From positions 1 to 64,000 of the forward strand of contig VFJJ01000017.1 of the NCBI GenBank assembly GCA_009886115.1: a stretch of 64,000 bases of DNA, given 5' to 3'. This document shows, one piece after another, positions 1 through 64,000 of the stretch. Within the stretch, counting starts at the first letter, position 1; every line of letters starts with the position of its first letter. The position numbers and the translations under genes were made by a program. The notes under the pieces are model-generated. The model ran no database searches, was not told the DNA's origin, and saw only the letters and a program-made list of their open reading frames with translations. This DNA comes from Actinomycetota bacterium. GTDB lineage: Bacteria; Actinomycetota; Acidimicrobiia; IMCC26256; VFJJ01.

Positions 1-29
1 CAACGCTCTGGGCCTGAGCGCCAGGGCCT

Positions 30-99
30 GAGCGCCGAGCGCCGAGCGCCGAGCGCCGAGCGCCGAGCGCCGAGCGCCGAGCGCCGAGCGCCGAGCGCC
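30..99. repeat. 7-bp tandem repeat array, 10 copies
   Basis: Ten perfect head-to-tail copies of GAGCGCC, with two related partial copies just upstream (around 15-22). It lies in the non-coding stretch beyond the 3' end of the minus-strand amidohydrolase gene. The seven-base period is not a multiple of three, so it is unlikely to be coding. It looks like a slippage-prone variable-number repeat. No function can be assigned from sequence. Confidence 0.95.
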
Positions 100-135
100 C
101 GGGCCGCAGCCGGGGCGGTCGCCTCTGACGCCGGC

Positions 136-1239
136 TCAGGGTGCCTGGGCCGGACGGTTCAGGCCGTAATAGGCGGCGGCGTTGGCGCCGAGCAACCGCT
201 CCTTGGTCGCGTCGTCGAGATCGGTTCGAGCCCGCACGACCTTGGTGCACTCGGGGAACAAGCTGTCGGAGTGCGGGTAGTCGGACGCGAACAGCAGAGC
301 GCCACTCCCGAGGACCTGGATCGCTCCCGGCAGCATGGCCTCCTGCGGCTCGGCCGACACGAAGCAGCGTCCGGTGGTGAAGAACTCGATCGGGTCGCGC
401 AGCAACAGCGGCATCTCGGCGCCCCGCCGTTCCCAGTGCTCGTGCAGGCGCTCGACCCAGTACGGCGCCCACCCGCATCCCGCCTCGAGGAAGGCGACGC
501 GCACCCCCGGAAACCGGTCGAGGACCCCGCCGCAGATGATCGAGCCCATGGCCAGCATCTGCTCGAAGGGATGGCCGACCGCGTGCACCATGAAATGCGT
601 GTCGAAGCGCTCGGTGCCCGCGGCCTGGAGATGAGAGCCGTTGCCCCAGTGCACGGCGATGGGCACGTCGAGCGCCTGAGCCTCGGCCCACAACGGATCG
701 AATGCCGGGTCGTCGAGGTTGCGCCCGTTGACGTTCGGTGGGACCGTGCCGCCCAGCAGGCCCAGCTCGTTGACGCTCCGCCGAAGCTCGTCGACCGCAG
801 CCGACACGTCTCCCAGAGGCAGCGCCGCCATGGCTCGCAGGCGGGTCGGGGCGCCAGAGCAGAACGACGCGTAGTAGTCGTTGCACGCCCGAGCGAGCGC
901 GGTCGCGAATCCCGTGTCACGCACCGAGGTGACCGCGAGCCCGAGGCTGCCGTAGATCACCTGCACATCGAACCCCTCGAGATCGAGATCTGCGAGACGG
1001 GCCAGGGGGTCGGAGGCTCCGGGTCGGCTCCCGCCGAGCTTCACGCCCTCGACGCCCTTCGAGTGCGCCTGACGCAACCGCGTGTCGGGGTACAGCTGGC
1101 CCTCCATCATGATCCGGCTGAGCCCGAGCGTGTCCTTGACCAGGATGGGTCGCCGCGACCGGTACGTCGGGTCCATGAGATCGGCGATGGCATCGAGTGG
1201 CTCGTTGACATGGCCGTCTGCATCGATCACCAGGCTCAT
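136..1239 (-). CDS. Amidohydrolase-2 family metal-dependent hydrolase/decarboxylase
   Basis: Encodes a 367-residue cytosolic TIM-barrel protein of the amidohydrolase-related family (ACMSD / gamma-resorcylate decarboxylase type). The N-terminal metal motif is D-x-D-x-H-x-x-E (residues about 5-13, DADGHVNEP). An inner barrel His lies in VHWG near residue 196, and a C-terminal metal Asp lies in SDYPHSD near residue 320. I chose the ATG at 1239 because a G-rich Shine-Dalgarno run sits directly upstream and the family motif begins right after it; the longer reading frame upstream overlaps the SDR gene. The gene is divergent from the SDR/ThDP operon, with an AGTATACT site between them. The reaction is hydrolysis or non-oxidative decarboxylation of an unknown carboxylate. 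The family is clear, the substrate is not. Confidence 0.85.
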   Translation of the reverse strand: MSLVIDADGHVNEPLDAIADLMDPTYRSRRPILVKDTLGLSRIMMEGQLYPDTRLRQAHSKGVEGVKLGGSRPGASDPLARLADLDLEGFDVQVIYGSLGLAVTSVRDTGFATALARACNDYYASFCSGAPTRLRAMAALPLGDVSAAVDELRRSVNELGLLGGTVPPNVNGRNLDDPAFDPLWAEAQALDVPIAVHWGNGSHLQAAGTERFDTHFMVHAVGHPFEQMLAMGSIICGGVLDRFPGVRVAFLEAGCGWAPYWVERLHEHWERRGAEMPLLLRDPIEFFTTGRCFVSAEPQEAMLPGAIQVLGSGALLFASDYPHSDSLFPECTKVVRARTDLDDATKERLLGANAAAYYGLNRPAQAP

Positions 1240-1336
1240 CGTCCCCCCAGTGCTGCGCTGTCGTTCTTCATGAGTTCGTGGAGCCGCCGGCCGGCCGCCG
1301 CCGGTCGAGTCCGGCCGCTCGCCTTCGGACGAAATG

Positions 1337-1344
1337 AGTATACT
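1337..1344. promoter_or_regulatory. AGTATACT site in divergent promoter region
   Basis: Perfect 8-bp palindrome AGTATACT in an AT-rich island between the divergent amidohydrolase (start 1239) and SDR (start 1402) genes. TATACT reads as a -10 element on either strand. It is one of six intergenic AGTATNCT sites in the first 27 kb, so it may be a shared promoter core, an operator overlapping the -10, or both. Confidence 0.6.
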
Positions 1345-1401
1345 GAGTCTTTCTCGATGCTGCCCTGGCGCTGTGACGCCACGGAGCCGGAGCGAGGGGG
1401 A

Positions 1402-2157
1402 GTGGTGGACTTCGACGGTCGCGTTGTCATCGTCACGGGAGCGGCTCGAGGGCTGGGTCGGGAGTACGCATCGTTCTTCGCTACCGAGGGAGCGAGCGTC
1501 GTGGTCGCCGACATCGCGGCCGACGCCGCCACGGCGACCGCGGCCGACATCGCGCTGACCACCAAGGGGCGCTTGATCGCGGTGGGCGTCGATGTCGCCG
1601 ACCCGACGAGCACCGTGGCGTTGGCCGAACGCACCGTCGCCGAGCTCGGCCGCGTCGACGTGCTCGTCAACAACGCGGGCATCTGGGGTGATCTCGAACG
1701 CATGTCGCTCATCGACACGCCTGACGCCTACTGGGACACCGTGATGGGCGTCAACGTCAAGGGCGCGCTGCTGTGCACCCAGGCGGTTGCGCCCACGATG
1801 CGGCGACAGCGTTCGGGTCGGATCATCAACATCTCGTCGATGGGCGCCTACATGCCCAGTGGCGTGTACGGGGTGAGCAAGCTCGCGCTGAACCAGCTCA
1901 CCTATGCCCTGGCGTCGGAGCTCGGCCCCGACGGGATCACGGTGAACGCCGTGGCTCCGGGCGCGATCGACAACGAGGCCACGCAACGTCAGGTCCCGCC
2001 GGCGGGCATGGAGAAGATGATCGCGGGCACGTTCATGAAGCGCGCCGGCACAGCGAGCGACGTCTTTGGGATGATCCGGTATCTCGCCAGCGATGCCGCC
2101 GCTTGGGTGACCGGTCAGACGTTCCTGGTGAACGGCGGCTTCAACACGCGGCTGTGA
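1402..2157 (+). CDS. Short-chain dehydrogenase/reductase (SDR)
   Basis: Encodes a 251-residue NAD(P)-dependent oxidoreductase of the classical SDR family. Seen in the sequence: the Rossmann motif T-G-x-x-x-G-x-G (VTGAARGLG, about residues 10-18), the NNAG motif, catalytic Ser in NISS, and Y-x-x-x-K in YGVSK. The C-terminal VTGQTFLVNGGF is typical of the family. Start is uncertain: tandem GTG codons at 1402 and 1405 follow the SD-like run GAGGGGG, while an in-frame ATG at 1357 would add 15 residues that lack family similarity. The ThDP enzyme gene follows after 20 bases, so the two probably form an operon. Likely oxidises an alcohol or reduces a ketone made or used by the ThDP enzyme; this pairing is inference. 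Confidence 0.9.
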   Translation: MVDFDGRVVIVTGAARGLGREYASFFATEGASVVVADIAADAATATAADIALTTKGRLIAVGVDVADPTSTVALAERTVAELGRVDVLVNNAGIWGDLERMSLIDTPDAYWDTVMGVNVKGALLCTQAVAPTMRRQRSGRIINISSMGAYMPSGVYGVSKLALNQLTYALASELGPDGITVNAVAPGAIDNEATQRQVPPAGMEKMIAGTFMKRAGTASDVFGMIRYLASDAAAWVTGQTFLVNGGFNTRL

Positions 2158-2177
2158 GCGGCTCGACAGGAGATCGC

Positions 2178-3863
2178 ATGACCACCCCGATCGCGACCAC
2201 GATGTCGGGCGGAGAGGCGGTGGCCGTGGCCCTGGAAGGGCTCGGCGTCAGCCACGTGTTCGGGATCGTCAGCGTGCACAACGTCCCCATCCTCGACGCG
2301 ATCGCCCGCTCGGGCGTGATCGAGCTCGTCGAGTGCCGACACGAGCAAGGGGCCGTGCACGCGGCCGATGGTTACGCCCGGGCGACGGGCCGGCTCGGTG
2401 TGGCCGTCACCAGCACCGGACCAGGCGCCGCCAACGCCATGGGCGGCCTGTTCGAGGCCTACTTCGCGTCGTCGCCCGTCCTCATGATCACCGGCCAGGT
2501 CGAATCAGACAGTTATGGCCGGGGGAAGGGCGTGCTGCACGAGGCCGAGAGCCAGCTCTCGATGCTGCGGACGGTGACCCGTCGCTCTGAGCACGTGCGC
2601 CGTCACGGCGAGATCGTCGACGTCATCCACCATGTCGTCGCCGACATCCTCTCGGGCCGGCCGCGCCCGGGGGCCATCGAGATCCCGATCGACCTCCAGT
2701 ACGCACACGGCGAGACCGTGGTCCGGCCCCCGTTACCCGTGGAGCGGCGAGCCCCCGACGAGGCTTCGATCGGGCGGGCCGTCACGCTCGTGCGCGAGGC
2801 GCGCCGACCACTCATCGTCGCCGGAGGAGGAGCCGTGGGTGGCGACGCGGGCGAGGCGCTCGTCGCGCTCGCCGAGCGCCTCGATGCCCCGGTCCTGACG
2901 ACGATCGAAGGTCGTGGCGCCATCGCCGAGGACCATCCCCTCGCCATAGGACCCAACACCGACCTGTCGTCCATGGACTCCCTGTGGGCCGACGCCGACG
3001 TCGTCCTCGCCGTGGGCACCCGGTTCCAGCAGAACAACAACGTGCACAAGGCGCTCACGATCCCAGGCCGGCTGGTCCACCTCGATGCCGACGTCGAGAC
3101 GATCGGTCGGATCCATCCGGTCGACGTCGCCCTCGTCGGCGACGCCCGCCTCGGGCTCGAGGCCATCATCGATGGTCTCGACGGCCTGAGCGGCCGGGGT
3201 GACGCAACGCCCGACCCGGCATGGGCCGACGGCGCCCGGGCACTCCGGGCCCAGGCCCAGGCCGAGACCCGAGACTCGATCGGCCCCGACCTCGAGTCGA
3301 TCATGGACTCGATCCGCAGCACGTTGCCCCGGGAGGCGATCGTCGCCAAGGACGCCACGGTCTCGGCGTACCTCTGGGGCAATCGGATGCTGCCGGTGCT
3401 GGCCCCGCGCACCACCCTCCGGCCGGTGTCGATGGCGATCGGCCCTGGCGTTCCCCTGGCGATCGGCGCGGCCGTGGCGACCGGGCGGACGACCGTGGTG
3501 ATCCAGGGCGACGGAGGCCTGATGCTGAGCCTGGGAGAGTTGGCGGTCGCGGTGCAAAAGGAGCTGCCGCTCGTGGTCTGTGTGTTCAACGACCGGGGCT
3601 ATGGGATCCTGCGCTTCCTGCAGGACATGACGATGGGCGGTCGGAGGACGGGCGTCGAGCTGGCCACGCCCGATTTCGCCGCGCTGGCCCGGGCCGTCGG
3701 CATGCAGGCAGCCAACGTCACCTCGGCTGCCGAGTTCGCGGCCTCGTTCAGTGCCGCCGTCGAGTCCCGCCGTCCCTGGCTCCTCGACATCGATCTGACG
3801 GCCTTGGCGCCCATGCAGATCCGACCGCAACGCCCGAGCACGCGCCCACCGCAGGCGCGATAG
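2178..3863 (+). CDS. Thiamine-diphosphate-dependent enzyme (acetolactate synthase-like)
   Basis: Encodes a 561-residue three-domain ThDP enzyme (PYR, central, PP domains), the normal length for acetolactate synthase / benzoylformate decarboxylase / oxalyl-CoA decarboxylase relatives. The catalytic Glu of the PYR domain is Glu56 in CRHEQGA. The ThDP/Mg motif G-D-G...N starts near residue 445 (QGDGGLMLSLGE, followed by FNDRGYG). ATG 2178 is preceded by AGGAGA at good spacing. It sits directly behind the SDR gene, so a ketoacid decarboxylation or carboligation followed by reduction is plausible. An anabolic acetolactate synthase is unlikely because no small regulatory subunit gene is nearby. Exact substrate unknown. 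Confidence 0.88.
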   Translation: MTTPIATTMSGGEAVAVALEGLGVSHVFGIVSVHNVPILDAIARSGVIELVECRHEQGAVHAADGYARATGRLGVAVTSTGPGAANAMGGLFEAYFASSPVLMITGQVESDSYGRGKGVLHEAESQLSMLRTVTRRSEHVRRHGEIVDVIHHVVADILSGRPRPGAIEIPIDLQYAHGETVVRPPLPVERRAPDEASIGRAVTLVREARRPLIVAGGGAVGGDAGEALVALAERLDAPVLTTIEGRGAIAEDHPLAIGPNTDLSSMDSLWADADVVLAVGTRFQQNNNVHKALTIPGRLVHLDADVETIGRIHPVDVALVGDARLGLEAIIDGLDGLSGRGDATPDPAWADGARALRAQAQAETRDSIGPDLESIMDSIRSTLPREAIVAKDATVSAYLWGNRMLPVLAPRTTLRPVSMAIGPGVPLAIGAAVATGRTTVVIQGDGGLMLSLGELAVAVQKELPLVVCVFNDRGYGILRFLQDMTMGGRRTGVELATPDFAALARAVGMQAANVTSAAEFAASFSAAVESRRPWLLDIDLTALAPMQIRPQRPSTRPPQAR

Positions 3864-3877
3864 CTGCGCCACCCCGA

Positions 3878-3911
3878 GTCTGCGCGCGTTCGCACCGGGG
3901 GTGCGCGAGAC
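3878..3911. terminator. Weak hairpin between convergent genes
   Basis: GTCT followed by an alternating GC run pairs with GCGCGAGAC across a GC-rich loop, between the convergent ThDP and amidohydrolase genes. The stem has a bulge. A TTTTT run lies about 30 bases further on (near 3940). It may stop transcription from either side, but the evidence is weak. Confidence 0.3.
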
Positions 3912-3946
3912 CGCGAAGCGCTGGTGATGTTCCGGGTCATTTTTGC

Positions 3947-5095
3947 CTACGCCATCCGCAGGTAGCGCTCGGCGTTCTCAGACATGAGCTTGCGCATGCT
4001 GGCTTCGGGGATGTTCCAGCCGAGGACCTCATCGGTCGACTCGGGGAAGTAGCACTGGTCGTGCGGGTAGTCGGACTGGAACATGATGGCGCCGTCGCCG
4101 ATCACCTCGATGATCGACCGCACGATCGCCGGGCCCTCGTAAAGGTCGACACCGCAGAACACGCGGCCGCTCGCGGTGTACTCGAGCGGGCTCTGCTTGC
4201 GCGGGGCCAGGGTTGCGTGCAGGTAGTCGGCCTGGCCCTCCAGACGCACGAGCCACGCCGGGAGCCACCCCGCGCTGCATTCGGCGAATCCGATGCGCAG
4301 GTTCGGGAACCGGTCGAAGAGGCCCGAGAGCAACGCGTACCCGAGCAGGCGCTGTGCACCCCACGGATGCGCTGCCGCCCGGGCCACGGCGATGTGGCCC
4401 CAGATGTCGCGATAGCCGGGGAAGTACGGCGGCTCGTAGAAGAACGAGTGGTGCAGGATCGGAAGGTCGGCATCGTCCATCGCCTCCCAGATCGGGTGCA
4501 GATCGGGATCGTCGATGGGCAGGCCCTCCGGCAACACCACGGTGACCGCGGCGACGCAGCGCTCATCTGCCAGCCGGCGGATCTCGGTGGCCGCCCACGT
4601 CGGATCCCAACCGGGCGCCAGCACCGTTGCCTTCAGGCGTGAGGGGTCGGGCGAGCAGTAGTCGACGATGTACCGGTTGTAGGCCGCGTGGATCTCGGTG
4701 GCGAGGTCGTGGTCGATGACGCTGATGGCGTTGGCGAAGGTGCCGGGGATGATCACGTCGACGTCGCGGCCCTCGGTGTCCATGTCGAGCAACCGGCCGG
4801 CCGAGTTCGTCCCCGAAACCCCGGGCTGGGGCTGGCCCCGGAAGTTGCTTCCCGTCTGGCCCTTGAGCGAGGGGGTACCGCCCCGCTCGGCCGCGGCGGC
4901 GTCGCCCTTCTCGCCCATCGCCCGCTTGTAGGGATAGGGGCTGATGCTCAAGCCGGTGCCGTCACGGCCCTGGAACTCGTACGGCGCGAGCTCAGGTCGG
5001 CGACGTCGGAGCGCGTCGGATCCGTAGTCGTACAAGATGTCGGCGGTCGGTCCGACGTGCGTGTCGGTGTCGATGATCCGATAGCCGTTCCTCAT
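3947..5095 (-). CDS. Amidohydrolase-2 family protein (HHSFFYEPPYFPGY subgroup)
   Basis: Encodes a 382-residue TIM-barrel metal hydrolase of the amidohydrolase-related family. The N-terminal D-x-D-x-H motif is DTDTHVGP (residues 9-16), the inner His pair lies in LHHSFFYEPP near residue 213, and the C-terminal Asp lies in SDYPHDQC near residue 344. It is a clear paralogue of the protein at 28340-29500: both share the ILPEGLPIDDP stretch and an almost identical HHSFFYEPPYFPGYRDIWG segment. ATG at 5095 sits right before the conserved motif. The carboxymuconolactone-decarboxylase-like gene lies upstream on the same strand with a 27-base gap, so the two are probably co-transcribed. Substrate unknown; either hydrolysis or decarboxylation is possible. 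Confidence 0.85.
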   Translation of the reverse strand: MRNGYRIIDTDTHVGPTADILYDYGSDALRRRRPELAPYEFQGRDGTGLSISPYPYKRAMGEKGDAAAAERGGTPSLKGQTGSNFRGQPQPGVSGTNSAGRLLDMDTEGRDVDVIIPGTFANAISVIDHDLATEIHAAYNRYIVDYCSPDPSRLKATVLAPGWDPTWAATEIRRLADERCVAAVTVVLPEGLPIDDPDLHPIWEAMDDADLPILHHSFFYEPPYFPGYRDIWGHIAVARAAAHPWGAQRLLGYALLSGLFDRFPNLRIGFAECSAGWLPAWLVRLEGQADYLHATLAPRKQSPLEYTASGRVFCGVDLYEGPAIVRSIIEVIGDGAIMFQSDYPHDQCYFPESTDEVLGWNIPEASMRKLMSENAERYLRMA

Positions 5096-5122
5096 GGTGG
5101 GCCCTTCGTCATGTCGTCGTGA

Positions 5123-5701
5123 TCATCCGGCGGCGCTCGAGCCCCGCATCACCCCGAGGTGCGGGTCGTCGGGGTGTTCGGCCTCGATCCCCAGTGTCCG
5201 CAACGTCCGAGACACGCAGGCGTAGAACGCTGCAGTCAGCACCAGCTCCACCACGGCGCCGGGATCGAACCACTCGCCGAGCGCGGCGACGGTCTCTCCG
5301 GTGGCCTCGACGCCGGAGGTCATCTCGTCGGTCAATGCCAGGACGGCCCGTTCGACGGGCGAGAAGACCGACGCCGAGGCCGATCGCCAGTGGGCCAAGG
5401 CACCGAGCTGTTCCTCGGTGATCCCGAACCGGACGGCTTCGGGCCAGTGGGCCTGCCATTCGTACGACGCCTCGGTGACCTGTGCGAGCCGCATGATGAT
5501 GAGCTCCCGCAGCCCACGGTCGGTTTGGGCCCGCTGGCGCAGGGGCCAGGCCATCGCCGTCCACGCCTTGAGCATCTCGGGGGCGTTGCCGAGGGTCCGG
5601 TAGAGCACCGGCACCGGGCGCCCTGCGCCGCGGAAGAGGTCGAAGACCTCAGCCAACACCGGGTCGGTGGAATCCTCGGGAACCAGGGGGATGCGCACCA
5701 T
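5123..5701 (-). CDS. Carboxymuconolactone decarboxylase-like protein
   Basis: Encodes a 192-residue all-helical protein of the CMD/AhpD superfamily. It has the usual helix pattern with RELIIMRLAQVTEASYEWQ, then H-W-P, then a second helical part. The Cys-x-x-x-Cys/His peroxidatic pair of AhpD is absent: the equivalent place reads YEWQAH. A peroxidase role is therefore unlikely and a lyase or binding role remains. I prefer ATG 5701 (MVRIPLV) over an upstream ATG at 5743, because the latter lies inside the AGTATNCT promoter element. It is divergent from the CoA-transferase gene and upstream of the amidohydrolase at 3947. Function in the pathway is not known. Confidence 0.75.
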   Translation of the reverse strand: MVRIPLVPEDSTDPVLAEVFDLFRGAGRPVPVLYRTLGNAPEMLKAWTAMAWPLRQRAQTDRGLRELIIMRLAQVTEASYEWQAHWPEAVRFGITEEQLGALAHWRSASASVFSPVERAVLALTDEMTSGVEATGETVAALGEWFDPGAVVELVLTAAFYACVSRTLRTLGIEAEHPDDPHLGVMRGSSAAG

Positions 5702-5738
5702 CACACTCGACGATCTCCGTCGGTCTCGGTCGGAATTG

Positions 5739-5748
5739 AGCATACTCT
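5739..5748. promoter_or_regulatory. Overlapping divergent promoters with AGTATGCT site
   Basis: On the minus strand the site reads AGTATGCT (5746-5739), giving a -10 TATGCT about 38 bases before the CMD-like start. On the plus strand TACTCT (5743-5748) lies exactly six bases before the CoA-transferase ATG at 5755, the spacing of a leaderless mRNA. No Shine-Dalgarno precedes that ATG. One operator here could control both directions. Confidence 0.6.
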
Positions 5749-5754
5749 ATTGCC

Positions 5755-6993
5755 ATGAGCGATCTTCTGGAGGGCGTCCGTGTGATCGAGTCGGCGGTCC
5801 TCCTCAACGGCGACACGCTCGGCATGCTCCTGGGTGATCTGGGGGCCGAGGTCGTCAAGGTCGAGGCCCCCGATACCGGCGACTATCTGCGCGACATGCT
5901 CGGCCAGATCGGGCCGCACCAGAGCCCAGCGCACCTGCAGGTCAACAAGAACAAGCGCAGCCTCACGCTCGACCTGCGTCGCGCGGAGGGCTTGGACGTG
6001 TTCTGGGATCTCCTCGCCACCGCCGACGTGTTCGTCGATGGTTTCGCCGGCGATGCCTGCGACCGCATGGGAATCGGTTACGACGCCCAAGCGTCGCGGC
6101 GCCCGGCGATCATCTACTGCCAGGTCTCGGGTTACGGCCGCCGGGGTCCGTATTCGGCCATCCCGACGCACGGCCAGATGATGAACGCCCAAGCGGCCGC
6201 AGTGCCGCTGCGCGTCGACTCCGACGGCTTCATTCGCGCCGTGCCCAACACGGAGTCGATGGGAGGCACGACCATCGGCGGCGACGGCACGTCAGCCGGC
6301 GCCGTGCACGCGGCATTCCACGTGGCCGCTGCGCTCGTGCGTCGACAGCGGACCGGACGGGGATGCTTCCTCGACGTCTCGGCATCCGATTCAGTCGTCG
6401 CGCAAGGCTGGATCGCAGCGGTCTACGGATGGAACGCCGACCGGCTGACCGACCGCACAGGTCTCCGGGCCCCCGGTGAGGAGACCAACACGGGGGCCAA
6501 GTACCAGTACTACGAGACGGCCGACAATCGATTCGTGCTGTTCTGCGCGATCGAGCCCAAGTTCTGGCGGGCGTTCTGCCGGGTCTTCGACCGCGCCGAC
6601 CTCGCCGACATCCAGCGTGAGGACGCCGCCGTCGACTTCGCCCGTGGTGACGACGCGCTCCGTCACGAGCTCCAGGCGTTGTTTCGCACCCGGACCCAAG
6701 CCCAATGGGTCGAGCTCGCGATCGATCACCGCCTCCCGATCGGCCCGGCTCACCAGGGCGTCGCCAGCCTGCTCGACGATCCGCACGTGCGGGCCCGCCA
6801 GATCGTCGTCGACGGATCGCATCCGACCGCCGGGCCGTTCACCTATGTCGGCGAGCCGGTGATCGTCGACGGAGAGCCGTACCGACTCCGCCGGCCCGCA
6901 CCCGGTCTCGGCGAGCACACCGACGAGATCCTCGCCGAGCTCGGCTACGACGAGGTCCGCATCGCAGGGCTCAAGTCGGCCGGTGTGGTGTGA
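5755..6993 (+). CDS. Type III (CaiB/BaiF) CoA-transferase
   Basis: Encodes a 412-residue CoA-transferase of family III, which moves CoA between two carboxylic acids without ATP. Family features visible are the N-terminal LEGVRVIE start, LLGDLGAEVVKVEAPDTGD, NKNKRSLTLDL, CQVSGYGRRGPY and the C-terminal R-x-P-A-P-x-L-G-E-H-T-D-E-I-L stretch. Length is normal. There is no Shine-Dalgarno before the ATG, and a TANNNT box lies six bases upstream, so translation is probably leaderless. The LLM oxidoreductase follows after 85 bases. It likely activates the pathway substrate or an intermediate as its CoA thioester. Donor and acceptor acids cannot be read from the sequence. Confidence 0.9.
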   Translation: MSDLLEGVRVIESAVLLNGDTLGMLLGDLGAEVVKVEAPDTGDYLRDMLGQIGPHQSPAHLQVNKNKRSLTLDLRRAEGLDVFWDLLATADVFVDGFAGDACDRMGIGYDAQASRRPAIIYCQVSGYGRRGPYSAIPTHGQMMNAQAAAVPLRVDSDGFIRAVPNTESMGGTTIGGDGTSAGAVHAAFHVAAALVRRQRTGRGCFLDVSASDSVVAQGWIAAVYGWNADRLTDRTGLRAPGEETNTGAKYQYYETADNRFVLFCAIEPKFWRAFCRVFDRADLADIQREDAAVDFARGDDALRHELQALFRTRTQAQWVELAIDHRLPIGPAHQGVASLLDDPHVRARQIVVDGSHPTAGPFTYVGEPVIVDGEPYRLRRPAPGLGEHTDEILAELGYDEVRIAGLKSAGVV

Positions 6994-7078
6994 CCGGTGA
7001 CGCCAGCCCGCGCTCGGCCGAGCCCGTCCCGGCATCTCGCGAGACCCCGAGCCCGACGAACGAGTACAGGGAGCTGTG

Positions 7079-7978
7079 ATGCGGTTCAGCGTCTGGCCGT
7101 TGAACCACCATCCGATCAGCGACATCATCGACGTGTGCGCCCACGCCGAGCGCACCGGCTGGGACGGCGTCTGGATGGCCGACCACCTGATGCCGTCGAA
7201 CCCGCCCCTCGACGCCGGCGTCACCGAGTGCTGGACGGCCATGACCGCGATCGCCGCGGTGGTGCCTCGGGTGCGTGTCGGCTCCCTCGTGCTGGGTAAC
7301 ACCTTCCGGCATCCGGCGGTGCTGGCCAAGATGGCCGCAACCTTGGCATCACTGGCCCCGGGCCGGTTGGTGCTCGGCATCGGCGCGGGTTGGCAGGAGA
7401 ACGAGCATCGGGCCTATGGCATCGACCTCCCCGCTCCGCGGCTGCGCCTGGAACGGCTCGATGAGGCGTGTACCGTCGTGCGCCGCCTTCTCGACGGCGG
7501 CACTGCCAGCTCGGAACCCACCGCGCACTATCGGCTCGACGAGGCCCACCTTGCCCCCCGGCCCAGCGTTCGGGTGCCTCTCCTGCTTGGCGTCAAGGGC
7601 GACCGAGCGCTGCGCCTGGCTGCCAGGCACGCCGACGAATGGAACGTCTGGGCCAGCCCCGAGACCTTGGTCGAGCGGACGGCCGTCCTGCTGCGCCACT
7701 GCGAAGCGGAGGGCCGCGACCCGTCCACCATCAGCCGTTCAGCGCAGGCCATCGTGGCGCTGCCGGCGCCGTCAGCCCCGCCGGCCGACCGCTGGGCGAG
7801 ATCGGGGATGCCACTGCTGGTCGGCTCGATCACCGAGATGCAGGACCGGCTCGGCGCCTATCTCGCAGCCGGGCTCGACGAGATGATCGTCCCCGATTTC
7901 GCCCTCGGAACCGGCGCGGCCCGACTCGACGCGCTCGACCGCTTCCTCATTGACGTGGCGGCCCCGTTTCGAGGTTGA
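7079..7978 (+). CDS. LLM-class flavin/F420-dependent oxidoreductase
   Basis: Encodes a 299-residue luciferase-like TIM-barrel oxidoreductase. Features are the N-terminal ISDIIDVCAHAERTGWDGVWMADH segment split around its conserved Asp/His, the RVRVGSLVLGNTFRHPAVLAK strand-helix unit, and the LVLGIGAGWQENEH motif typical of the F420-type branch. I prefer ATG 7079 over GTG 7076 because GGGAG ends five bases before it. It lies behind the CoA-transferase in the same direction, so the two may be one operon. The cofactor (F420 or FMN) cannot be decided by eye. A role in hydroxylation or hydride transfer on the pathway substrate is inferred. Confidence 0.85.
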   Translation: MRFSVWPLNHHPISDIIDVCAHAERTGWDGVWMADHLMPSNPPLDAGVTECWTAMTAIAAVVPRVRVGSLVLGNTFRHPAVLAKMAATLASLAPGRLVLGIGAGWQENEHRAYGIDLPAPRLRLERLDEACTVVRRLLDGGTASSEPTAHYRLDEAHLAPRPSVRVPLLLGVKGDRALRLAARHADEWNVWASPETLVERTAVLLRHCEAEGRDPSTISRSAQAIVALPAPSAPPADRWARSGMPLLVGSITEMQDRLGAYLAAGLDEMIVPDFALGTGAARLDALDRFLIDVAAPFRG

Positions 7979-8014
7979 GACCACAGCCTCCCGGCTCGCG
8001 GCTCCCGGCGCTGC

Positions 8015-9721
8015 TCAGCCGCGGCGTCGGCGTATCAGCGCTCCGGGCAGGGCTCCGGTGTGCTCACCGTTGTCGAGAACCACCTGTCCGCCGACGATCG
8101 TGGCGAGCATCCCGGAGGCCCGCTGCGTCAGGCGGGTCGCTCCCGCAGGGAAGTCGTGGGCGACCTCGGGCAGGCGGGCACCCACCGCAACGGGGTCGAT
8201 CACGTTCAGGTCGGCGACGAAGCCCTCGCGCACCAGACCCCGATCGGAGAAGCCCCACAGCGTCGACGGGACGAGCGTCAGCATCCTCACCGCCTGCTCG
8301 ATCGTGAACACCTGGCGCTCGCGCACCCACGAGCTCAGCAGATGCGTCGCCAGGGAGGCGTTCATGATCTGGCTCACGTGCGCTCCGGCGTCGGAGAACG
8401 TCATCACGGTACGAGGGTGCTCGAGGATCTGCTGCACGTCGTTCAGGTTGTCGTTGCTCGTCACCTGGAGGAAGAAGGTCGCGAATCCCGACTCCAGCCC
8501 GAGGTCGATCATGGCCTCGACCGGATGCACACCCCGATCGGCGGCCACCCGGGCGAGCGTCGGCGCGTCGCGCTGGGCCCGTAGCACCACGATCCTTTCG
8601 AAGATCGGCTTCGTCGCGACTTCCTTGCCCAGCCGGAAGTCGCCCTGGCCCACCGCGGCAACGAGTCGCGCGCGAACGTCGGGGTCGCGCAGCGCCTGCG
8701 CCTGGACGGTGAGCGGCAACCCCCTGACCTCGGTCCACGCCGGGATCTGGTCGAAAGGCAGCCAGGTCGCGAAGTTGAACAGCGCGCCCGACGCCTGGCA
8801 GCTGGTCTGACCCCAGAGCTGTCCGCCGTCGAGCGCGGCATCGTCGAGCAGCCGGAGCAGCTCCTGCCAGCGCTGAGGATCACCGAACGTCGAGATCCCG
8901 AAGGTCGTGGGCACCCCGGTGCTCACCGCCAAGGCGCGGAGCCGGCTCATCGACTCGGCGCGCGCGGGTGCGTCGGTCGAGGCCATCACGGATTCGTTGG
9001 CCAGCTCGAACAGCCCGCCTCCGGCCGCTCCCATGGTCGAGACGAGGTGCTCGATCTCGTCCCATGCTGCGACACGCGACGCCACCGGACGCCCGGCGGG
9101 TGTGGTGTGATGCTCGCTGCGCGACGTCGTGAACCCCACCGCTCCCGCGGCGAGACCGTCGCGCAGCTCGCGTTCCATGGCCACGAGGTCGTCGGGCGTC
9201 GCCAACTCCTCGAAGGCCCGCAAACCCATCGCATAGGTGCGCAGCGCCGAGTGGCCGATGTTGGCAGCGACGTTGATCCCCTTGGGGAGCCGTTCGACGA
9301 CGTCGAGGTATTCGCGGAAGGTCTCCCACCCGAAGCGGACGCCAGCGGCGAGCGCTTCGGCGGGGATGTCTTCGGCCTTCTCGAGATTGTCGATCACCAG
9401 CTCCCGTTGGCCCGATCGCGACGGAGCCAGGGTGAAGCCACAGTTCCCCGTGACTACGGTCGTCACGCCGTGCCAGCACGACGACGTGCCCAGGGGATCC
9501 CAGAACATCTGGGCGTCGAGATGGGTGTGGCCGTCGATGAACCCCGGGGTCACGATGTGTCCGTGGGCGTCGATCTCCCGCGCCCCGCGACCGTCCACCC
9601 GACCGATTGCGACGATGCGACCGTTGCTGAGAGCCACGTCGGCCGGTCGAGCCGGCATGCCAGTGCCGTCGACGACCGTTCCGTTGCGGATCACGAGGTC
9701 GTGGGAGCTCATCCTGTGCAC
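8015..9721 (-). CDS. N-acyl-D-amino-acid deacylase-like amidohydrolase
   Basis: Encodes a 568-residue amidohydrolase of the D-aminoacylase / dihydroorotase-like superfamily. It has an N-terminal beta-sandwich part (DLVIRNGTVVDGTG), the metal motif GFIDGHTHLDAQ near residues 60-71, and a C-terminal return to the sandwich (RGLVREGFVADLNVIDP). Length fits the approximately 500-570 residue D-aminoacylase branch rather than the short amidohydrolase-2 family around it. Two starts are possible: GTG 9721, closely behind a strong AGAGGAGG, or ATG 9712. It probably hydrolyses an amide or cyclic amide bond. An AGTATCCT site separates it from the divergent amidohydrolase at 9867. Confidence 0.85.
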   Translation of the reverse strand: MHRMSSHDLVIRNGTVVDGTGMPARPADVALSNGRIVAIGRVDGRGAREIDAHGHIVTPGFIDGHTHLDAQMFWDPLGTSSCWHGVTTVVTGNCGFTLAPSRSGQRELVIDNLEKAEDIPAEALAAGVRFGWETFREYLDVVERLPKGINVAANIGHSALRTYAMGLRAFEELATPDDLVAMERELRDGLAAGAVGFTTSRSEHHTTPAGRPVASRVAAWDEIEHLVSTMGAAGGGLFELANESVMASTDAPARAESMSRLRALAVSTGVPTTFGISTFGDPQRWQELLRLLDDAALDGGQLWGQTSCQASGALFNFATWLPFDQIPAWTEVRGLPLTVQAQALRDPDVRARLVAAVGQGDFRLGKEVATKPIFERIVVLRAQRDAPTLARVAADRGVHPVEAMIDLGLESGFATFFLQVTSNDNLNDVQQILEHPRTVMTFSDAGAHVSQIMNASLATHLLSSWVRERQVFTIEQAVRMLTLVPSTLWGFSDRGLVREGFVADLNVIDPVAVGARLPEVAHDFPAGATRLTQRASGMLATIVGGQVVLDNGEHTGALPGALIRRRRG

Positions 9722-9761
9722 GAGCCTCCTCTGGACGCGGCGCCGTGTTTCGTCGATGATC

Positions 9762-9769
9762 AGGATACT
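9762..9769 (-). promoter_or_regulatory. AGTATCCT promoter/operator site
   Basis: On the minus strand the site reads TCAGTATCCTGA, with palindromic outer bases TCAG/CTGA. TATCCT lies about 41 bases upstream of the deacylase-like start at 9721, in the 145-base divergent region with the gene at 9867. Same core as the other five AGTATNCT sites. Confidence 0.55.
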
Positions 9770-9866
9770 GAATCCGGGCCGTCACGTGCGGCGGGTCCGA
9801 AGCTGCCGGGTGCTCGGGAGCGTTCCTCGGTGATCGTGACCGCTCCCCGACGACCAAGGAGATCCG

Positions 9867-10802
9867 ATGACCGACGAGGGAATCATCGACACGCACGTCC
9901 ACTTCTGGGACCACGCCGTCGAAGGCCTCGAGTGGGCCTGGCTCAAGCCTGGCTTCACGTTCCGGCGCTGGGAGGCGTCGGCGGACATCGACGCCACCCG
10001 GTTCTCGGTTTCGGAGCTCGACCAGGAATCGGCTGGAAGCGGCATCGTGGCCATCGTCCACGGGCACTGCGCCGACCCGATCGACGATCCGGCGACCGAG
10101 ACCGCATGGCTGGAGTCGCTGGCCGAGCGCCACGGCACTCCCGAGGCGATCGTCGGTCGGTGTGCGCTCGCCGATCCCGGCGCCGTCGGCCTCCTGCACC
10201 GTCACGCGTCGTACTCCCGGTTCCGGGGCGTGCGCGATCACGGAGCGATGGGCCACCTCGACCGCGACGAGATCGCGGCGGCCATGGATGCCATCGCCGA
10301 GATGGCGTCGTCGGTCGAGGTCCGCCGCGACCATCGCGAACTCGCCGTGCTCGACGACATCGCGGCGCGCTGGCCGACCGTCACCGTGGCCCTCACCCAC
10401 GCCTGCCTCCCCCTCGAACGCACGAGCGCACAACGAGCCGAGTGGTCCGAGGCGATGCGCGGCCTCGGCGAGCGTCCGAACATCGTGTGCAAGATCTCGG
10501 CCGTCGCCGGGGCGTCCGATCCCGACTGGACGATCGAAAGCATCCGGCCCTGGATCCTGGGCTGTGTCGAGGCCTTCGGGCCCGACCGGTGCATGCTCGG
10601 CTCGAACTGGCCGGTCGACCGACAGTTTTCCACCTACCCCCGGCTCATCGACGCGTACCGACACGTGCTCGCCGAGCTCGACCCCGTCGAACGAGCTGCC
10701 GTCATGAGCGGCACCGCGAGACGGGTCTATCGGATCACGCCGCGCGCGACAGCTCCTGACGACGTTGCTCACTCGGGCCCGAGTGCCGAGGAGCGGGAAT
10801 GA
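9867..10802 (+). CDS. COG3618-type amidohydrolase
   Basis: Encodes a 311-residue TIM-barrel metal hydrolase of the amidohydrolase-2 family, COG3618 branch (lactonase-like). The N-terminal motif is DTHVHFWDH (residues 8-16), and the C-terminal segment FGPDRCMLGSNWPVDR near residue 240 is typical. It is a paralogue of the protein at 25487-26377, which has the same D-x-H-V-H-F-W-D-H start and FGPDR..L..NWP.D end. AAGGAGA precedes the ATG at good distance. Its last codons overlap the ATG of the beta-propeller gene (ATGA), so translation is coupled. Hydrolysis of a lactone, ester or amide is likely, but not proven. Confidence 0.85.
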   Translation: MTDEGIIDTHVHFWDHAVEGLEWAWLKPGFTFRRWEASADIDATRFSVSELDQESAGSGIVAIVHGHCADPIDDPATETAWLESLAERHGTPEAIVGRCALADPGAVGLLHRHASYSRFRGVRDHGAMGHLDRDEIAAAMDAIAEMASSVEVRRDHRELAVLDDIAARWPTVTVALTHACLPLERTSAQRAEWSEAMRGLGERPNIVCKISAVAGASDPDWTIESIRPWILGCVEAFGPDRCMLGSNWPVDRQFSTYPRLIDAYRHVLAELDPVERAAVMSGTARRVYRITPRATAPDDVAHSGPSAEERE

Positions 10803-12667
10803 TCGAGACCCCGGTGACCGACGAGTCCGGCCGCAGCCCCGAGGGCCGATCGGGCGCCGGGGGCCCGCCCCGGTTCTTCGCGCTGTTCGAGTCGACGACC
10901 GGTTCGCTGTTCGCCGGTACCTGTGGCAACGGGATCTCGAGGTCGAACGATGGAGGCGGTACCTGGGAACCCATGCGGATCGGCATCGAGGCAGGCGGCG
11001 GGACCGTCAACGCCTTCGCCGCCGCTTCAGCCGCCGCCGCCGCTTCAGCCGCTTCAGCCGACGGTTCGCTGCTCGCAGCGGCCGGGTCCGCCGGAGCGCT
11101 GCGATCGCACGACGACGGTGCGACGTGGGAGGAGCTCGGTCCCGATGATGCGGTCGTGTACGCGATCTGTTCTCGCGGTGACCGACTCGTTGCTGGTGTC
11201 GATGACGGGCTCCGCGTCCGTTCGGGCGACGGTGTCTGGTCGAGGCCCGCCGATGGCCCCGAGTGCGCGGTGTATCGCTTGGTGGCGATGGGTGACGGCC
11301 GGGTCATCGCCGCGACCGACAGCGCTGGCATCTGGATGATCAACGATCGGGACCACTGCACGCCCTTGGGGATGAGCGCCTGGCCGATCTACGCCTTGGC
11401 CGATCTCGGCGGTGGCGTCGTGCTCGCCGGGACGCGTGGCGGGGGCGTGCTGCGGACGGTTGACGGGGGACGGTCGTGGTTGCCGAGCAACGACGAGCTA
11501 CCCGACCTCGTCGTGCACGTGCTGGTCGATGCCGGCGACGGTGTCGTGCTGGCGGGCACCGGACGCGGTGTGGCCCGGTCGGTCGATGGCGGGTCTCGAT
11601 GGACGCCGCTCGGCACCGGCCTGGTCGACCACCGCATCTTCTCGCTCGTGATCGCCCGTGACGGCGCGGTGTTCGCCGGGAGCTACGACGGGGTGTGGTC
11701 GTGGCGAGCGCCCGACTCCGCCTGGGTCGGCGTCGACACCGGCTTGGGAGTCGGGGAGACCTTCGCCGTCGGCATGGCCGGTAGCGGCGACGTGCTCGCG
11801 GGCTCGCAGGGCGAGATCTACCGGTCGTCCGACCGGGGAGCGACGTGGAAGCGCTCGAGCGGCATGATCGACGCGGGCAACGCCTACGGGTTCTGCGTGA
11901 CGGATTCGGGCGATGTCCTGGTCGGCACCGACGATGGGGTCCGGCGCCTGTCGCGCCGTGCCGGGCGCTGGGTGCACGACGGCCTGGCGGGCATGCGGGT
12001 GTACCGGTTGCTCGAGGCCCGGCCCGACCTGATGCTCGCGGGAACGCTCGGCCATGGCGTGCAGCGCCGGGAGCCGCACGGCGGCTGGCAGCCCGCCAAC
12101 GTCGGCCTCGGGCATCCCATGGTGTTCGACGTGATGCGCGCTGGCCAGTCGGGAGATCTCTTCGCGGGATCGGGCGACCTGGCCAACGGAGCCAAGACCG
12201 GGGGGATCTTCCGGTCGAGCGACGAGGGATGCTCGTGGGAACCGATGGACGTCGAGCCCATCACCGTCTACAGGATCGTCGAGGCCTCCGACGGCGTCAT
12301 GGTGGCGGGCGCCCAGCGCTCGTGCATCTTGCGTTCCTGGGATCACGGTGCCACCTGGCAGGCCTCCCGGCCCCGCGGCTGCCAAGACTCGAAGCTCTAC
12401 TGCCTCTTCGTCGACGGGTCCGACCTGCTCTACCTCGGATCAGGCGCTCGGCTGCTGTGCAGTGACGATCGCGGAGACAGCTGGCACGTGATCGGAGCCG
12501 GGCTCGACGGGGTGACCGTCTACGGAATGGCGGTGCACCCGAGTGGCGTGCTGCTTGGCGCCACGAGCTCAGGGGTCTACCGAAGCGAAGATCGCGGCCA
12601 TACCTGGCAGGCATCGCCGTGGCCTCGGCGTGACGGCGGAGCCACGACTGCGCTGACGGGCGTCTGA
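10799..12667 (+). CDS. Asp-box (BNR) beta-propeller protein
   Basis: Encodes a 622-residue protein made almost wholly of sialidase-type BNR/Asp-box blades. At least nine boxes of the form S-x-D-x-G-x-T-W can be read, for example SNDGGGTWEP, SHDDGATWEE, SSDRGATWKR, SSDEGCSWEP, SWDHGATWQA and SEDRGHTWQA, with degenerate blades between. This fits one large or two smaller propellers. There is no signal peptide or membrane helix, so the product should be cytosolic, unusual for BNR proteins. An Ala/Ser-rich insert (nucleotides about 11018-11059) comes from a short DNA repeat. Translationally coupled to the amidohydrolase at 9867 (ATGA overlap). Function unknown; a scaffold, lyase or glycoside-active role cannot be separated. 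Confidence 0.8.
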   Translation: MIETPVTDESGRSPEGRSGAGGPPRFFALFESTTGSLFAGTCGNGISRSNDGGGTWEPMRIGIEAGGGTVNAFAAASAAAAASAASADGSLLAAAGSAGALRSHDDGATWEELGPDDAVVYAICSRGDRLVAGVDDGLRVRSGDGVWSRPADGPECAVYRLVAMGDGRVIAATDSAGIWMINDRDHCTPLGMSAWPIYALADLGGGVVLAGTRGGGVLRTVDGGRSWLPSNDELPDLVVHVLVDAGDGVVLAGTGRGVARSVDGGSRWTPLGTGLVDHRIFSLVIARDGAVFAGSYDGVWSWRAPDSAWVGVDTGLGVGETFAVGMAGSGDVLAGSQGEIYRSSDRGATWKRSSGMIDAGNAYGFCVTDSGDVLVGTDDGVRRLSRRAGRWVHDGLAGMRVYRLLEARPDLMLAGTLGHGVQRREPHGGWQPANVGLGHPMVFDVMRAGQSGDLFAGSGDLANGAKTGGIFRSSDEGCSWEPMDVEPITVYRIVEASDGVMVAGAQRSCILRSWDHGATWQASRPRGCQDSKLYCLFVDGSDLLYLGSGARLLCSDDRGDSWHVIGAGLDGVTVYGMAVHPSGVLLGATSSGVYRSEDRGHTWQASPWPRRDGGATTALTGV

Positions 12668-12739
12668 GCGGCGCCGCGCCGCGGTCACCGCCCGTCGCAC
12701 CCGCGTGATGGGTCGGACAGGCCTGGCCGGGCCCCGGGG
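12668..12739. other. GC-rich gap between convergent genes
   Basis: Seventy-two bases between the convergent beta-propeller and MFS genes. It begins with a self-complementary GCGGC/GCCGC stretch that could fold as a small hairpin and act as a bidirectional terminator without a T-run. Weak evidence. Confidence 0.25.
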
Positions 12740-14251
12740 TCACGGGTTGGGATCGTCGTCGACCAGCTCGTCGTTGGGGAGCCGCAGCGACACCAGGAAG
12801 CCGAGCACGGCGATCGCGCAGGCCACCGCGAACACGAGCACCGCCGCCTCGGCGACCGAGTCCCTGACGATCGTCGCGACCACGTCAGGAAGCCGGGCGA
12901 TCGCTGCCGGAGAGTCGAGCAACGAGTCGACCGCCGTTCCCGGCGGCAGGTCGGCAGATGCTTCGTCCAAGCCGGCGGCGACGCGGGTGTTGAAGACCCC
13001 CCCGAACGCAGCCACGCCCAGCGTGGAGCCGATCTTGCGGGTGGTCTGCGACACGGAGGTCGCAGCTCCCAGACGCTCGCTCGTCACCGCGTTCTGCACG
13101 GCCACGAGGGTCACCGGCATGATCAGGCCCAGCCCCAATCCGACGATGCCCACGTACAGCGACGGCACGAAGGTCGCGGTCCGGGTCGTCATCGTCGCGA
13201 GCGACCCGGTCCCCACCACCAGCAGACCCGAGCCGATGACCGCCAAGCTCTTGAACCGTGCGGTGCGTGACATGACGCGCCCGCCGACGGTGCTGGCGAC
13301 GAGAATGCAGCCCATCAGCGGGACGAGCGTCATGCCCGACCGTGTCGCGCTGACACCCAATGAGACCTGCAAGAACGTCGGGGCATAGACGGTCACACCG
13401 AACATGGCGATCCCCGACATGAACCCGATCGTCGTCGCCGTTCGGACGGCGCGTTGCCCGAACATCTCGATGGGCACGATCGGCTCGGACGCAGCCCGCT
13501 CACAACGTACGAAGAGCACGAACCCACCGAGGGCCACGGCGATCAGCACGACGACGGCCGGCGACGTCCAGGCGAGCTTCTGGCCTCCCCACACTGCCAC
13601 GAGCATCATGCTGATCAGCGTCACGACGAGTAATGCACCGCCACGGAGATCGGCGCCCCGTGCGGCGCGCTTCTCGTCGGGTGGCAGGTTGCGGCGGATG
13701 ATCGCCAACACGACCCCGGCGAGAGCGACGTTGGAGTAAAAGGCCCAGCGCCAGCTGAGGTGGTCGACGAAGAAGCCACCGAGCAACGGACCGATGACAC
13801 TGGTGACCGCGAACATCGAGGCCACATAACCCTGGTAGCGCCCTCGCTCGCGCATCGGCACGATGTGGCCGACGAGTGTGAACGCCAGCGTCATGATCGC
13901 TCCGCCGCCGAGGCCCTGGATGCTACGGCCCGCGATGAGCATCGCCATCGACGTGCTCAGCCCGGCCAGCAGCGAGCCGGCAGCGAACATCACGATCGCC
14001 ACTTGGAACAGGCGGGTCGTGCCGAAGAGGTCGGCGAGCTTGCCGGCAAAGGGGACGACCACCGTCGATGTGAGCAAGTAGGCGCTGACCACCCAGGAGA
14101 GATGGTCGAGCCCACCGAGCTCGCCCACCATCGTCGGCAGCGTCGTCGTGACCAGCGTCTGGCTGATGGCGGCCAACGCCATCCCGATCATGATGCCGAT
14201 GAAGATCGTCCGGACCGTGGACGCGTCGTGCTCGGTTTCGTCAACTGTCAT
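12740..14251 (-). CDS. DHA2-type (EmrB/QacA) MFS transporter
   Basis: Encodes a 503-residue inner-membrane transporter with about 14 hydrophobic helices, the size and pattern of the DHA2 drug:H+ antiporter family. The first helix carries IGIMIGMALAAISQTLVTTT, with the conserved LPTMVGELGG just after it. Motif A (GKLADLFGTTRLF) and motif C-like GLGGGAIMTL are visible. It is the last gene of a minus-strand operon after the LivH-LivM-LivG fusion: the fusion's stop and this ATG are separated by six bases. It probably exports a metabolite or toxic analogue, paired with the uptake system upstream. Multidrug efflux is the family norm; the substrate here is unknown. Confidence 0.88.
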   Translation of the reverse strand: MTVDETEHDASTVRTIFIGIMIGMALAAISQTLVTTTLPTMVGELGGLDHLSWVVSAYLLTSTVVVPFAGKLADLFGTTRLFQVAIVMFAAGSLLAGLSTSMAMLIAGRSIQGLGGGAIMTLAFTLVGHIVPMRERGRYQGYVASMFAVTSVIGPLLGGFFVDHLSWRWAFYSNVALAGVVLAIIRRNLPPDEKRAARGADLRGGALLVVTLISMMLVAVWGGQKLAWTSPAVVVLIAVALGGFVLFVRCERAASEPIVPIEMFGQRAVRTATTIGFMSGIAMFGVTVYAPTFLQVSLGVSATRSGMTLVPLMGCILVASTVGGRVMSRTARFKSLAVIGSGLLVVGTGSLATMTTRTATFVPSLYVGIVGLGLGLIMPVTLVAVQNAVTSERLGAATSVSQTTRKIGSTLGVAAFGGVFNTRVAAGLDEASADLPPGTAVDSLLDSPAAIARLPDVVATIVRDSVAEAAVLVFAVACAIAVLGFLVSLRLPNDELVDDDPNP

Positions 14252-14257
14252 TTCATT

Positions 14258-17158
14258 TCATATCCCGTCAACGCTCATCGCGGATGCGCGAGTCGGGACG
14301 TTGCTCCGGGCGATGGCCCGGTCGTCGGTCCCGAGGTAGCTCGCGATCACCGTGCGATCGGTCCGTATGGCCTCCGGGTCGCCATGGGCGATCACGCTTC
14401 CCGCCTCGAGGCAGTACACACGGTCGCTGATCGAGAGGATGAGCGACATGTCGTGCTCGATCACGATCATCGAGACGTCGAGGTCGCGGCGGATCGAGAG
14501 CAGGAGGGGTCCGAAGGCCTCGGTCTCGCGTTGGGCGAGGCCCGCGGTCGGCTCGTCGAGGCACAAGACCTTGGCGTCGAGGGCCATGAGGTTGGTGAGC
14601 TCGACGATCCGCCTCGTCCCGGTCGACAGGTCGGCGATGAACTCGTTGGCGTAACGACCGAGCCCGAAGAACTCGATCAGCTCGTCGGCTTGGACCCGGC
14701 GGGCGCGCTCGAGGCGCCGTGCGCTCGGGAGCGCCAGCGCCGTCGCCACGACCGGGGTGCGGCCCCTGGCCTCGAGCGCGACCTGGATCGTCTCTCGCAC
14801 CGTGAGCTCCGGAAACAACTGCGCTGTCTGGAACGTGCGGCCCAGGCCCAGCAGGGCCCGTTCGGGCACGCTCGCACGCGAGACGTCGGTCCCCAGCAGC
14901 TCCACCGTCCCGCTCGATCGCACGTAGCCGCCGATGGCGTTCATGAACGTCGACTTACCAGCTCCGTTGGTGCCGATCAGGCCGACGATCTCTCCCTGCT
15001 CGACGAGGATGGTGGCGTCGACGAGCGCATGGTTGCCCCCGAAGCGAACGGAGACGCTCTGCGCCCGCAACACGACCGGACGCTCCTGCGGGCGCTCCTG
15101 CGGGCGCCCTTGCGAGGGGCCATCGGCGGTCGGAGCCGCGCGAGACGAAGACGAGAGCGAGGAGGCAGGACGGCGGGGCTCGATGACGTCGTCGACCCCT
15201 TCACCGACGGCGGGGAGCCGGCGTTCGGCCCACTCGAAGAGCACCTTCCTTGCCGAGTACCCGATCTGGGCGAAGCCCCCGGGGAAGTACATCACGATCA
15301 GCAGGAGCCCCACGCTCGAGGTGAAGAGCGGGACGAGCCCGTTGTCGGGGAAGAACGCGGGCAGGCCGATGATCCACAACGCGCCGATGACGGGACCCAC
15401 CAGCGATCCCACACCGCCGATCACCACCATCCCGACCAGGCGCAGCGAGTCGTCGACGAGGAAGTACCGCTCGGTGAAGGGGACGACCTGCAGCAGGCCG
15501 GCGAGCAGCGCGCCGCCGAGCGCGGCGACGCCGCCGCCCAGAGCGAAGGCCACGAGCTTGGTACGCGCCGGGGCGATGGTGTACGCCGAAGCGGCATCGG
15601 GGTTGTCGCGAACGGCGATGGTGGTTCGACCGATCCCGCTGCGTCGCAGGCGCGCCATCACCCCGAAGACCACCACCAGGCTGGCGACGCACAGGTAGTA
15701 GTACGCCCGCTGACCGCCCAGCTCGAGGCCGAGCACCGTGCCGCGCCTGAACGACACCGAGTTGGCGTTGCCGTCACTGAGGATCGGCCGGCGGTACAGA
15801 TATTGCTGCGCACTCACGGCGAGCACGAAGGTCGTGACCGCCAGGCGTAGACCGCGCACGCGCAACGACCCCATCCCGATCAGGGTGGCAACCATCGCCA
15901 CGATGACCGCAGCGAGGAGGATCGACGGCAGGTAGGGAAGGGCCGGGGCCTGGAAGTCGATGATCCAGACATCCATCTCGATGCCCCGGGTCAAGGCTGC
16001 GGCCAGCAGGGCTCCGAAACCGGCGAACGACATCTGCGACAGCGAGAGCTGACCGGCCCAGCCGGTGATGACCGTCAACGACATGGCGCAGATGGCGAAG
16101 CAGGCGATGCTGGCGTAGAGCAGGTGCCGGCTGGGGCGCGTGACGATGAGTGGCAGCACCAACGCGGCCACCAGGATCGTGGCGCCGACCATCCGTGAGA
16201 GGTGCCGGATCCACCACAGCTCCTGCAACCGTTCGGACGGGCGGCGGACCTTGGGGGCGAAGGCGAACACCCCGTCGTCGGGTCTCGATCGGCTCTGGAG
16301 GTAGATCGCGCCGATCACGAGCATGAAACCGAGGAAGTCGAAGAGGCCCGGCTCGGCCAGGAAGTTGAACCGCAGCACGGCTTCGGCGATGCCGCTCAGC
16401 GCGCCGAAGGCGACCGCACGAGGAAACGACCGCATGCCAGCAAGGACGAACGCCACCATGGCCCGGGCGAGCGTCAACGGGCCCAGGCTCTCGAGGCCGC
16501 CGACGCTGCCGCCCTGAGCCGACAGCAGGATGATCGACAACGTCGAGAGAAACCCGGCGATCGTCCAGACGAAGGTCGAGACGATCTTGGGATTGACGCC
16601 GGACAGGCGCGACAGCGCCGTGTTATCGGCCGATGCCTCGACCGCCTTGCCGAACGTCGTCCGCCGTAGCACCCACGCCAGGCCCACGGCGAGGACCGGG
16701 ACGACTACCACGATGCTGAGTTGCGATCCGGTGACTCGCAGGCCCAGCACGTCCTTCCACACCGTCCCGATGGCCTTGGGATAGGTCGCTCCGGGCTGGT
16801 CGACGTCGGGGTACGACTGGCTGACCCCTTGCGCCAGTTGGGCAACGCCGACGGTGGCCACGAGAACGATCACCCGCGGAGAGTTGAAGAGACGCCGAAC
16901 CACGATGAGCTCGATGATCGTGCCGAAGAGCGTCCCGGCGCTCAGGCACAACACGAGGGTGACCCAGAACGGGAAGTCGTAGTTCAAGACCACGACCGGC
17001 AGGAGGCTGGCTCCGACCAGGCCCATGTTCCCCACCGCGAAGTTGACGACCCGGGTCGAGCGGTACACCAGCACCATGCCCATCGCCAGCAGGCCCGTCA
17101 CCAGACCATTGACGAGACCGTTGAACGCGAGCTGCGACGTGATCCACGTTGCGAGCAC
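14258..17158 (-). CDS. Three-part ABC transporter: LivH-LivM-LivG fusion
   Basis: Encodes one 966-residue polypeptide holding parts that are usually three proteins of a branched-chain amino-acid type (HAAT) importer. Residues about 1-295 are a LivH-like permease, about 320-625 a LivM-like permease (GWAGQLSLSQMSFAGFGA motif), about 640-690 a Ser/Pro/Arg linker with RPQERPQERP, and about 692-950 a LivG-like ATPase. The ATPase has Walker A GTNGAGKST near residue 727, Walker B VLCLDEPTAG, and a signature altered to LSTGTRR. GTG 17158 follows a GAGGCGG SD. It lies 11 bases behind the MFS-LivF fusion gene, so the missing second ATPase is supplied by that neighbour. Likely imports an amino acid, amide or aromatic-acid-like compound. 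Confidence 0.9.
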   Translation of the reverse strand: MLATWITSQLAFNGLVNGLVTGLLAMGMVLVYRSTRVVNFAVGNMGLVGASLLPVVVLNYDFPFWVTLVLCLSAGTLFGTIIELIVVRRLFNSPRVIVLVATVGVAQLAQGVSQSYPDVDQPGATYPKAIGTVWKDVLGLRVTGSQLSIVVVVPVLAVGLAWVLRRTTFGKAVEASADNTALSRLSGVNPKIVSTFVWTIAGFLSTLSIILLSAQGGSVGGLESLGPLTLARAMVAFVLAGMRSFPRAVAFGALSGIAEAVLRFNFLAEPGLFDFLGFMLVIGAIYLQSRSRPDDGVFAFAPKVRRPSERLQELWWIRHLSRMVGATILVAALVLPLIVTRPSRHLLYASIACFAICAMSLTVITGWAGQLSLSQMSFAGFGALLAAALTRGIEMDVWIIDFQAPALPYLPSILLAAVIVAMVATLIGMGSLRVRGLRLAVTTFVLAVSAQQYLYRRPILSDGNANSVSFRRGTVLGLELGGQRAYYYLCVASLVVVFGVMARLRRSGIGRTTIAVRDNPDAASAYTIAPARTKLVAFALGGGVAALGGALLAGLLQVVPFTERYFLVDDSLRLVGMVVIGGVGSLVGPVIGALWIIGLPAFFPDNGLVPLFTSSVGLLLIVMYFPGGFAQIGYSARKVLFEWAERRLPAVGEGVDDVIEPRRPASSLSSSSRAAPTADGPSQGRPQERPQERPVVLRAQSVSVRFGGNHALVDATILVEQGEIVGLIGTNGAGKSTFMNAIGGYVRSSGTVELLGTDVSRASVPERALLGLGRTFQTAQLFPELTVRETIQVALEARGRTPVVATALALPSARRLERARRVQADELIEFFGLGRYANEFIADLSTGTRRIVELTNLMALDAKVLCLDEPTAGLAQRETEAFGPLLLSIRRDLDVSMIVIEHDMSLILSISDRVYCLEAGSVIAHGDPEAIRTDRTVIASYLGTDDRAIARSNVPTRASAMSVDGI

Positions 17159-17169
17159 GCAGCGCCGCC

Positions 17170-19350
17170 TCAGCGGCCCTGGGCGCCGAGGAACACGGCG
17201 CGAGCGAGATCGTCTCGTTCGGCGAGCTCGTGCGCCTGACCCTCGAATCGGATGCGGCCCTTCTCGAGGAACACGGCCCGGTCGCTGACCGACAAAGCGA
17301 CGTTGAGCGACTGCTCGACGATGATCATCGTCTGCCCGGTGGCCTTGAGCGTGTCGATGATCGTCAGCAACGACTGCACGGCCGTCGGTGCCAGGCCGAG
17401 CGAGAGCTCATCGATCACGAGCACGACGGGATCGTGGAGCATCACCCGGGCCAGTGCCAGCATCTGCTGCTGGCCGCCCGAGAGGTCACTCGCCCGCTCC
17501 GTCGATCGGGAGGCGAGAGCGGGGAAGAGCTCGAGGGCGCGGTCGATCCGACGCTCGACGTCGTGGCGGTCGTGGCGGTAGCGGTACGCCCCGACGACCA
17601 GGTTGTCGCGCACGGTCAGGTTGCGGAAGACACCGCTGCCTCCCGGCAGCATCTGGATCCCCATCTTGGCGCGGTGCTCAGGGGTGGCAAAGGTGATCGT
17701 CCGTCCCTCGAGGCGAACGACGCCCCGCTCGGGCGTGACGAGGCCCGTGACGACCTTGAGGATGGTCGACTTGCCTGCGCCATTGGTACCGAGCAGGGCC
17801 AGCGTCTCGCCCCGGCGAACCTCGAACGAGACGTCGAACAGGACCTGCACGTCGCCGTAGCTGAACTGGATTCCGTGGAGTTGGACCACGGGCACCGAGC
17901 CGGGGTCGGCGGCGAGCCGGCGGTGCTCGACCATCTCTTCGCGCAGATCGGCGACGGTGAGGGCCAGATCGGATCGGATGAACCGGGCGCTGCGGAAGAT
18001 CATGAGACCGCCGATGATGTTGGCCGGAATCGCCAGCACCAAGACCGCTGTGCGCGTGCTGTACGCGTCGGTCAACCAGGCCGAGAACAGCGACCCGCCG
18101 ATCGCTCCCACGAGGAAGATGTGCATCGTGATCAGCGCCAGTCCCAGACCGCGAAGCCGGTACGGGACCACGGCCTGGATCAGCGGGACGACCATGCTGA
18201 ACGCCGCCACGGCGAGCAGGCTCTGGATCACGCCCACGATCGCGAAGGACACGACGTTCGGCATGAGGAACTGCACGGGGGTGACGACCGCCATCGGGAT
18301 GATGCAGCGCCCGATCATCCGCAGCGAGCTGGCCGGATCGCGCCGGTACGACCGGTCGAAGGAACGGCCGAGGAACGGCAGGATGGCCAACCCCGCGAAA
18401 CCCGCGACCGACGTGACGATGCCCCGCTCGAGCGGGCCCGCCCCGAACTCATCCTCGAGGTGGAGGCTGGCGAGGACGGGGACGGTGAACAGGCTGAACC
18501 CGAGGGTCGCGAACCCCACGATCATCGTCTTGAGCGTCCGGATCCGCATCAGCCGAGCGAACGCCGCCTCGATGGAGATGGGCGCCGCGTCGGGATCCTC
18601 GATCACCTCGTGCAGGACGGTCTGCTTCTCCCACTGCCCACGCGGAGGTTCGGGTATCCGGAAGGCCAACAACCCCACGACCGCCACGGGGACACCGAGG
18701 AGCAGGAAGGGCGTCCGCCATCCGAAGGTCGCGCCGAGCGCACCGACCGCGAGCGGGCTGATCGCGCCGACGGCCCGGCCCACCATCGACGTCGTCGCCG
18801 CGATGCGCCCGCGCATGGAGATCGGGTACGTGTCGGCAATGAGCGAGCCGTGAACCGGAAGGGTGTTGGCCTTGGCGATACCGGCACCGAACCGGGTCCA
18901 GAACAGCATGAAGGCGTTCACGGCCAGACCCGAGAGGAACACCATCGCGCTGAAGAACACGCTGGCGAACCCCACGATCGTCGAGCGTCGATGGCGATCG
19001 GCCAGGTATCCCATGGGGACGGCGCCCAGCACGAAGAACGCCGCCGAGGCCGACGTGATGAACACGATGACCCCGTCGCTCACGCCGAACGCGTCCCGGA
19101 TGTCGGGGGCGAGCACCGTCATGGTCGCCGCCTCGAGCTCGTCGAGGCTGTTGAGCACGAGGAGCACGAGAAACGTGAAGGCTCCGCAGCCCGCGAGTCC
19201 GTCCCGCAGGCTCGTGTCGTCACTCCCCCCGACACCTGGCAACAGGTCGTCGGCGACGGGGTACTCGTCGGCGACGACGCCCTCGTCCGCGGCGCTGCCG
19301 CGATCCTCGTCGAGGACCGCGGCAGCCAACGACGCCGTGGAATCAGCCAT
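17170..19350 (-). CDS. MFS transporter fused to LivF-type ABC ATPase
   Basis: Encodes 726 residues with two unrelated transport modules in one frame. Residues about 45-450 form a 12-helix MFS domain (GAVPMGYLADRHRRS motif A; the second half resumes after a polar loop near 250-290). Residues about 485-726 form a complete LivF-like ATPase with Walker A GTNGAGKST near 521, signature LSGGQQQML and Walker B LVIDELSLGL. The reading frame runs through the junction without any break. The start overlaps the stop of the binding-protein gene (TGATG), so translation is coupled. By position it is the LivF partner of the LivH-LivM-LivG fusion next door. What the attached MFS domain does is unknown. Confidence 0.9.
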   Translation of the reverse strand: MADSTASLAAAVLDEDRGSAADEGVVADEYPVADDLLPGVGGSDDTSLRDGLAGCGAFTFLVLLVLNSLDELEAATMTVLAPDIRDAFGVSDGVIVFITSASAAFFVLGAVPMGYLADRHRRSTIVGFASVFFSAMVFLSGLAVNAFMLFWTRFGAGIAKANTLPVHGSLIADTYPISMRGRIAATTSMVGRAVGAISPLAVGALGATFGWRTPFLLLGVPVAVVGLLAFRIPEPPRGQWEKQTVLHEVIEDPDAAPISIEAAFARLMRIRTLKTMIVGFATLGFSLFTVPVLASLHLEDEFGAGPLERGIVTSVAGFAGLAILPFLGRSFDRSYRRDPASSLRMIGRCIIPMAVVTPVQFLMPNVVSFAIVGVIQSLLAVAAFSMVVPLIQAVVPYRLRGLGLALITMHIFLVGAIGGSLFSAWLTDAYSTRTAVLVLAIPANIIGGLMIFRSARFIRSDLALTVADLREEMVEHRRLAADPGSVPVVQLHGIQFSYGDVQVLFDVSFEVRRGETLALLGTNGAGKSTILKVVTGLVTPERGVVRLEGRTITFATPEHRAKMGIQMLPGGSGVFRNLTVRDNLVVGAYRYRHDRHDVERRIDRALELFPALASRSTERASDLSGGQQQMLALARVMLHDPVVLVIDELSLGLAPTAVQSLLTIIDTLKATGQTMIIVEQSLNVALSVSDRAVFLEKGRIRFEGQAHELAERDDLARAVFLGAQGR

Positions 19351-20768
19351 CAGCCGATATCGACGGCCTCGCCGGCGATGAAGTCCTTCTTCGTCGCGTC
19401 CCAGCGGTAGAGCGAGACGACGTCATTGGCGTCGTACTTGTCGGCGCCGAGTGACGCGAAGGGGAGCATCGCGATCTCGAACGACCCGATGTCGGCGACG
19501 GCGGCGGCGAAGCTCTCCGTCGTCAGCTCGGGCCCCGCTCGTTCGGCGATCAGCGCGAACGTCCCGATCTGCTGGCACGAACGGGCGATCCTGACGAGGT
19601 TGTCGAGCTCGCCCTCCTGCGGGAAGAGCACGGCCTGCTCGTCGGGATGGTTCTCGTTCCAGCGATCTACGCAGACCGTCGTGGCCTCGTGGCCCTGCTC
19701 GAGCAGGACCTCGACGGGCGGTTCGGCGACGACGAGTGTGCGGGCGACCTCGGCTTCGGTGGCGCCGGAGTCGAACCGGGACAACGACAGGATCGACGGG
19801 GTGCTCGTGGCGAAGGTCGCTTCGAAGCCGGCCCGGTTCGCCGCAGCGAGCAGGCGGTCGAGCCCGGCGGTGTCGAACACGAAGTCGACACCCTCGGAGA
19901 TCCACTTCTGGACGACGATGTCGAACTCGGCCGCATCGGCGACGGCGTCGTCGGTGGGGGCCGCGGTCACGGTCTGCGACACCGCCTCGAATCCAGCCTC
20001 CTCGAGAGCGTCGTTGACGATCGTGTTGCCGCCCTCGGTGTTGCCGATGATGGCGATCGTCTTGCCGTCGAGCTCACCCGCATCGGCGACCACGCTCACG
20101 AGAGCCTTGTCGAGCCGCTCGGGGAGGGCGTTGCTCGTGATGATGGGCAGCTCGGAGCGGGCTACGACGTCGCTGGTGAGATCGGACAGATACCCGATGA
20201 ACGGCGTGTCGCCCGTCTCGGCGTAGCAGAGGGCGCTGTCGGCGGGTCGCACGAACCCGACCACCGCGAACACCTCGTCGTCCTGGGTCAGCTTCACGCA
20301 CGCTTCCTCGTAGCCCGTGGGGCTGAGCGGGTCGACGGGCACGAAGACCGGTTCGATCATGCGGCCGAGGATGCCGCCGGCCTCGTTGATCGCGTCGATC
20401 GCCGACTGGTACTGGGCCTGGTTGTCGCCCCAGTTCAACAGCACGCCCGTGTTCTCGAACAGCGTCTCGGTGTCGAGCATCACGACGCCGATCTTGATCG
20501 AGTCCTCGGTGACGCCTCGGTAACTGGCGGTGAGCGGCGGGACTGTCGTCGGCGGAATCGTGGTCGCCGGCGCGGCAGTGGCCGGCGGCGCAGTCGTGGC
20601 CGGCGCCGTGGTGGTGACCGAGGCCTCGGTCGGAGCGGTCGTTGTGGCCGCGACGTCCGACGACGAGTCGTCGTCGTCGTCGCCACACGCGACGACCAGC
20701 GTGCACAACGCCGAGATGGCGACCAGCCGGCCCCACGCGCTCGTCGCTCGGGTACGGGAAACCTTCAT
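19350..20768 (-). CDS. Lipoprotein substrate-binding protein of branched-chain type ABC importer
   Basis: Encodes 472 residues. A positively charged start and a hydrophobic stretch end in the lipobox VVAC with the lipidated Cys at residue 28, followed by an acidic run and a Thr/Ala/Pro linker (about 36-85). A periplasmic-binding-protein type I (Leu/Ile/Val-binding, Peripla_BP_6-like) domain fills the rest, beginning with SIKIGVVMLD. ATG 20768 is chosen because a GAGGGGGG SD precedes it and the signal peptide begins there. First gene of the four-gene transport operon. Its promoter region carries a 20-base element identical to the one before the amidohydrolase/P450/GntR operon, so uptake and catabolism are probably co-regulated. 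Ligand unknown. Confidence 0.9.
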   Translation of the reverse strand: MKVSRTRATSAWGRLVAISALCTLVVACGDDDDDSSSDVAATTTAPTEASVTTTAPATTAPPATAAPATTIPPTTVPPLTASYRGVTEDSIKIGVVMLDTETLFENTGVLLNWGDNQAQYQSAIDAINEAGGILGRMIEPVFVPVDPLSPTGYEEACVKLTQDDEVFAVVGFVRPADSALCYAETGDTPFIGYLSDLTSDVVARSELPIITSNALPERLDKALVSVVADAGELDGKTIAIIGNTEGGNTIVNDALEEAGFEAVSQTVTAAPTDDAVADAAEFDIVVQKWISEGVDFVFDTAGLDRLLAAANRAGFEATFATSTPSILSLSRFDSGATEAEVARTLVVAEPPVEVLLEQGHEATTVCVDRWNENHPDEQAVLFPQEGELDNLVRIARSCQQIGTFALIAERAGPELTTESFAAAVADIGSFEIAMLPFASLGADKYDANDVVSLYRWDATKKDFIAGEAVDIG

Positions 20769-20806
20769 CGTGACCCCCCTCGGTCTCGTGATGCTCCAGT
20801 CCCAGC

Positions 20807-20826
20807 AATATAGCATACTGAATTAT
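20807..20826. promoter_or_regulatory. 20-bp conserved promoter/operator element (transporter side)
   Basis: On the minus strand it reads ATAATTCAGTATGCTATATT, identical to 22226-22245 on the plus strand. The TATGCT core points towards the binding-protein gene with a leader of about 35 bases. It is the only AT-rich stretch in the 185-base divergent region, which it shares with the GlcG/HbpS-like gene. Confidence 0.7.
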
Positions 20827-20953
20827 CGAGTGCCAGGAGGCCCGATCGCTGGGCCGGTGGCCCGCCGAGATGGCGGTCGCGTTGCTCCTGCGCCCGCCAA
20901 TGAGTGTGCTCTATCGTCGTCGTGTGTCGGCTCGAGCCTGGGAAGGACCATCC

Positions 20954-21403
20954 ATGGGTGATGTCGTACGGACCCAGCACCATGTGACGTACGAGGCCGC
21001 GGCCGAGTGCCTCCAGGCCGGGATCGCCAAGGCGCGCGAGCTCGGGGTGCGGGGCGCCATCGTGATCGTGGACGCGTACGGCGAGATCGTGACGGTGGCC
21101 AAGCTCGACGGCGCGAATCCCAAGGCCTGGCGGGGCGGGCTGGGCAAGGCACTCGTCGCCTCGGGAATGGGATTGTCGACGGGCGACTTCATCGAGAAGC
21201 GCCTCAAGAACGACGACGTGCTGTACCGGGCGCTGTCGTCGAATCCCGACACCTTTCTCGTCCCGGGCGGCTTTCCACTGCTGTACGACGGCAAGCCCGT
21301 GGGCGGGGTTGGTGTGAGCGGCGGGCACTACACCGACGACGCCAAGGTGTCCGAGGCCGTCGCCAACCGCTACACCGAGCTCGTCGCCGAGCACGGTTCC
21401 TGA
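20954..21403 (+). CDS. GlcG/HbpS-like (DUF336) protein
   Basis: Encodes a 149-residue protein of the GlcG/HbpS/DUF336 family, known as haem- or cobalamin-binding proteins and as poorly defined accessory proteins in diol, glycolate and xenobiotic operons. Family features visible are ECLQAGIAKARELG, the VIVDAYGE strand, and the C-terminal FLVPGGFPLLYDGKPVGGVGVSGG glycine-rich segment, split here across its conserved turns. ATG 20954 is preceded by GGAAGGA; a longer reading frame from 20870 would run into the promoter. No signal peptide, so it acts in the cytosol. RidA follows after 21 bases. Precise role unknown. Confidence 0.8.
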   Translation: MGDVVRTQHHVTYEAAAECLQAGIAKARELGVRGAIVIVDAYGEIVTVAKLDGANPKAWRGGLGKALVASGMGLSTGDFIEKRLKNDDVLYRALSSNPDTFLVPGGFPLLYDGKPVGGVGVSGGHYTDDAKVSEAVANRYTELVAEHGS

Positions 21404-21424
21404 GTTGCTCGTGAAGGGGCAGAG

Positions 21425-21898
21425 ATGACCGACTGGGACGCTCGCATCGCCGATCTGGGAATCACCATCACCGAGCCGCTGCCACAGGGCGGGCTCTACA
21501 GCAGTGTCGTGATCGACGGGACGGTTGCCTACACCGCCGGCGTCGTCGCGGTCGACGGTCCACCGTGGAAGCTGGCCTACGCCGGCTCCGTGGGTGACGA
21601 GCTCGACATCGACGCCGCCCGGGCTTCAGCCGCGCTGGCCATGCGTTGCTCGCTGGCCAATCTTCGGGGCGCGCTCGGCGGGAGCCTGAACCGGGTCGAG
21701 CGGGTGTTGCGGTTGACGGGGTACGTGCGCTGTCTCCCCTCGTTCTTGCAACCTCCGGCGGTGATGGACGGCGCCTCGCAGGTGCTCGCCGACATCTTCG
21801 GCGCCGAGCTCCTCCCCGTACGGACGGCCATCGGCGTCTCGGCCCTCCCCGGTGGCGCCAGCGTCGAGCTCGACACCATCGTCAAGCTCCGCAGCTGA
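21425..21898 (+). CDS. RidA/YjgF/UK114 family protein
   Basis: Encodes a 157-residue member of the RidA superfamily, trimeric proteins that hydrolyse enamine/imine intermediates or act as deaminases on related compounds. The GGLYSSVVIDGTVAYTAG segment near the N-terminus and VRTAIGVSALPGGASVELD near the C-terminus are typical; the latter corresponds to the region where RidA enzymes carry the imine-binding Arg. AAGGGG precedes the ATG. It follows the GlcG/HbpS-like gene in an apparent two-gene operon. In a catabolic setting it suggests that an amine, imine or reactive enol intermediate occurs in the pathway; this is inference. Confidence 0.85.
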   Translation: MTDWDARIADLGITITEPLPQGGLYSSVVIDGTVAYTAGVVAVDGPPWKLAYAGSVGDELDIDAARASAALAMRCSLANLRGALGGSLNRVERVLRLTGYVRCLPSFLQPPAVMDGASQVLADIFGAELLPVRTAIGVSALPGGASVELDTIVKLRS

Positions 21899-21997
21899 GC
21901 CGGCCCAGCCCGGCGTGACCCCGTCGGACGACTCGTTTGACGCAGACGCGGATGATCCGACCCGCCGGCCGAGCCGGGCGCCGTCGAACTTCGAGAC

Positions 21998-22189
21998 TCA
22001 CTCGATGACGATGGCCTGTTCGGGGCAACCCAGGGCGGCACGGCGGGCCTGGTCCTCGAACTCGGCCGGGACGTCGGCGACGATCGTGTAGGCGTGGCCG
22101 TCCTCCTCGCGGAGGCCGAACACGGCGGGCGCGGCGGTCGCGCAGAGGGTGTGGCCCTGGCACTGCTCGTCGAGCACTCGGACTCTCAT
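21998..22189 (-). CDS. Small [3Fe-4S]-type ferredoxin, P450 partner
   Basis: Encodes a 63-residue ferredoxin of the actinobacterial P450-associated type. Cysteines fall at residue 10, residue 16 (CQGHTLC) and residue 55 (GCPEQA); the missing fourth Cys and the His in the first motif point to a 3Fe-4S cluster. The Glu/Asp-rich surface and C-terminal AIVIE are standard. ATG is preceded by GGGGGA. It is divergent from the amidohydrolase/P450 operon, with a conserved 20-base element between, so it likely passes electrons to the P450 encoded at 23465. No ferredoxin reductase gene is present in the window. Confidence 0.9.
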   Translation of the reverse strand: MRVRVLDEQCQGHTLCATAAPAVFGLREEDGHAYTIVADVPAEFEDQARRAALGCPEQAIVIE

Positions 22190-22225
22190 CGACGATCCCC
22201 CATCCCGGCGTGCGCGATAGTTGCA

Positions 22226-22245
22226 ATAATTCAGTATGCTATATT
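22226..22245. promoter_or_regulatory. 20-bp conserved promoter/operator element (P450 operon side)
   Basis: ATAATTCAGTATGCTATATT, the same 20 bases as the element at 20807-20826 in opposite orientation. TATGCT lies about 68 bases before the amidohydrolase start at 22308. It sits between that operon and the divergent ferredoxin gene, so one site could serve both. Confidence 0.7.
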
Positions 22246-22307
22246 CCGGGCTTCGGCCCCCGATGCCGATTCACGGACGCAGGGCCCCGAGGCACACGAG
22301 GTGGACG

Positions 22308-23468
22308 ATGGCCGCGCCTGCACACGACTACGACCTCGTCAGCGTGGACGACCACATCATCGAGCCGCCCACGGTCTGGGCCGACCGGCTGCCGGCGCGC
22401 CATCGCGAGGCGGGCCCCCGGGTGATCGAGGCGGACGGGCGCGAGTACTGGCTCTTCGAGGGCGAGCGCGTGGCCACGATGGGCCTCAACGCCGTGGCGG
22501 GCAAGCCGGCCAAGGACTTCGCCATGGACCCGGTGCGCTACAGCGACATGATCCCGGGCTGCTACGACCCGGTCGCCCGGGCCCGTGACCTCCTGCGTGA
22601 CGGGGTGCGGGGCAGCCTGTGCTTTCCCACGTTCCCCCGCTTCGCCGGCGTGCGCTTCCTGACCGCCGATGACAAGGACCTCGCGGGCCACTGTGTCACG
22701 GCATACAACGACTGGATGATCGAGGAATGGTGCGGCGCAGTGCCTGGCCTCTACATCCCCATGATCATCGGGCAGCTCTGGGATCCCGAGGCCATGGCCG
22801 CCGAGATCCACCGCTGTGCAGCGCTGGGAGCCCGGGCGGTCACGTTCCCCGAGAGCACCCACGCGTTCGGCCTGCCCTCGTTCCATACCGATCATTGGGA
22901 CCCGGTGTGGCGAGCGCTCACCGAGACCGACACCGTCTTGTGCATCCACATCGGCACGAGCGGCAACACGAACATGCCCTCGCCCGACGCCTCGTACACC
23001 GTGGCCATCGCGCTGGGCCCCATCGCCGCCCAGATCACGCTCATGGATCTGCTGCTCAGCCGCATCCCCCGCGAGTTCCCGACGATCAAGATCGCGTTGT
23101 CGGAAGGTGGGATCGGCTGGGTCCCCTTCGCCCTCGAGCGCGTCGACCGCACCTGGGACCGGCACCGGCACTGGTCGGGCCTCGACGATGTGCCCCCTTC
23201 GGAGCTGTTCCGCCGGAACTTCTGGGTCTGCTTCATCGACGAGACGATGGGCATCGAGGCCCGCCACCACATCGGCGTCGATCGCATGATGTGGGAGTGC
23301 GATTATCCCCACGCCGACACGCCTTGGCCCAACAGCCAGGGCGACGTCCGCAAGGCCCTCGCCGGCGTTCCCGCCGACGAGGTCGCTGCCATGACCCACG
23401 GCAACGCCGAGCAGCTCTTTCGCTGGCACGTCAAGCCCGACGTCGACGCGATCCTCGGGCTCGCATGA
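22308..23468 (+). CDS. Amidohydrolase-2 family protein (VDDHIIEPP subgroup)
   Basis: Encodes a 386-residue TIM-barrel metal hydrolase/decarboxylase. The N-terminal motif is SVDDHIIEPP (residues 10-19), an inner His lies in LCIHIGTSG near residue 211, and the C-terminal metal Asp lies in ECDYPHADTPWP near residue 333. It is a paralogue of the protein at 45575-46840, sharing YNDWM-EEWCG, the SDDHVVEPP-type start and ETDYPH-D-TWP end. ATG 22308 has GAGGTGGA directly upstream; the in-frame ATG at 22236 lies in the promoter core. Its stop overlaps the P450 start (ATGA), so the two are translationally coupled and probably act on consecutive intermediates. Confidence 0.87.
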   Translation: MAAPAHDYDLVSVDDHIIEPPTVWADRLPARHREAGPRVIEADGREYWLFEGERVATMGLNAVAGKPAKDFAMDPVRYSDMIPGCYDPVARARDLLRDGVRGSLCFPTFPRFAGVRFLTADDKDLAGHCVTAYNDWMIEEWCGAVPGLYIPMIIGQLWDPEAMAAEIHRCAALGARAVTFPESTHAFGLPSFHTDHWDPVWRALTETDTVLCIHIGTSGNTNMPSPDASYTVAIALGPIAAQITLMDLLLSRIPREFPTIKIALSEGGIGWVPFALERVDRTWDRHRHWSGLDDVPPSELFRRNFWVCFIDETMGIEARHHIGVDRMMWECDYPHADTPWPNSQGDVRKALAGVPADEVAAMTHGNAEQLFRWHVKPDVDAILGLA

Positions 23469-24697
23469 GCATCGACGCGCCTCGCCGCCCCGATCCCCCG
23501 GACGGGCTCGGCGTCGACTTCGATCACCATTCACCAGAATTCGCCCGCGACCCTTGGCCCGTCCTGGCCGATCTCAGGGCGACGTGCCCGGTGGCTCATA
23601 GCAGCGAATACGGTGGATTCTGGGTGATCACCCGCTACGAGGATATCAAGCAGATAGCTCTCGACGATGAGACCTTCTCGTCAGCTAACTCCATCATCAT
23701 TCCGCCCAAGAAGAATACTGGACAGCGGAGTATTCCCATCGAATGTGACCCGCCGGAGTTCCTCGAATACCGGCGGGTGATGCACCCGATGCTCTCGCCG
23801 ACGGCCGTCGATCGGCTCGAGCCGGCGATCCTCACGTTCGTGCACCAGTCGATCGACCGGTTCATCGAGCGGGGCGAAGCCGACCTCGTCCACGAGCTCG
23901 CCGACCCCGTCCCGGCCATGACCACGCTGTACAAGCTGGGTCTGCCGGTCGCGGAATGGGAGCGGTTCTCCGATCCGCTGCACCGCACGGTGCTCCTGCG
24001 CCAGGACAATCCGCAACGCGCTGGCGTCATGGACGGGCTGCGGTGGATCCGCGAGCGACTCGTCGCGACCATCGCCGAGCGACGGGCGCACCCCCGCGAC
24101 GACATGATCAGCTACCTCGTCCAGGCGAGCGTCTTCGACAGGCCCGTCACCGACGAAGAGGCCTTCGACATGGCGATGCTCGTCATCCAGGGCGGCTTCG
24201 ACACGACCGGGTCGTCGATCAGCAGCGCGCTCCGCTACCTCGACGAGCACCACGACGCGCGCCGACGGCTCATCGCCGATCCGTCGCTCATCCCCACCGC
24301 CGTCGAGGAGCTGCTGCGCTACGAAGCGCCGCAGTTCGCGCTGGCCCGTACCGCGACACGCGACGTCGACGTGGCCGGCCGGGCCGTCAAGGCCGGTGAC
24401 CGGCTGCTGCTGGTCTGGGCCTCGGGCAATCGTGATGACGCCATGTTCGACGACGCCGACACGGTGGTCCTCGACCGGTTCCCCAACCGGCACATGACCT
24501 TCGGGCTCGGAGCCCACCGCTGTCTCGGCTCCACGTTGGCCCGGCGTCAGATCGTCTTGTCGTTGGGCGCGGTGCTGCGCCGTCTGCCCGACTATCGCAT
24601 CGATCGTGAGCGAACCGTCAGGGCCGAGACGATCGGAGTCACGTACGGCACGTTCTCGATGCCGTGCGACTTCACGCCCGGACCGCGCTACCTCTGA
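23465..24697 (+). CDS. Cytochrome P450
   Basis: Encodes a 410-residue soluble bacterial P450. The I-helix oxygen-binding motif is GGFDTTGS, the K-helix E-x-x-R is EELLR, and the haem loop is FGLGAHRCLGS with the Cys ligand at about residue 353. Start ATG 23465 overlaps the stop of the amidohydrolase gene. The divergent 3-Cys ferredoxin is the likely electron donor. A short stretch near 23600-23740 is clearly lower in G+C than its surroundings, which may mark a recombined segment. A GntR regulator gene follows 23 bases later. It probably hydroxylates the imported substrate or an early intermediate; which position cannot be told. Confidence 0.93.
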   Translation: MSIDAPRRPDPPDGLGVDFDHHSPEFARDPWPVLADLRATCPVAHSSEYGGFWVITRYEDIKQIALDDETFSSANSIIIPPKKNTGQRSIPIECDPPEFLEYRRVMHPMLSPTAVDRLEPAILTFVHQSIDRFIERGEADLVHELADPVPAMTTLYKLGLPVAEWERFSDPLHRTVLLRQDNPQRAGVMDGLRWIRERLVATIAERRAHPRDDMISYLVQASVFDRPVTDEEAFDMAMLVIQGGFDTTGSSISSALRYLDEHHDARRRLIADPSLIPTAVEELLRYEAPQFALARTATRDVDVAGRAVKAGDRLLLVWASGNRDDAMFDDADTVVLDRFPNRHMTFGLGAHRCLGSTLARRQIVLSLGAVLRRLPDYRIDRERTVRAETIGVTYGTFSMPCDFTPGPRYL

Positions 24698-24720
24698 GAT
24701 GCGCAGCTGGCCGGGAAACG

Positions 24721-25461
24721 ATGAGTAGCCTCGCTCGCGTGAGTGGAGCCGAGACGAAGGTCAGGCCAACGCCGGGCCAGAAGCTCGGCGAGGTGCTGGC
24801 CATCCGCATTGAAGACGAGATCATGGCGGCGGGCTGGCCCGTGGGTCGCGTCATCGGCTCCGAGGCCGAGCTCATCGAGCGCTACGGCGTGAGCCGGGCC
24901 GTGTTCCGTGAGGCGATCCGCATCGTCGACCACCACGGCGTGGCCGAGATGCGCCGAGGCCCCGGCGGTGGGCTGGTCGTGGTGGCACCGAGCCTCGACG
25001 CCGCCGTCCGAACGGTCTCGCTGAATCTCGAGTTCCTCGACATCCGCCCGGAGCAGATCAACGAGGCCCGTCTCGCCATCGAGCTGAGCTGTGTGCGAAC
25101 GGCGACCGAGCGCATCAACGACGACGGCCGTAGCGCCATTCGAGCGTTCCTCGATCAGGAGCACGACGCCATCCTCCACGGTCGCGAGTCGGGCCGGGCG
25201 AGCGACGATCGCGTCACCAACGACTTCCATCTTCTGATCGCCGATCTCACCGGGAACCCGGCCATCCAGATGTTCGCTCAGATCCTCGCTCGCGTCACGA
25301 GCCGGCACTCGCCGCGCGCCGAGTCGATCGAGGCCGTGGCCGACGAGGTGCACCGGGTGCACACGCTCATCGCCGAGCCCATCATGGCCGGCGACGTGAA
25401 GACGGCCGAGCGTCGGATGACCCGCCATCTCCACGCCGTCGTCGAGTTCCTCGACGCCTGA
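24721..25461 (+). CDS. GntR-family transcriptional regulator, FadR (FCD) type
   Basis: Encodes 246 residues. A winged helix-turn-helix occupies about residues 20-90, with recognition region GSEAELIERYGVSRAVFREA split by its turn, followed by the G-P-G-G-G-L-V-V wing. An FCD all-helical ligand domain fills about 100-235 and includes the metal/ligand-type residues of the RxxxE...H pattern (FHLLIADLTGN, then a late RHLHAV). The only transcription factor in the window. It lies inside the amidohydrolase-P450-GntR-amidohydrolase operon, whose promoter bears the conserved AGTATGCT element. FadR-type regulators bind short palindromes with GT..AC halves; the AGTATNCT sites partly fit, so autoregulation and control of the other five sites is a reasonable but unproven proposal. 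Effector unknown. Confidence 0.9.
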   Translation: MSSLARVSGAETKVRPTPGQKLGEVLAIRIEDEIMAAGWPVGRVIGSEAELIERYGVSRAVFREAIRIVDHHGVAEMRRGPGGGLVVVAPSLDAAVRTVSLNLEFLDIRPEQINEARLAIELSCVRTATERINDDGRSAIRAFLDQEHDAILHGRESGRASDDRVTNDFHLLIADLTGNPAIQMFAQILARVTSRHSPRAESIEAVADEVHRVHTLIAEPIMAGDVKTAERRMTRHLHAVVEFLDA

Positions 25462-25486
25462 GCCTCGGTCACCAGGAGCGTCTGCG

Positions 25487-26377
25487 ATGGGATCATCGTC
25501 GGCCACCGAACGGCTCGAGTTCGTCGACTGTCACGTCCATTTCTGGGACCACTCGCGGGCCGGCCTGCGTTGGCCCTACCTCGAGCCGGGCTTCGACCAT
25601 CCCCGCCTCAAGGAGATGCATCGCCTCGACGCGCCGCGCTTCAGCGTGCCCGAGCTGATCGCCCAAGCGGGTCACGAGGTGTACCTGCGCAAGCTCGTCC
25701 ACGTGCAGTCGGCCACCGAGGAGGCTCCCGGCCTGGAATCGGCCTGGATCGAGTCGGTTGCCGACACCTACGGGACGCCCCATGCCATCGTGGCCCGGGC
25801 GTCGCTCGTGGCGCCCGACCTGGCGACGGTGCTCGAGGCGAACCTCCGCCATCGGCGAGTGCGAGGCGTGCGGGACATGGGTTCACCGGCGACCATCCGG
25901 ACCGAAGCCTTCGCCAGAGGTTTCGAGCGGGTTGCCGATGCCGGCCTGAGCGTCGAGGTCCTGGTGCCGTATCCGCTGTTCGATCGGGTCGCCGAGCTGG
26001 CCGCCCTCCGGCCCGACGCGATCGTGATCCTCGGACATGCCGGTCTGCCCGAGCATCGCGACGCCACCTACCACGCGGCGTGGTCGGAGGCCTTGGCTGT
26101 GTTCGGCGATCGACCGAACGTGGTGTGCAAGATCTCAGCGCTGGCGAGCGGTGCCGACCCGAGCTGGACGGCCGGGTCGATCCGACGCTGGGTCGAGCGC
26201 TGCATCGAGGTGTTCGGTCCCGACCGGGCGATGCTGGCGACGAACTGGCCGATCGACCTCATGTACGGGACCTATCCCCGCCTCGTCTCGGCCTATCGCG
26301 ACATCACCGGCGCGCTCCCCCAGCCCTCGCGTACGGCGCTGTTCGGTGCGACTGCCGAGCGCGTGTATCGCATCTGA
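25487..26377 (+). CDS. COG3618-type amidohydrolase
   Basis: Encodes a 296-residue TIM-barrel metal hydrolase, paralogous to the protein at 9867-10802. The N-terminal motif is FVDCHVHFWDH (residues 12-22), the inner segment ILGHAGLPEHRD holds a barrel His, and the end is FGPDRAMLATNWPIDLMYGTYPRL. AGGAG precedes the ATG. It is the fourth gene of the operon starting at 22308, 25 bases after the GntR gene, so its product probably acts in the same pathway as the P450. A lactonase or ester/amide hydrolase role fits the family. The presence of two such paralogues in separate operons of one putative regulon suggests two related hydrolytic steps. Confidence 0.85.
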   Translation: MGSSSATERLEFVDCHVHFWDHSRAGLRWPYLEPGFDHPRLKEMHRLDAPRFSVPELIAQAGHEVYLRKLVHVQSATEEAPGLESAWIESVADTYGTPHAIVARASLVAPDLATVLEANLRHRRVRGVRDMGSPATIRTEAFARGFERVADAGLSVEVLVPYPLFDRVAELAALRPDAIVILGHAGLPEHRDATYHAAWSEALAVFGDRPNVVCKISALASGADPSWTAGSIRRWVERCIEVFGPDRAMLATNWPIDLMYGTYPRLVSAYRDITGALPQPSRTALFGATAERVYRI

Positions 26378-26438
26378 CGGGTCGGGCGACGATGACCTGG
26401 GCCGAGCGTCGAGCGAGATGCCGTCTGCGGTCCAAATG

Positions 26439-26446
26439 AGTATCCT
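26439..26446 (+). promoter_or_regulatory. AGTATCCT site, candidate leaderless promoter
   Basis: AGTATCCT with palindromic flanks TGAG/CTCA. The -10-like TATCCT ends six bases before the GTG start at 26453, so the mRNA may begin at the start codon. No Shine-Dalgarno precedes that GTG. Last of the six AGTATNCT sites in the window. Confidence 0.55.
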
Positions 26447-26452
26447 CATCAG

Positions 26453-27607
26453 GTGGCGCATGAGCGGTCGACGGGAACGGTTCTGGTTGTTGGCGACGCC
26501 TCCCGCGGAAGCTCGACCGATCGGATCGCGGCTCGCCTGGCTGCCGCTTCGGGCGGGTGCCGATGGGTGGAGGCGACGGCTGAGCAAGCTACGACGGCCT
26601 TGCGCCGACTGGTTCCCGACAGCGCCCGGGTTCCCGGGGTCGCGGTCGTGGGGATCGGCGCGGCCGGGGTCGCCGCGCTCGATGCCGCAGCGACGGTCGG
26701 GCGAATCGCGGGACTGGCGCTCATCGGTGTGCCGCTCGACGCCGACCGGGTTGCCATCGTGTCGGAGTGGCCCGAGGTCGCGGTGCTCGGTGTCGCAGAT
26801 CCCGACGACCGTCCGGGGCTTGCTGGGGCGGTTGACGCCTACCTCGCGTCGCAGCATGCGGCATCCGATCTGTTCGTCGGACGGGTCGACGACGAGTCGG
26901 TGACCGCCACTGCGACCTGGCTGGAAGCGCGCCTCGGATCGATTCCGGAGGTCGAGGAGGTGGTCGTCAGCAGCTCCGACGGCTGGGAGATCCACGGCAC
27001 CCGGTGGCTCCCCGCATCGGCGCGGCCGGTGCCCGGCGTCGTGCTTCTCCATACCGGCCGCAGTGACCGCACGGCGTTCGCCCGGTTGGAGCGACTGCTC
27101 GTCGACGCCGGGATGGCCGTCCTCAACATCGACTGGCGCGGCCGCGGATCGAGCACCAACCTCGGCTCGTACAGCGCGCTCCCGGTCGAGGTCCGAGACG
27201 TGGCCTGGCGCGACGCCGCCGCGGCGCTCGACCATCTCGCAGCTCATCCCCGGGTCGACCCGGAGCGCCTCGCCACGCTCGGCTCGGTGCACGGAGCCGA
27301 GCACGCGGTGCGAGCGGCGCACCGCGATCTGCGAGTGAAGGCGATCGTGATCCTGACCGGCTACCGCCCCGCCGAGGCCGAGGAAGCTCCCCACCTCACC
27401 AGTGGCGTCGTCGATGTGCTGTACGTCACCAGCGAGGGCCATGCGATCACCACCGCGGCGATGCGCTCGCTCTACGACGCCTCGCCCGGACGACGCACCC
27501 AGTTCGTCATCTATCCCGGTGCGCCCATCGGTTACCAGCTCTTCGAGCTCGATCCCACCCTCGAGCCGCGGATCGTCTCGTGGCTGGGGGAGGTCCTCGC
27601 TCGATGA
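26453..27607 (+). CDS. Degenerate alpha/beta-hydrolase, one and a half domains
   Basis: Encodes 384 residues. Residues about 165-384 form a complete alpha/beta-hydrolase-like domain (VVSSSDGWEIHG start, NIDWRGRGSS oxyanion-side loop), but the nucleophile elbow reads GSVHG where G-x-S-x-G is expected, so the catalytic Ser is replaced by Val. Residues about 20-150 resemble only the second half of such a domain: VAVVGIGAAGVAALDAA and DPDDRPGLAGAVDAYL align with the matching segments of the next gene product. The GTG start is probably leaderless. Stop overlaps the next start (ATGA). It likely arose by tandem duplication with loss of one half. Perhaps a binding or scaffold protein rather than an esterase. 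Confidence 0.72.
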   Translation: MAHERSTGTVLVVGDASRGSSTDRIAARLAAASGGCRWVEATAEQATTALRRLVPDSARVPGVAVVGIGAAGVAALDAAATVGRIAGLALIGVPLDADRVAIVSEWPEVAVLGVADPDDRPGLAGAVDAYLASQHAASDLFVGRVDDESVTATATWLEARLGSIPEVEEVVVSSSDGWEIHGTRWLPASARPVPGVVLLHTGRSDRTAFARLERLLVDAGMAVLNIDWRGRGSSTNLGSYSALPVEVRDVAWRDAAAALDHLAAHPRVDPERLATLGSVHGAEHAVRAAHRDLRVKAIVILTGYRPAEAEEAPHLTSGVVDVLYVTSEGHAITTAAMRSLYDASPGRRTQFVIYPGAPIGYQLFELDPTLEPRIVSWLGEVLAR

Positions 27608-28326
27608 CCGGCACAGAACGAGAGGTCCGCTTCCCAGCTGCCGATGGCTGGGAGCTCGGCGGCATCCTGACCGTGCCCCGCGACGACGGTCACCACCGGG
27701 GCCTCCCGCCGGGAGCGGTGTTGGTGCCCGCCTCACGACACGAGCGCGACGCTTGGGGCTCGACATCGGCTGCGCTCGCTGAAGCCGGTGTCGGGTCGCT
27801 CCGCATCGATATCCGGGGCCGGGGCACGAGCCGAGGCGCGCTCGACCATGGTGCCATGGGGCCGCTCGCCCGACGGAAGGTCGCGCTCGATGTCGCGGCC
27901 GCCGTGTCATTCCTGGCCGACCTCGAGGCCATCGACGGCACGCGTCTCGCCGTCGTCGGTGAGCAGGACACCGCGGTGGCTGCAGCCGACGCCGCAGTGC
28001 GCGACTCCCGGGTCGTCGCCCTGGCGCTGCTGTCGGCCCGCAATACGAGCGGTCACCCGTGGCCGCATGCCGGCGCCAACCGTGCTGTGCTGAGCCTGGT
28101 GTCGACCGAAGACCGTGAAGGTCTCCGGGCCACGGTCGACGCCTACCTGAGCGGGGCGCCCGGCAGCCGCATCGAGGTCTTCCGAGGACTCGGTATCGGG
28201 ATCACGATGGCATCTGTGCGCCAGTTCGAGCATCCCGACGCCGAGGCCATCGAAGTCCTGATCGGCCGTTGGGTCGCTGATCGATTGCGCCAGCCTGGGG
28301 CCACACCGCCCCCGCCCGACCATTGA
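27604..28326 (+). CDS. Alpha/beta-hydrolase-like protein without nucleophile Ser
   Basis: Encodes 240 residues of the alpha/beta-hydrolase fold, paralogous to the preceding gene product: PAADGWELGG matches SSSDGWEIHG, and RIDIRGRGTS matches NIDWRGRGSS. The nucleophile elbow reads VVGEQDTAV, so the Ser position of G-x-S-x-G is Gln. The late acid/His region is also weak: the C-terminal part has only FEHPDAEAIEVLIG. Translation is coupled to the preceding gene by ATGA overlap. An amidohydrolase gene follows after 13 bases. Catalysis of the usual type is unlikely. The two proteins could form a heteromer; that is inference. Confidence 0.75.
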   Translation: MTGTEREVRFPAADGWELGGILTVPRDDGHHRGLPPGAVLVPASRHERDAWGSTSAALAEAGVGSLRIDIRGRGTSRGALDHGAMGPLARRKVALDVAAAVSFLADLEAIDGTRLAVVGEQDTAVAAADAAVRDSRVVALALLSARNTSGHPWPHAGANRAVLSLVSTEDREGLRATVDAYLSGAPGSRIEVFRGLGIGITMASVRQFEHPDAEAIEVLIGRWVADRLRQPGATPPPPDH

Positions 28327-28339
28327 GAGGACGCCGGGA

Positions 28340-29500
28340 ATGCGAGATGGTTTCGAGTTCATCGACACCGACCAGCACGTCGGTCCGAACATGGAGACGC
28401 TGCACACGCACGCCAGCTCCCGTTTGCTGGCGCGTTGGGACGAGCTGGTTCCGTATTTCGTCCCGGTCACCGAGGGCCACCACCTGAGCATCGACCCCAT
28501 CCCCTTCACCCGGAACCTGAACGTGGGCACGACCGGGGCCCAAACGACGGCGCAGGGTGCCGGGGCCGAGATACCGCTGCGTAAAGCGGTCAAGCACAAC
28601 TTCGAGGTGCATCCCGCCCCCGAGGTGAACAACGAGAACTGGGAAGGCCGACTCGCCGACATGGATCGTGAGGGTGTCGACATCGCGCTCATCTTCCCGG
28701 CCACGTTCTCGACGGCCGCAACCGTGCTCGACGTCGAGATGCAGAGCGAGCTGAACGCTGCCTACCACCGATATCTCGTCGGCTACTGCGGGTCGGAACC
28801 CGATCGGCTCAAGGGCGTCGCCCTGGCCAACGCCCGCGACCCCGAGTCGTCGGCTGCTGAGCTGCGCAGCATCGCCGACGAGCCCTGGCTGGCTGCGGTC
28901 GCGGTCATCCTGCCCGAAGGGCTGCCGATCGACGATCCGTCACTCGCCATGATCTTCGACGTCATGAACGACGCCGATCTCCCCCTCGTGCACCATTCGT
29001 TCTTCTACGAGCCTCCGTACTTCCCCGGGTATCGCGACATCTGGGGAAACCTCGCCATTGCCCGGATGGCGGCGCATCCGTGGGGCGCGCAACGCCTTGT
29101 GGCCCACGTGGCCTTGAGCGGCATGTTCGACCGCTACCCGAACCTGCGGATCGGTTTCGCCGAGTGCTCGGGCGGGTGGGTCGGGGGCTGGCTCACCCGG
29201 CTCACGTATCAGGCCGACTACCTCGCGTCGCGGCTCCCCGAGATCAAGCGGACACCCATCGAGTACGCGCAGGACGGGAGGATCTTCTGCGGTATCGAGC
29301 TCGACGAGGGCGCCCAGTCAGCCGTCGGGGTCGCCGCGGTCGTCGGAGACGGCGTGCTCATGTATTCGTCCGACTACCCGCACGGCGGCTGCCGGTTCCC
29401 CCGTTCCACCGACATCGCTCTGGAGTGGCGCGAGACGCTCGGCTCCGACTCGTTCCGCAAGCTCACCAGCACCAACGCTCGCCGCCTGCTGCGCATGTGA
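28340..29500 (+). CDS. Amidohydrolase-2 family protein (HHSFFYEPPYFPGY subgroup)
   Basis: Encodes a 386-residue TIM-barrel metal hydrolase, close paralogue of the protein at 3947-5095. Motifs are IDTDQHVGP (residues 8-16), VHHSFFYEPP near 216, and SSDYPHGGC near 345. Both paralogues share the ILPEGLPIDDPSL-type stretch and the GYRDIWGN-type turn. AGAGGA precedes the ATG. It stands third in a run of five tightly spaced genes (26453-31055) with the two degenerate hydrolases, an ABM-fold protein and a CoA-transferase. The reaction is a metal-dependent hydrolysis or decarboxylation. The presence of two close copies in one window suggests two related substrates or intermediates. Confidence 0.86.
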   Translation: MRDGFEFIDTDQHVGPNMETLHTHASSRLLARWDELVPYFVPVTEGHHLSIDPIPFTRNLNVGTTGAQTTAQGAGAEIPLRKAVKHNFEVHPAPEVNNENWEGRLADMDREGVDIALIFPATFSTAATVLDVEMQSELNAAYHRYLVGYCGSEPDRLKGVALANARDPESSAAELRSIADEPWLAAVAVILPEGLPIDDPSLAMIFDVMNDADLPLVHHSFFYEPPYFPGYRDIWGNLAIARMAAHPWGAQRLVAHVALSGMFDRYPNLRIGFAECSGGWVGGWLTRLTYQADYLASRLPEIKRTPIEYAQDGRIFCGIELDEGAQSAVGVAAVVGDGVLMYSSDYPHGGCRFPRSTDIALEWRETLGSDSFRKLTSTNARRLLRM

Positions 29501-29528
29501 CGCAGCCTCCAGAACACGGGAGACCCCG

Positions 29529-29837
29529 ATGCAACTCGTCTATTTCACGGCAACGCTGCGCGACGCCGCACTCATGGACACCCACCGGGCCATGGTGGCC
29601 GACATGCGCCGGCTCGCCGAGTCGATCCCCGGTTTCGTCGAATGGCGCGAGTGCCAGGAAGACCTGCTCCTGTGGGGCAACATCGTCTTCGAGACCGGCG
29701 AGGCCGTTCTGGCCTGGAAGAGCGACCCACGCCACGGCGCGATCCACCAGCGCGGCGAGGAGTCGGTCTACAGCTCCTTCTCCACCCAGGTCTTCGAGAC
29801 GGTGCGCGAGGCCCGTTGGTCGATCTCCGAGCGCTGA
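29529..29837 (+). CDS. Small dimeric alpha/beta-barrel (ABM-like) protein
   Basis: Encodes 102 residues with the size and pattern of the antibiotic-biosynthesis-monooxygenase / dimeric ferredoxin-like fold: VYFTATLRDAALMDTHRAMV, then PGFVEWRECQEDLLLWGNIVF split into strand and turn, then a helix with WKSDPRHGAIHQRG that resembles the heme-or-substrate-side W-x-S-x-x-H-x-x-H of the family. GGGAGA precedes the ATG. Placed between an amidohydrolase and a CoA-transferase in the same operon. Family members are cofactor-less oxygenases, isomerases or haem-degrading enzymes, so function cannot be chosen from sequence alone. Confidence 0.7.
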   Translation: MQLVYFTATLRDAALMDTHRAMVADMRRLAESIPGFVEWRECQEDLLLWGNIVFETGEAVLAWKSDPRHGAIHQRGEESVYSSFSTQVFETVREARWSISER

Positions 29838-29897
29838 CCCGGGGCATCGAGCCGGGCGGATTCGCTGGCGTCCGGGTGATCGGTGGATGATCGCTCC

Positions 29898-31055
29898 ATG
29901 TCGACTCCTGAGCACCGCGGACCGCTGTCGCACCTCAAGGTGCTCGATCTCTCGCGCATGTATCCCGGCGCGTTCTGCACCCTGTTACTGTCCGATCTTG
30001 GAGCCGACGTGCTCAAGGTCGAGGGGCCGGGGGCCGGCGACGGGATGCGGTTCATGACGGCCGACCCGTTCAAGGCCGCCCACGTGGCGTTGAACCGCGG
30101 GAAGCGCTCGATCACCCTCGACCTCCGCAACCCCAAGGCCCCCGAGGTGTTGCGCCGTCTCGTCGCCCATGTCGACGTGGTCGTCGAGTCGCACCGTCCC
30201 GGAGCGCTCGACAAGCTCGGGATCGGGTACGAGCAACTCCGCGAGGTGAACCCCAGGCTCATCTGGTGCTCGCTCACGGGTTTCGGACCCGACGGCCCCC
30301 ACGCCCACGCGCCGGGCCACGACATCACCTATCTCGGGTATTCGGGGCTGCTCAGCCTGCTCGGCGGGGGCCGAGGAAAGCCGCCGATCCCCGACATCGT
30401 CGTCGCGGTTCCGTTGGGTGGGGTGTTGGGCGCGGTGGGGATCCTCGCCGCCGTGGTCGGTCGCGAGCGCACCGGCACCGGCACCAGGGTCGACGCCAGC
30501 CTCGTCGACGGGGCCATGTGGCTGATCTCCGAGGACATCGCCCGCGCTGCGACGTCGCCCGGTCCGGGCTGGGGAACGTTCGCTGCCCGCGAGATCTATC
30601 GCTGTGCCGACGGCCTGATGGTGACCGTGGCGGCGTCTGAGGCCAAGCCCTGGGCGCTGCTGTGCGAAGCGCTGCGACTGCCCGATCTGGTGGCCCACGT
30701 CCACGGCGTCGACGAGGAAGCCACCACGGCCCGACTGGCCGAGGCGTTCGCTGCGCAGCCCGCGGCGCATTGGGTCGTGACCCCGGGCCTGGCCGGCGGC
30801 GTGGGCCCCATCAACGGGCCGGCCGACCTGGTCGACGACCCCCACGTCGTTGCCCGCCAAGGCCTCGTGAACATCGAGGGCACCACGACCCCGGTGCTGG
30901 CGAGCCCACTGCGCTTCGACGGCGCCTCGGCGGCCGAGTCGTCGCACGGCCTGCGACCCGCTCCCGGCCTGGGTGAGCAGACCGAGGCTGCCCTCGCCGC
31001 AGCAGGCTTCAGCGCCGAGGAGATTGCCGCCCTGCGCGCCGACGGCGTCGTCTGA
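29898..31055 (+). CDS. Type III (CaiB/BaiF) CoA-transferase
   Basis: Encodes 385 residues of the family III CoA-transferase type: LKVLDLSRMYPGAFCTLLLSDLGADVLKVEGPGAGD at the N-terminus (shown here only by its start and end being typical), NRGKRSITLDLRNP, WCSLTGFGPDGP and a C-terminal RPAPGLGEQTEAAL. ATG 29898 is preferred to an in-frame GTG at 29883, but no strong SD precedes either one. Last gene of the 26453-31055 run; a long hairpin follows its stop. It probably activates or transfers CoA to an acid produced by the amidohydrolase of the same operon. Acid partners unknown. Confidence 0.87.
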   Translation: MSTPEHRGPLSHLKVLDLSRMYPGAFCTLLLSDLGADVLKVEGPGAGDGMRFMTADPFKAAHVALNRGKRSITLDLRNPKAPEVLRRLVAHVDVVVESHRPGALDKLGIGYEQLREVNPRLIWCSLTGFGPDGPHAHAPGHDITYLGYSGLLSLLGGGRGKPPIPDIVVAVPLGGVLGAVGILAAVVGRERTGTGTRVDASLVDGAMWLISEDIARAATSPGPGWGTFAAREIYRCADGLMVTVAASEAKPWALLCEALRLPDLVAHVHGVDEEATTARLAEAFAAQPAAHWVVTPGLAGGVGPINGPADLVDDPHVVARQGLVNIEGTTTPVLASPLRFDGASAAESSHGLRPAPGLGEQTEAALAAAGFSAEEIAALRADGVV

Positions 31056-31066
31056 TCAACCCCTCC

Positions 31067-31117
31067 CGTTCTTTGTGTCCCCGACCGTTCTGGGCGCGGT
31101 CTCAGCCACAAAGAACG
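31067..31117. terminator. Nested inverted repeat between convergent genes
   Basis: Perfect 11-bp arms CGTTCTTTGTG (31067-31077) and CACAAAGAACG (31107-31117), with an inner 5-bp stem GACCG/CGGTC (31083-31087 and 31097-31101). It lies between the stops of the convergent CoA-transferase and glyoxalase-fold genes, 12 bases after the former. A bidirectional terminator without a T-run is the simplest reading. Confidence 0.6.
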
Positions 31118-31160
31118 CCGGAGGGTGCCAGAACTCCATGGTGCGACTCCTCGTGAGGTG

Positions 31161-31544
31161 TTATCGGCGTTCGACGAGCTCGACCGCGTTGCCGTCGGGA
31201 TCTTCGACGACGGCGACGCGCAGGCCGGGCCGGAGCTCGGTGACGGGCATCTGCCAGGTGCACTCGTGGCAACGATCGGCGATGCCGTCGATGTCGTCGA
31301 CGTCGAACGTGATCCAACGGATGCCGGTCGCAGCCGTGAACGGCCCGGGCGGTGACTGCTCGGCTGGTGGGCGCGAGCCTGCGGGGAGCTCCATGATCTT
31401 GAAGACGCCGCCACCGCCGGCGTCGAACATGTGCAGCACCCGGCCCTCGATGACGGGCAGCGCGCCCGTGTACGGGAGGCCGATGCGGTCACGGTAGAAG
31501 CTGATGGAGAGCTCCAGCTCGTTGGGAACGATCCCGACCTGCAT
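31161..31544 (-). CDS. Glyoxalase/VOC-superfamily protein
   Basis: Encodes 127 residues of the vicinal-oxygen-chelate fold: two beta-alpha-beta-beta-beta modules, with the first starting VGIVPNELELSISFYRDRIGLPY and the second holding IRWITFDVDDIDGI and ending VVEDPDGNAVELVE (the family's classic Glu-bearing end). ATG 31544 follows GAGGG and lies three bases after the stop of the ligase gene, so it is the last gene of the LLM-BVMO-ligase operon. Members include glyoxalase, dioxygenases, epimerases and resistance proteins. The paired metal ligands cannot be fixed by eye, so no reaction is proposed. Confidence 0.8.
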   Translation of the reverse strand: MQVGIVPNELELSISFYRDRIGLPYTGALPVIEGRVLHMFDAGGGGVFKIMELPAGSRPPAEQSPPGPFTAATGIRWITFDVDDIDGIADRCHECTWQMPVTELRPGLRVAVVEDPDGNAVELVERR

Positions 31545-31547
31545 CGG

Positions 31548-33227
31548 TCACCCTCTTCGTGGCTGCGGGTCGGGTGCGGCGGCTGATCGGGGGCTGGGGG
31601 ACGGGCCCTCGAACAGCGCCCGCACGGCGGGCTGGCTGATCTTCATCGACGGTGTCCGGGGCAGGCTCTCGACGAGCAGGAACCGTACCGGGATCTGGTA
31701 GGCGCTGAGACGCTCCCTCAGGAACGCCTCGAGGTCGGCCGGGGTGGGAGGCGGAGTTGCGGGGACGGCCTCCCACGCGGCAACCGGTACCTGACCGAGG
31801 CGCTCGTCGTCGAGGCCGATCACGCAGGAGTCGCTCACCCCGGGATGCTCGTTCAAAGCGGCGCGGACGGCGTCGGTGGACACCTTGAGCCCACCGCGGA
31901 TCACGACATCATCGGCTCGGCCTCGTAGCCAGAGGAAGCCGTCGGCGTCGAGGATGCCCTGGTCGGTGGTGCGCACCCACTGTCCGCCGGGGAGTTGCGG
32001 ACCGCGAACCTCCAGCAACCCCAGGGTTCCGGGCGCCAGTGCCGCACCGGTCTCGGGGTCGACGATCCGAAGCTCGATCCCGGCGTTGGCCGTGCCCACG
32101 CTGCCGCGCTTGGCGTCGCCGAAGCGCTCCCAGTCGCGCAGCGTCCATCCGGTGACGCCACCGGCGAATTCGGTGGCGCCGTACACCACGAGCACCGGAA
32201 CCCCGTAGCGCTCGAGGAACGCGTCGGCCAGGGCCGGGTCGAGGGGAGACGTTCCCACGAAGCAGGCCTTCACGCCCTCGAACGTGGAGCGCGGGAGATC
32301 GGCGTCGTACACCATCCGCAGCGCCGTGGGCACCAGGCTGATGGCCTTGGAGTGGTGCTCGGCCACGATCCGGCTCCAGGCGGTCACCTCGAACCGTTCG
32401 AGGAGGCTGATCGCCCGGCCTTCCAGCGTGGCCTGGATGGTGGCCCGCACGCCCGAGATGTGCAGGAGCGGGCTCCACACGATCGCCACGCCACTGCTCA
32501 GGCGTACCTCGGGGAGAGCATCGTCGCCGGCGTCGGCGCCGCCCGGAGCCGCGACGGCGTTGCCGCCCTGGCCGCCCTGGCCCGCGTTGCCGGCGTTGCC
32601 GGCGTTGCCGGCGTTGCCGGCGTAGTGCCTCACGCTCGCCATCTCGGCACCGATGCTCTCGTAGAGCAGGGGCACGCGCTTGGGGGTGCCCGTCGTTCCG
32701 CTGGTGAGCATCTGGACCGCCACGCCGGCGGTCGCCATGTCGCCCGAGCCCCCCGAGCCTCCGGGGCCTCCCGGAGTTGCTCCGGGGTTCGGGGCGAGCA
32801 CCTGCTCGTAGGCGCGCTCGTCATCGTCGGTCGCGGCCAGGAGGACGGCCCCACGAGCCTCCACCGCCGTACGGACGTGCGCGTCGGCGGCGTCGGCCTC
32901 GCTCGCGATGACCGCGCCCAGACCGAGGCCCTCGATCTCGGCGCCCAATGCCGCCTTGGGAATCAGGGCGCTGAGCGTCACGATGCAGCGGCCGGTGGCG
33001 AGCAGCGCGATGACCGTCCGCACGATCTCGGGACGGTTGCGCATCACCACACCGACGGGCGCTCCGGCGCCGATGCCGTGGCCCAGCAGGATCGCGTCGA
33101 GCTGCTCGACCGCCGCCGTGTAGTAGCGCCATGGCCGCCAGCGCCCGTCGAACTGCAGCGCACGGGCATCGGGATCGAGGGCCAGCACCGCCCGCACACG
33201 TTGCGGGATGTCGATGATCTCGGTCAC
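31548..33227 (-). CDS. AMP-forming acyl-CoA synthetase/ligase (ANL family)
   Basis: Encodes 559 residues of the adenylate-forming family, which activates an acid with ATP and usually passes it to CoA. Motifs are A3 LTSGTTGTPK, A5 YGATE, A7 LRGRADDVVIRGG and the C-terminal catalytic Lys in PRTPSMKIS, where the usual Gly before the Lys is Met. An inserted Gly/Asn/Ala repeat follows the A3 motif. Two GTG starts compete (33233 and 33227); the second is favoured because GAGG lies five bases before it. It sits between the BVMO and VOC genes on the same strand. Probably activates an acid released after Baeyer-Villiger oxidation; this is inference. Confidence 0.85.
   Translation of the reverse strand: MTEIIDIPQRVRAVLALDPDARALQFDGRWRPWRYYTAAVEQLDAILLGHGIGAGAPVGVVMRNRPEIVRTVIALLATGRCIVTLSALIPKAALGAEIEGLGLGAVIASEADAADAHVRTAVEARGAVLLAATDDDERAYEQVLAPNPGATPGGPGGSGGSGDMATAGVAVQMLTSGTTGTPKRVPLLYESIGAEMASVRHYAGNAGNAGNAGNAGQGGQGGNAVAAPGGADAGDDALPEVRLSSGVAIVWSPLLHISGVRATIQATLEGRAISLLERFEVTAWSRIVAEHHSKAISLVPTALRMVYDADLPRSTFEGVKACFVGTSPLDPALADAFLERYGVPVLVVYGATEFAGGVTGWTLRDWERFGDAKRGSVGTANAGIELRIVDPETGAALAPGTLGLLEVRGPQLPGGQWVRTTDQGILDADGFLWLRGRADDVVIRGGLKVSTDAVRAALNEHPGVSDSCVIGLDDERLGQVPVAAWEAVPATPPPTPADLEAFLRERLSAYQIPVRFLLVESLPRTPSMKISQPAVRALFEGPSPSPRSAAAPDPQPRRG
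32584..32619. repeat. 9-bp in-frame repeat inside ligase gene
   Basis: Four perfect copies of GCGTTGCCG, coding on the minus strand for Gly-Asn-Ala units, next to a related Gly-Gln-Gly-Gly run. Being a multiple of three it keeps the frame. It falls between motifs A3 and A4 of the ligase, a loop that tolerates insertions. Likely a slippage-made expansion. Confidence 0.95.
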
Positions 33228-33397
33228 GTTCACCTCGCTGTCGGCCCGGTGGGAATCTAACGTCCAGGCTGTTTCCACGCCCCACGCCGGCATCGGTGGG
33301 GCGGCCCTGGAGGAGCCGCCGTGGAGCTCGTACTGGGATACCCGGAGCCGATCGGACCCGAGCCGATTTCTTCGCGCCCGGACCCCGCGTGCGCGAC

Positions 33398-34867
33398 TCA
33401 GGCGGAGGCGTACGCGCCGGCGTCGGGGCGTTGGGTGCGCCGTCGGAACTCGCTCATCGTGTGGGGCCACTGGGTCACGATCCGCCCCGAGGCAGCGCGG
33501 TAGTAGCCGTTGCACCCGGCCTGCCAGACGGCGACGCCGTCGAGGTCGTGCTGGAGCTCGGTGTTGTAACGCTCCATGACGTCGGGACGCACGTCGATCC
33601 AGGCCAGGTCGTCGGCGTCCATGCGCCGGAGCTGCCTCACCATGTAGGCCACCTGGTGCTCGATCATGGTGATGATCGATCCGTTGTTGGTGTTGGGGCC
33701 GTAGAGGATGAAGAGGTTCGGGAACCCGGCGGTGGTGATGCCGAGATACGCCTGCGCGCCGTCGGCCCAGGCATCGTCGATCGTGACGCCGCCGCGTCCG
33801 GTCACCGCGATGGCCGAGAGGTAGCGGTCGGTGGCGAAGCCGGTCGCCAGCACGACGGTGTCGACCGGTCGGCTGCGCCCGTCGACGGTCTCGATCGAGT
33901 CGGTGGTGATGGCCGAGACCCCGTCGGTGACCAGCTCGACGTTGGGACGGTTGAAGGTGGGGTAGTACTCGTTGGAGATGAGGGGACGCTTGCAGCCGTA
34001 GGGCTCCGTGGGTGTGAGCTTGCGGCGAAGCTCGGGATCTTCGACCAGGGCGATGTTCTGACGTCCGAACTGCTCGGCCATCTGCAACGCCTGCGGGTTC
34101 GAGAACGTGATCACGCCTTCGATCATGCGAAAGACCTGCCACCGATGTTGGGCGACCGCGACTGGATCGGTGACGAACCGCTCGACTTCCTCGGTCGTGT
34201 AGGGCGTGTCGGCCTTGGGGAGCACCCAATTGGCGGTCCGTTGGAAGAGATGGACCTGCCCGGCCTGCTTGGCGATCTCGGGCACGAACTGCACGGCACT
34301 GGCGGCGCTGCCGATCACCCCGACCGTCTCGCCGGTGAGGTCGTGGTCGTGGTTCCACCGAGCCGAGTGGAAGATCGTGCCGGCGAAATCGGCGAGCCCC
34401 GGAATCTCGGGGACGTGCAGATCGTTGAACATCCCGATGCCGCTCACCACGATGTCGGCCTCGACGCGCTCACCGCCGTCGGTGACGAGCACCCAGTGTG
34501 AGCGATCGTCGTCCCACGTGGCCGACGTGACACCCGTTCCCAGCCGAAGGTGAGGTTCGAGCTCGTAGGCCGCGACGCAGTGCTCGAGATAGGCCTTGAT
34601 CTCGGGCTGGGTGGCGTAGGGGCGGGTCCAGTCGCGCTTTTGCTCGAACGAGAACGAGTACAGGTGCGACTGCACGTCGCACGCCGCGCCGGGATACCGG
34701 TTGTGGTACCAGGTGCCGCCGACACCCGCCGCCCGCTCGAAGATCGCGACGTTCGAGAAGCCGGCGTTCTTGAGCCGGATCGCGGCGCACAGTCCGCCAG
34801 GACCGGCCCCGATGATCGCGATGCTCCGGCTCCGAGCCCCGTTCGCCGCCGACCCGTTGGCGCTCAT
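33398..34867 (-). CDS. Baeyer-Villiger-type flavin monooxygenase
   Basis: Encodes 489 residues. The N-terminal FAD Rossmann motif is IIGAGPGGLCAA (about residues 18-29). The BVMO fingerprint F-x-G-x-x-x-H-x-x-x-W appears as FAGTIFHSARW near 160-170. The NADPH Rossmann motif GVIGSAASA follows, and the late ATGF appears as VLATGFATD. Length is normal for class B flavoprotein monooxygenases. ATG 34867 starts five bases after the stop of the LLM gene, so the two are co-transcribed. It likely inserts oxygen next to a ketone to give an ester or lactone, or oxygenates N/S. The substrate class is open. Confidence 0.9.
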   Translation of the reverse strand: MSANGSAANGARSRSIAIIGAGPGGLCAAIRLKNAGFSNVAIFERAAGVGGTWYHNRYPGAACDVQSHLYSFSFEQKRDWTRPYATQPEIKAYLEHCVAAYELEPHLRLGTGVTSATWDDDRSHWVLVTDGGERVEADIVVSGIGMFNDLHVPEIPGLADFAGTIFHSARWNHDHDLTGETVGVIGSAASAVQFVPEIAKQAGQVHLFQRTANWVLPKADTPYTTEEVERFVTDPVAVAQHRWQVFRMIEGVITFSNPQALQMAEQFGRQNIALVEDPELRRKLTPTEPYGCKRPLISNEYYPTFNRPNVELVTDGVSAITTDSIETVDGRSRPVDTVVLATGFATDRYLSAIAVTGRGGVTIDDAWADGAQAYLGITTAGFPNLFILYGPNTNNGSIITMIEHQVAYMVRQLRRMDADDLAWIDVRPDVMERYNTELQHDLDGVAVWQAGCNGYYRAASGRIVTQWPHTMSEFRRRTQRPDAGAYASA

Positions 34868-34872
34868 GGCGC

Positions 34873-35880
34873 TCAGCCGCCGAGCACTGCTGCGGCGAAC
34901 GCCCGCATCTCCCGGGCCATGTCGGGGCCGCCTGGCGTGTACATGATCTCGGTGGCGCCGGCAGCCGCGGCCGACTCGGCCCGGCCTCGCACGTCGGCGG
35001 CCGAGCCCACCCAACCCACGGTGGCCAGGGCCGCGCCCGCGGCGTCGAGCACGGCCCGGTCGCGGTCCATGACGTCGGTGACGTGACCCTCGTGCACGGC
35101 CAGGTGCCGTTCGCCGTCGGGTCGTTCCGCCTCCACGCCCGCTTGCCACTCTGACCCGAGGGGGAAGTTCGCCAGCGCGTCGGGGAAGGCCTGCCACACG
35201 CCGTGGTAACGCACCACGTACCAGGGCCCCAGGGCATCCTTGACCCGGGCGTCGCCGAGGGTCTCGCCGTCGTCGAGCACGGTCCCGGCGGTCATCTGGA
35301 CGTGCCAGTCGAAGCCCCCGTTGTCGGCCGATGCGCCCATCGACATGAGCCCGTCGACGACCGAGGCCTCGTTCAGCTCTCTGGTGATCGCCGTTCCCTT
35401 GGCGCCCAAGGCCGACAGGAGCAGCGGCGTCTCGATCGGACGGGCCAGCGCCCAACGGGGATGGTGGATCATCTGGCACCGCTCGCCGTCGATCTCGACC
35501 ACGTCTCCTCGCAGCAAGCCTCGGAGTTGCTCCATGTAGCGCCGGGTCGCCGCCCACGACACGGCCTTCTTGTTCAGCACCCAACGCGCCGTGGCGCCGG
35601 TCCCGAATGCGCACGCCAGACGCCCGGGCGCGAGACGCTCGATCGTGGCGATCGCCGAGGCCGTCGTCATCACGTGGCGCAGGTTGGGGACGAGCACGGC
35701 CGTGCCGATGGGGATGGCCGTCTGCTCGGCCACCCGAGCCAGGGTGATCCAGATGTCCTCGTACAAGGCGGCCGAGTCGTAGAACCAGATCCGCTCGTAC
35801 CCAGCCGACTCGGCCACACGGGCCATCTCGACCGAGTCCGGTCCCGGCGGCATGCCCACACTGATCTTCACCTTGGTCAT
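34873..35880 (-). CDS. LLM-class F420/flavin-dependent oxidoreductase
   Basis: Encodes 335 residues of the luciferase-like family, in the tetrahydromethanopterin-reductase / F420-type branch: MARVAESAGYERIWFYDSAALYEDIW split by its conserved turn, IPIGTAVLVPNLRHVMTTASA, and LAPGRLACAFGTG. ATG 35880 has GAGGG upstream; the longer frame to 36024 overlaps the next gene region and has no family similarity. First gene of the LLM-BVMO-ligase-VOC operon. It probably supplies or consumes the ketone handled by the BVMO. The cofactor cannot be assigned with certainty. Confidence 0.86.
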   Translation of the reverse strand: MTKVKISVGMPPGPDSVEMARVAESAGYERIWFYDSAALYEDIWITLARVAEQTAIPIGTAVLVPNLRHVMTTASAIATIERLAPGRLACAFGTGATARWVLNKKAVSWAATRRYMEQLRGLLRGDVVEIDGERCQMIHHPRWALARPIETPLLLSALGAKGTAITRELNEASVVDGLMSMGASADNGGFDWHVQMTAGTVLDDGETLGDARVKDALGPWYVVRYHGVWQAFPDALANFPLGSEWQAGVEAERPDGERHLAVHEGHVTDVMDRDRAVLDAAGAALATVGWVGSAADVRGRAESAAAAGATEIMYTPGGPDMAREMRAFAAAVLGG

Positions 35881-35947
35881 GCGCTGCACCCTCTCACACT
35901 GCCCCGCCCCGCCGCCGCTTCGCGCAGCGTGTCGACGCCGGTTCAGT

Positions 35948-37294
35948 TCACCCGCCGGCCAGGAGGGCGGCCAGCTCCTTGGCCTCGGCCTCGGTGAAGG
36001 ACCCGCCGATGCTGACCTCACCACCCAGGATGGGCGAGGTGATCACGGGCGCGCTCAGCACCGATCCGTCGACGACGATGGCCAGCTGCTGGCCGATGTG
36101 CTCGGCGGTGTACGTGGCGAACATGGCCTGGTCGGCCTCGTTTAACTCGATGAGGATCTCCCAGCCGTTGTCGAATCCGTTGTCGTGGGCGACGGCACTC
36201 GAGAGATCGGGTTGATCGAGGACGCTCGCGCCGAGCACGAACCAGGTCGCGCCATCAGCAGCTGGCAGCAGGAGATACCCCGCGACCTCGTCGGGGCGCG
36301 CACCCTGGTCGGCGATCTGCTCGACCACGGGCCGGAGTTGGAACCCCGCATCCACAGTCGTGTCGATCGTCGATCCGGTTGAGGCCGGAATGGTGGGTAC
36401 GACGCCCGGCGCGACGCCCGACGGGGCGCCGTCGGTGGGGCTCACGAAGTTGCCCTGGAGCACGGCAGCAGCTCCGGGCGGAACATCCAGCGCGACGTCG
36501 TCAGGCACGAAGGCGATGGTGACGACGTCGTTGTCGTTGGGGACGTACGTCGCCAGATCCCCTTCCTGCTCGACGGGGCCCTGCGTGTAGTCCCCGAGCG
36601 CCGGGTCGTATCGGGCGACGGCCCAGCGGAGGGCTCCCTCGCGGCCACCAAGGTTGGGACAGGCGTCACCGTCGACGAACGTCGCGGCATCGACGGACGT
36701 CTCGCTGGGATCGTCGTCGGCGGGGCCCAACACCACGAGACCCGTTCCCGATACGGTGATCCGGTCGGGATCGAGCTCGTAGCGAAGGGTGGGTTCCTCG
36801 GACACCCCGACAGGCTGCTCGACGGGCGGGGGGTCGAGGAGATGCTCGACGGTCGCGTTCTCGAACGAGCCCGCCTCGGTGTACGGATGGATGTGGAACA
36901 AACCGTCGCCGTGGCTGTGGAGACCGACGGTGCTCTCGTACGCGGGAACGACCGGTTGCCAGATGCCGCAGAGGTTGACCCCGTAGGCAGCGTGCCAATG
37001 GTCCCCGTCCTCGAAGCTCGGACCGACCAGACCGGTGGGTGTGCCGTAGGTGACAGGGCTGTCGCTGCTGTCTTCGCTTGTGCTGTCGTCCCTGCTGCTG
37101 TCGTAGCTCGCGGCGATGCCGATGCCGATGGCGGTGCCGGCGACGACGATCGCGACGACCGCGCCGATGAGGATCCGTTGCCTGACGGGCCGACGAGGCA
37201 GTCCGGGTCGGGCATCCGGCGGGAACGGGTCGAATCCCGAATCGGCCGGTCCCGCCGGCGGAGGCGGTTCCGGCACCAGGCCCTCATCGTCCAC
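35948..37294 (-). CDS. Membrane-anchored protein with SecD P1-head domain
   Basis: Encodes 448 residues. A Pro-rich cytosolic N-terminus (1-38) precedes one transmembrane helix (about 40-62, ILIGAVVAIVVAGTAIGIGI). An outer part with His clusters follows (HWHAAYGVNLCG and HSHGDGLFHIHPY, about 100-145). The final approximately 130 residues match the periplasmic P1 head of the SecD translocase subunit: TWFVLGASVLDQPDL, LAIVVDGSVLSAPVI, and GGSFTEAEAKELAALLAGG. The six-helix SecD membrane domain is missing. It therefore cannot be a normal SecD; a stand-alone extracytoplasmic binding or chaperone-like role is possible. The His clusters suggest metal binding. Function unknown. Confidence 0.8.
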   Translation of the reverse strand: MDDEGLVPEPPPPAGPADSGFDPFPPDARPGLPRRPVRQRILIGAVVAIVVAGTAIGIGIAASYDSSRDDSTSEDSSDSPVTYGTPTGLVGPSFEDGDHWHAAYGVNLCGIWQPVVPAYESTVGLHSHGDGLFHIHPYTEAGSFENATVEHLLDPPPVEQPVGVSEEPTLRYELDPDRITVSGTGLVVLGPADDDPSETSVDAATFVDGDACPNLGGREGALRWAVARYDPALGDYTQGPVEQEGDLATYVPNDNDVVTIAFVPDDVALDVPPGAAAVLQGNFVSPTDGAPSGVAPGVVPTIPASTGSTIDTTVDAGFQLRPVVEQIADQGARPDEVAGYLLLPAADGATWFVLGASVLDQPDLSSAVAHDNGFDNGWEILIELNEADQAMFATYTAEHIGQQLAIVVDGSVLSAPVITSPILGGEVSIGGSFTEAEAKELAALLAGG

Positions 37295-37427
37295 GACGCT
37301 CCTTCACTGGGAACCGTGTATCTGCTCACGCGGCGGCTTCGCCGACCCGGACTGCGCTGCGATGTGGGGAGAGTCTCGCATGGCAGGGAGCTGGGCCGTG
37401 ACCGGGTCGAGTCGCACGTGCGGGGGG

Positions 37428-38642
37428 TCAGCACTGCCGTCTCGAGGTGAAGGTGCGGCCGGCGGGGCTGGTGGCTTCGTAGGTGGCGTCGGGGAGGATC
37501 TTGGCGGTCCAGCTTGGTTGATGGCGGAGCCAGTGGTGGCCGTGACAGAGCAGGCGCATGGCGGCGATGTCGGTGGTGCCACCGTCGATCCAGGCCGGTT
37601 CGTGGTGGGCCTGGCAGCGGCTGGCGGGGACGTCGCAGCCGGCGGGCCAGGCGCAGAAGCGGTCGCGGGCCACGAGCGCGTTCCACTGCTCGGGCGTGCA
37701 GGTGCGGGTTGCCCGCCCCTGGTCGAGGATCACCGACGAGCCGTCGGTGATGATCCGATGCACGTTGGCATCGCACAGGATCTGGCGGATGGCGGCTTCA
37801 CCGAGCGGGAGCCCGTCGATGGTCTCGGCTCGACCGGCCTGGCCGAGGAGGAACGGGAGGTCGACGATGATGTTGACGTGGGGCCGGTTTCTCGGGGCCT
37901 TCTGAACGATCAGGCGATGATCGAGAAAGAACCGGCAGATGTGGGCGAGCGCCTCGGCGCGCCGTTGCGACATGAGGACGTGACGCTCGTCGTCGGGCAC
38001 GGGCCCGGGAAGCTCGCCGATCGCCATGTCGAGCGCGGTGTCGACCAGGTTGCCGGTCTCGGGGTCGAGGTTGCCATCGACGCGCCACTGCCCGTCGAGA
38101 TGCGACGAGAGGTGCAACGCCTGAGCGGGACCGTCGGGCTCGGCCGGGTCGTCGATCGTGCGCTTGGCCACCTGGGCCCAGCGGTGCATGAGCATCGTGA
38201 CGTGGCGCACGCTGTAGCCGGAGATGGTGGGCACGAGCTCGGCTTCGTCGACTGCGTACACACCGGCCAAGGCCTCGTTGGCGCCGACCGTGTCGACGAC
38301 CGCATTCACCTGACCGGCGGTGAGCCGACCGGCGTTCCACGCGGCTTCGGTGCACGGCCACTGACGCATGCGCCGGGCCGTGCGGACGGTTCGGGACGCC
38401 TCGGCCGAGTCGAGACGCACCCGGTTTCGAAGCCACGACGGGGCCGTGACCGCACCGTCGACGACGTAGCTGCACTCGGCGTCGAGCCGGCCGACCGCGC
38501 CGGTGAGGATCGCGCTGAGGTGGTCGCGGAGCGCGAAGCCAGCGGCGATCTTGTCGGGATCGGCGGTGGTCGCCAGCGCGCCCAGAAAACGCACACACTG
38601 CTCTCCGAGCTGCTCGACGGGAACCTCGGTCGACTCGAACAC
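37428..38642 (-). CDS. DUF222/HNH endonuclease-domain protein (13E12-type)
   Basis: Encodes 404 residues: an all-helical DUF222 region (about 1-270) followed by an HNH endonuclease domain (about 320-385) with Cys pairs and HH in CAWPAGCDVPASRCQAHH and LLCHGHHWLRH. This family is abundant and often multicopy in Actinobacteria, and its members have been linked to mobile repeats without a settled role. GTG 38642 has no good SD, but TATCAT (38656-38651, minus strand) ends eight bases before it, suggesting a leaderless mRNA. It marks a boundary between the LLM/BVMO region and the Hyu genes. Possibly acquired separately. Confidence 0.9.
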   Translation of the reverse strand: MFESTEVPVEQLGEQCVRFLGALATTADPDKIAAGFALRDHLSAILTGAVGRLDAECSYVVDGAVTAPSWLRNRVRLDSAEASRTVRTARRMRQWPCTEAAWNAGRLTAGQVNAVVDTVGANEALAGVYAVDEAELVPTISGYSVRHVTMLMHRWAQVAKRTIDDPAEPDGPAQALHLSSHLDGQWRVDGNLDPETGNLVDTALDMAIGELPGPVPDDERHVLMSQRRAEALAHICRFFLDHRLIVQKAPRNRPHVNIIVDLPFLLGQAGRAETIDGLPLGEAAIRQILCDANVHRIITDGSSVILDQGRATRTCTPEQWNALVARDRFCAWPAGCDVPASRCQAHHEPAWIDGGTTDIAAMRLLCHGHHWLRHQPSWTAKILPDATYEATSPAGRTFTSRRQC

Positions 38643-38655
38643 CAGTTCGTATGAT

Positions 38656-38694
38656 ATCTCGAATCCCCAATGAACACAAGGGATTTAGCGAGAT
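38656..38694. other. Bulged inverted repeat upstream of the HNH gene
   Basis: ATCTCGAATCCC (38656-38667) pairs with GGGATTTAGCGAGAT (38680-38694) except for a three-base bulge, around a 12-base AT-rich loop. It abuts the candidate -10 TATCAT of the DUF222/HNH gene. It could be an operator, a hairpin, or the trace of a mobile-repeat boundary. Confidence 0.55.
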
Positions 38695-38835
38695 TTCCTG
38701 CCCTACCTTCAACATCTCTGGTGCCTCTCGGATCGGATACGCCGCCGAGCCCGGGCGACGGCCCGGCGCGGCGACCCGGCGCCACGGCCCGCGCGGCGGA
38801 GCGGCCCGAGAATCCGTCGCGCTCGACATCGTTGG

Positions 38836-38841
38836 TAGGTT
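38836..38841 (+). promoter_or_regulatory. TAGGTT -10 box, leaderless promoter of hyuA
   Basis: TAGGTT ends seven bases before the GTG at 38849, and no clear Shine-Dalgarno lies between. This is the spacing expected for a leaderless transcript. Confidence 0.5.
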
Positions 38842-38848
38842 CTCGCCG

Positions 38849-41212
38849 GTGAGCGCAGCGGGCGGGCTGATCATCGGCGTCGACACCGGGGGGACGTTCA
38901 CCGACACGGTGGTGACCGGAAGTGAAGGCACGATCGCCATCGGCAAGGTGCTGAGCACGCCGGGGCGACCCGAGCAGGGCGTGCTCGACTCGCTGCGAGC
39001 CGCCGCCTCGGCCATAGCGGCATCTGCAGACGCCGGCGTCCGCGCCTTTGGGAACGTCCGCTCCGCTTGGAGCGCCGGCCCCGCTCCGGCCCGCCTCGGG
39101 CGCCGCGACCTCGACCGCGCTGACTTCGACCGCACTGACTTCGACCGCCGTGACCTCGAGACGAGTGGCATCGAGGCACTGCTCGCACAGACCTCGGTGC
39201 TGGCGCACGGGACGACCGTCGGGCTCAACGCGTTGCTCACCCGCAACGTGGCCCGGGTGGGGCTCGTCACCACGGCCGGGTTCGAGTCGACCCTGGCGAT
39301 CGCCAAGGCCAACAAGATCCTGGGCCTCGACGAGCGCGCCCGACGCACGCCGACCATGTGGGACAAGCCCGAGAGCCTGGTCGGCCGGCGACACGTCGTC
39401 GGGGTGTGCGAGCGGATCGACGCCAGCGGCGCTGTGGTGGTGCCGCTCGACGACGACGAGGTGCTCGCCGCGGTCGGCCGCCTCGTCGACAGCGGGATCG
39501 AGTCGATCGCGGTGTGCCTGCTGTGGTCGATCGCCAACGCATCGCACGAGCGGCGCATCGGCGAGCTCGTCGGGCGGGCCCATCCGCACGTGCGGGTCGC
39601 CCTCTCCAGCTCTCTCGCTCCGCGGCTCGGCGAGTACGAGCGGATGTCGACGACGGTGCTCGACGCCGCCATCGGCCCTCTCGTCGCCAGCTACCTCGAC
39701 CGGCTCGAGACGATGCTGCGCGACCACGGCTTCGCCGGCTCGTTGCTCGTCGCCCGGATGGACGGGTCGGTGCAACCCGCGGCCCTGCTGCGCCATGCTC
39801 CTGTGAACACGCTGCAGTCGGGTCCGGTCGCCGGGGTGGCGGCGGCTCGAATGCTGGGGTCGGTGCTCGGGCACCGCGATGTCATCACCGCCGACGTGGG
39901 CGGAACGAGCTTCGACGTCGGGCTCGTGGTCGGCGGCGAGGTGCAGTACCTGTCGCGTCCGATGATCGACAGACGCCCCTTGGCCTTGCCGGTCGTCGAC
40001 GTCACTTCGATCGGCACCGGCGGGGGCAGCATCGCCTCGATCGACGGGCGGCTGCGGTCGCTGCGGGTCGGGCCCGAGAGCGCCGGAGCCGATCCGGGGC
40101 CGGCATGCTACGGCCGTGGAGGGACGCGCCCCACCGTCACCGATGCCGCCGTCGTGCTGGGGTACGTCGATCGCCTGAGCGGGGGGCTCATCCTCGACGC
40201 TGGCGCAGCGAGGAAGGCGATCGAGGCGGCCATCGCCGATCCGCTCGACATGAGCGTCGAGGAGGCCGCAGACGGCATCCTCCTGGTCGCCTGCGAGCAG
40301 ATGAAGGACCTCGTCCGCCGGGCGACGGTGCAACGCGGGCACGATCCACGCACCTTCGCTCTCTATGTCTACGGAGGCGCCGGACCCCAGTACGTGGGCC
40401 GCTTCACCGATGATCTCGGGGTTGCCGAGGTGGTCGTCCCGGCGCTGGCGTCGCAGTTCTCGGCGTACGGCGCCGCGGCCAGCGAGCTGGAGATCGCGGT
40501 GTCGCACGACGTGCCCCCGGCACCGGTCGTCGATCGGCTCGAGCGTCTCGCCGAGCTGGGCGCCGAGCTCGAGGCCACGGCCCGGGCCCAGTTGGCCGAG
40601 GCCTTCAGCGTGCTTCCCGCCGGAGCCGACACCCAGGTCGATGTTCTGCGCTCGGTGGGCTTGCGCTACTACCGGCAGGTCAACCTGATCGAGGTGCTGG
40701 TGCCGCCTGGCGTGATCGACCGCGCGGTCGTCACCGGGCTCGTCGACGACTTTCGCCGGCGGTACGAGCAGGTCGTCGGAGCGGGAACCTCCAACGACGA
40801 GACACCCGTCGAGCTGGTGCGGGTGAGCGTTTCGGTGTCGTTCCCCGCGCCGAGGGTGCGGCCGTCGCGCCCGATCGGCTCCGCGGCTTCGACGGCGGCG
40901 GCATCGACGACGGTGGGGTCGCGGCGGGCCTGGTTCGACGGCGGCTGGATCGACTGCCCGGTGCACCGGTGGGACGATCTCGTTGTGGGACGGTCGATCG
41001 GGGGCCCGGCGTTCATCGAGTCGGACGAGACGACCATCGTGGTCTACCCGGGTCTCGTCGCCACGATCGACGGTGGAGGCCACGCCCGCCTCGCCCGCTC
41101 GACCAGCGCCGCCGGCACGACCGAGGCAGCCCGCTCGACCGAGGCAGCCCGCTCGACGAGCGACGCCGGCAATGCGGGCGCCTCCCGCCAGAAGAGAACG
41201 ACACCGCGATGA
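38849..41212 (+). CDS. hyuA: Hydantoinase/oxoprolinase A family protein (HyuA-like)
   Basis: Encodes 787 residues of the HyuA / acetone-carboxylase beta / oxoprolinase family, ASKHA-fold ATPases that phosphorylate an amide or ketone. Seen: VDTGGTFTD phosphate loop (about residues 10-18), LAHGTTVGLNALLTRN, the second phosphate motif ADVGGTSFD, and YGGAGP near the C-terminal third. Two unusual stretches stand out: a four-unit D-(L/F)-D-R-x insert at residues 87-106 and a C-terminal Ser/Thr/Ala tail made of short repeats. GTG 38849 lies seven bases after TAGGTT. Its stop overlaps the start of the HyuB gene (ATGA). The pair should form an ATP-dependent amidohydrolase or carboxylase; which one is unsettled. 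Confidence 0.88.
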   Translation: MSAAGGLIIGVDTGGTFTDTVVTGSEGTIAIGKVLSTPGRPEQGVLDSLRAAASAIAASADAGVRAFGNVRSAWSAGPAPARLGRRDLDRADFDRTDFDRRDLETSGIEALLAQTSVLAHGTTVGLNALLTRNVARVGLVTTAGFESTLAIAKANKILGLDERARRTPTMWDKPESLVGRRHVVGVCERIDASGAVVVPLDDDEVLAAVGRLVDSGIESIAVCLLWSIANASHERRIGELVGRAHPHVRVALSSSLAPRLGEYERMSTTVLDAAIGPLVASYLDRLETMLRDHGFAGSLLVARMDGSVQPAALLRHAPVNTLQSGPVAGVAAARMLGSVLGHRDVITADVGGTSFDVGLVVGGEVQYLSRPMIDRRPLALPVVDVTSIGTGGGSIASIDGRLRSLRVGPESAGADPGPACYGRGGTRPTVTDAAVVLGYVDRLSGGLILDAGAARKAIEAAIADPLDMSVEEAADGILLVACEQMKDLVRRATVQRGHDPRTFALYVYGGAGPQYVGRFTDDLGVAEVVVPALASQFSAYGAAASELEIAVSHDVPPAPVVDRLERLAELGAELEATARAQLAEAFSVLPAGADTQVDVLRSVGLRYYRQVNLIEVLVPPGVIDRAVVTGLVDDFRRRYEQVVGAGTSNDETPVELVRVSVSVSFPAPRVRPSRPIGSAASTAAASTTVGSRRAWFDGGWIDCPVHRWDDLVVGRSIGGPAFIESDETTIVVYPGLVATIDGGGHARLARSTSAAGTTEAARSTEAARSTSDAGNAGASRQKRTTPR
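39107..39166. repeat. 15-bp pentapeptide-coding repeat in hyuA
   Basis: Four diverged 15-base units coding for DLDRA, DFDRT, DFDRR and DLETS. The central Leu/Phe and following Asp/Glu resemble pentapeptide-repeat geometry, but only four units exist. The insert sits just before the conserved HGTT region. Confidence 0.85.
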
Positions 41213-43503
41213 CCGTCGACCCGTTCGTGCTGGAGATCCTGCGACACCGGCTCGACTCGATCAACGACGACGCGGCCACGATCCTCATGCAGGTCTCCGG
41301 ATCGCAGATCGCCGTTGAGGCCAACGATCTCAACACGGTGATCATGGCGCCCGATGGACGGGTGCTGGCGTGCGGACGGTACGTGCTCGTGCAGGTCGCG
41401 TCGATGCACCTGTTCGTGAAGCATCTCGTCGACAACTACTCCGAGAACCCCGGTATCTCGCCCGGCGACCAGTTCATGACCAACGACCCGTATGTCGGCA
41501 CGTTGCACCAGCCCGACGTCGTCGTGGTGGCACCGGTGTTCGTCGACGACCGGCTGATCGCCTGGTGCGGCTCGGCGATCCACGAGTCGGACGTGGGCGG
41601 CCCGACCCCGGGCGGGATGAGCTACGACGCTGCATCGATCTTCGACGAGGCCATCCCCATGGCCCCCAGCAAGATCGTCGAAGGCGGGCGGCTCCGACGC
41701 GACGTCGAGCAGGAGTATCTGGTGCGCTCGCGAACCCCCGAGCTGAACCGCCTCGACCTCGCCGGCCAGATCGCTGCGAACCGCATGACCGTGGGCGCCA
41801 TCCTCGGGCTCGTCGACCGGTACGGGGTCGAGACCGTCGCCGAGACCATCGACCTGCTGCTGGGCGCCGCCGAGTCGGAGTTCCGCGACCGCCTCCGGGC
41901 GTTGCCCGACGGGCGATTCCGGCACACCGCGTACGTGGAGTACCGCCCGAAGTCCTTGGCGCCCGATGCTCGTGAGCAGATCTACGCGGTGCGCCTCACG
42001 TGTGAGAAGCGGGGCGATCGCCTGGTGCTCGACTTCAGCGAGAGCGATCCGCAAGCGCCCGGCGCGATCAACGCCACCTACCCCGCGCTCACGAACTTCT
42101 CGATGGCCGCGGTGATGCTGTACCTCGCCGGTGGCCTGGCCTGGGTGCCGGGAGGTATCTGGCCGGCGCTCGAGATCCGCAGCCGACCGGGGACGGTCGT
42201 GCACGCCACCTGGCCGGCTGGTGTGGCGATGAGCACGGCGGCCACGTGTCAGGCCATCCGCATCTGCGTGAACGCCTGCGCGTCCCGCATGCTCGACGGC
42301 GCCGACGACGAGCTGCGGGCCTTGGCCATGGCGAGCTGCCAAGCGGCGGGCGGTGGTGGCGGGATCGTGTCGGGCACCGACGGTGCCGGCCGCCCGTTCG
42401 CCACCATGACCCTCGACGAGCTGACCGGAGGTGGAGGTGCGCGTTCGTTCGCTGACGGCGCCGACTCGTCGGGGTACACGACCTCGCCGGGCGCCGCGTC
42501 GGCCAACGTGGAGGTCAACGAGAGCTACCTGCCCTTGCTCTATCTCCGGCGGATCGAGCTGGTCGACAGTGGCGGACCGGGCCGTTACCGCGGTGGGGTC
42601 GGCGCCGAGCACGTGCTGCGGGTGCACGGTACGACGCATCCGGTCTCGGTGCTGTCGTTCGGGCAGGGCCTCCAGCATCCTGCTGCCATCGGCATCGCGG
42701 GCGGCGAGCCCGGTGCGGCGAGCGGTTTCGCGCTCCTCGGCGCGGCCGAGACCGACGACGTGGTGGGCCCCGAGCTGAGGGCGGGGAGCACACCCGCGGC
42801 GGTCGGCGTCAGCCACCGACCGACCGTTCGTTTGGTGCCCATGCCCACCGGAGGGATGACGTTCTCGGGTGACGAGCGGATGCTCACGGTCGCGCAGGGC
42901 GGTGGCGGTTATGGCGATCCGCTCCTCAGATCGCCGGGAGCCGTCCGCGACGACGTCCTCGACGGGCTGGTCTCGATGGCCCGGGCCCGGTCCGACTATG
43001 GCGTCGTGCTCAGCGTCGACGGAACCGGTGGGGTGACGGTCGACACGCCAGCCACCGACGCCGAGCGCCTCGACCAGCGCCGGCTTCGGCTCGGCGGCGA
43101 CCCGTCCCGCCGGGCCGCCTCGCCGCGCGGCGGGGGACCGCTGATCGCCGGAGCCCTGTCGAACGGCGGCAGCGCTCTGCCCGGCGCCGGGAGCACCGAG
43201 GGCGCTGGCAGCTCAGCGCCCGTGGTTGGTGAGCGGCTCGGGGCGTCGCTGCGAATCCACGAGGGCACCGTGTGCTGCGGCCACTGCGCCGGGTCGTTGG
43301 CTCCGATCGGCGCCGACCTCCACGCGGCTCTGCGCCTGGGCGAGCACCCCGTCGATCGCCGAGCCGTGCACGGCCTCACCTATCCCGGGGCCGAGCAGTT
43401 CGTGCTCCGTCATTTCTGGTGCCCGCACTGCGCAACGCAACTCGACGTGCAGATCGGGCGGGTGGGCGAGCCCCCCGTCCGAACGGTCGAACCCCTGGCG
43501 TGA
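41209..43503 (+). CDS. hyuB: Hydantoinase B family protein with C-terminal Cys-pair domain
   Basis: Encodes 764 residues. Residues about 1-560 are a full HyuB / acetone-carboxylase alpha type subunit (DPFVLEILRHRLDSI start, MTNDPYVGTLHQPD, GGMTFSG and AQGGGGYGDPL near the end). A Gly/Ser-rich linker follows. Residues about 680-764 form an extra domain with CCGHC (Cys near 688-692) and CPHC (near 737-740) resembling the small gamma subunit of acetone/acetophenone carboxylases. The usual separate gamma gene is absent. Start overlaps the hyuA stop. The complex likely carries out an ATP-driven carboxylation or amide-ring opening. The gamma-like domain favours the carboxylase reading, but this needs confirmation. 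Confidence 0.85.
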   Translation: MTVDPFVLEILRHRLDSINDDAATILMQVSGSQIAVEANDLNTVIMAPDGRVLACGRYVLVQVASMHLFVKHLVDNYSENPGISPGDQFMTNDPYVGTLHQPDVVVVAPVFVDDRLIAWCGSAIHESDVGGPTPGGMSYDAASIFDEAIPMAPSKIVEGGRLRRDVEQEYLVRSRTPELNRLDLAGQIAANRMTVGAILGLVDRYGVETVAETIDLLLGAAESEFRDRLRALPDGRFRHTAYVEYRPKSLAPDAREQIYAVRLTCEKRGDRLVLDFSESDPQAPGAINATYPALTNFSMAAVMLYLAGGLAWVPGGIWPALEIRSRPGTVVHATWPAGVAMSTAATCQAIRICVNACASRMLDGADDELRALAMASCQAAGGGGGIVSGTDGAGRPFATMTLDELTGGGGARSFADGADSSGYTTSPGAASANVEVNESYLPLLYLRRIELVDSGGPGRYRGGVGAEHVLRVHGTTHPVSVLSFGQGLQHPAAIGIAGGEPGAASGFALLGAAETDDVVGPELRAGSTPAAVGVSHRPTVRLVPMPTGGMTFSGDERMLTVAQGGGGYGDPLLRSPGAVRDDVLDGLVSMARARSDYGVVLSVDGTGGVTVDTPATDAERLDQRRLRLGGDPSRRAASPRGGGPLIAGALSNGGSALPGAGSTEGAGSSAPVVGERLGASLRIHEGTVCCGHCAGSLAPIGADLHAALRLGEHPVDRRAVHGLTYPGAEQFVLRHFWCPHCATQLDVQIGRVGEPPVRTVEPLA

Positions 43504-43631
43504 CCATCGCCCCGCCACCGTCGCCCCGCCAACACCCCGTGACGAGCTGTGCCGTTGCACGGGATGGTCGGTGATCGGTCAGACTGGAACGCTGCTCGGG
43601 CCCCGAGCACCTGTTCGACCTGGAGGCCATC

Positions 43632-44561
43632 GTGACTTCTGCGATCGACCCGCGCCCGTCCGACCTGGCCACCGACCTCGGACTCGACGTGCGCCCGCTG
43701 TCGGGCAACATCGGAGCCGAGATCTTCGGGGTCGACCTCACCCACACGCTCGCCCCCGCCGTGGTGGCCGAGATCAGGGCCACCCTGTTGCGCTGGCGGG
43801 TGATCTTCTTTCGCGACCAGCATCTCACCCAGGCCCAGCACATCGCGTTCGGGGCGTGCTTCGGGGAGGTCACCCCGGCCCATCCCACGCTGCCGGCGAA
43901 GTTCCCCGAGCATCCCGAGATCTTGTTGCTCGACAACGAGATGAGCGGATACGGCAGCGTCGCCATCGACAACCGGTGGCACACCGACGTCACCTTCGTG
44001 CCCAACCCACCCATGGGCTCGATCCTGCGTGGCGTGGTCGTGCCTCCCTACGGTGGCGACACGCAGTTCCTGAACATCGCGCTCGCTTACGAACGGCTGT
44101 CCGATCCCGTCAAGTCGATGGTCGACGGTCTCCGTGCCGTGCATCACAACTCGCTCCCGATCGCTCGCGGCGAGATGACCTCGGAGCTCCAATCCCAGTT
44201 CCAGTCTCGTGAGATCAAGTCGGTGCATCCGGTCGTGCGCGTGCATCCCGAGACGGATGAGTTGGTGCTGTTCGTGAATCCCACCTTCACGAGCCACATC
44301 CTCGACATCTCCCGGCAGGAGAGCCGGCACATCCTGGCGATGCTCTACGAGCACATGGCCCATCCGGCGCACACCGTCCGCTTCCGCTGGCAGCCCGACA
44401 GCGTGGCGTTCTGGGACAACCGGGCCACGTGTCACCTCGGCCCGTCCGACACGCCGCCCGGCATGACCCGTTCGATGCAGCGCATCACGCTCGCCGGCGA
44501 CGTCCCGGTGGGGCCCGACGGCTTCACGTCGTACTCGCTGCTGGGCGAGGCTTTCGCCTGA
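43632..44561 (+). CDS. TauD/TfdA-type Fe(II)/2-oxoglutarate dioxygenase
   Basis: Encodes 309 residues of the TauD/TfdA family. The iron ligands are His and Asp in WHTDVTF (His near residue 117) and a distal His in ATCHLG (near 268), followed by the Arg that binds 2-oxoglutarate in TRSMQRITL (near 279-284). The N-terminal GAEIFGVDLT and FFRDQHLT are typical. GTG 43632 is preceded by GGAGG. It hydroxylates an unactivated carbon, often next to a sulfonate, ether or carboxylate, with 2-oxoglutarate as co-substrate. It lies 128 bases behind hyuB and may be transcribed separately. The natural substrate is unknown. Confidence 0.9.
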   Translation: MTSAIDPRPSDLATDLGLDVRPLSGNIGAEIFGVDLTHTLAPAVVAEIRATLLRWRVIFFRDQHLTQAQHIAFGACFGEVTPAHPTLPAKFPEHPEILLLDNEMSGYGSVAIDNRWHTDVTFVPNPPMGSILRGVVVPPYGGDTQFLNIALAYERLSDPVKSMVDGLRAVHHNSLPIARGEMTSELQSQFQSREIKSVHPVVRVHPETDELVLFVNPTFTSHILDISRQESRHILAMLYEHMAHPAHTVRFRWQPDSVAFWDNRATCHLGPSDTPPGMTRSMQRITLAGDVPVGPDGFTSYSLLGEAFA

Positions 44562-44666
44562 CCGTCACGTACCACCCCGGACCACCTGCCCACAGCGCAG
44601 GCCGCGGGCAACGCCATCCGCACAGCACGCCATACCGTCCGTGAATCGCCGGCCCTTGGAGCACCC

Positions 44667-45509
44667 ATGAGCACCGAACCCGATCCGGCGTACAGCGAGC
44701 TGCCGAAGGTCGGTCCCTACGCCGTCGAGATCGGAGGTGCGCTCATCTCGATGGTCGAGCCCCATCCGGGCACCGAGATCGCCTACAACCGTTGGTACGA
44801 GGACGATCACTTCTACTCGGGCGCGCTGGCGATGCCGTGGATGTTCGCGGGGAAGCGCTTCGTGGCCACCCGCGATCTCCAGCTCCTGCGCTACCCCGAG
44901 CAGTCGCTCATCGCGCAGCCGATCACCGCCGGGTGCTATCTCCACCTCTACTGGATCACCTTGGGCCGCCTCGACGACCACATCCGCTGGACGAGCGCCA
45001 CCAACTACCGGCTCCGGGCCGACGATCGGATCCACCTCGAGCGCACCCACGTGTACACGTCCTTCCAGGACTACCTCGGGGGCTCGACCGCCGAGGCCGA
45101 CGGGCCCCGCGACATCCACGCCCTCGACCGCGGTTATCCGGGTGTGGTCATGGAGATCATCGACGCCCACCCGGGCACGAGCCGCGAAGCGCTCGATACG
45201 TGGATCGTCGACGACTACGTGCCCTGGGTGCAGCGAGGTCCCCACGGCCCCGTCGCCCAGACGCTGCGCTTCGCACCCCAGCCGCTCCCCGACGACAAGC
45301 AGCCCGACGTGGCCGACATCGAGGGGGTCGAGCGGCGAGTCACGCTCGTGCACTTCCTCGATCAGGACCCGCGCCTGCGATGGATGACCCGGTTCTCACG
45401 CCACGGTGAGCGGGTCGACGCAGGAGGCCTGGGCCGGATGGAGCTGTGTGCCCCGTTCGTGGCCGTCGAGCACGGCAGCAACCGCTACGTCGACGAGCTC
45501 CGCGACTGA
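44667..45509 (+). CDS. Conserved protein of unknown function (YNRWYE-x-DH family)
   Basis: Encodes 280 residues. I do not recognise a named family. It is clearly paralogous to the protein at 56151-56984: both have A-Y-N-R-W-Y-E-x-D-H-x-Y near residue 38, a following P-W-x-x-A-G-x-R-x-V-A-T-R, a mid-protein ALDRGYPG / ALDHGYDG, and a late ERR-x-x-L-V-H-F or RLCQLLF strand. The pattern suggests two ferredoxin-like (dimeric alpha/beta barrel) units. No signal peptide or membrane helix. TTGGAGC precedes the ATG. It follows the TauD gene and may share its operon. The His/Asp/Tyr-rich motif could be an active site; this is inference. Confidence 0.75.
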   Translation: MSTEPDPAYSELPKVGPYAVEIGGALISMVEPHPGTEIAYNRWYEDDHFYSGALAMPWMFAGKRFVATRDLQLLRYPEQSLIAQPITAGCYLHLYWITLGRLDDHIRWTSATNYRLRADDRIHLERTHVYTSFQDYLGGSTAEADGPRDIHALDRGYPGVVMEIIDAHPGTSREALDTWIVDDYVPWVQRGPHGPVAQTLRFAPQPLPDDKQPDVADIEGVERRVTLVHFLDQDPRLRWMTRFSRHGERVDAGGLGRMELCAPFVAVEHGSNRYVDELRD

Positions 45510-45574
45510 GGCTCGCGCTCGCCGGGACGCTCGACGCGGCGGCCACCCGTCGGGGCCTGCCGCAGTGTCGCGGG

Positions 45575-46840
45575 TCAGACCACGCCCGACTCGGGCTCGG
45601 GCTCGGGCAGGTCGAGCCCGTACCAGCGGATGGCATTGCCCCGCACGATCTTGTGGACCACGTCGGCGGCGAGATGGCCGAAGTGCTTCTCGGCCACTTG
45701 GAGGCTCTGGGGCCAGGTGCCGTCCTGGTGCGGATAATCGGTCTCGAACATGATGTTGTCGTCGCCCACCCGGTGCAACAGCTCGACACCGGTGTGATCC
45801 TTGAAGAAGCAGCTCGCGACCTGGCGGTAGTAGTAGGTCGACGGGGGCTCGGGCGTGTGGTCGCGTGTGTGGGCCCAACCGCGGTGGGTCTCCCAGATGT
45901 CGTCGACCCGCTCGATCACGTAGGGGATCCAGCCGATCTGGGCCTCGGCGTAGAACAGCCGCAGGTTCGGATGCCGCGCCAGCACCCCCGAGAACAGGAA
46001 GTCGACGAGCGACGCCGCGCTGTTCGTGAAGATCGTCGTCGACTGGACGGCTTCGGGGGCGTCGGCCGAGGTGATCGAGGTCTTGGTGCCCGAGCCGATG
46101 TGCATGCTGAGCACCGTGCCCGTCTCGGCGCAGGCGGCGAAGAACGGCTCCCAGTACCCCGAGTGGATGCTGGGCAGGCCCAGCCAGGCCGGTATCTCGC
46201 TGAAGGCCACGGCCCGCACCCCACGGGCGGCATTGCGCTGCACCTCGGCCACGGCGAGGTCGACGTCCCACAGCGGGATGAGGCACATGGGCAGCAGACG
46301 TCCGCCACTGGTGCCGCACCACTCCTCGACCATCCAGTCGTTGTAGGCCTGCACGCACAGGAGCGCGAGCGCCTTGTCCTGGCCGTGGAGGAAGCGCTGC
46401 CCGCAAAAGCGGGGGTAGTTCGGATAGCAGAACGATGCCTGGACGTGGTTGAGCGTCATGTCGTCGAGACGGGCCTGGGTCTGCCAGCAGCCGGGGCGCA
46501 TGTCGTCGAAGGTGATTCCGCCGATGTGCACCTCGTCGGGCGAGTAGCCGGCGGCCGCGATGAGCCGCTTCACCGAGTACTTGTGGTCCTCGTAGAACCA
46601 CCACGCCACGTCGGGTCCCTCGGTGCCCGGTGCCTCGATGTAGTTGCCGCCATCGAGGATGGGCGTTCCCGTCGGTGCGAGCACGATGCGCGGGCCCACG
46701 TCGCGGTAGCGGCTCGGGAGCCGGCTCGACCACAGAGCGGGGGGCTCGACGACATGGTCGTCGGTGCTCACGATCCACGGGATCGGGTTGGCAGCAGTGC
46801 TTCCGAGGGGTGAACGGTCGGTCGTCGCAGGGTTGGTCAT
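45575..46840 (-). CDS. Amidohydrolase-2 family protein (VDDH-x-x-EPP subgroup)
   Basis: Encodes 421 residues, a TIM-barrel metal hydrolase/decarboxylase paralogous to the protein at 22308-23468. The N-terminal motif is STDDHVVEPP (residues 26-35), the inner His lies in LSMHIGSGTKT, and the C-terminal metal Asp lies in FETDYPHQDGTWP. ATG 46840 has GAGGTG upstream; a longer frame to 46876 adds residues without family similarity. The gene stands alone on the minus strand, divergent from the acyl-CoA dehydrogenase at 46939. This makes it the seventh amidohydrolase-2 protein in the window. Substrate not known. Confidence 0.86.
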   Translation of the reverse strand: MTNPATTDRSPLGSTAANPIPWIVSTDDHVVEPPALWSSRLPSRYRDVGPRIVLAPTGTPILDGGNYIEAPGTEGPDVAWWFYEDHKYSVKRLIAAAGYSPDEVHIGGITFDDMRPGCWQTQARLDDMTLNHVQASFCYPNYPRFCGQRFLHGQDKALALLCVQAYNDWMVEEWCGTSGGRLLPMCLIPLWDVDLAVAEVQRNAARGVRAVAFSEIPAWLGLPSIHSGYWEPFFAACAETGTVLSMHIGSGTKTSITSADAPEAVQSTTIFTNSAASLVDFLFSGVLARHPNLRLFYAEAQIGWIPYVIERVDDIWETHRGWAHTRDHTPEPPSTYYYRQVASCFFKDHTGVELLHRVGDDNIMFETDYPHQDGTWPQSLQVAEKHFGHLAADVVHKIVRGNAIRWYGLDLPEPEPESGVV

Positions 46841-46926
46841 CGCGCACCTCGGGCTCGCCTGGCAGTCGGCGTCCACCTTCGCCGGTGGTGGCCGGCCCTG
46901 ACAAATGGTGCGGCAGGGGCGACCTG

Positions 46927-46932
46927 TAGCGT
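46927..46932 (+). promoter_or_regulatory. TAGCGT -10 box, leaderless promoter
   Basis: TAGCGT ends six bases before the acyl-CoA dehydrogenase ATG at 46939. No Shine-Dalgarno is present. Fits a leaderless transcript. Confidence 0.45.
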
Positions 46933-46938
46933 GGGTTC

Positions 46939-48264
46939 ATGGCGACGGGAGGGGCCCAGCCGGCGATGACCGCGATCGATGCGCGACTCCGGGTCGACGA
47001 CACCATGAGCGACGGTGAGCTCGCCGAGGTCACTCACGCCTGGCTCGATGCCCATCTGCCTCCCGCCTGGCGCGCGGCCGGCGACCGGGGAGGGGTCGAC
47101 GCCGTCAGGCAGGTCCGTGATCGGCGCGCCTACGAGGAGTGGTACCCGGTGTTCGGCGCCTCGGGCCTGGTCGTACCCACTTGGACCGTTCCCTACGGGG
47201 GCTTGGGTTTGCGGTCGGCGCAGGCCCGGGTCATCGAGACGGTCCTGGCGCCGTACCATCTCGGCCGGCTGAACATCCTCGGCCTCAACAACACGGCGTC
47301 TGCACTGTTCGAGCACGGTACCGAGGAGCAACGCCTCCGGTTCCTCCCGCCGATCGTGCGCAACGAGGAGATCTGGTGCCAGCTCTTCAGCGAGCCCGGC
47401 GCCGGCTCCGATCTGGCGTCGCTCGCCACCAGGGCGGTGCGTGACGGCGACGAGTGGGTGCTCCACGGTCAGAAGGTGTGGACGACCTGGGCCCATCTGG
47501 CCCGGTGGGGCATCGTCCTCGCCCGCACCGACCCGACAGCCAGCAAGCGCAAGGGCATCACCTATTTCCTGCTCGACTTGCGCCAGGCCGGCGTCGAGAT
47601 CAGACCCTTGCGCCACATGGGCGGCACGGTCGACTTCAACGAGGTGTTCCTCGACGGTGCGCGCGTCCCCGATTTCCAGCGGGTCGGCGCCGCCGGCGAC
47701 GGTTGGCGGGTCGGGAACTCCACCCTGGCCGGCGAGCGCCAGATGGTCGCCGGCTCCGGCTCGGGCGGGGTCGACCGGATCGGCGGGCAGGGCACCGACC
47801 GTCTCGTCGAGATCGCCAGGGCCCAGGTTGCGACCACGGGAGTGCGGCTCGACGCGGTGCTGCGCGACCGGCTCGTGGGCTGCGTCATCGAGGAGCGGAT
47901 CCGGTCCTGGACCAACCTGCGAGTGCGCGCCGGCCTCAAGGCGGGGCGTCCTCCCGGGCCGGCCAGCTCGATCGGCAAGGTGATCCAGGGGGCGCTCAAC
48001 CAACGAGTCCAGCTCGTCGCCGTCGAGATGCTCGGGGCCGCCGCCCTGGCCTGGCCGGGTCCCGAGTCACCGACCCCGTCCGACGGGGACTGGGCCGCGA
48101 CGATGCCCGCCCAGCTGCGTGGCATGCTGCGGAGTCGGGCCAACACGATCGAAGGCGGTACCACCGAGGTGAACAAGAACATCCTCGGCGAGCGGGTGCT
48201 GGGTCTGCCTCGAGAGCCCGACCCGTGGGACGGCCGACCCTGGGAAGAGATCCCCCGAGCCTGA
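46939..48264 (+). CDS. Acyl-CoA dehydrogenase
   Basis: Encodes 441 residues of the acyl-CoA dehydrogenase family. Visible are an N-terminal helical domain, the FAD/beta-domain signature WCQLFSEPGAGSDLASLATRA (split by its conserved Gly turn), WTTWAHLARWGI, and the C-terminal RANTIEGGTTEVNKN with the likely catalytic Glu near residue 404. Family members oxidise the alpha-beta bond of an acyl-CoA and pass electrons to ETF. The ATG is probably leaderless. It runs in the same direction as the YceI remnant and the M24 genes. A related, truncated gene begins at 63178 at the window edge. Acyl chain unknown. Confidence 0.92.
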   Translation: MATGGAQPAMTAIDARLRVDDTMSDGELAEVTHAWLDAHLPPAWRAAGDRGGVDAVRQVRDRRAYEEWYPVFGASGLVVPTWTVPYGGLGLRSAQARVIETVLAPYHLGRLNILGLNNTASALFEHGTEEQRLRFLPPIVRNEEIWCQLFSEPGAGSDLASLATRAVRDGDEWVLHGQKVWTTWAHLARWGIVLARTDPTASKRKGITYFLLDLRQAGVEIRPLRHMGGTVDFNEVFLDGARVPDFQRVGAAGDGWRVGNSTLAGERQMVAGSGSGGVDRIGGQGTDRLVEIARAQVATTGVRLDAVLRDRLVGCVIEERIRSWTNLRVRAGLKAGRPPGPASSIGKVIQGALNQRVQLVAVEMLGAAALAWPGPESPTPSDGDWAATMPAQLRGMLRSRANTIEGGTTEVNKNILGERVLGLPREPDPWDGRPWEEIPRA

Positions 48265-48302
48265 CTCCCGCGGTTGTCGTGAGATTCTTGTCGTCTTCTT
48301 AA

Positions 48303-48521
48303 GTTGGATCGGAGGCCACCGGCGACCTGACGCTCCGGGGGACGACGAAGTCCGTCACCTTCGAGCTCCAGGCTCGGCGCAACGGCGACCTCATCGAGGT
48401 CAACGGCAGCATCCCGGTCGTGTTCGAGGAATGGGCCATCCCCTACCCCAGCTTCGGCCCGGCCCAGACCGAGGACAACGGGATCATCGAGTTCCTCCTG
48501 GTCTTCGAGCGCTCGCCGTAG
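48303..48521 (+). pseudogene. C-terminal remnant of a YceI-like gene
   Basis: A 72-codon open frame bounded upstream by TAA (48300-48302) and ending TAG. Its product matches the last third of YceI-type lipid/polyisoprenoid-binding proteins: TGDLTLRGTTKSVTFELQ, then VNGSIPVVFEEWAIPYPSFG, then NGIIEFLLVF. The family is normally about 170-200 residues, so the N-terminal two thirds and any signal peptide are missing. There is no ATG/GTG with a ribosome site at the front. It lies in the otherwise empty 371-base stretch between the acyl-CoA dehydrogenase and the M24 gene. A decayed gene left by deletion is the best reading. Confidence 0.75.
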
Positions 48522-48635
48522 GCACTGCCCCGAAACCTCGGTGTCTTGACACCTTGGCAGCGGCCGTCATAGACCGCAGGGTCGCCAGGTGGCGCTCGGG
48601 CCGTCGGGTCGGGGGCCGAGGTCGGGGAGAAGTCG

Positions 48636-49835
48636 ATGATCGACGCAGCATCGGTCACCACGACGGTGATCGACTTCCCGCGGATGCGGGCGCAGCGCCG
48701 AGGCCGGCTTCAGGAGGCGATGGCCGCGGCCGGGCTCGATGTGCTCGTGCTCGCCGGCCCGTCGAACCAGGAGTACGCCGGGGTCAGCCGGGCCTACGCC
48801 GACGCCATGCGGGTCCACCACGAACCGGTGGTGGTGATCGTGCCCGCGACCGGGCTGGTGCATGCGTACACGCCGTTTCCGGAAGCGGCATACGACCTCC
48901 CCGACGAGCATGTGCACCGCGAGCTGCTCGTCGAATACCCCGAGGGCGTCGAGGCATTGGCCCGGGCTGTGCACGAGGTGGTCCCCGAGGCCCACCGGAT
49001 CGGCATCGACGAGCTCACCAGCCCGATGCTGGGACTGCTTCCGGATCTCCTCGCCGGGATCGAGCTGGTCGATGCAGGGGTCGCCACCGGCCCGGCACGG
49101 CTGTGCAAGACCGCCGACGAGGTCGAGTGCCTCCGGGTCGCGCAGCGCATCAACGAGATCGCCATGTACGACGTCGAGGCCGTGCTGCGTCCGGGTGTGC
49201 GCCAGAACGAGCTGTCGGCCGTCTTCCTCCGCCGGGTGTTCGAGCTCGGCATCACGTGGAGTTGCATCGACCCGATCTGGAACATCACCCCGCCGTCGGT
49301 GACGCTCCAGACCCCCACCACCCATGGCGGGGTGGGCTTTCCGCTCTCGAGCAACGACCGCTTCGTGCGTGAGGGCGATCTCGTGCTGCCCGACACCGGG
49401 ATCGTGTGGAACGGCTATCACTCCGACTTCGGCAAGACCTGGATCTGCAGCGTCGATCCCCGACCGTCTCCCGAGCTCCGCGATTGCTACCGGCGCTGGC
49501 GTGACGTGATCGAGACGGCCTACGCGGCGATCAAGCCCGGTCGCACCTGTGGCGACGTGGTCCGCGACGTGATGGCCGTCGAGCCCATCTTCGGGTTCCC
49601 CCACTTCTACCTGGCGCATGGCGCGGGCTGTGACTCCGCCGAGATGCCGTTCCTGGGTTCGGAGCTCGGCTTCGAGATCGAGGACACCATCGAGCTCCAG
49701 CCCGGGATGACCTTCGTGCTGGAACCGATGATCTGGCATGAGGGTCACGGCGGATACCGGAGCGAGGAGGTCGTCCACGTCACCGCGGACGGCTGCGAGC
49801 GTCTCAGCACATACGGCTACACGCCGTTCGAGTGA
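48636..49835 (+). CDS. M24-family metallopeptidase/hydrolase (Xaa-Pro dipeptidase-like), active-site intact
   Basis: Encodes 399 residues: a creatinase-like N-terminal domain (about 1-150) and a pita-bread M24 domain. All five metal ligands can be placed: Asp in VLPDTG (near 253), Asp in YHSDFGKTW (near 264), His in LAHGAG (near 327), Glu in VLEPM (near 364) and Glu in RSEEVVHV (near 378). GGGGAGA precedes the ATG. Its stop overlaps the GTG of the next gene, which codes for a relative that has lost the ligands. Hydrolyses an imide/peptide bond or creatine-like C-N bond; the exact substrate is unknown. Likely acts as a complex with its neighbour. Confidence 0.88.
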   Translation: MIDAASVTTTVIDFPRMRAQRRGRLQEAMAAAGLDVLVLAGPSNQEYAGVSRAYADAMRVHHEPVVVIVPATGLVHAYTPFPEAAYDLPDEHVHRELLVEYPEGVEALARAVHEVVPEAHRIGIDELTSPMLGLLPDLLAGIELVDAGVATGPARLCKTADEVECLRVAQRINEIAMYDVEAVLRPGVRQNELSAVFLRRVFELGITWSCIDPIWNITPPSVTLQTPTTHGGVGFPLSSNDRFVREGDLVLPDTGIVWNGYHSDFGKTWICSVDPRPSPELRDCYRRWRDVIETAYAAIKPGRTCGDVVRDVMAVEPIFGFPHFYLAHGAGCDSAEMPFLGSELGFEIEDTIELQPGMTFVLEPMIWHEGHGGYRSEEVVHVTADGCERLSTYGYTPFE

Positions 49836-51058
49836 CGGGAACGTCGGGGATGGTCGGTATGGCGGAGGCTGCTGAGGGGCGTGTGATGCTGACACCGAAC
49901 CTGGGGACGGGCGCCCAGGAGGAACGCGATCGTGTCTCGTTCACCGAGCTGCGCGCGGCCCGACGGGCCCGGGCGTTCGCCGAGATGGAGCGGCTCGACC
50001 TCGACGCGCTCGTGCTCGGTCGCGAGGCCAACGTGCGGTACGTGGCCGGATCGCGTCGGCTGTGGACCGCGTCGTCACGGCCGTTCGGCCCCACGGCCGT
50101 CGCGGTGCGCTCGACCGGGCGGGTGCACCTGATGACGTTCTCGGCGAGTCTCGAGGGGGCGCCGGCCGAGGTGCCACTCGGCGACGTGTTCTGCACCAGC
50201 TTCAACGTGGGCACGCTGCTGGGCTCCCTCGGCTCGATCGACGGTCTCCGCGCCGCGAGGCGCGTGGGTGTCGACGGCTTCACCCTGTTCATGCGCGACC
50301 TGCTGCCGACGGTCGTGCCGTCGGCCGAGATCGTGGGCGTCGAGCCTGAACTCCGTGCGCTGCGCCGGGTCAAGCTTCCCGACGAGATCGTCGCGTTGCG
50401 CATCGCGGCGGCGATCGCCGAGGCCGCGCTCGTCGCCGCCGCCGATCGCGTGCGCCCCGGTGTCACCGAGAAGGATCTCCAGGCGGCCTACCTCGAGCGC
50501 ATGTGTGTGCTGGGCACGTCGCAGTTCTCCCAGCAGGGCACGTTCACGGTGGTCGATCCGCCGGGGCGGTTGCGCCTCGTCACGAGCGGGCGCCTGCTCG
50601 ACGAGGGCGACCTCGTGGCCCTGGCTGGCGGCGTGTTGTGGGCCGGATACGAGGGCACGCTCGCTCGTACCTGGCGTTGCGGCAACCGTTCCGAGCCCAC
50701 CGCCGGGCAGCGCTCGCTGCACCGACGCTGGCGCGACGTCTCCGACGCCGTCGTCGCAGCCTGCCGGCCCGGCGCCACGGGGGCCGATCTGGTCGCTGCG
50801 CACGAGATCGCCGGGGAACCCTTGCCCCGTATGCCGATCGTGTATTCGATCGGTCTCGGTCACGAGGGCCCCATCGCGGGCTCGTCGCACGGCGTCGACC
50901 TCGATCGCCAGCAGGTCCTCGAGCCGGGGATGGTCGTCGCGGTCCGCACGTTCGTGGCCGGTGCCGCTGGCGGGGTGCTCGGCGAGGACATGGTCCTCGT
51001 CGGTGCCGGCGATCCCGAGCGTCTCACGACCCTGGGCCATGGCCCACTCGAGCGATGA
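49832..51058 (+). CDS. M24-fold protein with lost metal ligands (pseudoenzyme)
   Basis: Encodes 408 residues aligned along the whole length with M24 proteins (ARAFAEMERLDLDALVLGREANVRYVAG start, SIGLGHEGP, LEPGMVVAVRTF, GGVLGEDMVLV). Where the family has D-x-G...Y-x-S-D-x-T-R-T, it reads VALAGG and YEGTLART, so both Asp ligands are gone. The first Glu is also replaced (VAVRTF). Only the His and the last Glu remain. GTG 49832 overlaps the preceding stop (GTGA); an ATG at 49850 is an alternative start. It probably forms a regulatory or structural partner for the intact M24 protein encoded just upstream. Confidence 0.8.
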   Translation: MTGTSGMVGMAEAAEGRVMLTPNLGTGAQEERDRVSFTELRAARRARAFAEMERLDLDALVLGREANVRYVAGSRRLWTASSRPFGPTAVAVRSTGRVHLMTFSASLEGAPAEVPLGDVFCTSFNVGTLLGSLGSIDGLRAARRVGVDGFTLFMRDLLPTVVPSAEIVGVEPELRALRRVKLPDEIVALRIAAAIAEAALVAAADRVRPGVTEKDLQAAYLERMCVLGTSQFSQQGTFTVVDPPGRLRLVTSGRLLDEGDLVALAGGVLWAGYEGTLARTWRCGNRSEPTAGQRSLHRRWRDVSDAVVAACRPGATGADLVAAHEIAGEPLPRMPIVYSIGLGHEGPIAGSSHGVDLDRQQVLEPGMVVAVRTFVAGAAGGVLGEDMVLVGAGDPERLTTLGHGPLER

Positions 51059-51082
51059 ACAACACCGACAGGGAGCGACGGC

Positions 51083-51538
51083 ATGAGTGACATCGAAGCG
51101 GTCAGGCGGCTGATGGCCTTGTACAGCCAGCTGCTCGACGACTGCCGGTTCGAGGAATGGGCGCAGCTGTTCACCGACGACGCCGTGTTCTCCGTGTGGG
51201 GCAACGCCTATTCCGGACGTGCAGCGATCCGTGACGGTATCGGCGCCATGGCTCCCGAGAGGCCCGGCAAGCATGTGGCGTTCGCGACCGTGGTCGACTT
51301 CGCCACCGATGCCGACGGCGATCGGGCCCTGGCCTGGACCGATTTCGTGGCCCTCGCCGACGCCGGCCCCGGCGAGTGGGGCCGCTCGTACGCGGTCGCC
51401 ACGGCGGCCCGGTACTACGACGTGCTCGTGCGCGTGCGCGGCGACGGCGGCGAGACCGGCTGGCGGTTCCACCGGCGAGACATCCGCATGGCCGGAGAAC
51501 CGTTGCCCGAGGGTGCCACCGAGTCGCCCGCCCGCTGA
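51083..51538 (+). CDS. SnoaL-like (NTF2-fold) protein
   Basis: Encodes 151 residues of the SnoaL/NTF2-like cone fold: IEAVRRLMALYSQLLDDCRFEEWAQLFTDDAVFSVWG is the classic helix-helix-strand opening (here read by its Asp-bearing D-D-A-V-F turn), and the end has FHRRDIRMAG. GGGAG precedes the ATG, 24 bases after the M24-like gene. Members are isomerases, cyclases, hydratases or ring-hydroxylase small subunits. A second SnoaL-like protein lies at 56981 beside the Rieske oxygenase genes. Function cannot be fixed. Confidence 0.78.
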   Translation: MSDIEAVRRLMALYSQLLDDCRFEEWAQLFTDDAVFSVWGNAYSGRAAIRDGIGAMAPERPGKHVAFATVVDFATDADGDRALAWTDFVALADAGPGEWGRSYAVATAARYYDVLVRVRGDGGETGWRFHRRDIRMAGEPLPEGATESPAR

Positions 51539-51649
51539 AGGGTCGACCGCGCCCGGCTCGTCGGTCGGAGCAGGTCCGGTGGACACCGGTCCGGTCGAGG
51601 TACATGATCTACTCGCTCGCTCGTCGAGTGGGCAGAGAGGAAGTACGCC

Positions 51650-52279
51650 ATGTATCTCATGACCCGTGTCCTGACGATCGCACCAGGCCGCCTGCGGGAT
51701 GGCCTGAAGTTCGCGACGGACATCACCGAGTACGTCAACGCCAACTCCAGCGTCTCGTTCAACCTCGGCATGGGGGTCTTCGGCCGCCCCGTCGGAACCG
51801 TCGTGTGGAGCGGCATGTTCGAGTCGCAGGCCCAGTTCCTCGATGTCACCGCCGTCTTGTTGGCCAACCCCGGCTACCTCGAGCGGGTCGACGCTGCCGG
51901 CGGGTTGTTCACCAGCTCGCCGGAGGACGCCTTCCGCGAGATCGTCCACACGGCCGGCGATGTCAGCGGTCCGTTGGCCTACACCTCGGCCGTGCTGGCG
52001 ACGATCAACGCGGATCGAGCAGTCGAGGCGATCAGTTGGTCGATCGAGATGGCCGACCTGGTGAACAAGCTGACCGGCGCGCCCACGATGTTCCTGACCG
52101 ACACCTACGGGCCCTTCGGAGGCGTGGCCTTCATCAGCGGGGCCGCCGACGCCGCAGCGCTCGACACGGCCCACGCCAGCATCCGCGGGAACAGCGACTA
52201 CCTCGCCAAGATGGCAGGCTCGGCGGGGATGTTCATCCCCGGCTCTGGACGTACCGTCCTACTGCAGCGCATCATGTGA
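51650..52279 (+). CDS. Protein with two internal ferredoxin-like repeats, function unknown
   Basis: Encodes 209 residues. Residues about 3-95 and 107-205 look like two copies of one unit: TRVLTIAPGRLRDGLKF matches SAVLATINADRAVEAIS, MGVFGRPVGTVVWSG matches TDTYGPFGGVAFISG, and NPGYLERVDAAGGLF matches NSDYLAKMAGSAGMF. The pattern is that of a dimeric alpha/beta-barrel (NIPSNAP/ABM-like) fold made within one chain. GAGGAAG precedes the ATG. No signal peptide. It stands after the M24/SnoaL genes and before a convergent CoA-transferase. I recognise no named function. Confidence 0.7.
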   Translation: MYLMTRVLTIAPGRLRDGLKFATDITEYVNANSSVSFNLGMGVFGRPVGTVVWSGMFESQAQFLDVTAVLLANPGYLERVDAAGGLFTSSPEDAFREIVHTAGDVSGPLAYTSAVLATINADRAVEAISWSIEMADLVNKLTGAPTMFLTDTYGPFGGVAFISGAADAAALDTAHASIRGNSDYLAKMAGSAGMFIPGSGRTVLLQRIM

Positions 52280-52376
52280 CGAGGGCTCGGGACCCGGCGC
52301 TGCTGGACCACCCTCAGGACCAGAAGCGCCGGGTCGAGGTGAAGGCGCGGCGGGCGAACTCGCGCGGGTCGGCTCC

Positions 52377-53624
52377 TCAGCCGATCACGTTGTCGGTGCG
52401 CAAGGTGGCGATCTCGTCGTCGCTCAGGCCCAACTCCTGAGCCAGCACCACATCGGTGTGCTCGCCCAGCCAGGGCATCCGGGTCTCGGGGCCCTCGGCC
52501 ATCTTCGAGAGCTTGATGGGATTCCCCGGGGTGACCACGGGACGGCCGTCGCCACCGTCGGTGCGGGGGATCTCGACGAGCATGGCGTGGTCGATCACGT
52601 GCTGGTCGGCCGCGACGTCGGCGGGGGAGTGGCACGGCCCCACCGGTATCCCGACGCCCGCGAGCTCGTGGCAGGCCTGGCGCCGGGTCCTCGACGCCGC
52701 CCAGGCCTCGATGGCCGGCCTGAACACCGATTCGACGAGGGGCCCCCAGTCGCCGGGCTGGGCCATCGTCGGATCGTCGATCCACTCGGGACGGCAGACC
52801 GTCAGGGCGAGCGCATGGAACACCTTGACGCGGCTGCACATGACGATGAACCAACCGTCGGATGCTCGGAAGGCCTGGGTGAGGGCCGGCGATTGCAGCC
52901 CGCTCTGCACACCCATCGACCAGAAGTTCATACCCAGATCGGCCATGGCCACCATGGCGTCGTACATGGCGACGTCGACGTGCTGGCCGACGCCGGTGCG
53001 GTCGCGGTGGCGCAACGCCGCGAGGATGCCGACGGCCGCGAACACCGCGGTGCCGGTGTCGCCCAGCGCGCCCACCGGCGAGACCACGGGGGGCTCGTCG
53101 GGATGGCGCTTGAAGTCGTACAACGACGACATGGCTTCGGCCACCGGAGCGAACGCCGACCACGACGAGTACTCCGACTCCACCAGGTTCCCGAAGCCCG
53201 AGACCGATACGTACACGACCGGCGGGTGCACGGCCGCGATGTCGGCGTAGCCCAGGCCCATGCGGGCCATGGTTCCGGCCCGGAAGTTCTCGGCCACCAC
53301 GTCGAAGCGGGGAGCGAGGCGCAACACCAGGTCGCGACCCGCCGGCGACTTCATGTCGATCGCGATCGAGCGCTTTCCCAGGTTGTTTCGCAAGAACGTG
53401 GCTCCCATCGGCCGGCCCTCGGGGTCGAGCATCGTGGGCAGCGATTGGCGGCCCGTCTCGCCCTGGCCCGGATGCTCGACCTTGACCACCTCGGCGCCCA
53501 TCCGAGCGAGGAGCTGCGTGGCGTACGGGAGGGCCTGCTGCTGCTCGATGGCGAGGATCCGCACCCCGTCGAGAGGCTTGCCGAACACCGAGAGCTCAGG
53601 ATTCACCACCTCACCAAGGCGCAT
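52377..53624 (-). CDS. Type III (CaiB/BaiF) CoA-transferase
   Basis: Encodes 415 residues of the family III CoA-transferases: LDGVRILAIEQQQALPYATQLLARMGAEVVKVEHPGQGE (start and end of a typical N-terminus), NLGKRSIAIDMKSP, and C-terminal MPWLGEHTDVVL. The ATG at 53624 lies six bases after TAGGCT on the minus strand with no Shine-Dalgarno, so the mRNA is probably leaderless. It is divergent from an enoyl-CoA hydratase gene 110 bases away. The two probably act in one acyl-CoA route. This is the third of four such transferases in the window. Confidence 0.88.
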   Translation of the reverse strand: MRLGEVVNPELSVFGKPLDGVRILAIEQQQALPYATQLLARMGAEVVKVEHPGQGETGRQSLPTMLDPEGRPMGATFLRNNLGKRSIAIDMKSPAGRDLVLRLAPRFDVVAENFRAGTMARMGLGYADIAAVHPPVVYVSVSGFGNLVESEYSSWSAFAPVAEAMSSLYDFKRHPDEPPVVSPVGALGDTGTAVFAAVGILAALRHRDRTGVGQHVDVAMYDAMVAMADLGMNFWSMGVQSGLQSPALTQAFRASDGWFIVMCSRVKVFHALALTVCRPEWIDDPTMAQPGDWGPLVESVFRPAIEAWAASRTRRQACHELAGVGIPVGPCHSPADVAADQHVIDHAMLVEIPRTDGGDGRPVVTPGNPIKLSKMAEGPETRMPWLGEHTDVVLAQELGLSDDEIATLRTDNVIG

Positions 53625-53630
53625 CGCGAG

Positions 53631-53636
53631 AGCCTA
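53631..53636 (-). promoter_or_regulatory. TAGGCT -10 box, leaderless promoter
   Basis: Minus-strand TAGGCT followed by CTCGCG and the ATG at 53624, a six-base spacer. Fits the leaderless class seen in this half of the window. Confidence 0.5.
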
Positions 53637-53734
53637 CGGACCTGTGGTCTCGCCGTGCCCGGTCCCTGGCGGATTGCCCGTCCGGACCCCGCGGTGGGAG
53701 ATTCACCCGTCACTCCCCACGAGCAGGAGCCCCG

Positions 53735-54550
53735 ATGGATCGCTACGGATTCGAGACGATCGCCACCGAGCTCCACGACGGCATCCTGAAGGTCACGTAC
53801 AACCGGCCCGAGCAACGCAACGCCATCAACGCCGTGATGCACAAGGAGCTCCGGGCGCTGTACTCGCGTATCGACGCCGACGACGAGGTCGACGTGGTCG
53901 TCATCACCGGTGCCGGCAAAGCATTCTGTGTCGGCGGCGACTTCGCGCAGATGCAGGCGAACTTCGACGCTGGTGGGTATGCCGATGGCCACCCGTCGTT
54001 GTTTGGCGACGCCGCGGCCTTGGCCCGCAACATCCTCGGCGTGCGCCAGCCCATGATCGCCATGGTCAACGGCCATGCCCTCGGTCTCGGAGCGTCGCTC
54101 GCGCTCTTCTGCGACATCGTGTACATCGCATCGACCGCCAAGATCGGCGATCCCCACGTGAACGCGGGCCTGGTGGCCGCCGACGGGGGCGTGGTGCTCT
54201 GGCCGCTCCTGCTCGGGATCAACCGGGCCAAGGAGTTCCTCATGACCGGCGATCTGCTCGATGCCACCGAAGCCGAGCGCATCGGCCTCGTCAACCATGT
54301 CGTCGCGCCCGACGATCTCGAGGCGACCGTGATGGCCGCAGCTCGGCGTCTGGCCGACGGGCCGGCGATCGCCATCCGGTTCAACAAGCGGCTGGTGAAC
54401 AAGGAGCTCGAAGACCGGGTGAGCCGCATCTACGACATGGCCCTGGCCATGGAGGCCATCACCTTCGAGAGCGCCGACCACAAGGGCGCGGTCGAGGCCT
54501 TCCTGGCCAAGCGGACACCGGTCTTCGGCAAGTTCCGCACGGGCGGCTGA
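53735..54550 (+). CDS. Enoyl-CoA hydratase/isomerase family protein
   Basis: Encodes 271 residues of the crotonase fold. The CoA/oxyanion motifs are YNRPEQRNAIN, then ITGAGKAFCVGGDFAQM and VNGHALGLGASLALFCDIV. The residue at the place of the second hydratase Glu lies in KIGDPHVNAGLVAADGG, where Asp and Ala take the spots, so a true hydratase activity is uncertain and an isomerase, hydrolase or decarboxylase role is open. AGGAGC precedes the ATG. Divergent from a CoA-transferase gene and convergent with the Rieske gene. Acts on an acyl-CoA in the cytosol. Confidence 0.88.
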   Translation: MDRYGFETIATELHDGILKVTYNRPEQRNAINAVMHKELRALYSRIDADDEVDVVVITGAGKAFCVGGDFAQMQANFDAGGYADGHPSLFGDAAALARNILGVRQPMIAMVNGHALGLGASLALFCDIVYIASTAKIGDPHVNAGLVAADGGVVLWPLLLGINRAKEFLMTGDLLDATEAERIGLVNHVVAPDDLEATVMAAARRLADGPAIAIRFNKRLVNKELEDRVSRIYDMALAMEAITFESADHKGAVEAFLAKRTPVFGKFRTGG

Positions 54551-54620
54551 CCCCCGAGCATCACGGCATTCGCAGCCCGCTCGTCCCGTCAGCCCGCGGC
54601 TCCCGCGTACCGTCAGCCGG

Positions 54621-56036
54621 TCAGCCGGTCATGGCGCCGCCCGGGAGCTCGGCCGGATCGCCACCCAGGAACCGCTCCAAGGTGCGGTGCATCGTGATGA
54701 TGCGGATCTCCTCACCCGAGAGGGTGAAATGGGTGAGGCCGGGCTGGCGCACGCCGACCTGGGCGTGCTTGAGCAACGCCAGGTCCTGGTTGAGCACGGC
54801 TCCGAAGTCGGCCTGATCGAGCGGCACCGTCGCGTCGAACGGCCGCGACCGTGGAGCATCGGCCGTCGGGCTGCGGGCGAAGTTCATCGCCACGAGCTCG
54901 GCCCGGTCGGTCGCCAGGCCGGGCACCGACACCAGGACCGACACGAGATCGGCCGAGACGAGCATGGTGGCGTTGGGGAACAGGTTGTACTGCTGCAACG
55001 AGGTCACTTCCTCGGTGCTGAAGCGGGTGAGGTCGGCACCCCGGCTGGCCCACTGATGAGCGCGGATGTGCTCGGCGATGACGTCACGCACGGATCGGCC
55101 GTCGGGGATCGCCGGCACCGCGCAGGGCTCGCTGATACCCATCCGCCCACCTTGGGTGACGATGAACGAGTCCCATACGGTCTGGGGCGCCACGTTGCGG
55201 CCCAGCCGCGGGCTGGGAACCCCGTAGGGCTGGCGCGACACGCTGTGGCGACCGAGCACCTGCTGGGCCGAGTTCACGTCGTCGAGGCACCCGAGCATCT
55301 GCGAATGCAGGCCCTGGACGTGATAGGTCTCCGAGAACCCCTCGGAGATGACCTTCCAGTTGGCCTCGATGGGGACGCTCACCCGGGCCTGGCACCGGAA
55401 CTCGTCGAGCCCGGCCCAGGCCACGTCGGCCGGAACCCCGTCGAGCCACGATTCGAGCGGCTCGGCATCAGTGTCGAGGTTCACGAACACCAAGCGGCCA
55501 AAGGCGCCGACGGCAGCCGGCACGAGCGGCAGGTCGTCGTTGCGCAAGGCCCCGAAGCCCTGACGCGACGGCACTTGACGGAGTCGGCCGGTGAGGTCGT
55601 AGGTCCAGTTGTGGAACCCGCAGCGCAGCTCGGTGAGCCCGCTCCCGGCCCCGGTGCAGATCACGTTGCCCCGGTGGCGACAGGCGTTCTGGAAGGCCCG
55701 AAGCACACCGTCGTCGCCCCGAACGATGAGCACCGACAAGGGTCCGGCCCGGTACTCGAAGAAGTCGCCGGGCTCGGCCACGTGGTCGACGCTGCAGGCG
55801 ATCTGCCACACACGGGGCCACAGGCGATCGGCTTCGACAGCAGCGAACGCAGGGCTCCGGTACCGGGCGGTGGGGACCTGGACCGGGCGCTGGGGTGGCG
55901 CCCCGGCTACCGCACCGGCCGAGGCGCCGGGAGTGCTGTCGACTGCGGTGCCGACGGCAGCGCGGGTCGAGGTGATGGCGGTCCCGAGGAACCCCTCGGG
56001 GTCGGGCCCGTCGGTCCGCGAGTGCGTGATCGTCAT
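54621..56036 (-). CDS. Rieske non-haem iron oxygenase, large subunit
   Basis: Encodes 471 residues. The Rieske [2Fe-2S] motif C-x-H...C-x-x-H is CRHRG (Cys near residue 117) and CGFHNW (Cys near 137). The mononuclear iron site has E-x-Y-H-x-x-x-x-H as ETYHVQGLH near 237. An Ala/Pro-rich leader of about 50 residues precedes the domain and may be unstructured. ATG 56036 is chosen because it lies seven bases after TACTGT on the minus strand (leaderless) and a longer frame would overlap the divergent gene. It dihydroxylates or demethylates an aromatic or cyclic compound with external electrons. No small subunit or reductase gene is adjacent. Substrate unknown. Confidence 0.9.
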   Translation of the reverse strand: MTITHSRTDGPDPEGFLGTAITSTRAAVGTAVDSTPGASAGAVAGAPPQRPVQVPTARYRSPAFAAVEADRLWPRVWQIACSVDHVAEPGDFFEYRAGPLSVLIVRGDDGVLRAFQNACRHRGNVICTGAGSGLTELRCGFHNWTYDLTGRLRQVPSRQGFGALRNDDLPLVPAAVGAFGRLVFVNLDTDAEPLESWLDGVPADVAWAGLDEFRCQARVSVPIEANWKVISEGFSETYHVQGLHSQMLGCLDDVNSAQQVLGRHSVSRQPYGVPSPRLGRNVAPQTVWDSFIVTQGGRMGISEPCAVPAIPDGRSVRDVIAEHIRAHQWASRGADLTRFSTEEVTSLQQYNLFPNATMLVSADLVSVLVSVPGLATDRAELVAMNFARSPTADAPRSRPFDATVPLDQADFGAVLNQDLALLKHAQVGVRQPGLTHFTLSGEEIRIITMHRTLERFLGGDPAELPGGAMTG

Positions 56037-56043
56037 GGGGCGC

Positions 56044-56049
56044 ACAGTA
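56044..56049 (-). promoter_or_regulatory. TACTGT -10 box, leaderless promoter of Rieske gene
   Basis: Minus-strand TACTGT, seven bases before the ATG at 56036, with no Shine-Dalgarno in between. Part of a 114-base divergent promoter region. Confidence 0.45.
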
Positions 56050-56108
56050 GTTGGGGCGCGCGCGAGCTGCTCCGGACCGCGATGGTGGTGGGACGGGCGA
56101 GCGGCGCG

Positions 56109-56114
56109 TAGGTT
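56109..56114 (+). promoter_or_regulatory. TAGGTT -10 box
   Basis: TAGGTT lies six bases before a GTG at 56121 and 36 bases before the favoured ATG at 56151, which has its own AGGAGA site. Either a leaderless GTG start adds ten residues, or the RNA begins near 56121 with a short leader. Confidence 0.45.
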
Positions 56115-56150
56115 GCCCGTGTGACGCACCCGTCCCGACAGGAGAACGCC

Positions 56151-56984
56151 ATGGCCTACAACCCTCTCGAAGCTGGCGGGGTCGACGACTACCCCGTGAA
56201 GGTCGGCAGCATGTTGCTCACGATGGTCGATCCCCACGTGGGGTTCGAGAAGGCCTACAACCGCTGGTACGAGCGCGACCACTATTACGGCGGCTGCATG
56301 ATCGGCCCCTGGCTCTACGCCGGGAGCCGCTGGGTCGCCACCCGCGAGCTGAAGGACCTGCGCTGGCCCAGCGGCGACGAGACGATCGCCCGTCCCACCG
56401 ACGCCGGCTCGTACGTGGCGATCTACTGGGTCGAGAAGGGCCACCACGCCGACCACTTCGACAACTGGGCCCGCACCCAGGTGAACGCGCTCTACGGCGC
56501 GGGTCGAGGCTTCGCCGAACGGCGCCACATCCACACCGTGCTCTACGACCACGTTGGCGCGGTGTACCGCGACGCCGATCCCGTGCCCGTCGATCTGGCG
56601 CTCGACCATGGCTACGACGGCATCGTCGCCCTCTGGTTCGACGGTCGCGACGGGGTGGCCGCGGCCGACCTGCACGCCCGGCTCGCCTCCGGGCCGATGC
56701 TCGAGCTGCTGGGCGGATCGTCGATCGAGATCGCGTCGTCGTGGACGCCCGCGGCCGGCGAGAACGATCCGCGCGACGTGCCCATGGACCTCGGGACCAA
56801 GGCCGGCGGCCCGGAACGCCTGTGCCAGTTGCTGTTCGTCCGGGGCGACGTGCGCGACGCGCTCGATCGGGTGCGGTCGTACACCACGGCGGTCGAAGCG
56901 GCCGGTCTGGCTGACACGCATCTGGCGGCGCCGTTCTTCACGACAGTCGTCGGCACCGACCGGTACGTCAGCGAGATCTGGTGA
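56151..56984 (+). CDS. Conserved protein of unknown function (YNRWYE-x-DH family)
   Basis: Encodes 277 residues, paralogous to the protein at 44667-45509. Shared landmarks are KAYNRWYERDHYYGG near residue 33, GPWLYAGSRWVATREL, ALDHGYDG in the middle and a closing DRYVSEIW that matches NRYVDELRD. The fold pattern suggests repeated ferredoxin-like units. ATG 56151 has AGGAGA at ideal spacing; an alternative GTG at 56121 could be used on a leaderless mRNA. It is divergent from the Rieske gene and its end overlaps the SnoaL-like gene (GTGA). The recurrence beside two different oxygenases (TauD and Rieske) hints at an accessory or hydrolytic role. Not recognised otherwise. Confidence 0.75.
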   Translation: MAYNPLEAGGVDDYPVKVGSMLLTMVDPHVGFEKAYNRWYERDHYYGGCMIGPWLYAGSRWVATRELKDLRWPSGDETIARPTDAGSYVAIYWVEKGHHADHFDNWARTQVNALYGAGRGFAERRHIHTVLYDHVGAVYRDADPVPVDLALDHGYDGIVALWFDGRDGVAAADLHARLASGPMLELLGGSSIEIASSWTPAAGENDPRDVPMDLGTKAGGPERLCQLLFVRGDVRDALDRVRSYTTAVEAAGLADTHLAAPFFTTVVGTDRYVSEIW

Positions 56985-57481
56985 CCGGCGTCGGGGGTTC
57001 ACACGTCGTGGGCTCCGACCTCGACGGGGCCGACCTCGCGGCCACGGTCGGATGGCTGCGCGACCGAGAGCAGATCCGCGACCTCGCCCAGCACTACGCC
57101 CGTTCGGTCGACCGTCGCGACTGGGACGGGGTCCGGGGCTGCTTCGCCCCCGGCGCCCTCTGGGCCGGTTCGCTGGGCGAGAACGACGCCGCGACCTATG
57201 TCGACCTGCTCGCCCCCGGGGTCGAGGCCTACGAGGCCACGATGCACTTCATGGGCAACCAGTACGTCGAGGTCGCGCCGGGCGCCGACGTCGGCTCGGT
57301 CGAGACCTACGCCGTCGCCTGGCATCTGGAGCCCGCTGGCGCCGATCTGGCCGATCTCGTGATGGGCGTTCGCTATTGCGACGATGTCGTGCGCACACCC
57401 GAGGGCTGGCGCATCTCCCGACGCCAGGTGGCTCGCCAGTGGTACCGCGGACCCTTCCCCCGTCCCGCGACCGGCACGTGA
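56981..57481 (+). CDS. SnoaL-like (NTF2-fold) protein
   Basis: Encodes 166 residues with a SnoaL/NTF2-like fold: DREQIRDLAQHYARSVDRRDWDGVRGCFAPGALW forms the opening helices (recognised by its D-R-R-D-W turn and F-A-P-G-A), followed by a central M-H-F-M-G-N strand and a closing RISRRQVARQWYRGP. In ring-hydroxylating systems a similar fold forms the beta subunit, so it could assist the Rieske oxygenase, although it lies on the other strand. GTG 56981 overlaps the stop of the preceding gene. The CoA-transferase/Mct-like gene follows after 40 bases. Confidence 0.78.
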   Translation: MTGVGGSHVVGSDLDGADLAATVGWLRDREQIRDLAQHYARSVDRRDWDGVRGCFAPGALWAGSLGENDAATYVDLLAPGVEAYEATMHFMGNQYVEVAPGADVGSVETYAVAWHLEPAGADLADLVMGVRYCDDVVRTPEGWRISRRQVARQWYRGPFPRPATGT

Positions 57482-57521
57482 CAGCTCCGACCACCCCCGA
57501 GCGCGCCGTTGGGAGACAGCG

Positions 57522-58745
57522 ATGACGACACCGGTGTTGGATGGCTTGCGGATCGTGGAGGGCTCGGCGTTCGTCGCCGCGCCGTCGGCCGGGATGGCCT
57601 TGGCCCAGTTGGGCGCCGACGTGATCCGCTTCGACCAGATCGGCGGCGGCATCGACTATCAGCGGTGGCCGCTCACGGCTGACGGTCGCAGCATGTACTG
57701 GGCTGGCCTCAACAAGGGGAAGCGTTCGATCGCCGTCGACCTCCGCCGTCCCGAAGGCCGCGAGCTGATCACGGCGCTCGTTGCTGCTCCCGGTCCGGGC
57801 GGCGGCATCTTCCTCAGCAACTTCCCGGCCCGAGGGTGGATGAGCTACGACGCGCTCAGAGCTCGGCGCGACGACCTGATCCTGCTCAACGTCACGGGCA
57901 ACCGTGACGGCTCGACCGCGGTGGACTACACGGTCAACTGCGCGGTCGGGTATCCGTTCGTCACCGGTCCGGGCTCATCGATCGCCCCGGCGAACCACGT
58001 GCTGCCGGCATGGGACGTGATCACCGGGCAGATGGTCGTCGTGGGGCTCCTGGCCGCCGAGCGGCACCGGTCACGGACCGGCGTGGGTCAGCTCGTCACG
58101 ATCGCCCTCTCCGACGTGGCCATCGCCACCGTCGCCAACCTGGGGCATGTGGCCGAGGCCCAGATCAACCACGAGGAACGCGACCGGATCGGCAACGACA
58201 TGTACGGCGCGTTCGGGCGCGACTTCGAGACGATCGACGGGCGGCGCGTGATGGCCGTCGCCATCTCGTACCGCCAGTGGCAGAACCTCGTCGAGTCGAT
58301 GGACCTGGCCGAGAAGATGGAGCGACTGGCTGCGTTGCTGGAGCTCGACTTCACCAAGGAGGGCGATCGCTTCGCCGCACGGGCGTCGATCGCCGCGATC
58401 ATGGAACCGTGGTTCGCGGCCCGTTCCGTCGACCAGATCCGCAGCATCTTCGATGAGCACGACGTGTGCTGGGGCCCGTACCAGACGTTCCTCCAGCTCG
58501 TCGACGAAGATCCCCGGTGCTCGACCAAGAACCCGCTCATGCAGGAGGTCGTCCAGCCGGGCATCGGCACGTACCTCGCACCGGGTACCCCGCTCGACTT
58601 CTCGGCGTTTCCCCGTGACGCCGTGGCACCGGCGCCCGTCCTCGGCCAGCACACCGACGAGGTTCTCGCCGAGGTCCTGGGCCTTTCGGCCCCCGAGATC
58701 GGTCGCCTGCACGACGACGCCATCGTCGCCGGCCCCGATCTCTGA
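57522..58745 (+). CDS. mct: 2-methylfumaryl-CoA isomerase-like type III CoA-transferase
   Basis: Encodes 407 residues of family III CoA-transferases, closest in remembered sequence to 2-methylfumaryl-CoA (mesaconyl-CoA C1-C4) isomerase of the 3-hydroxypropionate bicycle. Diagnostic stretches are GLRIVEGSAFVAAP, LGADVIRFDQIGGG, YWAGLNKGKRSIAVDLR, DYTVN, NHVLPAWD, YGAFGRDFET and the ending LHDDAIVAGPDL. In Mct the CoA group moves within one molecule. GGGAGA precedes the ATG. A convergent Mch-like hydratase gene follows, which supports the assignment. I call the subfamily from memory of the sequence, without a search; a general CoA-transferase role remains possible. Confidence 0.75.
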   Translation: MTTPVLDGLRIVEGSAFVAAPSAGMALAQLGADVIRFDQIGGGIDYQRWPLTADGRSMYWAGLNKGKRSIAVDLRRPEGRELITALVAAPGPGGGIFLSNFPARGWMSYDALRARRDDLILLNVTGNRDGSTAVDYTVNCAVGYPFVTGPGSSIAPANHVLPAWDVITGQMVVVGLLAAERHRSRTGVGQLVTIALSDVAIATVANLGHVAEAQINHEERDRIGNDMYGAFGRDFETIDGRRVMAVAISYRQWQNLVESMDLAEKMERLAALLELDFTKEGDRFAARASIAAIMEPWFAARSVDQIRSIFDEHDVCWGPYQTFLQLVDEDPRCSTKNPLMQEVVQPGIGTYLAPGTPLDFSAFPRDAVAPAPVLGQHTDEVLAEVLGLSAPEIGRLHDDAIVAGPDL

Positions 58746-58753
58746 GCCCCGAT

Positions 58754-58805
58754 CGACCAGGAGTGAGTAGTACCTGCTGGAGGGGGCACAACTCACTCTT
58801 GGTCG
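58754..58805. terminator. 15-bp inverted repeat between convergent genes
   Basis: CGACCAGGAGTGAGT (58754-58768) pairs with ACTCACTCTTGGTCG (58791-58805) with a single G-T wobble. Further weaker pairing extends into the 22-base loop. It begins nine bases after the stop of the Mct-like gene. No T-run. Probable bidirectional terminator. Confidence 0.6.
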
Positions 58806-58832
58806 GGTGGGGGTGGGGGTGGTGGTGGTGGT
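58801..58832 (+). other. G-rich tract, possible G-quadruplex
   Basis: Three runs of three to five G (GGG, GGGGG, GGGGG) followed by repeated TGG, right behind the terminator hairpin and before the convergent Mch-like gene's stop. It could fold as a quadruplex in RNA or DNA. In a GC-rich genome this may be chance. Confidence 0.35.
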
Positions 58833-58886
58833 CGCTTCGCGGTGGCGGCGCCGCGGTGGTGGCGCCGCGGTCGGCGGGTCGGCGGG

Positions 58887-59864
58887 TCAGCGACTGAGTG
58901 CGACGGGGCGCCAGTCGAGGACGTCAGAGTCGATCCCGTCTCGCTCGGTGCTGGCCTTGACGGAGAACGCGAGCAGACGCCCGTTGGCCACGTCGAGCGT
59001 CTCGAGGAGCTCGGTTCGGAACGCCAGGATGTCGCCCTCGAACACCGGGCCGACATGATCACAGCTGTGCCAGCCGACGATCGTCGCAATCGACGGGACG
59101 AGCCGCGACAGCGAGGCTTGGGCCAAGCCGATCGTATGACCGCCGTACACGAGTCGACGGCCGCCCTGACCGAGCGTCGCGTCGCGATGGACGGGTGCCA
59201 GGTTGTGCGTGAGTCGGGCCAGCTCGATGGCGTTCGAGACGGTGTCGCGGAGCTGATCGCGCTTCTCCTGTCCGACGGCCCAGGCCGGCGGTTCAGGGAG
59301 ACCGGCGAGGTCCCACGTGCGAGGTGCGGCCTCGACGTAGTGCGCCAGATCGAGCTCGCTCGTCGTCGGTCCGAGCTCGTCGGCGTGGCCGGTCGGAGTG
59401 GTCCGGCGGAGGTTCACCATGGCGCAGCGTTCGTAGTCGACGACCAGCCCGCCGGCCTCGTCGACGGTCGTGATCCCCAGCAGCACCATGCCCCGGGGCG
59501 GACGGTCGGCTCGGCGCTGGTTCTCGCGGAGGCCGCGCACGACGACCGTCGTCGAGAGCGTCTCGCCGAGGTGCACGGGCCGGCGCAACACCACGCCCCG
59601 ATAGAAGAGGTTGGCGATCACCCGCCGGGTGGCGACGGTGCTCTGGCCGATGGAGACGTGCATCACGAGCGCCGGGTTCACCACGGGCTCGCTGCGACCG
59701 GTGGTACGACTCGAGAGCGGATGGCTGAGCGGCACCCGGAGGGGATCTCCGACGATCGACTGGTAGACACCGACCTCACCGGCGCCGATGGTGACGGCCG
59801 GAGCGAACGGCAGGGTCTCGCCGACGGTGAAATCGTCGAAGTACGGCCCGTCCTCGGGGATCAT
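58887..59864 (-). CDS. MaoC-type double-hotdog hydratase, 2-methylfumaryl-CoA hydratase-like
   Basis: Encodes 325 residues with two hotdog domains: residues about 5-150 (YFDDFTVGETL start) and about 195-325. The hydratase loop lies in the second half: LAPVHRDATLGQGGRRLVYGGHTIGLAQ has the N/H...H-x-D pattern of MaoC-type enzymes in the altered form seen in mesaconyl-CoA hydratases (RLVYGGH). The overall size and LYTS/VYQS, PGDTLSTT/LGETLSTT-type segments match Mch. ATG 59864 lies seven bases after minus-strand TAGGCT. It faces the Mct-like gene tail to tail. The likely reaction is reversible hydration of a branched enoyl-CoA such as mesaconyl-CoA. Confidence 0.75.
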   Translation of the reverse strand: MIPEDGPYFDDFTVGETLPFAPAVTIGAGEVGVYQSIVGDPLRVPLSHPLSSRTTGRSEPVVNPALVMHVSIGQSTVATRRVIANLFYRGVVLRRPVHLGETLSTTVVVRGLRENQRRADRPPRGMVLLGITTVDEAGGLVVDYERCAMVNLRRTTPTGHADELGPTTSELDLAHYVEAAPRTWDLAGLPEPPAWAVGQEKRDQLRDTVSNAIELARLTHNLAPVHRDATLGQGGRRLVYGGHTIGLAQASLSRLVPSIATIVGWHSCDHVGPVFEGDILAFRTELLETLDVANGRLLAFSVKASTERDGIDSDVLDWRPVALSR

Positions 59865-59871
59865 GCGATCA

Positions 59872-59877
59872 AGCCTA
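59872..59877 (-). promoter_or_regulatory. TAGGCT -10 box, leaderless promoter of hydratase gene
   Basis: Minus-strand TAGGCT then TGATCGC and the ATG at 59864, a seven-base spacer without a Shine-Dalgarno. Confidence 0.5.
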
Positions 59878-59968
59878 GGCACGAGCGGTGCCGGTACCGA
59901 TAGTGGTCGTGCGTCCGATCAGATGCGTTCGAACGCACGACCACTGCGGCTTCAGCGACGATCGTCAG

Positions 59969-60009
59969 TTGACTTAGTTGACTCAGTTGACTCAGTTGAC
60001 TCAGTTGAC
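59969..60009. repeat. 9-bp tandem repeat TTGACTCAG
   Basis: One TTGACTTAG and three TTGACTCAG units plus a final TTGAC, overlapping the last codons and stop of the lipoprotein gene. Each unit contains TTGACT, close to a -35 consensus, and each TGACTCA is a near palindrome. Likely slippage. A role in binding a regulator of the flanking genes cannot be excluded. Confidence 0.9.
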
Positions 60010-60915
60010 GGTGACGGTCGCCGTCATCGACGGGTGGATCGCGCAGTGGTAGGCGAACGAGCCCTTGGTGGCGAAGGTGAACGAGAACGTCCCCCCGTTG
60101 CCCAACGGGCTCCCGACGCCGGAGTCGAAGCCGCCGTCGTCGGCCGTCACCGTGTGGGGGGCGCCGTCCTTGTTCGTCCAGGTGATCTTGGTGCCGGCGG
60201 GGACGGTCAAGGCCGAGAAGGCGAAGTCCTTGATGTCGGTCGCCACCGGTGCAGCCGCGGCAGGCGGGGGAGGTGCGGGCGCCGGTGCCGGTGCTGGAGC
60301 CGGTGCTGGAGCCGGTGCGGCAGGCGGGGGAGCCGCGGGTGCGGGTGCCGGGGTCTCGATCAGGGCACCGGATGCATCGAGGACGAACCAGACCCCGCCG
60401 ACCGCTTGGCCGAGCACGTCGCCGACCACCTTGTCAGCAGCGAAGTAGTACAGCGGGAACCCGCCATAGGTGGCCTGGGTGTTGCCGTCGGCTCGGGAGA
60501 CGACGCCGAGCTTGGTGCCGTCGATCGAGCCTGCCGGAGTGGGCACCGCGGCCACGATCACGGGAGGCCAGTTGGTCGCGCAGGCATCGACGCAGGTGGG
60601 TGGGGCGCCCGGGGTGTCGCTGGTGAACGCGTACACGGTCCGACCGTCGCGATCGGTCGCCACCGCTCCCAGCACCGTGTTGCCCGTCGTGATGATGGCG
60701 CCCGACTCGAGGCCCGGGGCGGCCAACGGTGCACCACTGGCGGGCGCGTCGGCCGCAGTCGTCGTCGCTTCCGCTGGGGCCGTCGTGGCAGTGGCGTCGG
60801 CTGCAGCTGCGGTCGTCGTCGTCACCTCGTCGGCGGTGTCGTCGTCGTCGCCACCGCAGGCTGCGAGCAGCGTGACGGTCGCGAGAGTTGCGAACAGCGG
60901 TCGCAGTCGATTCAT
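60001..60915 (-). CDS. Lipoprotein with Yx(FWY)xxD repeats and a C-terminal cupredoxin domain
   Basis: Encodes 304 residues. The signal peptide ends in the lipobox LAAC (Cys20), so the protein is tethered outside the membrane. A Thr/Ala linker follows, then a COG4315-type domain (about 70-190) with Y-x-F-x-x-D repeats VYAFTSD and LYYFAAD and a C-x-x-x-C-x-x-x-W-P motif. A Pro/Ala tract follows (about 192-220). The last 85 residues form a plastocyanin/amicyanin-like domain with copper ligands His in PHTV and Cys, His and Met in YHCAIHPSM. GGAGGACC precedes the ATG. Likely an extracytoplasmic electron-transfer protein. Its redox partner is not in the window. Confidence 0.88.
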   Translation of the reverse strand: MNRLRPLFATLATVTLLAACGGDDDDTADEVTTTTAAAADATATTAPAEATTTAADAPASGAPLAAPGLESGAIITTGNTVLGAVATDRDGRTVYAFTSDTPGAPPTCVDACATNWPPVIVAAVPTPAGSIDGTKLGVVSRADGNTQATYGGFPLYYFAADKVVGDVLGQAVGGVWFVLDASGALIETPAPAPAAPPPAAPAPAPAPAPAPAPAPPPPAAAAPVATDIKDFAFSALTVPAGTKITWTNKDGAPHTVTADDGGFDSGVGSPLGNGGTFSFTFATKGSFAYHCAIHPSMTATVTVN

Positions 60916-60993
60916 CGGTCCTCCGTGGGAGTGTTCGGGAAGCGGTCAGGCTATCTCGGCACCAGAGGTTCTCGCGACGGCCGCCGGCAACGC

Positions 60994-60999
60994 TAGGTT
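60994..60999 (+). promoter_or_regulatory. TAGGTT -10 box upstream of LLM gene
   Basis: TAGGTT about 36 bases before the ATG at 61036, which has its own AAGGAG site at 61023-61028. Unlike the leaderless cases this transcript would have a short leader. Confidence 0.4.
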
Positions 61000-61035
61000 T
61001 TCGCCGTCGAAGGCTCACCCACAAGGAGCAGCACA

Positions 61036-62157
61036 ATGGAATTCGGGATCTTCATCCAGAACTACGTGCCCAAGATGCGGCGCGAGAAGGACCCCGACGC
61101 CGAGCACACGGTGATCATGGACGAGCTCGACCTGGTGATCGCAGCCGACAAGGCCGGCTTCAAGTACGTGTGGGTCACCGAGCATCACTTCCTCGACGAG
61201 TATTCACACCTCTCGGCCAACGATGTCGTGTTGGGGTATCTCGCCCGGGCGACCGATCGGATCCACCTGGGATCGGGGATCTTCAACCCCCTGCCTCAGG
61301 TGAACCATCCGGCGAAGGTGGCCGAGCGCGTCGCCATGCTCGACCACATCTCCAACGGCCGGCATGAGTTCGGGACCGGCCGAGGTGCCGGGAGCCACGA
61401 GATCCTGGGGTTTCTCCCCGGGATCGAGAGCACGTCGCAGACCCGCGAGATCTGGGAAGACGTCATCGGCGAGTTCGTCAAGATGTGGACCATCGAGGAG
61501 TACCCCGGATACCAGGGCAAGTATTGGTCGCTCCCGCCGCGGATCGTGCTCCCCAAGCCCTACAAGAAGCCGCATCCGCCGATGTGGTACGCCTGCGGGA
61601 ACACGTCGAGCTACGAGATGGCCGCCCGACGCGGGCTCGGGGTGCTCGGCTTCTCGATCGGCGACATCGCCGCGCTCGAGGAGGTGCTGCAGGCCTACAA
61701 GCGTGAAGTCGTCAACGCCGAGCCCGTCGGGGCCTACGTGAACGACAACGTCATGGTCACCTCGGCGGCGTTCGTCGCCGATGACCGGGGCCGCGCGAGG
61801 CAGAGCGTGCTCGACGGATCGATCGCTTATCTCCAGAGCAACGTGTTCCGCTACCACGACACGTTCCCGCACCCCGAGGGCATTCCGAAGTGGCCCAACA
61901 CGATGCCCCCGTACACCCCCGAGGTGCTCGACGGGGCCATTGCCGGCGGGACGATCTGCGGCGATCCCGACGACGCTCTCGCGCAGTGTCAGCGCTGGGA
62001 GTCGGCCGGGGCCGACCAGCTCGTGTTCGGCGTCGGCATGTCGACGCAAGAGGAGATGCTCGAGACGATCCGGCTCATGGGCGAGCACGTGATCCCGAAG
62101 ATCGACAAGGACCCGATCCACCGCACGAGCCGCTTCCGAGACGCTGCCGCAGGCTGA
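61036..62157 (+). CDS. LLM-class flavin-dependent oxidoreductase (luciferase-like)
   Basis: Encodes 373 residues of the bacterial luciferase-like family. Visible are MEFGIFIQNYVP start, the YVWVTEHHFLDEYSH motif, LGSGIFNPLPQVNHPAKVAE, HEFGTGRGAGSHE, and a late GDPDDALAQCQRWESAGADQLVFG split by its turn. AAGGAG precedes the ATG with ideal spacing. This branch (FMN-type, alkanal or ketone monooxygenase-like) differs from the two shorter LLM proteins at 7079 and 34873. It stands alone between a divergent lipoprotein gene and a long terminator hairpin. Reaction is flavin- or F420-dependent oxidation of an unknown substrate. Confidence 0.88.
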   Translation: MEFGIFIQNYVPKMRREKDPDAEHTVIMDELDLVIAADKAGFKYVWVTEHHFLDEYSHLSANDVVLGYLARATDRIHLGSGIFNPLPQVNHPAKVAERVAMLDHISNGRHEFGTGRGAGSHEILGFLPGIESTSQTREIWEDVIGEFVKMWTIEEYPGYQGKYWSLPPRIVLPKPYKKPHPPMWYACGNTSSYEMAARRGLGVLGFSIGDIAALEEVLQAYKREVVNAEPVGAYVNDNVMVTSAAFVADDRGRARQSVLDGSIAYLQSNVFRYHDTFPHPEGIPKWPNTMPPYTPEVLDGAIAGGTICGDPDDALAQCQRWESAGADQLVFGVGMSTQEEMLETIRLMGEHVIPKIDKDPIHRTSRFRDAAAG

Positions 62158-62171
62158 CACCTGATGTGCCG

Positions 62172-62218
62172 GTCATCGGCTTCGTGGGGAGCGATTCGCA
62201 CCCCACGAAGCCGATGAC
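62172..62218. terminator. Perfect 18-bp inverted repeat between convergent genes
   Basis: GTCATCGGCTTCGTGGGG (62172-62189) and CCCCACGAAGCCGATGAC (62201-62218) are exact complements around an 11-base loop. The stem can be extended past a two-base bulge into GTGC/GCAC. It lies between the stops of the convergent LLM and H1-like genes. Very stable and without a T-run, as actinobacterial bidirectional terminators often are. Confidence 0.7.
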
Positions 62219-62226
62219 GCACGGCG

Positions 62227-62958
62227 TCAGCTGAGATCGTTGATGAGGCGGTCGATCTCGGCCAGGCGGGTGGCCAGCAGGGCCCGCTTGCGCTGGGCGG
62301 CGACGAGATCGCCCTCGAGACGACCGATCGTCTGGTCGAGCTGGCTGAGCTGACGCTCGGCGGCTTGGACTCGACCGCCGGCTCCACGTCGGGCCGTGCC
62401 GGCCGTGCGTCGGGCCGAGCGCCGTGCCGCGGCCGCCGGAGCACTCTTGGCTGCCGTGGCGGGACGCTTCGCTGTGGTCACGCGAGCGGGACGCTTCGTG
62501 GCCGATGCCTTCCGCGCCGCCGGAGTCGCCGCGGGCTTGGCTCCTGCTGCGGGCGCCGCAGCTGCCGGCTTTCTCGCGCTTCGCTTGGCGGCTGCGGGCT
62601 TGGCGGCTGCGGGCTTGGCAGTCGCAGCTGACGTCGGGGGTGCGGCCGGCGCAGCGGTGGCCGTGCTCGTCGGCGCCTTCGCGCCAGCTCCGGCGAGGGG
62701 TGCCGCCGGGCGCTTGAAGCGCCGACCACGGACATAGCCACCGTCGACGAGCTCTCTCCAAGCCTGCTCGATCACCGTGCGACTCAGCCGCCCCTTGGGG
62801 CTGAAGAGCACACGATCGGCATCGGCTGCCTTCTCGACGAGATCGAACGTCGAACGGTCGGTCGCTCCGACGACGGTTCGCGACGCTGCGTCTGCGAGCA
62901 GTCGATACAGCACGCGGGCCGACTGGGATACCTGAGACTGAGCACCCTGTTTCGCCAT
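62227..62958 (-). CDS. Histone-H1-like Lys/Ala/Pro-rich protein
   Basis: Encodes 243 residues in three parts. Residues about 1-80 form a compact region with VLYRLLADAASRTV and VIEQAWRELVDGGYVRGRRF that could be a winged-helix-like fold. Residues about 82-190 are Lys/Ala/Pro/Arg-rich and built from AAAKPAAAKR-type repeats, as in H1-like nucleoid proteins. Residues about 195-243 form a coiled coil (AAERQLSQLDQTIGRLEGDL). AGAGGTGA precedes the ATG. Likely binds DNA non-specifically and dimerises through the coiled coil. Low-complexity DNA makes the middle part prone to length change. Function by analogy only. Confidence 0.75.
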   Translation of the reverse strand: MAKQGAQSQVSQSARVLYRLLADAASRTVVGATDRSTFDLVEKAADADRVLFSPKGRLSRTVIEQAWRELVDGGYVRGRRFKRPAAPLAGAGAKAPTSTATAAPAAPPTSAATAKPAAAKPAAAKRSARKPAAAAPAAGAKPAATPAARKASATKRPARVTTAKRPATAAKSAPAAAARRSARRTAGTARRGAGGRVQAAERQLSQLDQTIGRLEGDLVAAQRKRALLATRLAEIDRLINDLS

Positions 62959-63162
62959 CGGCGAATCACCTCTAACCTTGTTCCGGACGTTGTTGTCCCT
63001 GCAAGTCTACGGGTTTTCACCGGGAAACCCGGGGATCGATGCGAGTTATCGGCCCCCCGGCTCGGCGACATGTCCGGGCGTGACGGGTCCCGTGGGGCCA
63101 GGCGCGAGCAACCCCGGTCCTTATTGCTCACTCGGTGGACTCGCTCGGTGCTCCGACGTTGC

Positions 63163-63168
63163 TAGGTT
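63163..63168 (+). promoter_or_regulatory. TAGGTT -10 box before acyl-CoA dehydrogenase gene
   Basis: TAGGTT ends nine bases before the ATG at 63178; no Shine-Dalgarno is present. Spacing is a little long but fits the same promoter class. Confidence 0.4.
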
Positions 63169-63177
63169 CGCTCTCGG

Positions 63178-64000
63178 ATGAGCTCGGACATGGCATTTCG
63201 CGACGAGGTTCGGGCCTGGCTCGACGAGCATCTCGTCGGTGAGTTCCTGGCCTTCGGCGGTCGCGGCGGGCTGGCCGACGACGTGGGCTACGACCTGCGC
63301 CTGGCGTGGGAACGGGAGCTCGCCGCCGACGGCTGGCTCTGCCCCGAATGGCCCGTCGAGCACGGCGGCCGCGGGCTCACGTTCGCCGAGCATCTCGTGT
63401 GGGCCCAGGAGTGCGCGGCGCGACGCGCCCCGTTCAAGGTGAACGTGGTGGCCCAGGAGCTCCTCGGACCAACGTTGTTGGCCTTCGGGAGCCAGGAACA
63501 CAAGCAGCGGTTCCTTCCCCCGATCCTCGCGGTGAACGAGACCTGGTGCCAAGGCTTCAGCGAGCCCAGCGCCGGTTCCGACATCGCCAACGTAGCGACG
63601 CGCGCCGAGCTCGACGAGTCCGGTGACGGAACGAGCGCGTGGGTGATCAACGGTCAGAAGGTCTGGACCTCGGGCGCTCACCTCGCCGACTGGTGTTTCG
63701 TCTTGTGCCGCACCGAACTGGGCTCGGTCCGTCATCGGGGGCTGTCGATGTTGCTCGTCCCCATGCGACAGCAGGGGATCGAGGTACGCCCGATTCGCTC
63801 CATGGCTGGCGGCCGCGAGTTCAACGAGGTGTTCTTCGACGGGGCCCGCACCGACGCGGAGCTCGTCCTGGGACCGCGCGGTGAGGGTTGGCGGGTGGCG
63901 ATGGGAACGCTCGGGTTCGAGCGCAGTACCGGCGACATCGCCCATCAAGCCAAGTGTGCTCGCGAGCTGGGTGAGATCATCGAGCTGGCGCGCCTCGTCG
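63178..64000 (+). CDS. Acyl-CoA dehydrogenase, truncated by window end
   Basis: The first 274 residues of an acyl-CoA dehydrogenase; the frame is open to the end of the window. Seen are the N-terminal helical domain (FRDEVRAWLDEHL), CPEWPVEHGGRGL, and the FAD/beta-domain signature WCQGFSEPSAGSD followed by INGQKVWTSGAHLADW. It is a relative of the protein at 46939-48264. The catalytic base region is outside the window. ATG 63178 follows TAGGTT by nine bases with no ribosome site; an in-frame ATG at 63190 is an alternative. Probably acts in the same acyl-CoA breakdown as the CoA-transferases. Confidence 0.9.
   Translation, partial: MSSDMAFRDEVRAWLDEHLVGEFLAFGGRGGLADDVGYDLRLAWERELAADGWLCPEWPVEHGGRGLTFAEHLVWAQECAARRAPFKVNVVAQELLGPTLLAFGSQEHKQRFLPPILAVNETWCQGFSEPSAGSDIANVATRAELDESGDGTSAWVINGQKVWTSGAHLADWCFVLCRTELGSVRHRGLSMLLVPMRQQGIEVRPIRSMAGGREFNEVFFDGARTDAELVLGPRGEGWRVAMGTLGFERSTGDIAHQAKCARELGEIIELARLV

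Follow-up and report, generated by a model that had tools for sequence, protein, structure and literature searches.

Genes A and B, which overlap in an actinobacterial genome, encode α/β-hydrolase (ABH) type domains without a Ser-acid-His triad, and they group with a family of two-domain Acidobacteriota proteins that occur in fused and split forms. The reading preferred here, to which we give about even chances, is that A and B together are the split form of this family and constitute a non-hydrolytic unit, most likely one that binds a small molecule. The window, i.e. the whole 64,000-nucleotide stretch of DNA analysed, belongs to one MAG.

Gene layout and predicted fold

The first-pass annotation of this DNA had described two overlapping genes encoding paralogous hydrolase-like domains, and both points hold. 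The ATG of B at 27604 sits within the stop codon of A (A 26453-27607, B 27604-28326; overlap ATGA), and the C-terminal domain of A shares 33% identity with B over 197 aa (E 1e-16), with a Smith-Waterman score of 197 that none of 1000 shuffles reached (shuffled mean 38; 0/1000). The start of B is taken as this ATG and not as GTG 27580 of the longest ORF, family homology starting downstream of the ATG. The features, with window positions, are as follows.

25487..26377, + strand: Amidohydro_2 gene upstream of A (Pfam E 1.6e-30), its link to A/B presumptive
26453..27607, + strand: gene A (GTG start, TGA stop; 384 aa), predicted to encode a truncated N-type and a complete C-type ABH domain
26453..26941, + strand: N' domain of A (about residues 1-163; β3-β8, N-type), with G69 at the nucleophile position, D119 as the acid and no His
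26954..27604, + strand: C-type ABH domain of A, with V279, H330 and I359 at the triad positions (C-type HMM 231 bits)
27287..27289, + strand: codon of V279, nucleophile position of the C-domain of A, in the elbow LGSVHGA
27527..27529, + strand: codon of I359, catalytic-His position of the C-domain of A (PGAPIGYQLFEL)
27604..28326, + strand: gene B (240 aa, ATG to TGA), predicted to encode one complete N-type ABH domain (N-type HMM 172 bits)
27964..27966, + strand: codon of Q121, nucleophile position of B, in the elbow VGEQDTA
28111..28113, + strand: codon of D170, triad acid position of B, the acid being retained in 20/21 N-type domains
28195..28197, + strand: codon of I198, catalytic-His position of B (RGLGIGITM)
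28340..29500, + strand: Amidohydro_2 gene 13 bases past B (Pfam E 6.7e-21), likewise with a presumptive link to A/B

AlphaFold models of A (mean pLDDT 85.0, pTM 0.75) and B (mean pLDDT 91.5, pTM 0.90) each gave more than 1000 Foldseek matches in the PDB at E < 0.001, with ABH esterases and lipases ranking first; on these predicted structures both proteins are members of the ABH fold superfamily. The N-terminal region of A had been taken for a half-domain resembling B. Its likeness to B stands (Smith-Waterman 98 with the second part of B, against 45.6 +/- 8.4 for shuffles, 0/1000 as high), the alignment with the C-domain of A itself not being significant, but it is not a half; it is modelled as a six-stranded β3-β8 domain. 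With strands at residues 9-14, 37-42, 63-68, 85-91, 110-115 and 139-142, it has six of the eight ABH strands and is compact, so that only the β1-β2 hairpin is missing. It scores 33 bits against an N-type HMM versus 11 bits against a C-type HMM, and homologous domains reach 120 bits (L073) and 93 bits (L006/L076) against the former. Judged by these scores it is a reduced N-type domain, and the homologues of A from L006/L076 and L073 have it too.

Against the curated cut-offs of the Pfam families compared (Hydrolase_4, FrsA-like, DLH and AXE1), full-length A reaches at best 23.6 bits (cut-off 27) and full-length B at most 11.9 bits (cut-off 21), and the best score with the NCBIfam models for UilS lactonase, hydr1_PEP and FrsA is 30.9 bits (cut-off 400). 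The isolated C-domain of A narrowly passes Pfam DLH (22.3 bits versus 21), which is a match at the level of the fold. With both full-length proteins below every Pfam and NCBIfam cut-off, the tandem triad-less ABH family appears to be uncatalogued, and a literature search on it found nothing.

The lost triad and the former active site

Triad positions were fixed by alignment with single-domain relatives that retain G-A-S-Y-G, an acid after β7 and G-G-H-G. None of the three residues is kept in the C-domain of A (V279/H330/I359), B (Q121/D170/I198) retains the acid D170, and the N' domain of A has G69 at the nucleophile position, keeps the acid D119 and lacks the His. Beyond the nucleophile, the acid and His have changed as well in A (H330 and I359), and in B only the His (I198). 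The first-pass annotation had read the elbows GSVHG (A) and GEQDT (B) as lacking a catalytic Ser, and they indeed sit exactly at the nucleophile turn, aligned with GASYG of the relatives. By alignment, neither A (V/H/I) nor B (Q/D/I) has the triad of an ABH hydrolase of the serine esterase, lipase or DLH type. The accompanying claim that DGWE and RGRG occur in all the domains does not hold for the N' domain of A, which has neither. Moreover, D-G and D-x-R-G-x-G-x-S are also found in triad-bearing relatives (D-x-R-[GA]-x-G-x-S in 20/20 single-domain ones), so the two motifs are ordinary ABH features and not diagnostic.

In the wider family, a non-redundant set of 65 domains from tandem or split-pair proteins contains not one complete Ser-acid-His triad (0/65). 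The loss of individual residues is not uniform, because Ser persists at the nucleophile position in 5 of these domains and His in 11, never as a full set. By contrast, 27 of 30 single-domain relatives have the triad, and in the other three the nucleophile position is occupied by N (twice) or D (once); the 30 are the 33 listed minus L006, L025 and L067, which belong to the tandem family as split-pair or truncated proteins and likewise lack the triad.

Two sets of substitutions at the nucleophile position are of separate interest. The single-domain proteins of L087, L088 and L089 have Asn or Asp there (AGNCAVN, AADCAVN) with the acid and His kept, and may be intermediates or have changed chemistry. 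In the C-type domains of L077 9113-10603 (GTDRGA), L078 312-1742 (GLDRGA) and L079 107-1648 (GADRGA) the position is occupied by Asp, as in dehalogenases and epoxide hydrolases, but there is no His.

It is very improbable that A and B are decaying hydrolases, or cryptically active ones with a displaced nucleophile such as S278 in GSVHG or T123 in GEQDTA. A Ser does adjoin the nucleophile position in A, and in the five family domains with Ser it occupies that position. However, S278, one residue ahead of the nucleophile position, is not a conserved displaced nucleophile, because the nearest homologues carry I or T in its place (GIIHG, GIVHG, GTVIG, GTVLG), and relatives have S, N or G where B has T123. 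A search in both proteins for a Ser, Asp or Cys that could serve as a displaced nucleophile found none conserved at the sequence level, and the displaced nucleophile was rejected because the neighbouring Ser/Thr are not conserved; the triad-position His is also missing in both window proteins. With respect to decay, five pairs of orthologous triad-less tandem proteins have dN/dS values of 0.034-0.125, which indicates purifying selection, and pseudogene decay was rejected on these values in relatives (0.03-0.13). The two split-pair comparisons were saturated, and selection on the window genes is deduced from the family because they have no close relative. The earlier proposal that the pair is non-hydrolytic thus gains support from the absence of the triad in all 65 family domains together with purifying selection on the relatives.

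The former active site has features of its own. In N-type domains the triad Asp is kept in 20/21 and a Met is found in 21/21, where G-x-x-M replaces the His loop, and Glu is common directly ahead of the old nucleophile position; the main C-type subgroup has GG-x-x-G-Y-x-x-[FL] at the former His loop. Because the triad Asp and the invariant Met in the ex-His loop are kept, the N-type pocket region appears to be constrained rather than free. Such position-specific conservation would also suit a non-hydrolytic enzyme, in which an ABH pocket, possibly where the N and C domains meet, carries out isomerisation, cyclisation, retro-aldol cleavage or decarboxylation without a triad. This is possible, though we rate it well below even. 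The location of A and B among enzyme genes and the diverged paralogues in each Acidobacteriota cluster, which look like a set with different substrates, speak for it, but the family nucleophile position takes A, D, E, G, I, Q, R, S, T, V and Y, a width of variation unlike that of a new active site, and the C-type domain in the window retains 0/3 triad residues.

Distribution, origin and genomic neighbourhood

A scan of the A/B alignment against genome contigs of 84,980 species yielded four loci, all from Acidobacteriota (ACE_ACI1; Ca. Sulfopaludibacter), with 38-54% identity to the C-domain of A. L006 contains a split A/B pair with an Amidohydro_2-like gene upstream and amidohydrolase domains downstream, and L007-L009 encode fused proteins, N-type followed by C-type, of about 475-560 aa, several per cluster. 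Genome surveys, which were samples (1,717 genome searches altogether), added a further split pair in G419, from the class of ACE_ACI1, and fused forms in G572, G576, G580, G602 and G623, from the class of G396; the split pair is therefore found in two Acidobacteriota genomes besides the window. As to whether both genes always occur together, in the loci retrieved the N- and C-types of the tandem clade are only fused or encoded by adjacent split genes, never apart. This constant pairing fits a complex, and by analogy with the fused homologues A and B probably form a physical N-C unit. No other holder of the A/B family was found in the host's own class (395 genomes), order (58) or phylum (296), its own taxonomic family being represented in the search by the host genome alone, and none among the plasmids searched for A and B. 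A peptide-pattern search of genome contigs gave no close relative of A.

In a 97-sequence tree the N-types form one group and the C-types another, with mirrored subgroups. Window A clusters with the A genes of L031/L067 (support 100/95), window B joins the B genes of L006/L067 (support 99/97), and both positions lie inside the C-type and N-type clades, respectively, of the Acidobacteriota tandem family; the exact place of B is less sure because it has a long branch with unusual composition. The host genome is actinobacterial, with seven WhiB genes, and the window G+C of 0.69 is the same as in a second of its contigs, as against 0.52-0.58 for the Acidobacteriota loci. A contig from a contaminating acidobacterium was rejected as improbable, on the window G+C and on the WhiB genes of the genome. 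The simplest reading is horizontal transfer between Acidobacteriota and the host lineage, which would be old enough for base composition to have adjusted.

In codon-positional composition, A and B have a lower third-position G+C (0.78-0.83) and a higher first-position G+C (0.77-0.79) than many of the genes around them (about 0.85-0.91 and 0.65-0.73, respectively), which fits either a foreign origin or an Ala/Gly/Asp-rich composition.

The window contains seven Amidohydro_2 genes as well as genes for Amidohydro_3, a luciferase-like monooxygenase, CoA-transferases III, an acyl-CoA dehydrogenase, an enoyl-CoA hydratase, a TPP enzyme and TauD, a content that marks it as a catabolic neighbourhood. 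The ACE_ACI1 and G419 clusters share with it Amidohydro_2, BNR propeller, HbpS-like, TPP enzyme and luciferase-like monooxygenase genes, and additionally contain GMC oxidoreductases and TAT-exported Gluconate_2-dh3 proteins.

Other observations concern the same clusters. The Amidohydro_2 protein encoded at 139-1986 (- strand) has 55-59% identity to its ACE_ACI1/G419 counterparts, and is closer to them than A/B are to theirs. A BNR/sortilin-type propeller protein is encoded at 10799-12664, directly downstream of an Amidohydro_2 gene, and in L074 a 30% identical counterpart adjoins an amidohydrolase. The large Acidobacteriota clusters L072-L077 encode several diverged tandem triad-less proteins, GMC oxidoreductases, TAT Gluconate_2-dh3 proteins and TPP enzymes, along with what, named from a reading of sequence, are gamma-glutamyltransferase-like and TenA-like genes. 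With 91 Amidohydro_2 genes in the host genome, seven of them in the 64-kb window, this family of metal-dependent hydrolases/decarboxylases is extremely expanded.

Most Acidobacteriota family members start, judged by a simple measure of hydrophobicity, with a hydrophobic segment that resembles a signal peptide. Such a segment is absent from A, B and a few fused members, and the 19 residues that precede the start of A in frame show no signal peptide either. The suggestion in the first-pass annotation that the pair binds a CoA ester finds no support here: a CoA ester is unlikely as the family ligand because most homologues look exported and exported proteins are unlikely to meet CoA, and this ligand was rejected on that basis. 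In Solibacterales-type genomes the family genes often adjoin genes for OMP_b-brl_4/CarboxypepD_reg outer-membrane proteins. In G572, an OMP_b-brl_4 gene is found no more than about 1 kb away from 3/6 family genes (probability by chance about 0.002), a test on six genes of one genome with a threshold picked post hoc, in which duplication may count twice.

These neighbours bear on whether the pair is a structural or scaffolding subunit without a pocket function, e.g. a stabiliser of an amidohydrolase or, for the exported relatives, a partner of an outer-membrane β-barrel. We consider this unlikely. The invariable pairing of the domains and the G572 arrangement would suit it, and ABH folds act elsewhere as non-enzymatic interaction modules. 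All three split pairs (3/3) lie beside amidohydrolase genes, as help for a neighbouring amidohydrolase, suggested earlier, would have it, but that suggestion is weak: Solibacterales-type family loci mostly lack amidohydrolase genes and the adjacency counts for little because the host has so many Amidohydro_2 genes. The neighbouring genes moreover vary by subgroup, at least 38 OMP genes are present per Acidobacteriota genome searched, making adjacency cheap there too, and two of the three G572 OMP pairs may be mutual copies.

Proposed role and relation to known ABH proteins

The preferred reading is that an N-type and a C-type domain form one functional unit, of which A plus B would be the split form, and that this unit hydrolyses nothing any longer. 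Its retained, partly re-evolved pockets would most likely bind a small molecule processed by the surrounding catabolic cluster, and it may present the bound molecule or hand it on. It speaks against this reading that non-hydrolytic catalysis would account for the same conservation, and that A and B have no signal peptide, unlike, apparently, the greater part of the family. More doubtful is the idea of a new class, either of two-domain triad-less ABH enzymes or of exported ligand-capture proteins working with outer-membrane β-barrels, in which N- and C-types make a new joint site, for catalysis or for binding, several paralogues have diversified in each cluster and the system was shared once with an actinobacterium.

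Triad-less ABH proteins have so far been known mainly as eukaryotic signalling and adhesion proteins, plus a few odd enzymes. Here is a bacterial family in which both paralogous ABH domains are triad-less, kept together, multiplied in catabolic clusters and strongly selected, and it makes testable the long-standing question of what an ABH pocket can do after hydrolysis is gone. In practical terms, the automatic labels 'alpha/beta hydrolase' and 'dienelactone hydrolase' are probably functionally wrong for A/B-type genes.

The closest comparison is with the single-domain Acidobacteriota relatives (L048-L068, L087-L105), from the Hydrolase_4/DLH/FrsA-like Pfam neighbourhood, which have the same fold, the DG[W] start, the D-x-R-G-x-G-x-S loop and the β7 acid position, but mostly keep Ser-Asp/Glu-His (27/30) and are not tandem. 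FrsA-like esterases and 2,6-dihydroxypseudooxynicotine hydrolase (PDB 4i4c, 2jbw), which are fold matches to A, likewise carry an N-terminal segment ahead of the ABH domain; by contrast with the N' domain of A this segment is not known to be an ABH domain, and the nucleophile is present. The bottromycin epimerase BotH (PDB 6t6h), which we take to be an atypical ABH enzyme acting without a triad, resembles A/B in that its ABH domain has no functional triad and its gene lies in a metabolic cluster, and a weak profile match to it (E 7e-5) is a point in favour of non-hydrolytic catalysis; it differs in being a single domain with a peptide substrate in a different cluster. In HOD-type cofactor-independent dioxygenases, also of ABH fold, the nucleophile is dispensable but a His-Asp dyad is needed as general base (PMC10548524). 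A and B, with I359 and I198 at the His position, lack this dyad, and a HOD-type mechanism is unlikely for them because the His is missing, which counts against catalysis of that kind. NDRG3 provides a precedent for an ABH protein that has lost its triad and turned non-enzymatic (PMC7022630). In the NDRG family and other non-enzymatic ABH-fold proteins, as in A and B, the triad is replaced by non-reactive residues (PMC7022630); NDRG proteins differ in being eukaryotic signalling proteins with a single, capped domain, and their likeness to A/B is one of fold and triad loss.

Follow-up and report, generated by a model that had tools for sequence, protein, structure and literature searches.

In SecD, a proton-driven motor, the P1 head has been described as the part that grips, and the gene at positions 35948 to 37294 of the window (the whole stretch of 64,000 nucleotides analysed here) raises the question of what such a head could do on a protein without that motor. 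The head domain as such is known; new are its occurrence outside the motor and its repeated joining to an outer domain not described before. In the open-access literature of PMC, outside which most subscription papers lie, we found neither stand-alone SecD heads nor the family of this outer domain described.

An intact gene for a protein with a single membrane anchor

The open reading frame on the reverse strand encodes 448 amino acids between a GTG start and a TGA stop, with exact coordinates and an intact gene, and its codon-position GC content of 0.72/0.50/0.84 is similar to that of the four neighbouring genes compared. It is flanked by a luciferase-like gene (PF00296) and a DUF222 gene (PF02720), both on the same strand, and the draft assembly of the source genome has 224 contigs and 3% contamination. 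The features are as follows, with their basis in brackets.

37299..37304, reverse strand: AAGGAG, likely ribosome-binding site, 4 bases 5' of the start codon (sequence)
35948..37294, reverse strand: whole gene, comprising transmembrane anchor, HWH/Cys outer domain, linker and SecD P1 head (open reading frame)
37109..37177, reverse strand: N-terminal transmembrane segment, residues ~40-62, after RRPVRQR (sequence)
36443..37012, reverse strand: HWH/Cys outer domain, residues 95-284, a conserved family (alignments, model)
36992..37000, reverse strand: HWH motif, residues 99-101 (alignment)
36968..36970, reverse strand: invariant Cys109 (alignment)
36884..36919, reverse strand: HSHGDGLFHIHP motif, residues 126-137, with H126, H128, D130, G131, H134 and P137 invariant in 64 rows (alignment)
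36659..36661, reverse strand: invariant Cys212 (alignment)
36347..36442, reverse strand: Pro/Ser/Thr-rich linker, residues 285-316, of low model confidence (sequence, model)
35951..36346, reverse strand: SecD P1 head including the leading strand FQLRPV, residues 317-448 (Pfam, NCBIfam, hhalign, structure)
35951-36253, reverse strand: PF22599 SecDF_P1_head match, residues 348-448 (Pfam)

The AlphaFold2 model is highly confident in the outer domain and moderately so in the head. Its sole long hydrophobic helix, at residues 37-67, takes in the hydrophobic stretch at residues ~40-62, so that the single N-terminal transmembrane helix read from the sequence by the initial annotation holds. Ahead of it lies a short, Pro-rich N-terminus of ~39 residues which, by the positive-inside rule, would be inside the cell, with the remainder of the protein outside.

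The C-terminus is a SecD P1 head without its motor

The C-terminus of the window protein matches the SecD P1 head (PF22599; 3aqo, 3aqp, 5xap) by sequence, by profile and by predicted fold. PF22599 matches with an E-value of 9.6e-22 and 77.5 bits against a cut-off of 27, and hhalign aligned the head with a profile of 15 SecD heads from the same order at a probability of 98.9; 12 of the 14 testable SecD-invariant residues are retained. Structurally, VIA-align placed residues 336-447 onto the SecDF P1 head of 5xap (Z 9.2, rmsd 3.2, 106 aligned), and in a Foldseek search with the whole model the best matches were SecDF (3aqo, probability 1.00) with an E-value of 5.8e-3, none reaching E ≤ 0.001. 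The membrane-anchored, detached P1 head of SecD that was proposed from the letters alone is thus borne out, and profile searches that might have assigned the C-terminal domain to a different family all gave SecD (Pfam, NCBIfam and hhalign).

The SecD model of NCBIfam, TIGR01129, covers only its positions 88-223 of 397 and scores 61.8 bits against a cut-off of 244.4; since this match is partial and far under the cut-off, the window protein is not a SecD protein. It stops at the head and lacks the multi-helix membrane domain that would follow, as had also been noted at first sight. In comparison to SecDF, the P1 base is missing as well, and a single transmembrane anchor and another outer domain are present instead. 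Elsewhere, the source genome encodes a SecD of its own, whose frame of 746 amino acids includes base, head and membrane part; the window gene thus comes on top of it. With this SecD present, and with the head forming the end of a different conserved protein, a truncated secD was ruled out. Likewise ruled out was a recent copy of the local SecD head, to which identity is 33% and outside whose group the head of the window protein stands in a (poorly resolved) head tree.

The outer domain is a conserved family with invariant histidines and cysteines

The initial annotation had described a His-rich outer region. The histidines are indeed there, but they belong to a conserved domain of its own rather than to a His-rich decoration. 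Throughout the family, the HWH and HSHGDGLIHIHP motifs are near-invariant and two cysteines are invariant. In 64 aligned domains, namely that of the window and those of 63 of the 80 named loci introduced below (17 partial, ambiguous or near-duplicate loci were left out), C109, G124, H126, H128, D130, G131, H134, P137 and C212 are invariant, and H99, W100, H101 and H136 are conserved at ≥90%. C109 and C212 are the sole cysteines of the window protein and likely form a disulfide. Six of its nine histidines (99, 101, 126, 128, 134 and 136) fall inside residues 99-136, a cluster with a probability of ~1e-4 at an assumed rate of 2%; a chance cluster was ruled out by the conservation across the family. 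The metal-dependent role that the initial annotation proposed is a possibility.

Residues 95-284 gave no Pfam match at E-values up to 10, and among 26 family members scanned no Pfam or NCBIfam model was common to more than two. The best non-SecD model was the collagen repeat, in two members (E 2.3e-4), and SecD models were matched by the window protein alone. Sequence relatives of the outer domain in the PDB were not convincing, the best rows being SecDF on the head and the others having E ≥ 0.07.

Modelled alone, the outer domain reached a pLDDT of 85.9 and a pTM of 0.84. In the VIA search, from whose lists the absence of a fold excludes nothing, all six rows with Z ≥ 5 were the transcobalamin beta-domain and the next row stood at 3.2. 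The six alignments (2v3n and 5no0) have Z of 5.5-6.4, 97-100 aligned residues and an rmsd of 3.2-4.2, and in 5no0 97 of 105 residues are aligned. At the level of sequence the two differ, with 9-12% identity, no Pfam match and the His motifs on the side of the outer domain. The predicted fold is hence likely transcobalamin-beta-like; it is likely rather than proven because Foldseek, run with the outer domain alone, returned nothing significant and because Z stays below 8. What is shared would be the fold only, and there is no reason to expect cobalamin binding.

Distribution, plain relatives and origin of the window gene

A scan of genome contigs with the single window protein found no relative, and a profile scan of genome contigs found 116, of which the best 80 were kept as named loci. 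As matches of the profile scan were confirmed with the window protein, loci with heads may be slightly favoured among them. By record titles, the best 80 of 116 are mostly from Actinomycetota, many of them Acidimicrobiia, with few others, e.g., SAR202 and Dehalococcoidia, in line with the early guess of a lineage-specific family.

Narrower searches covered 61 genomes (its own, 57 of the same order and 3 of the same class), the genome sets searched containing no genome of the window's own taxonomic family. The whole window protein was matched in 54 of the 61 and the HWH/HSHGDG stretch, as a count of rows, in 44; most other matches were SecD. Across the phylum, 18 of 198 genomes matched the family profile, 15 on the outer domain and 3 only on other parts. 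A profile of the fusion was matched in 119 of 296 genomes of the class; among the matches listed for these, both halves lie in one frame only in the window's genome. The form with transmembrane segment, outer domain and head was likewise confined to the window's genome among the rows of the 61 genomes.

The widespread form is head-less. These plain HWH/HSHGDG membrane proteins, mostly of 200-350 amino acids, consist of one transmembrane helix, the same outer domain as in the window protein and a low-complexity tail where the latter has its head, and they hold a conserved position in a glycan operon. The conserved H, C, D, G and P positions of the plain family and its Cys pair are all present in the window protein. 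Open reading frames were clustered in 84 stretches (the best 80 of 116 loci and 4 stretches of the own genome), and the functions of the clusters were named by eye from the sequences rather than by family search. Around the plain gene, NAD-epimerase-like genes were found in 67 of the 84 stretches, a nucleotidyltransferase-like gene in 61, and three glycosyltransferase-like clusters (5, 6 and 7) in 37, 35 and 33, respectively; a cofD-like gene occurs in 50 stretches and a cofE-like gene in 47. No sec gene stood out by eye in the neighbourhoods of plain genes. At three loci (L055, L073 and L108) the plain gene lies, by eye, between cofE-like and cofD-like genes without an adjoining nucleotidyltransferase cluster.

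The source genome keeps such a plain copy in its glycan operon (contig C48, L156), with 62% identity to the window protein over residues 81-201. The window gene itself lies outside the glycan operon and not beside cofD- or cofE-like genes. In a tree of outer domains made by a quick method from 81 rows (the rows of alignment A7, 15 relatives and 2 paralogues of the own genome), the window gene groups with the C48 copy as its sister (99*); the structure alignments A6 and A7 took in 69 and 63 of the 80 loci. Because the two copies are sisters and the window gene is located elsewhere, it is most simply a relocated paralogue that was derived from the plain form and gained a head. Distribution and gene order suggest that the head-less form is probably ancestral.

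The pairing with a SecD head recurs, rarely

Five of the best 80 of 116 loci carry, by eye, a SecD-head-like domain (L057, L060, L063, L067 and L089), a proportion that is not an unbiased rate because the window protein was used for confirmation. In the first four, which are lipoproteins by eye and have a neighbourhood of their own, the head follows the outer domain; in L089 it precedes it. Within the family of genome G478, a full-length lipoprotein with outer domain and head was found in all six genomes searched, four of them known beforehand to hold the fusion and two new, and five of the six have a plain paralogue too.

As a group profile, the four lipoproteins L057, L060, L063 and L067 match SecD heads with a probability of 95.6 (E 1.2e-8). 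Individually, only L057 among six lipoprotein fusions scanned has a Pfam head over the cut-off; L067 (E 0.15) and the fusion of genome G482 (E 0.037) gave matches below it, and the Pfam scan gave no head match in L060, L063 and the fusion of genome G483, nor in the reverse-order L089. The latter stems from one MAG, whose genome also has a plain paralogue. It lacks the HWH motif. Its N-terminal head matches the profile of orphan heads with a probability of 89.8 and that of SecD with only 16, so a pairing in reverse order appears less certain here.

Three changes of the head label are needed on the tree of outer domains, and starred branches force at least two of them. Probably three changes, and at least two, have therefore taken place, and this tree argues against a single gain of the head; the head tree is compatible with a common origin.

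Other partners and orphan heads

A further paralogue of the own genome (contig C103, L157:10056-11384) has a diverged or degenerate HWH outer domain, recognised with a probability of 98.7, and ends in a cyclophilin domain (PF00160, E 3.2e-35), a fusion that no other genome shows in the rows listed for the 58 of the order. In one genome of the lipoprotein family (G480, contig C71, L212/L224), another HWH-family protein ends in a weak, degenerate YkuD-like tail (E 0.19). The tail reads TLGE at the motif region, where active enzymes have SHGC. Since one paralogue has this weak tail, the partners of the outer domain are maybe not export factors only.

Heads also occur apart from the outer domain. 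Of 58 genomes of the order, 53 have a PF22599 match, as do 278 of 296 of the class, about 20 of the latter with more than one. Of eleven suspected orphan heads, nine were not SecD; the other two, L152 and L155, were rejected as really being SecD. Two single-transmembrane proteins with an outer SecD head (L145:2613-3758, reverse strand, and L146:2820-3851, forward strand) are encoded directly downstream of ECF sigma factors and are candidate anti-sigma factors that would sense through the head. Five small proteins (L147 to L151), lipoproteins by eye, contain little beyond the head. L146, L150, L153 and L154 fall under the Pfam cut-off as single proteins. As orphan heads occur without the outer domain, the SecD head is a reusable outer module in this group.

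Some of these frames have peculiarities of their own. L151 seemingly has a P1-base-like part too, without membrane helices, and L153:2368-3828 (reverse strand) and L154:2486-3949 (forward strand), secreted by eye, combine a weak head match with a following peptidase-like motif, HEMLHAAY (also by eye). A 98-residue frame of genome G044 (contig C179) contains a stop.

Possible role of the window protein

Our leading interpretation, which we put forward tentatively, is that the window protein, anchored in the membrane but without a motor, holds newly exported polypeptides or passes them on. It would act on the outer side of the cytoplasmic membrane, in the export or folding of proteins, and its head may, like that of SecD, still bind unfolded chains as they emerge from the Sec channel. 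Lacking the proton-driven membrane part, the head could not pull and would rather be a passive holdase or hand chains on. With a C109-C212 disulfide probably holding it together, and possibly a bound metal, the outer domain could place the head at its site. Such a protein would have arisen from a plain, head-less envelope protein that was duplicated and then, probably, gained the head. A role in folding is plausible in view of the repeated pairing with SecD heads and of the cyclophilin-fused paralogue in the same genome.

The SecD P1 head is reported to bind translocon-engaged substrate and to crosslink to the chaperone PpiD (PMC7793623), and PpiD and YfgM each have one transmembrane segment and a periplasmic domain and both promote translocation (PMC9643414). 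With one N-terminal transmembrane segment and an outer domain, the window protein is built like these two E. coli proteins, and its mode could be somewhat like theirs at the translocon. PpiD is in contact with the SecD head. The likeness of the window protein to it is one of analogy only, and no sequence relation is claimed.

It is possible, but on balance unlikely, that the head is instead a reused binding module of an outer sensor for peptides, unfolded proteins or another ligand and gives no help in export. The orphan heads L145 and L146 beside ECF sigma factors and the plain lipoproteins L147-L151 would fit such a use, but the window protein has no recognised cytoplasmic domain, and neither of the two genes adjoining its own is a sigma factor.

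Rather unlikely is also a protein whose function is set by the outer domain, in surface-glycan assembly or envelope structure, with the head as an added docking or ligand site. This would suit the plain gene, which lies among glycosyltransferase-, epimerase- and nucleotidyltransferase-like genes and beside cofD/cofE-like genes (clusters in 33-67 of 84 stretches), and a YkuD-like fusion, albeit weak, exists as well. The window gene, however, stands outside the glycan operon. Most of the SecD-invariant residues are still present in its head, the pairing has more than one origin, and a further copy is fused to a cyclophilin.

A carrier or store of metal (Cu or Zn), in which the histidines bind the metal and the head is incidental, appears improbable. 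H126, H128 and H134 are invariant and H99, H101 and H136 conserved at ≥90% in the 64 rows, as such a function would have it, but invariant histidines can be structural, the reverse-order fusion L089 has no HWH, and no main neighbour cluster looked metal-transport-like by eye. An accidental fusion or functionless, decaying duplicate is scarcely credible: the neighbours are unrelated and, in the rows of the 61 genomes, no second one has the anchored form with a head, but the frame is intact with coding bias, conserved residues are kept in both domains and the pairing recurs elsewhere.

Extended from the single protein to the group, the motor-less holding factor would be part of a lineage-specific, motor-free apparatus of Acidimicrobiia for handling newly exported proteins, an extension that we regard as doubtful. 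Its outer scaffold, repeatedly fused to a SecD P1 head or a cyclophilin, would be disulfide-held, possibly metal-bound and transcobalamin-beta-like, and would come as transmembrane proteins or lipoproteins. If true, the family would connect an undescribed domain, facing outwards and widespread in Acidimicrobiia, with the export or folding of proteins, and proteins like the one described here would let the SecD head be studied as a module. Should the head also work alone on other anchors, gripping would be separable from pulling.

Further observations

Viral scans with SecD heads and the outer family as queries gave no matches. Among plasmids, 23 records matched, of which four were SecD or SecDF when translated and five more are annotated as secD. 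Two loci (L041 and L065) are titled as Bifidobacterium breve MAGs and yet carry the HWH gene together with the operon; these titles look mislabelled. One further HWH-family member (L021:1024-2067) has an extra stretch between the transmembrane segment and the outer domain, which by eye resembles a hammerhead of the biotinyl/lipoyl type.
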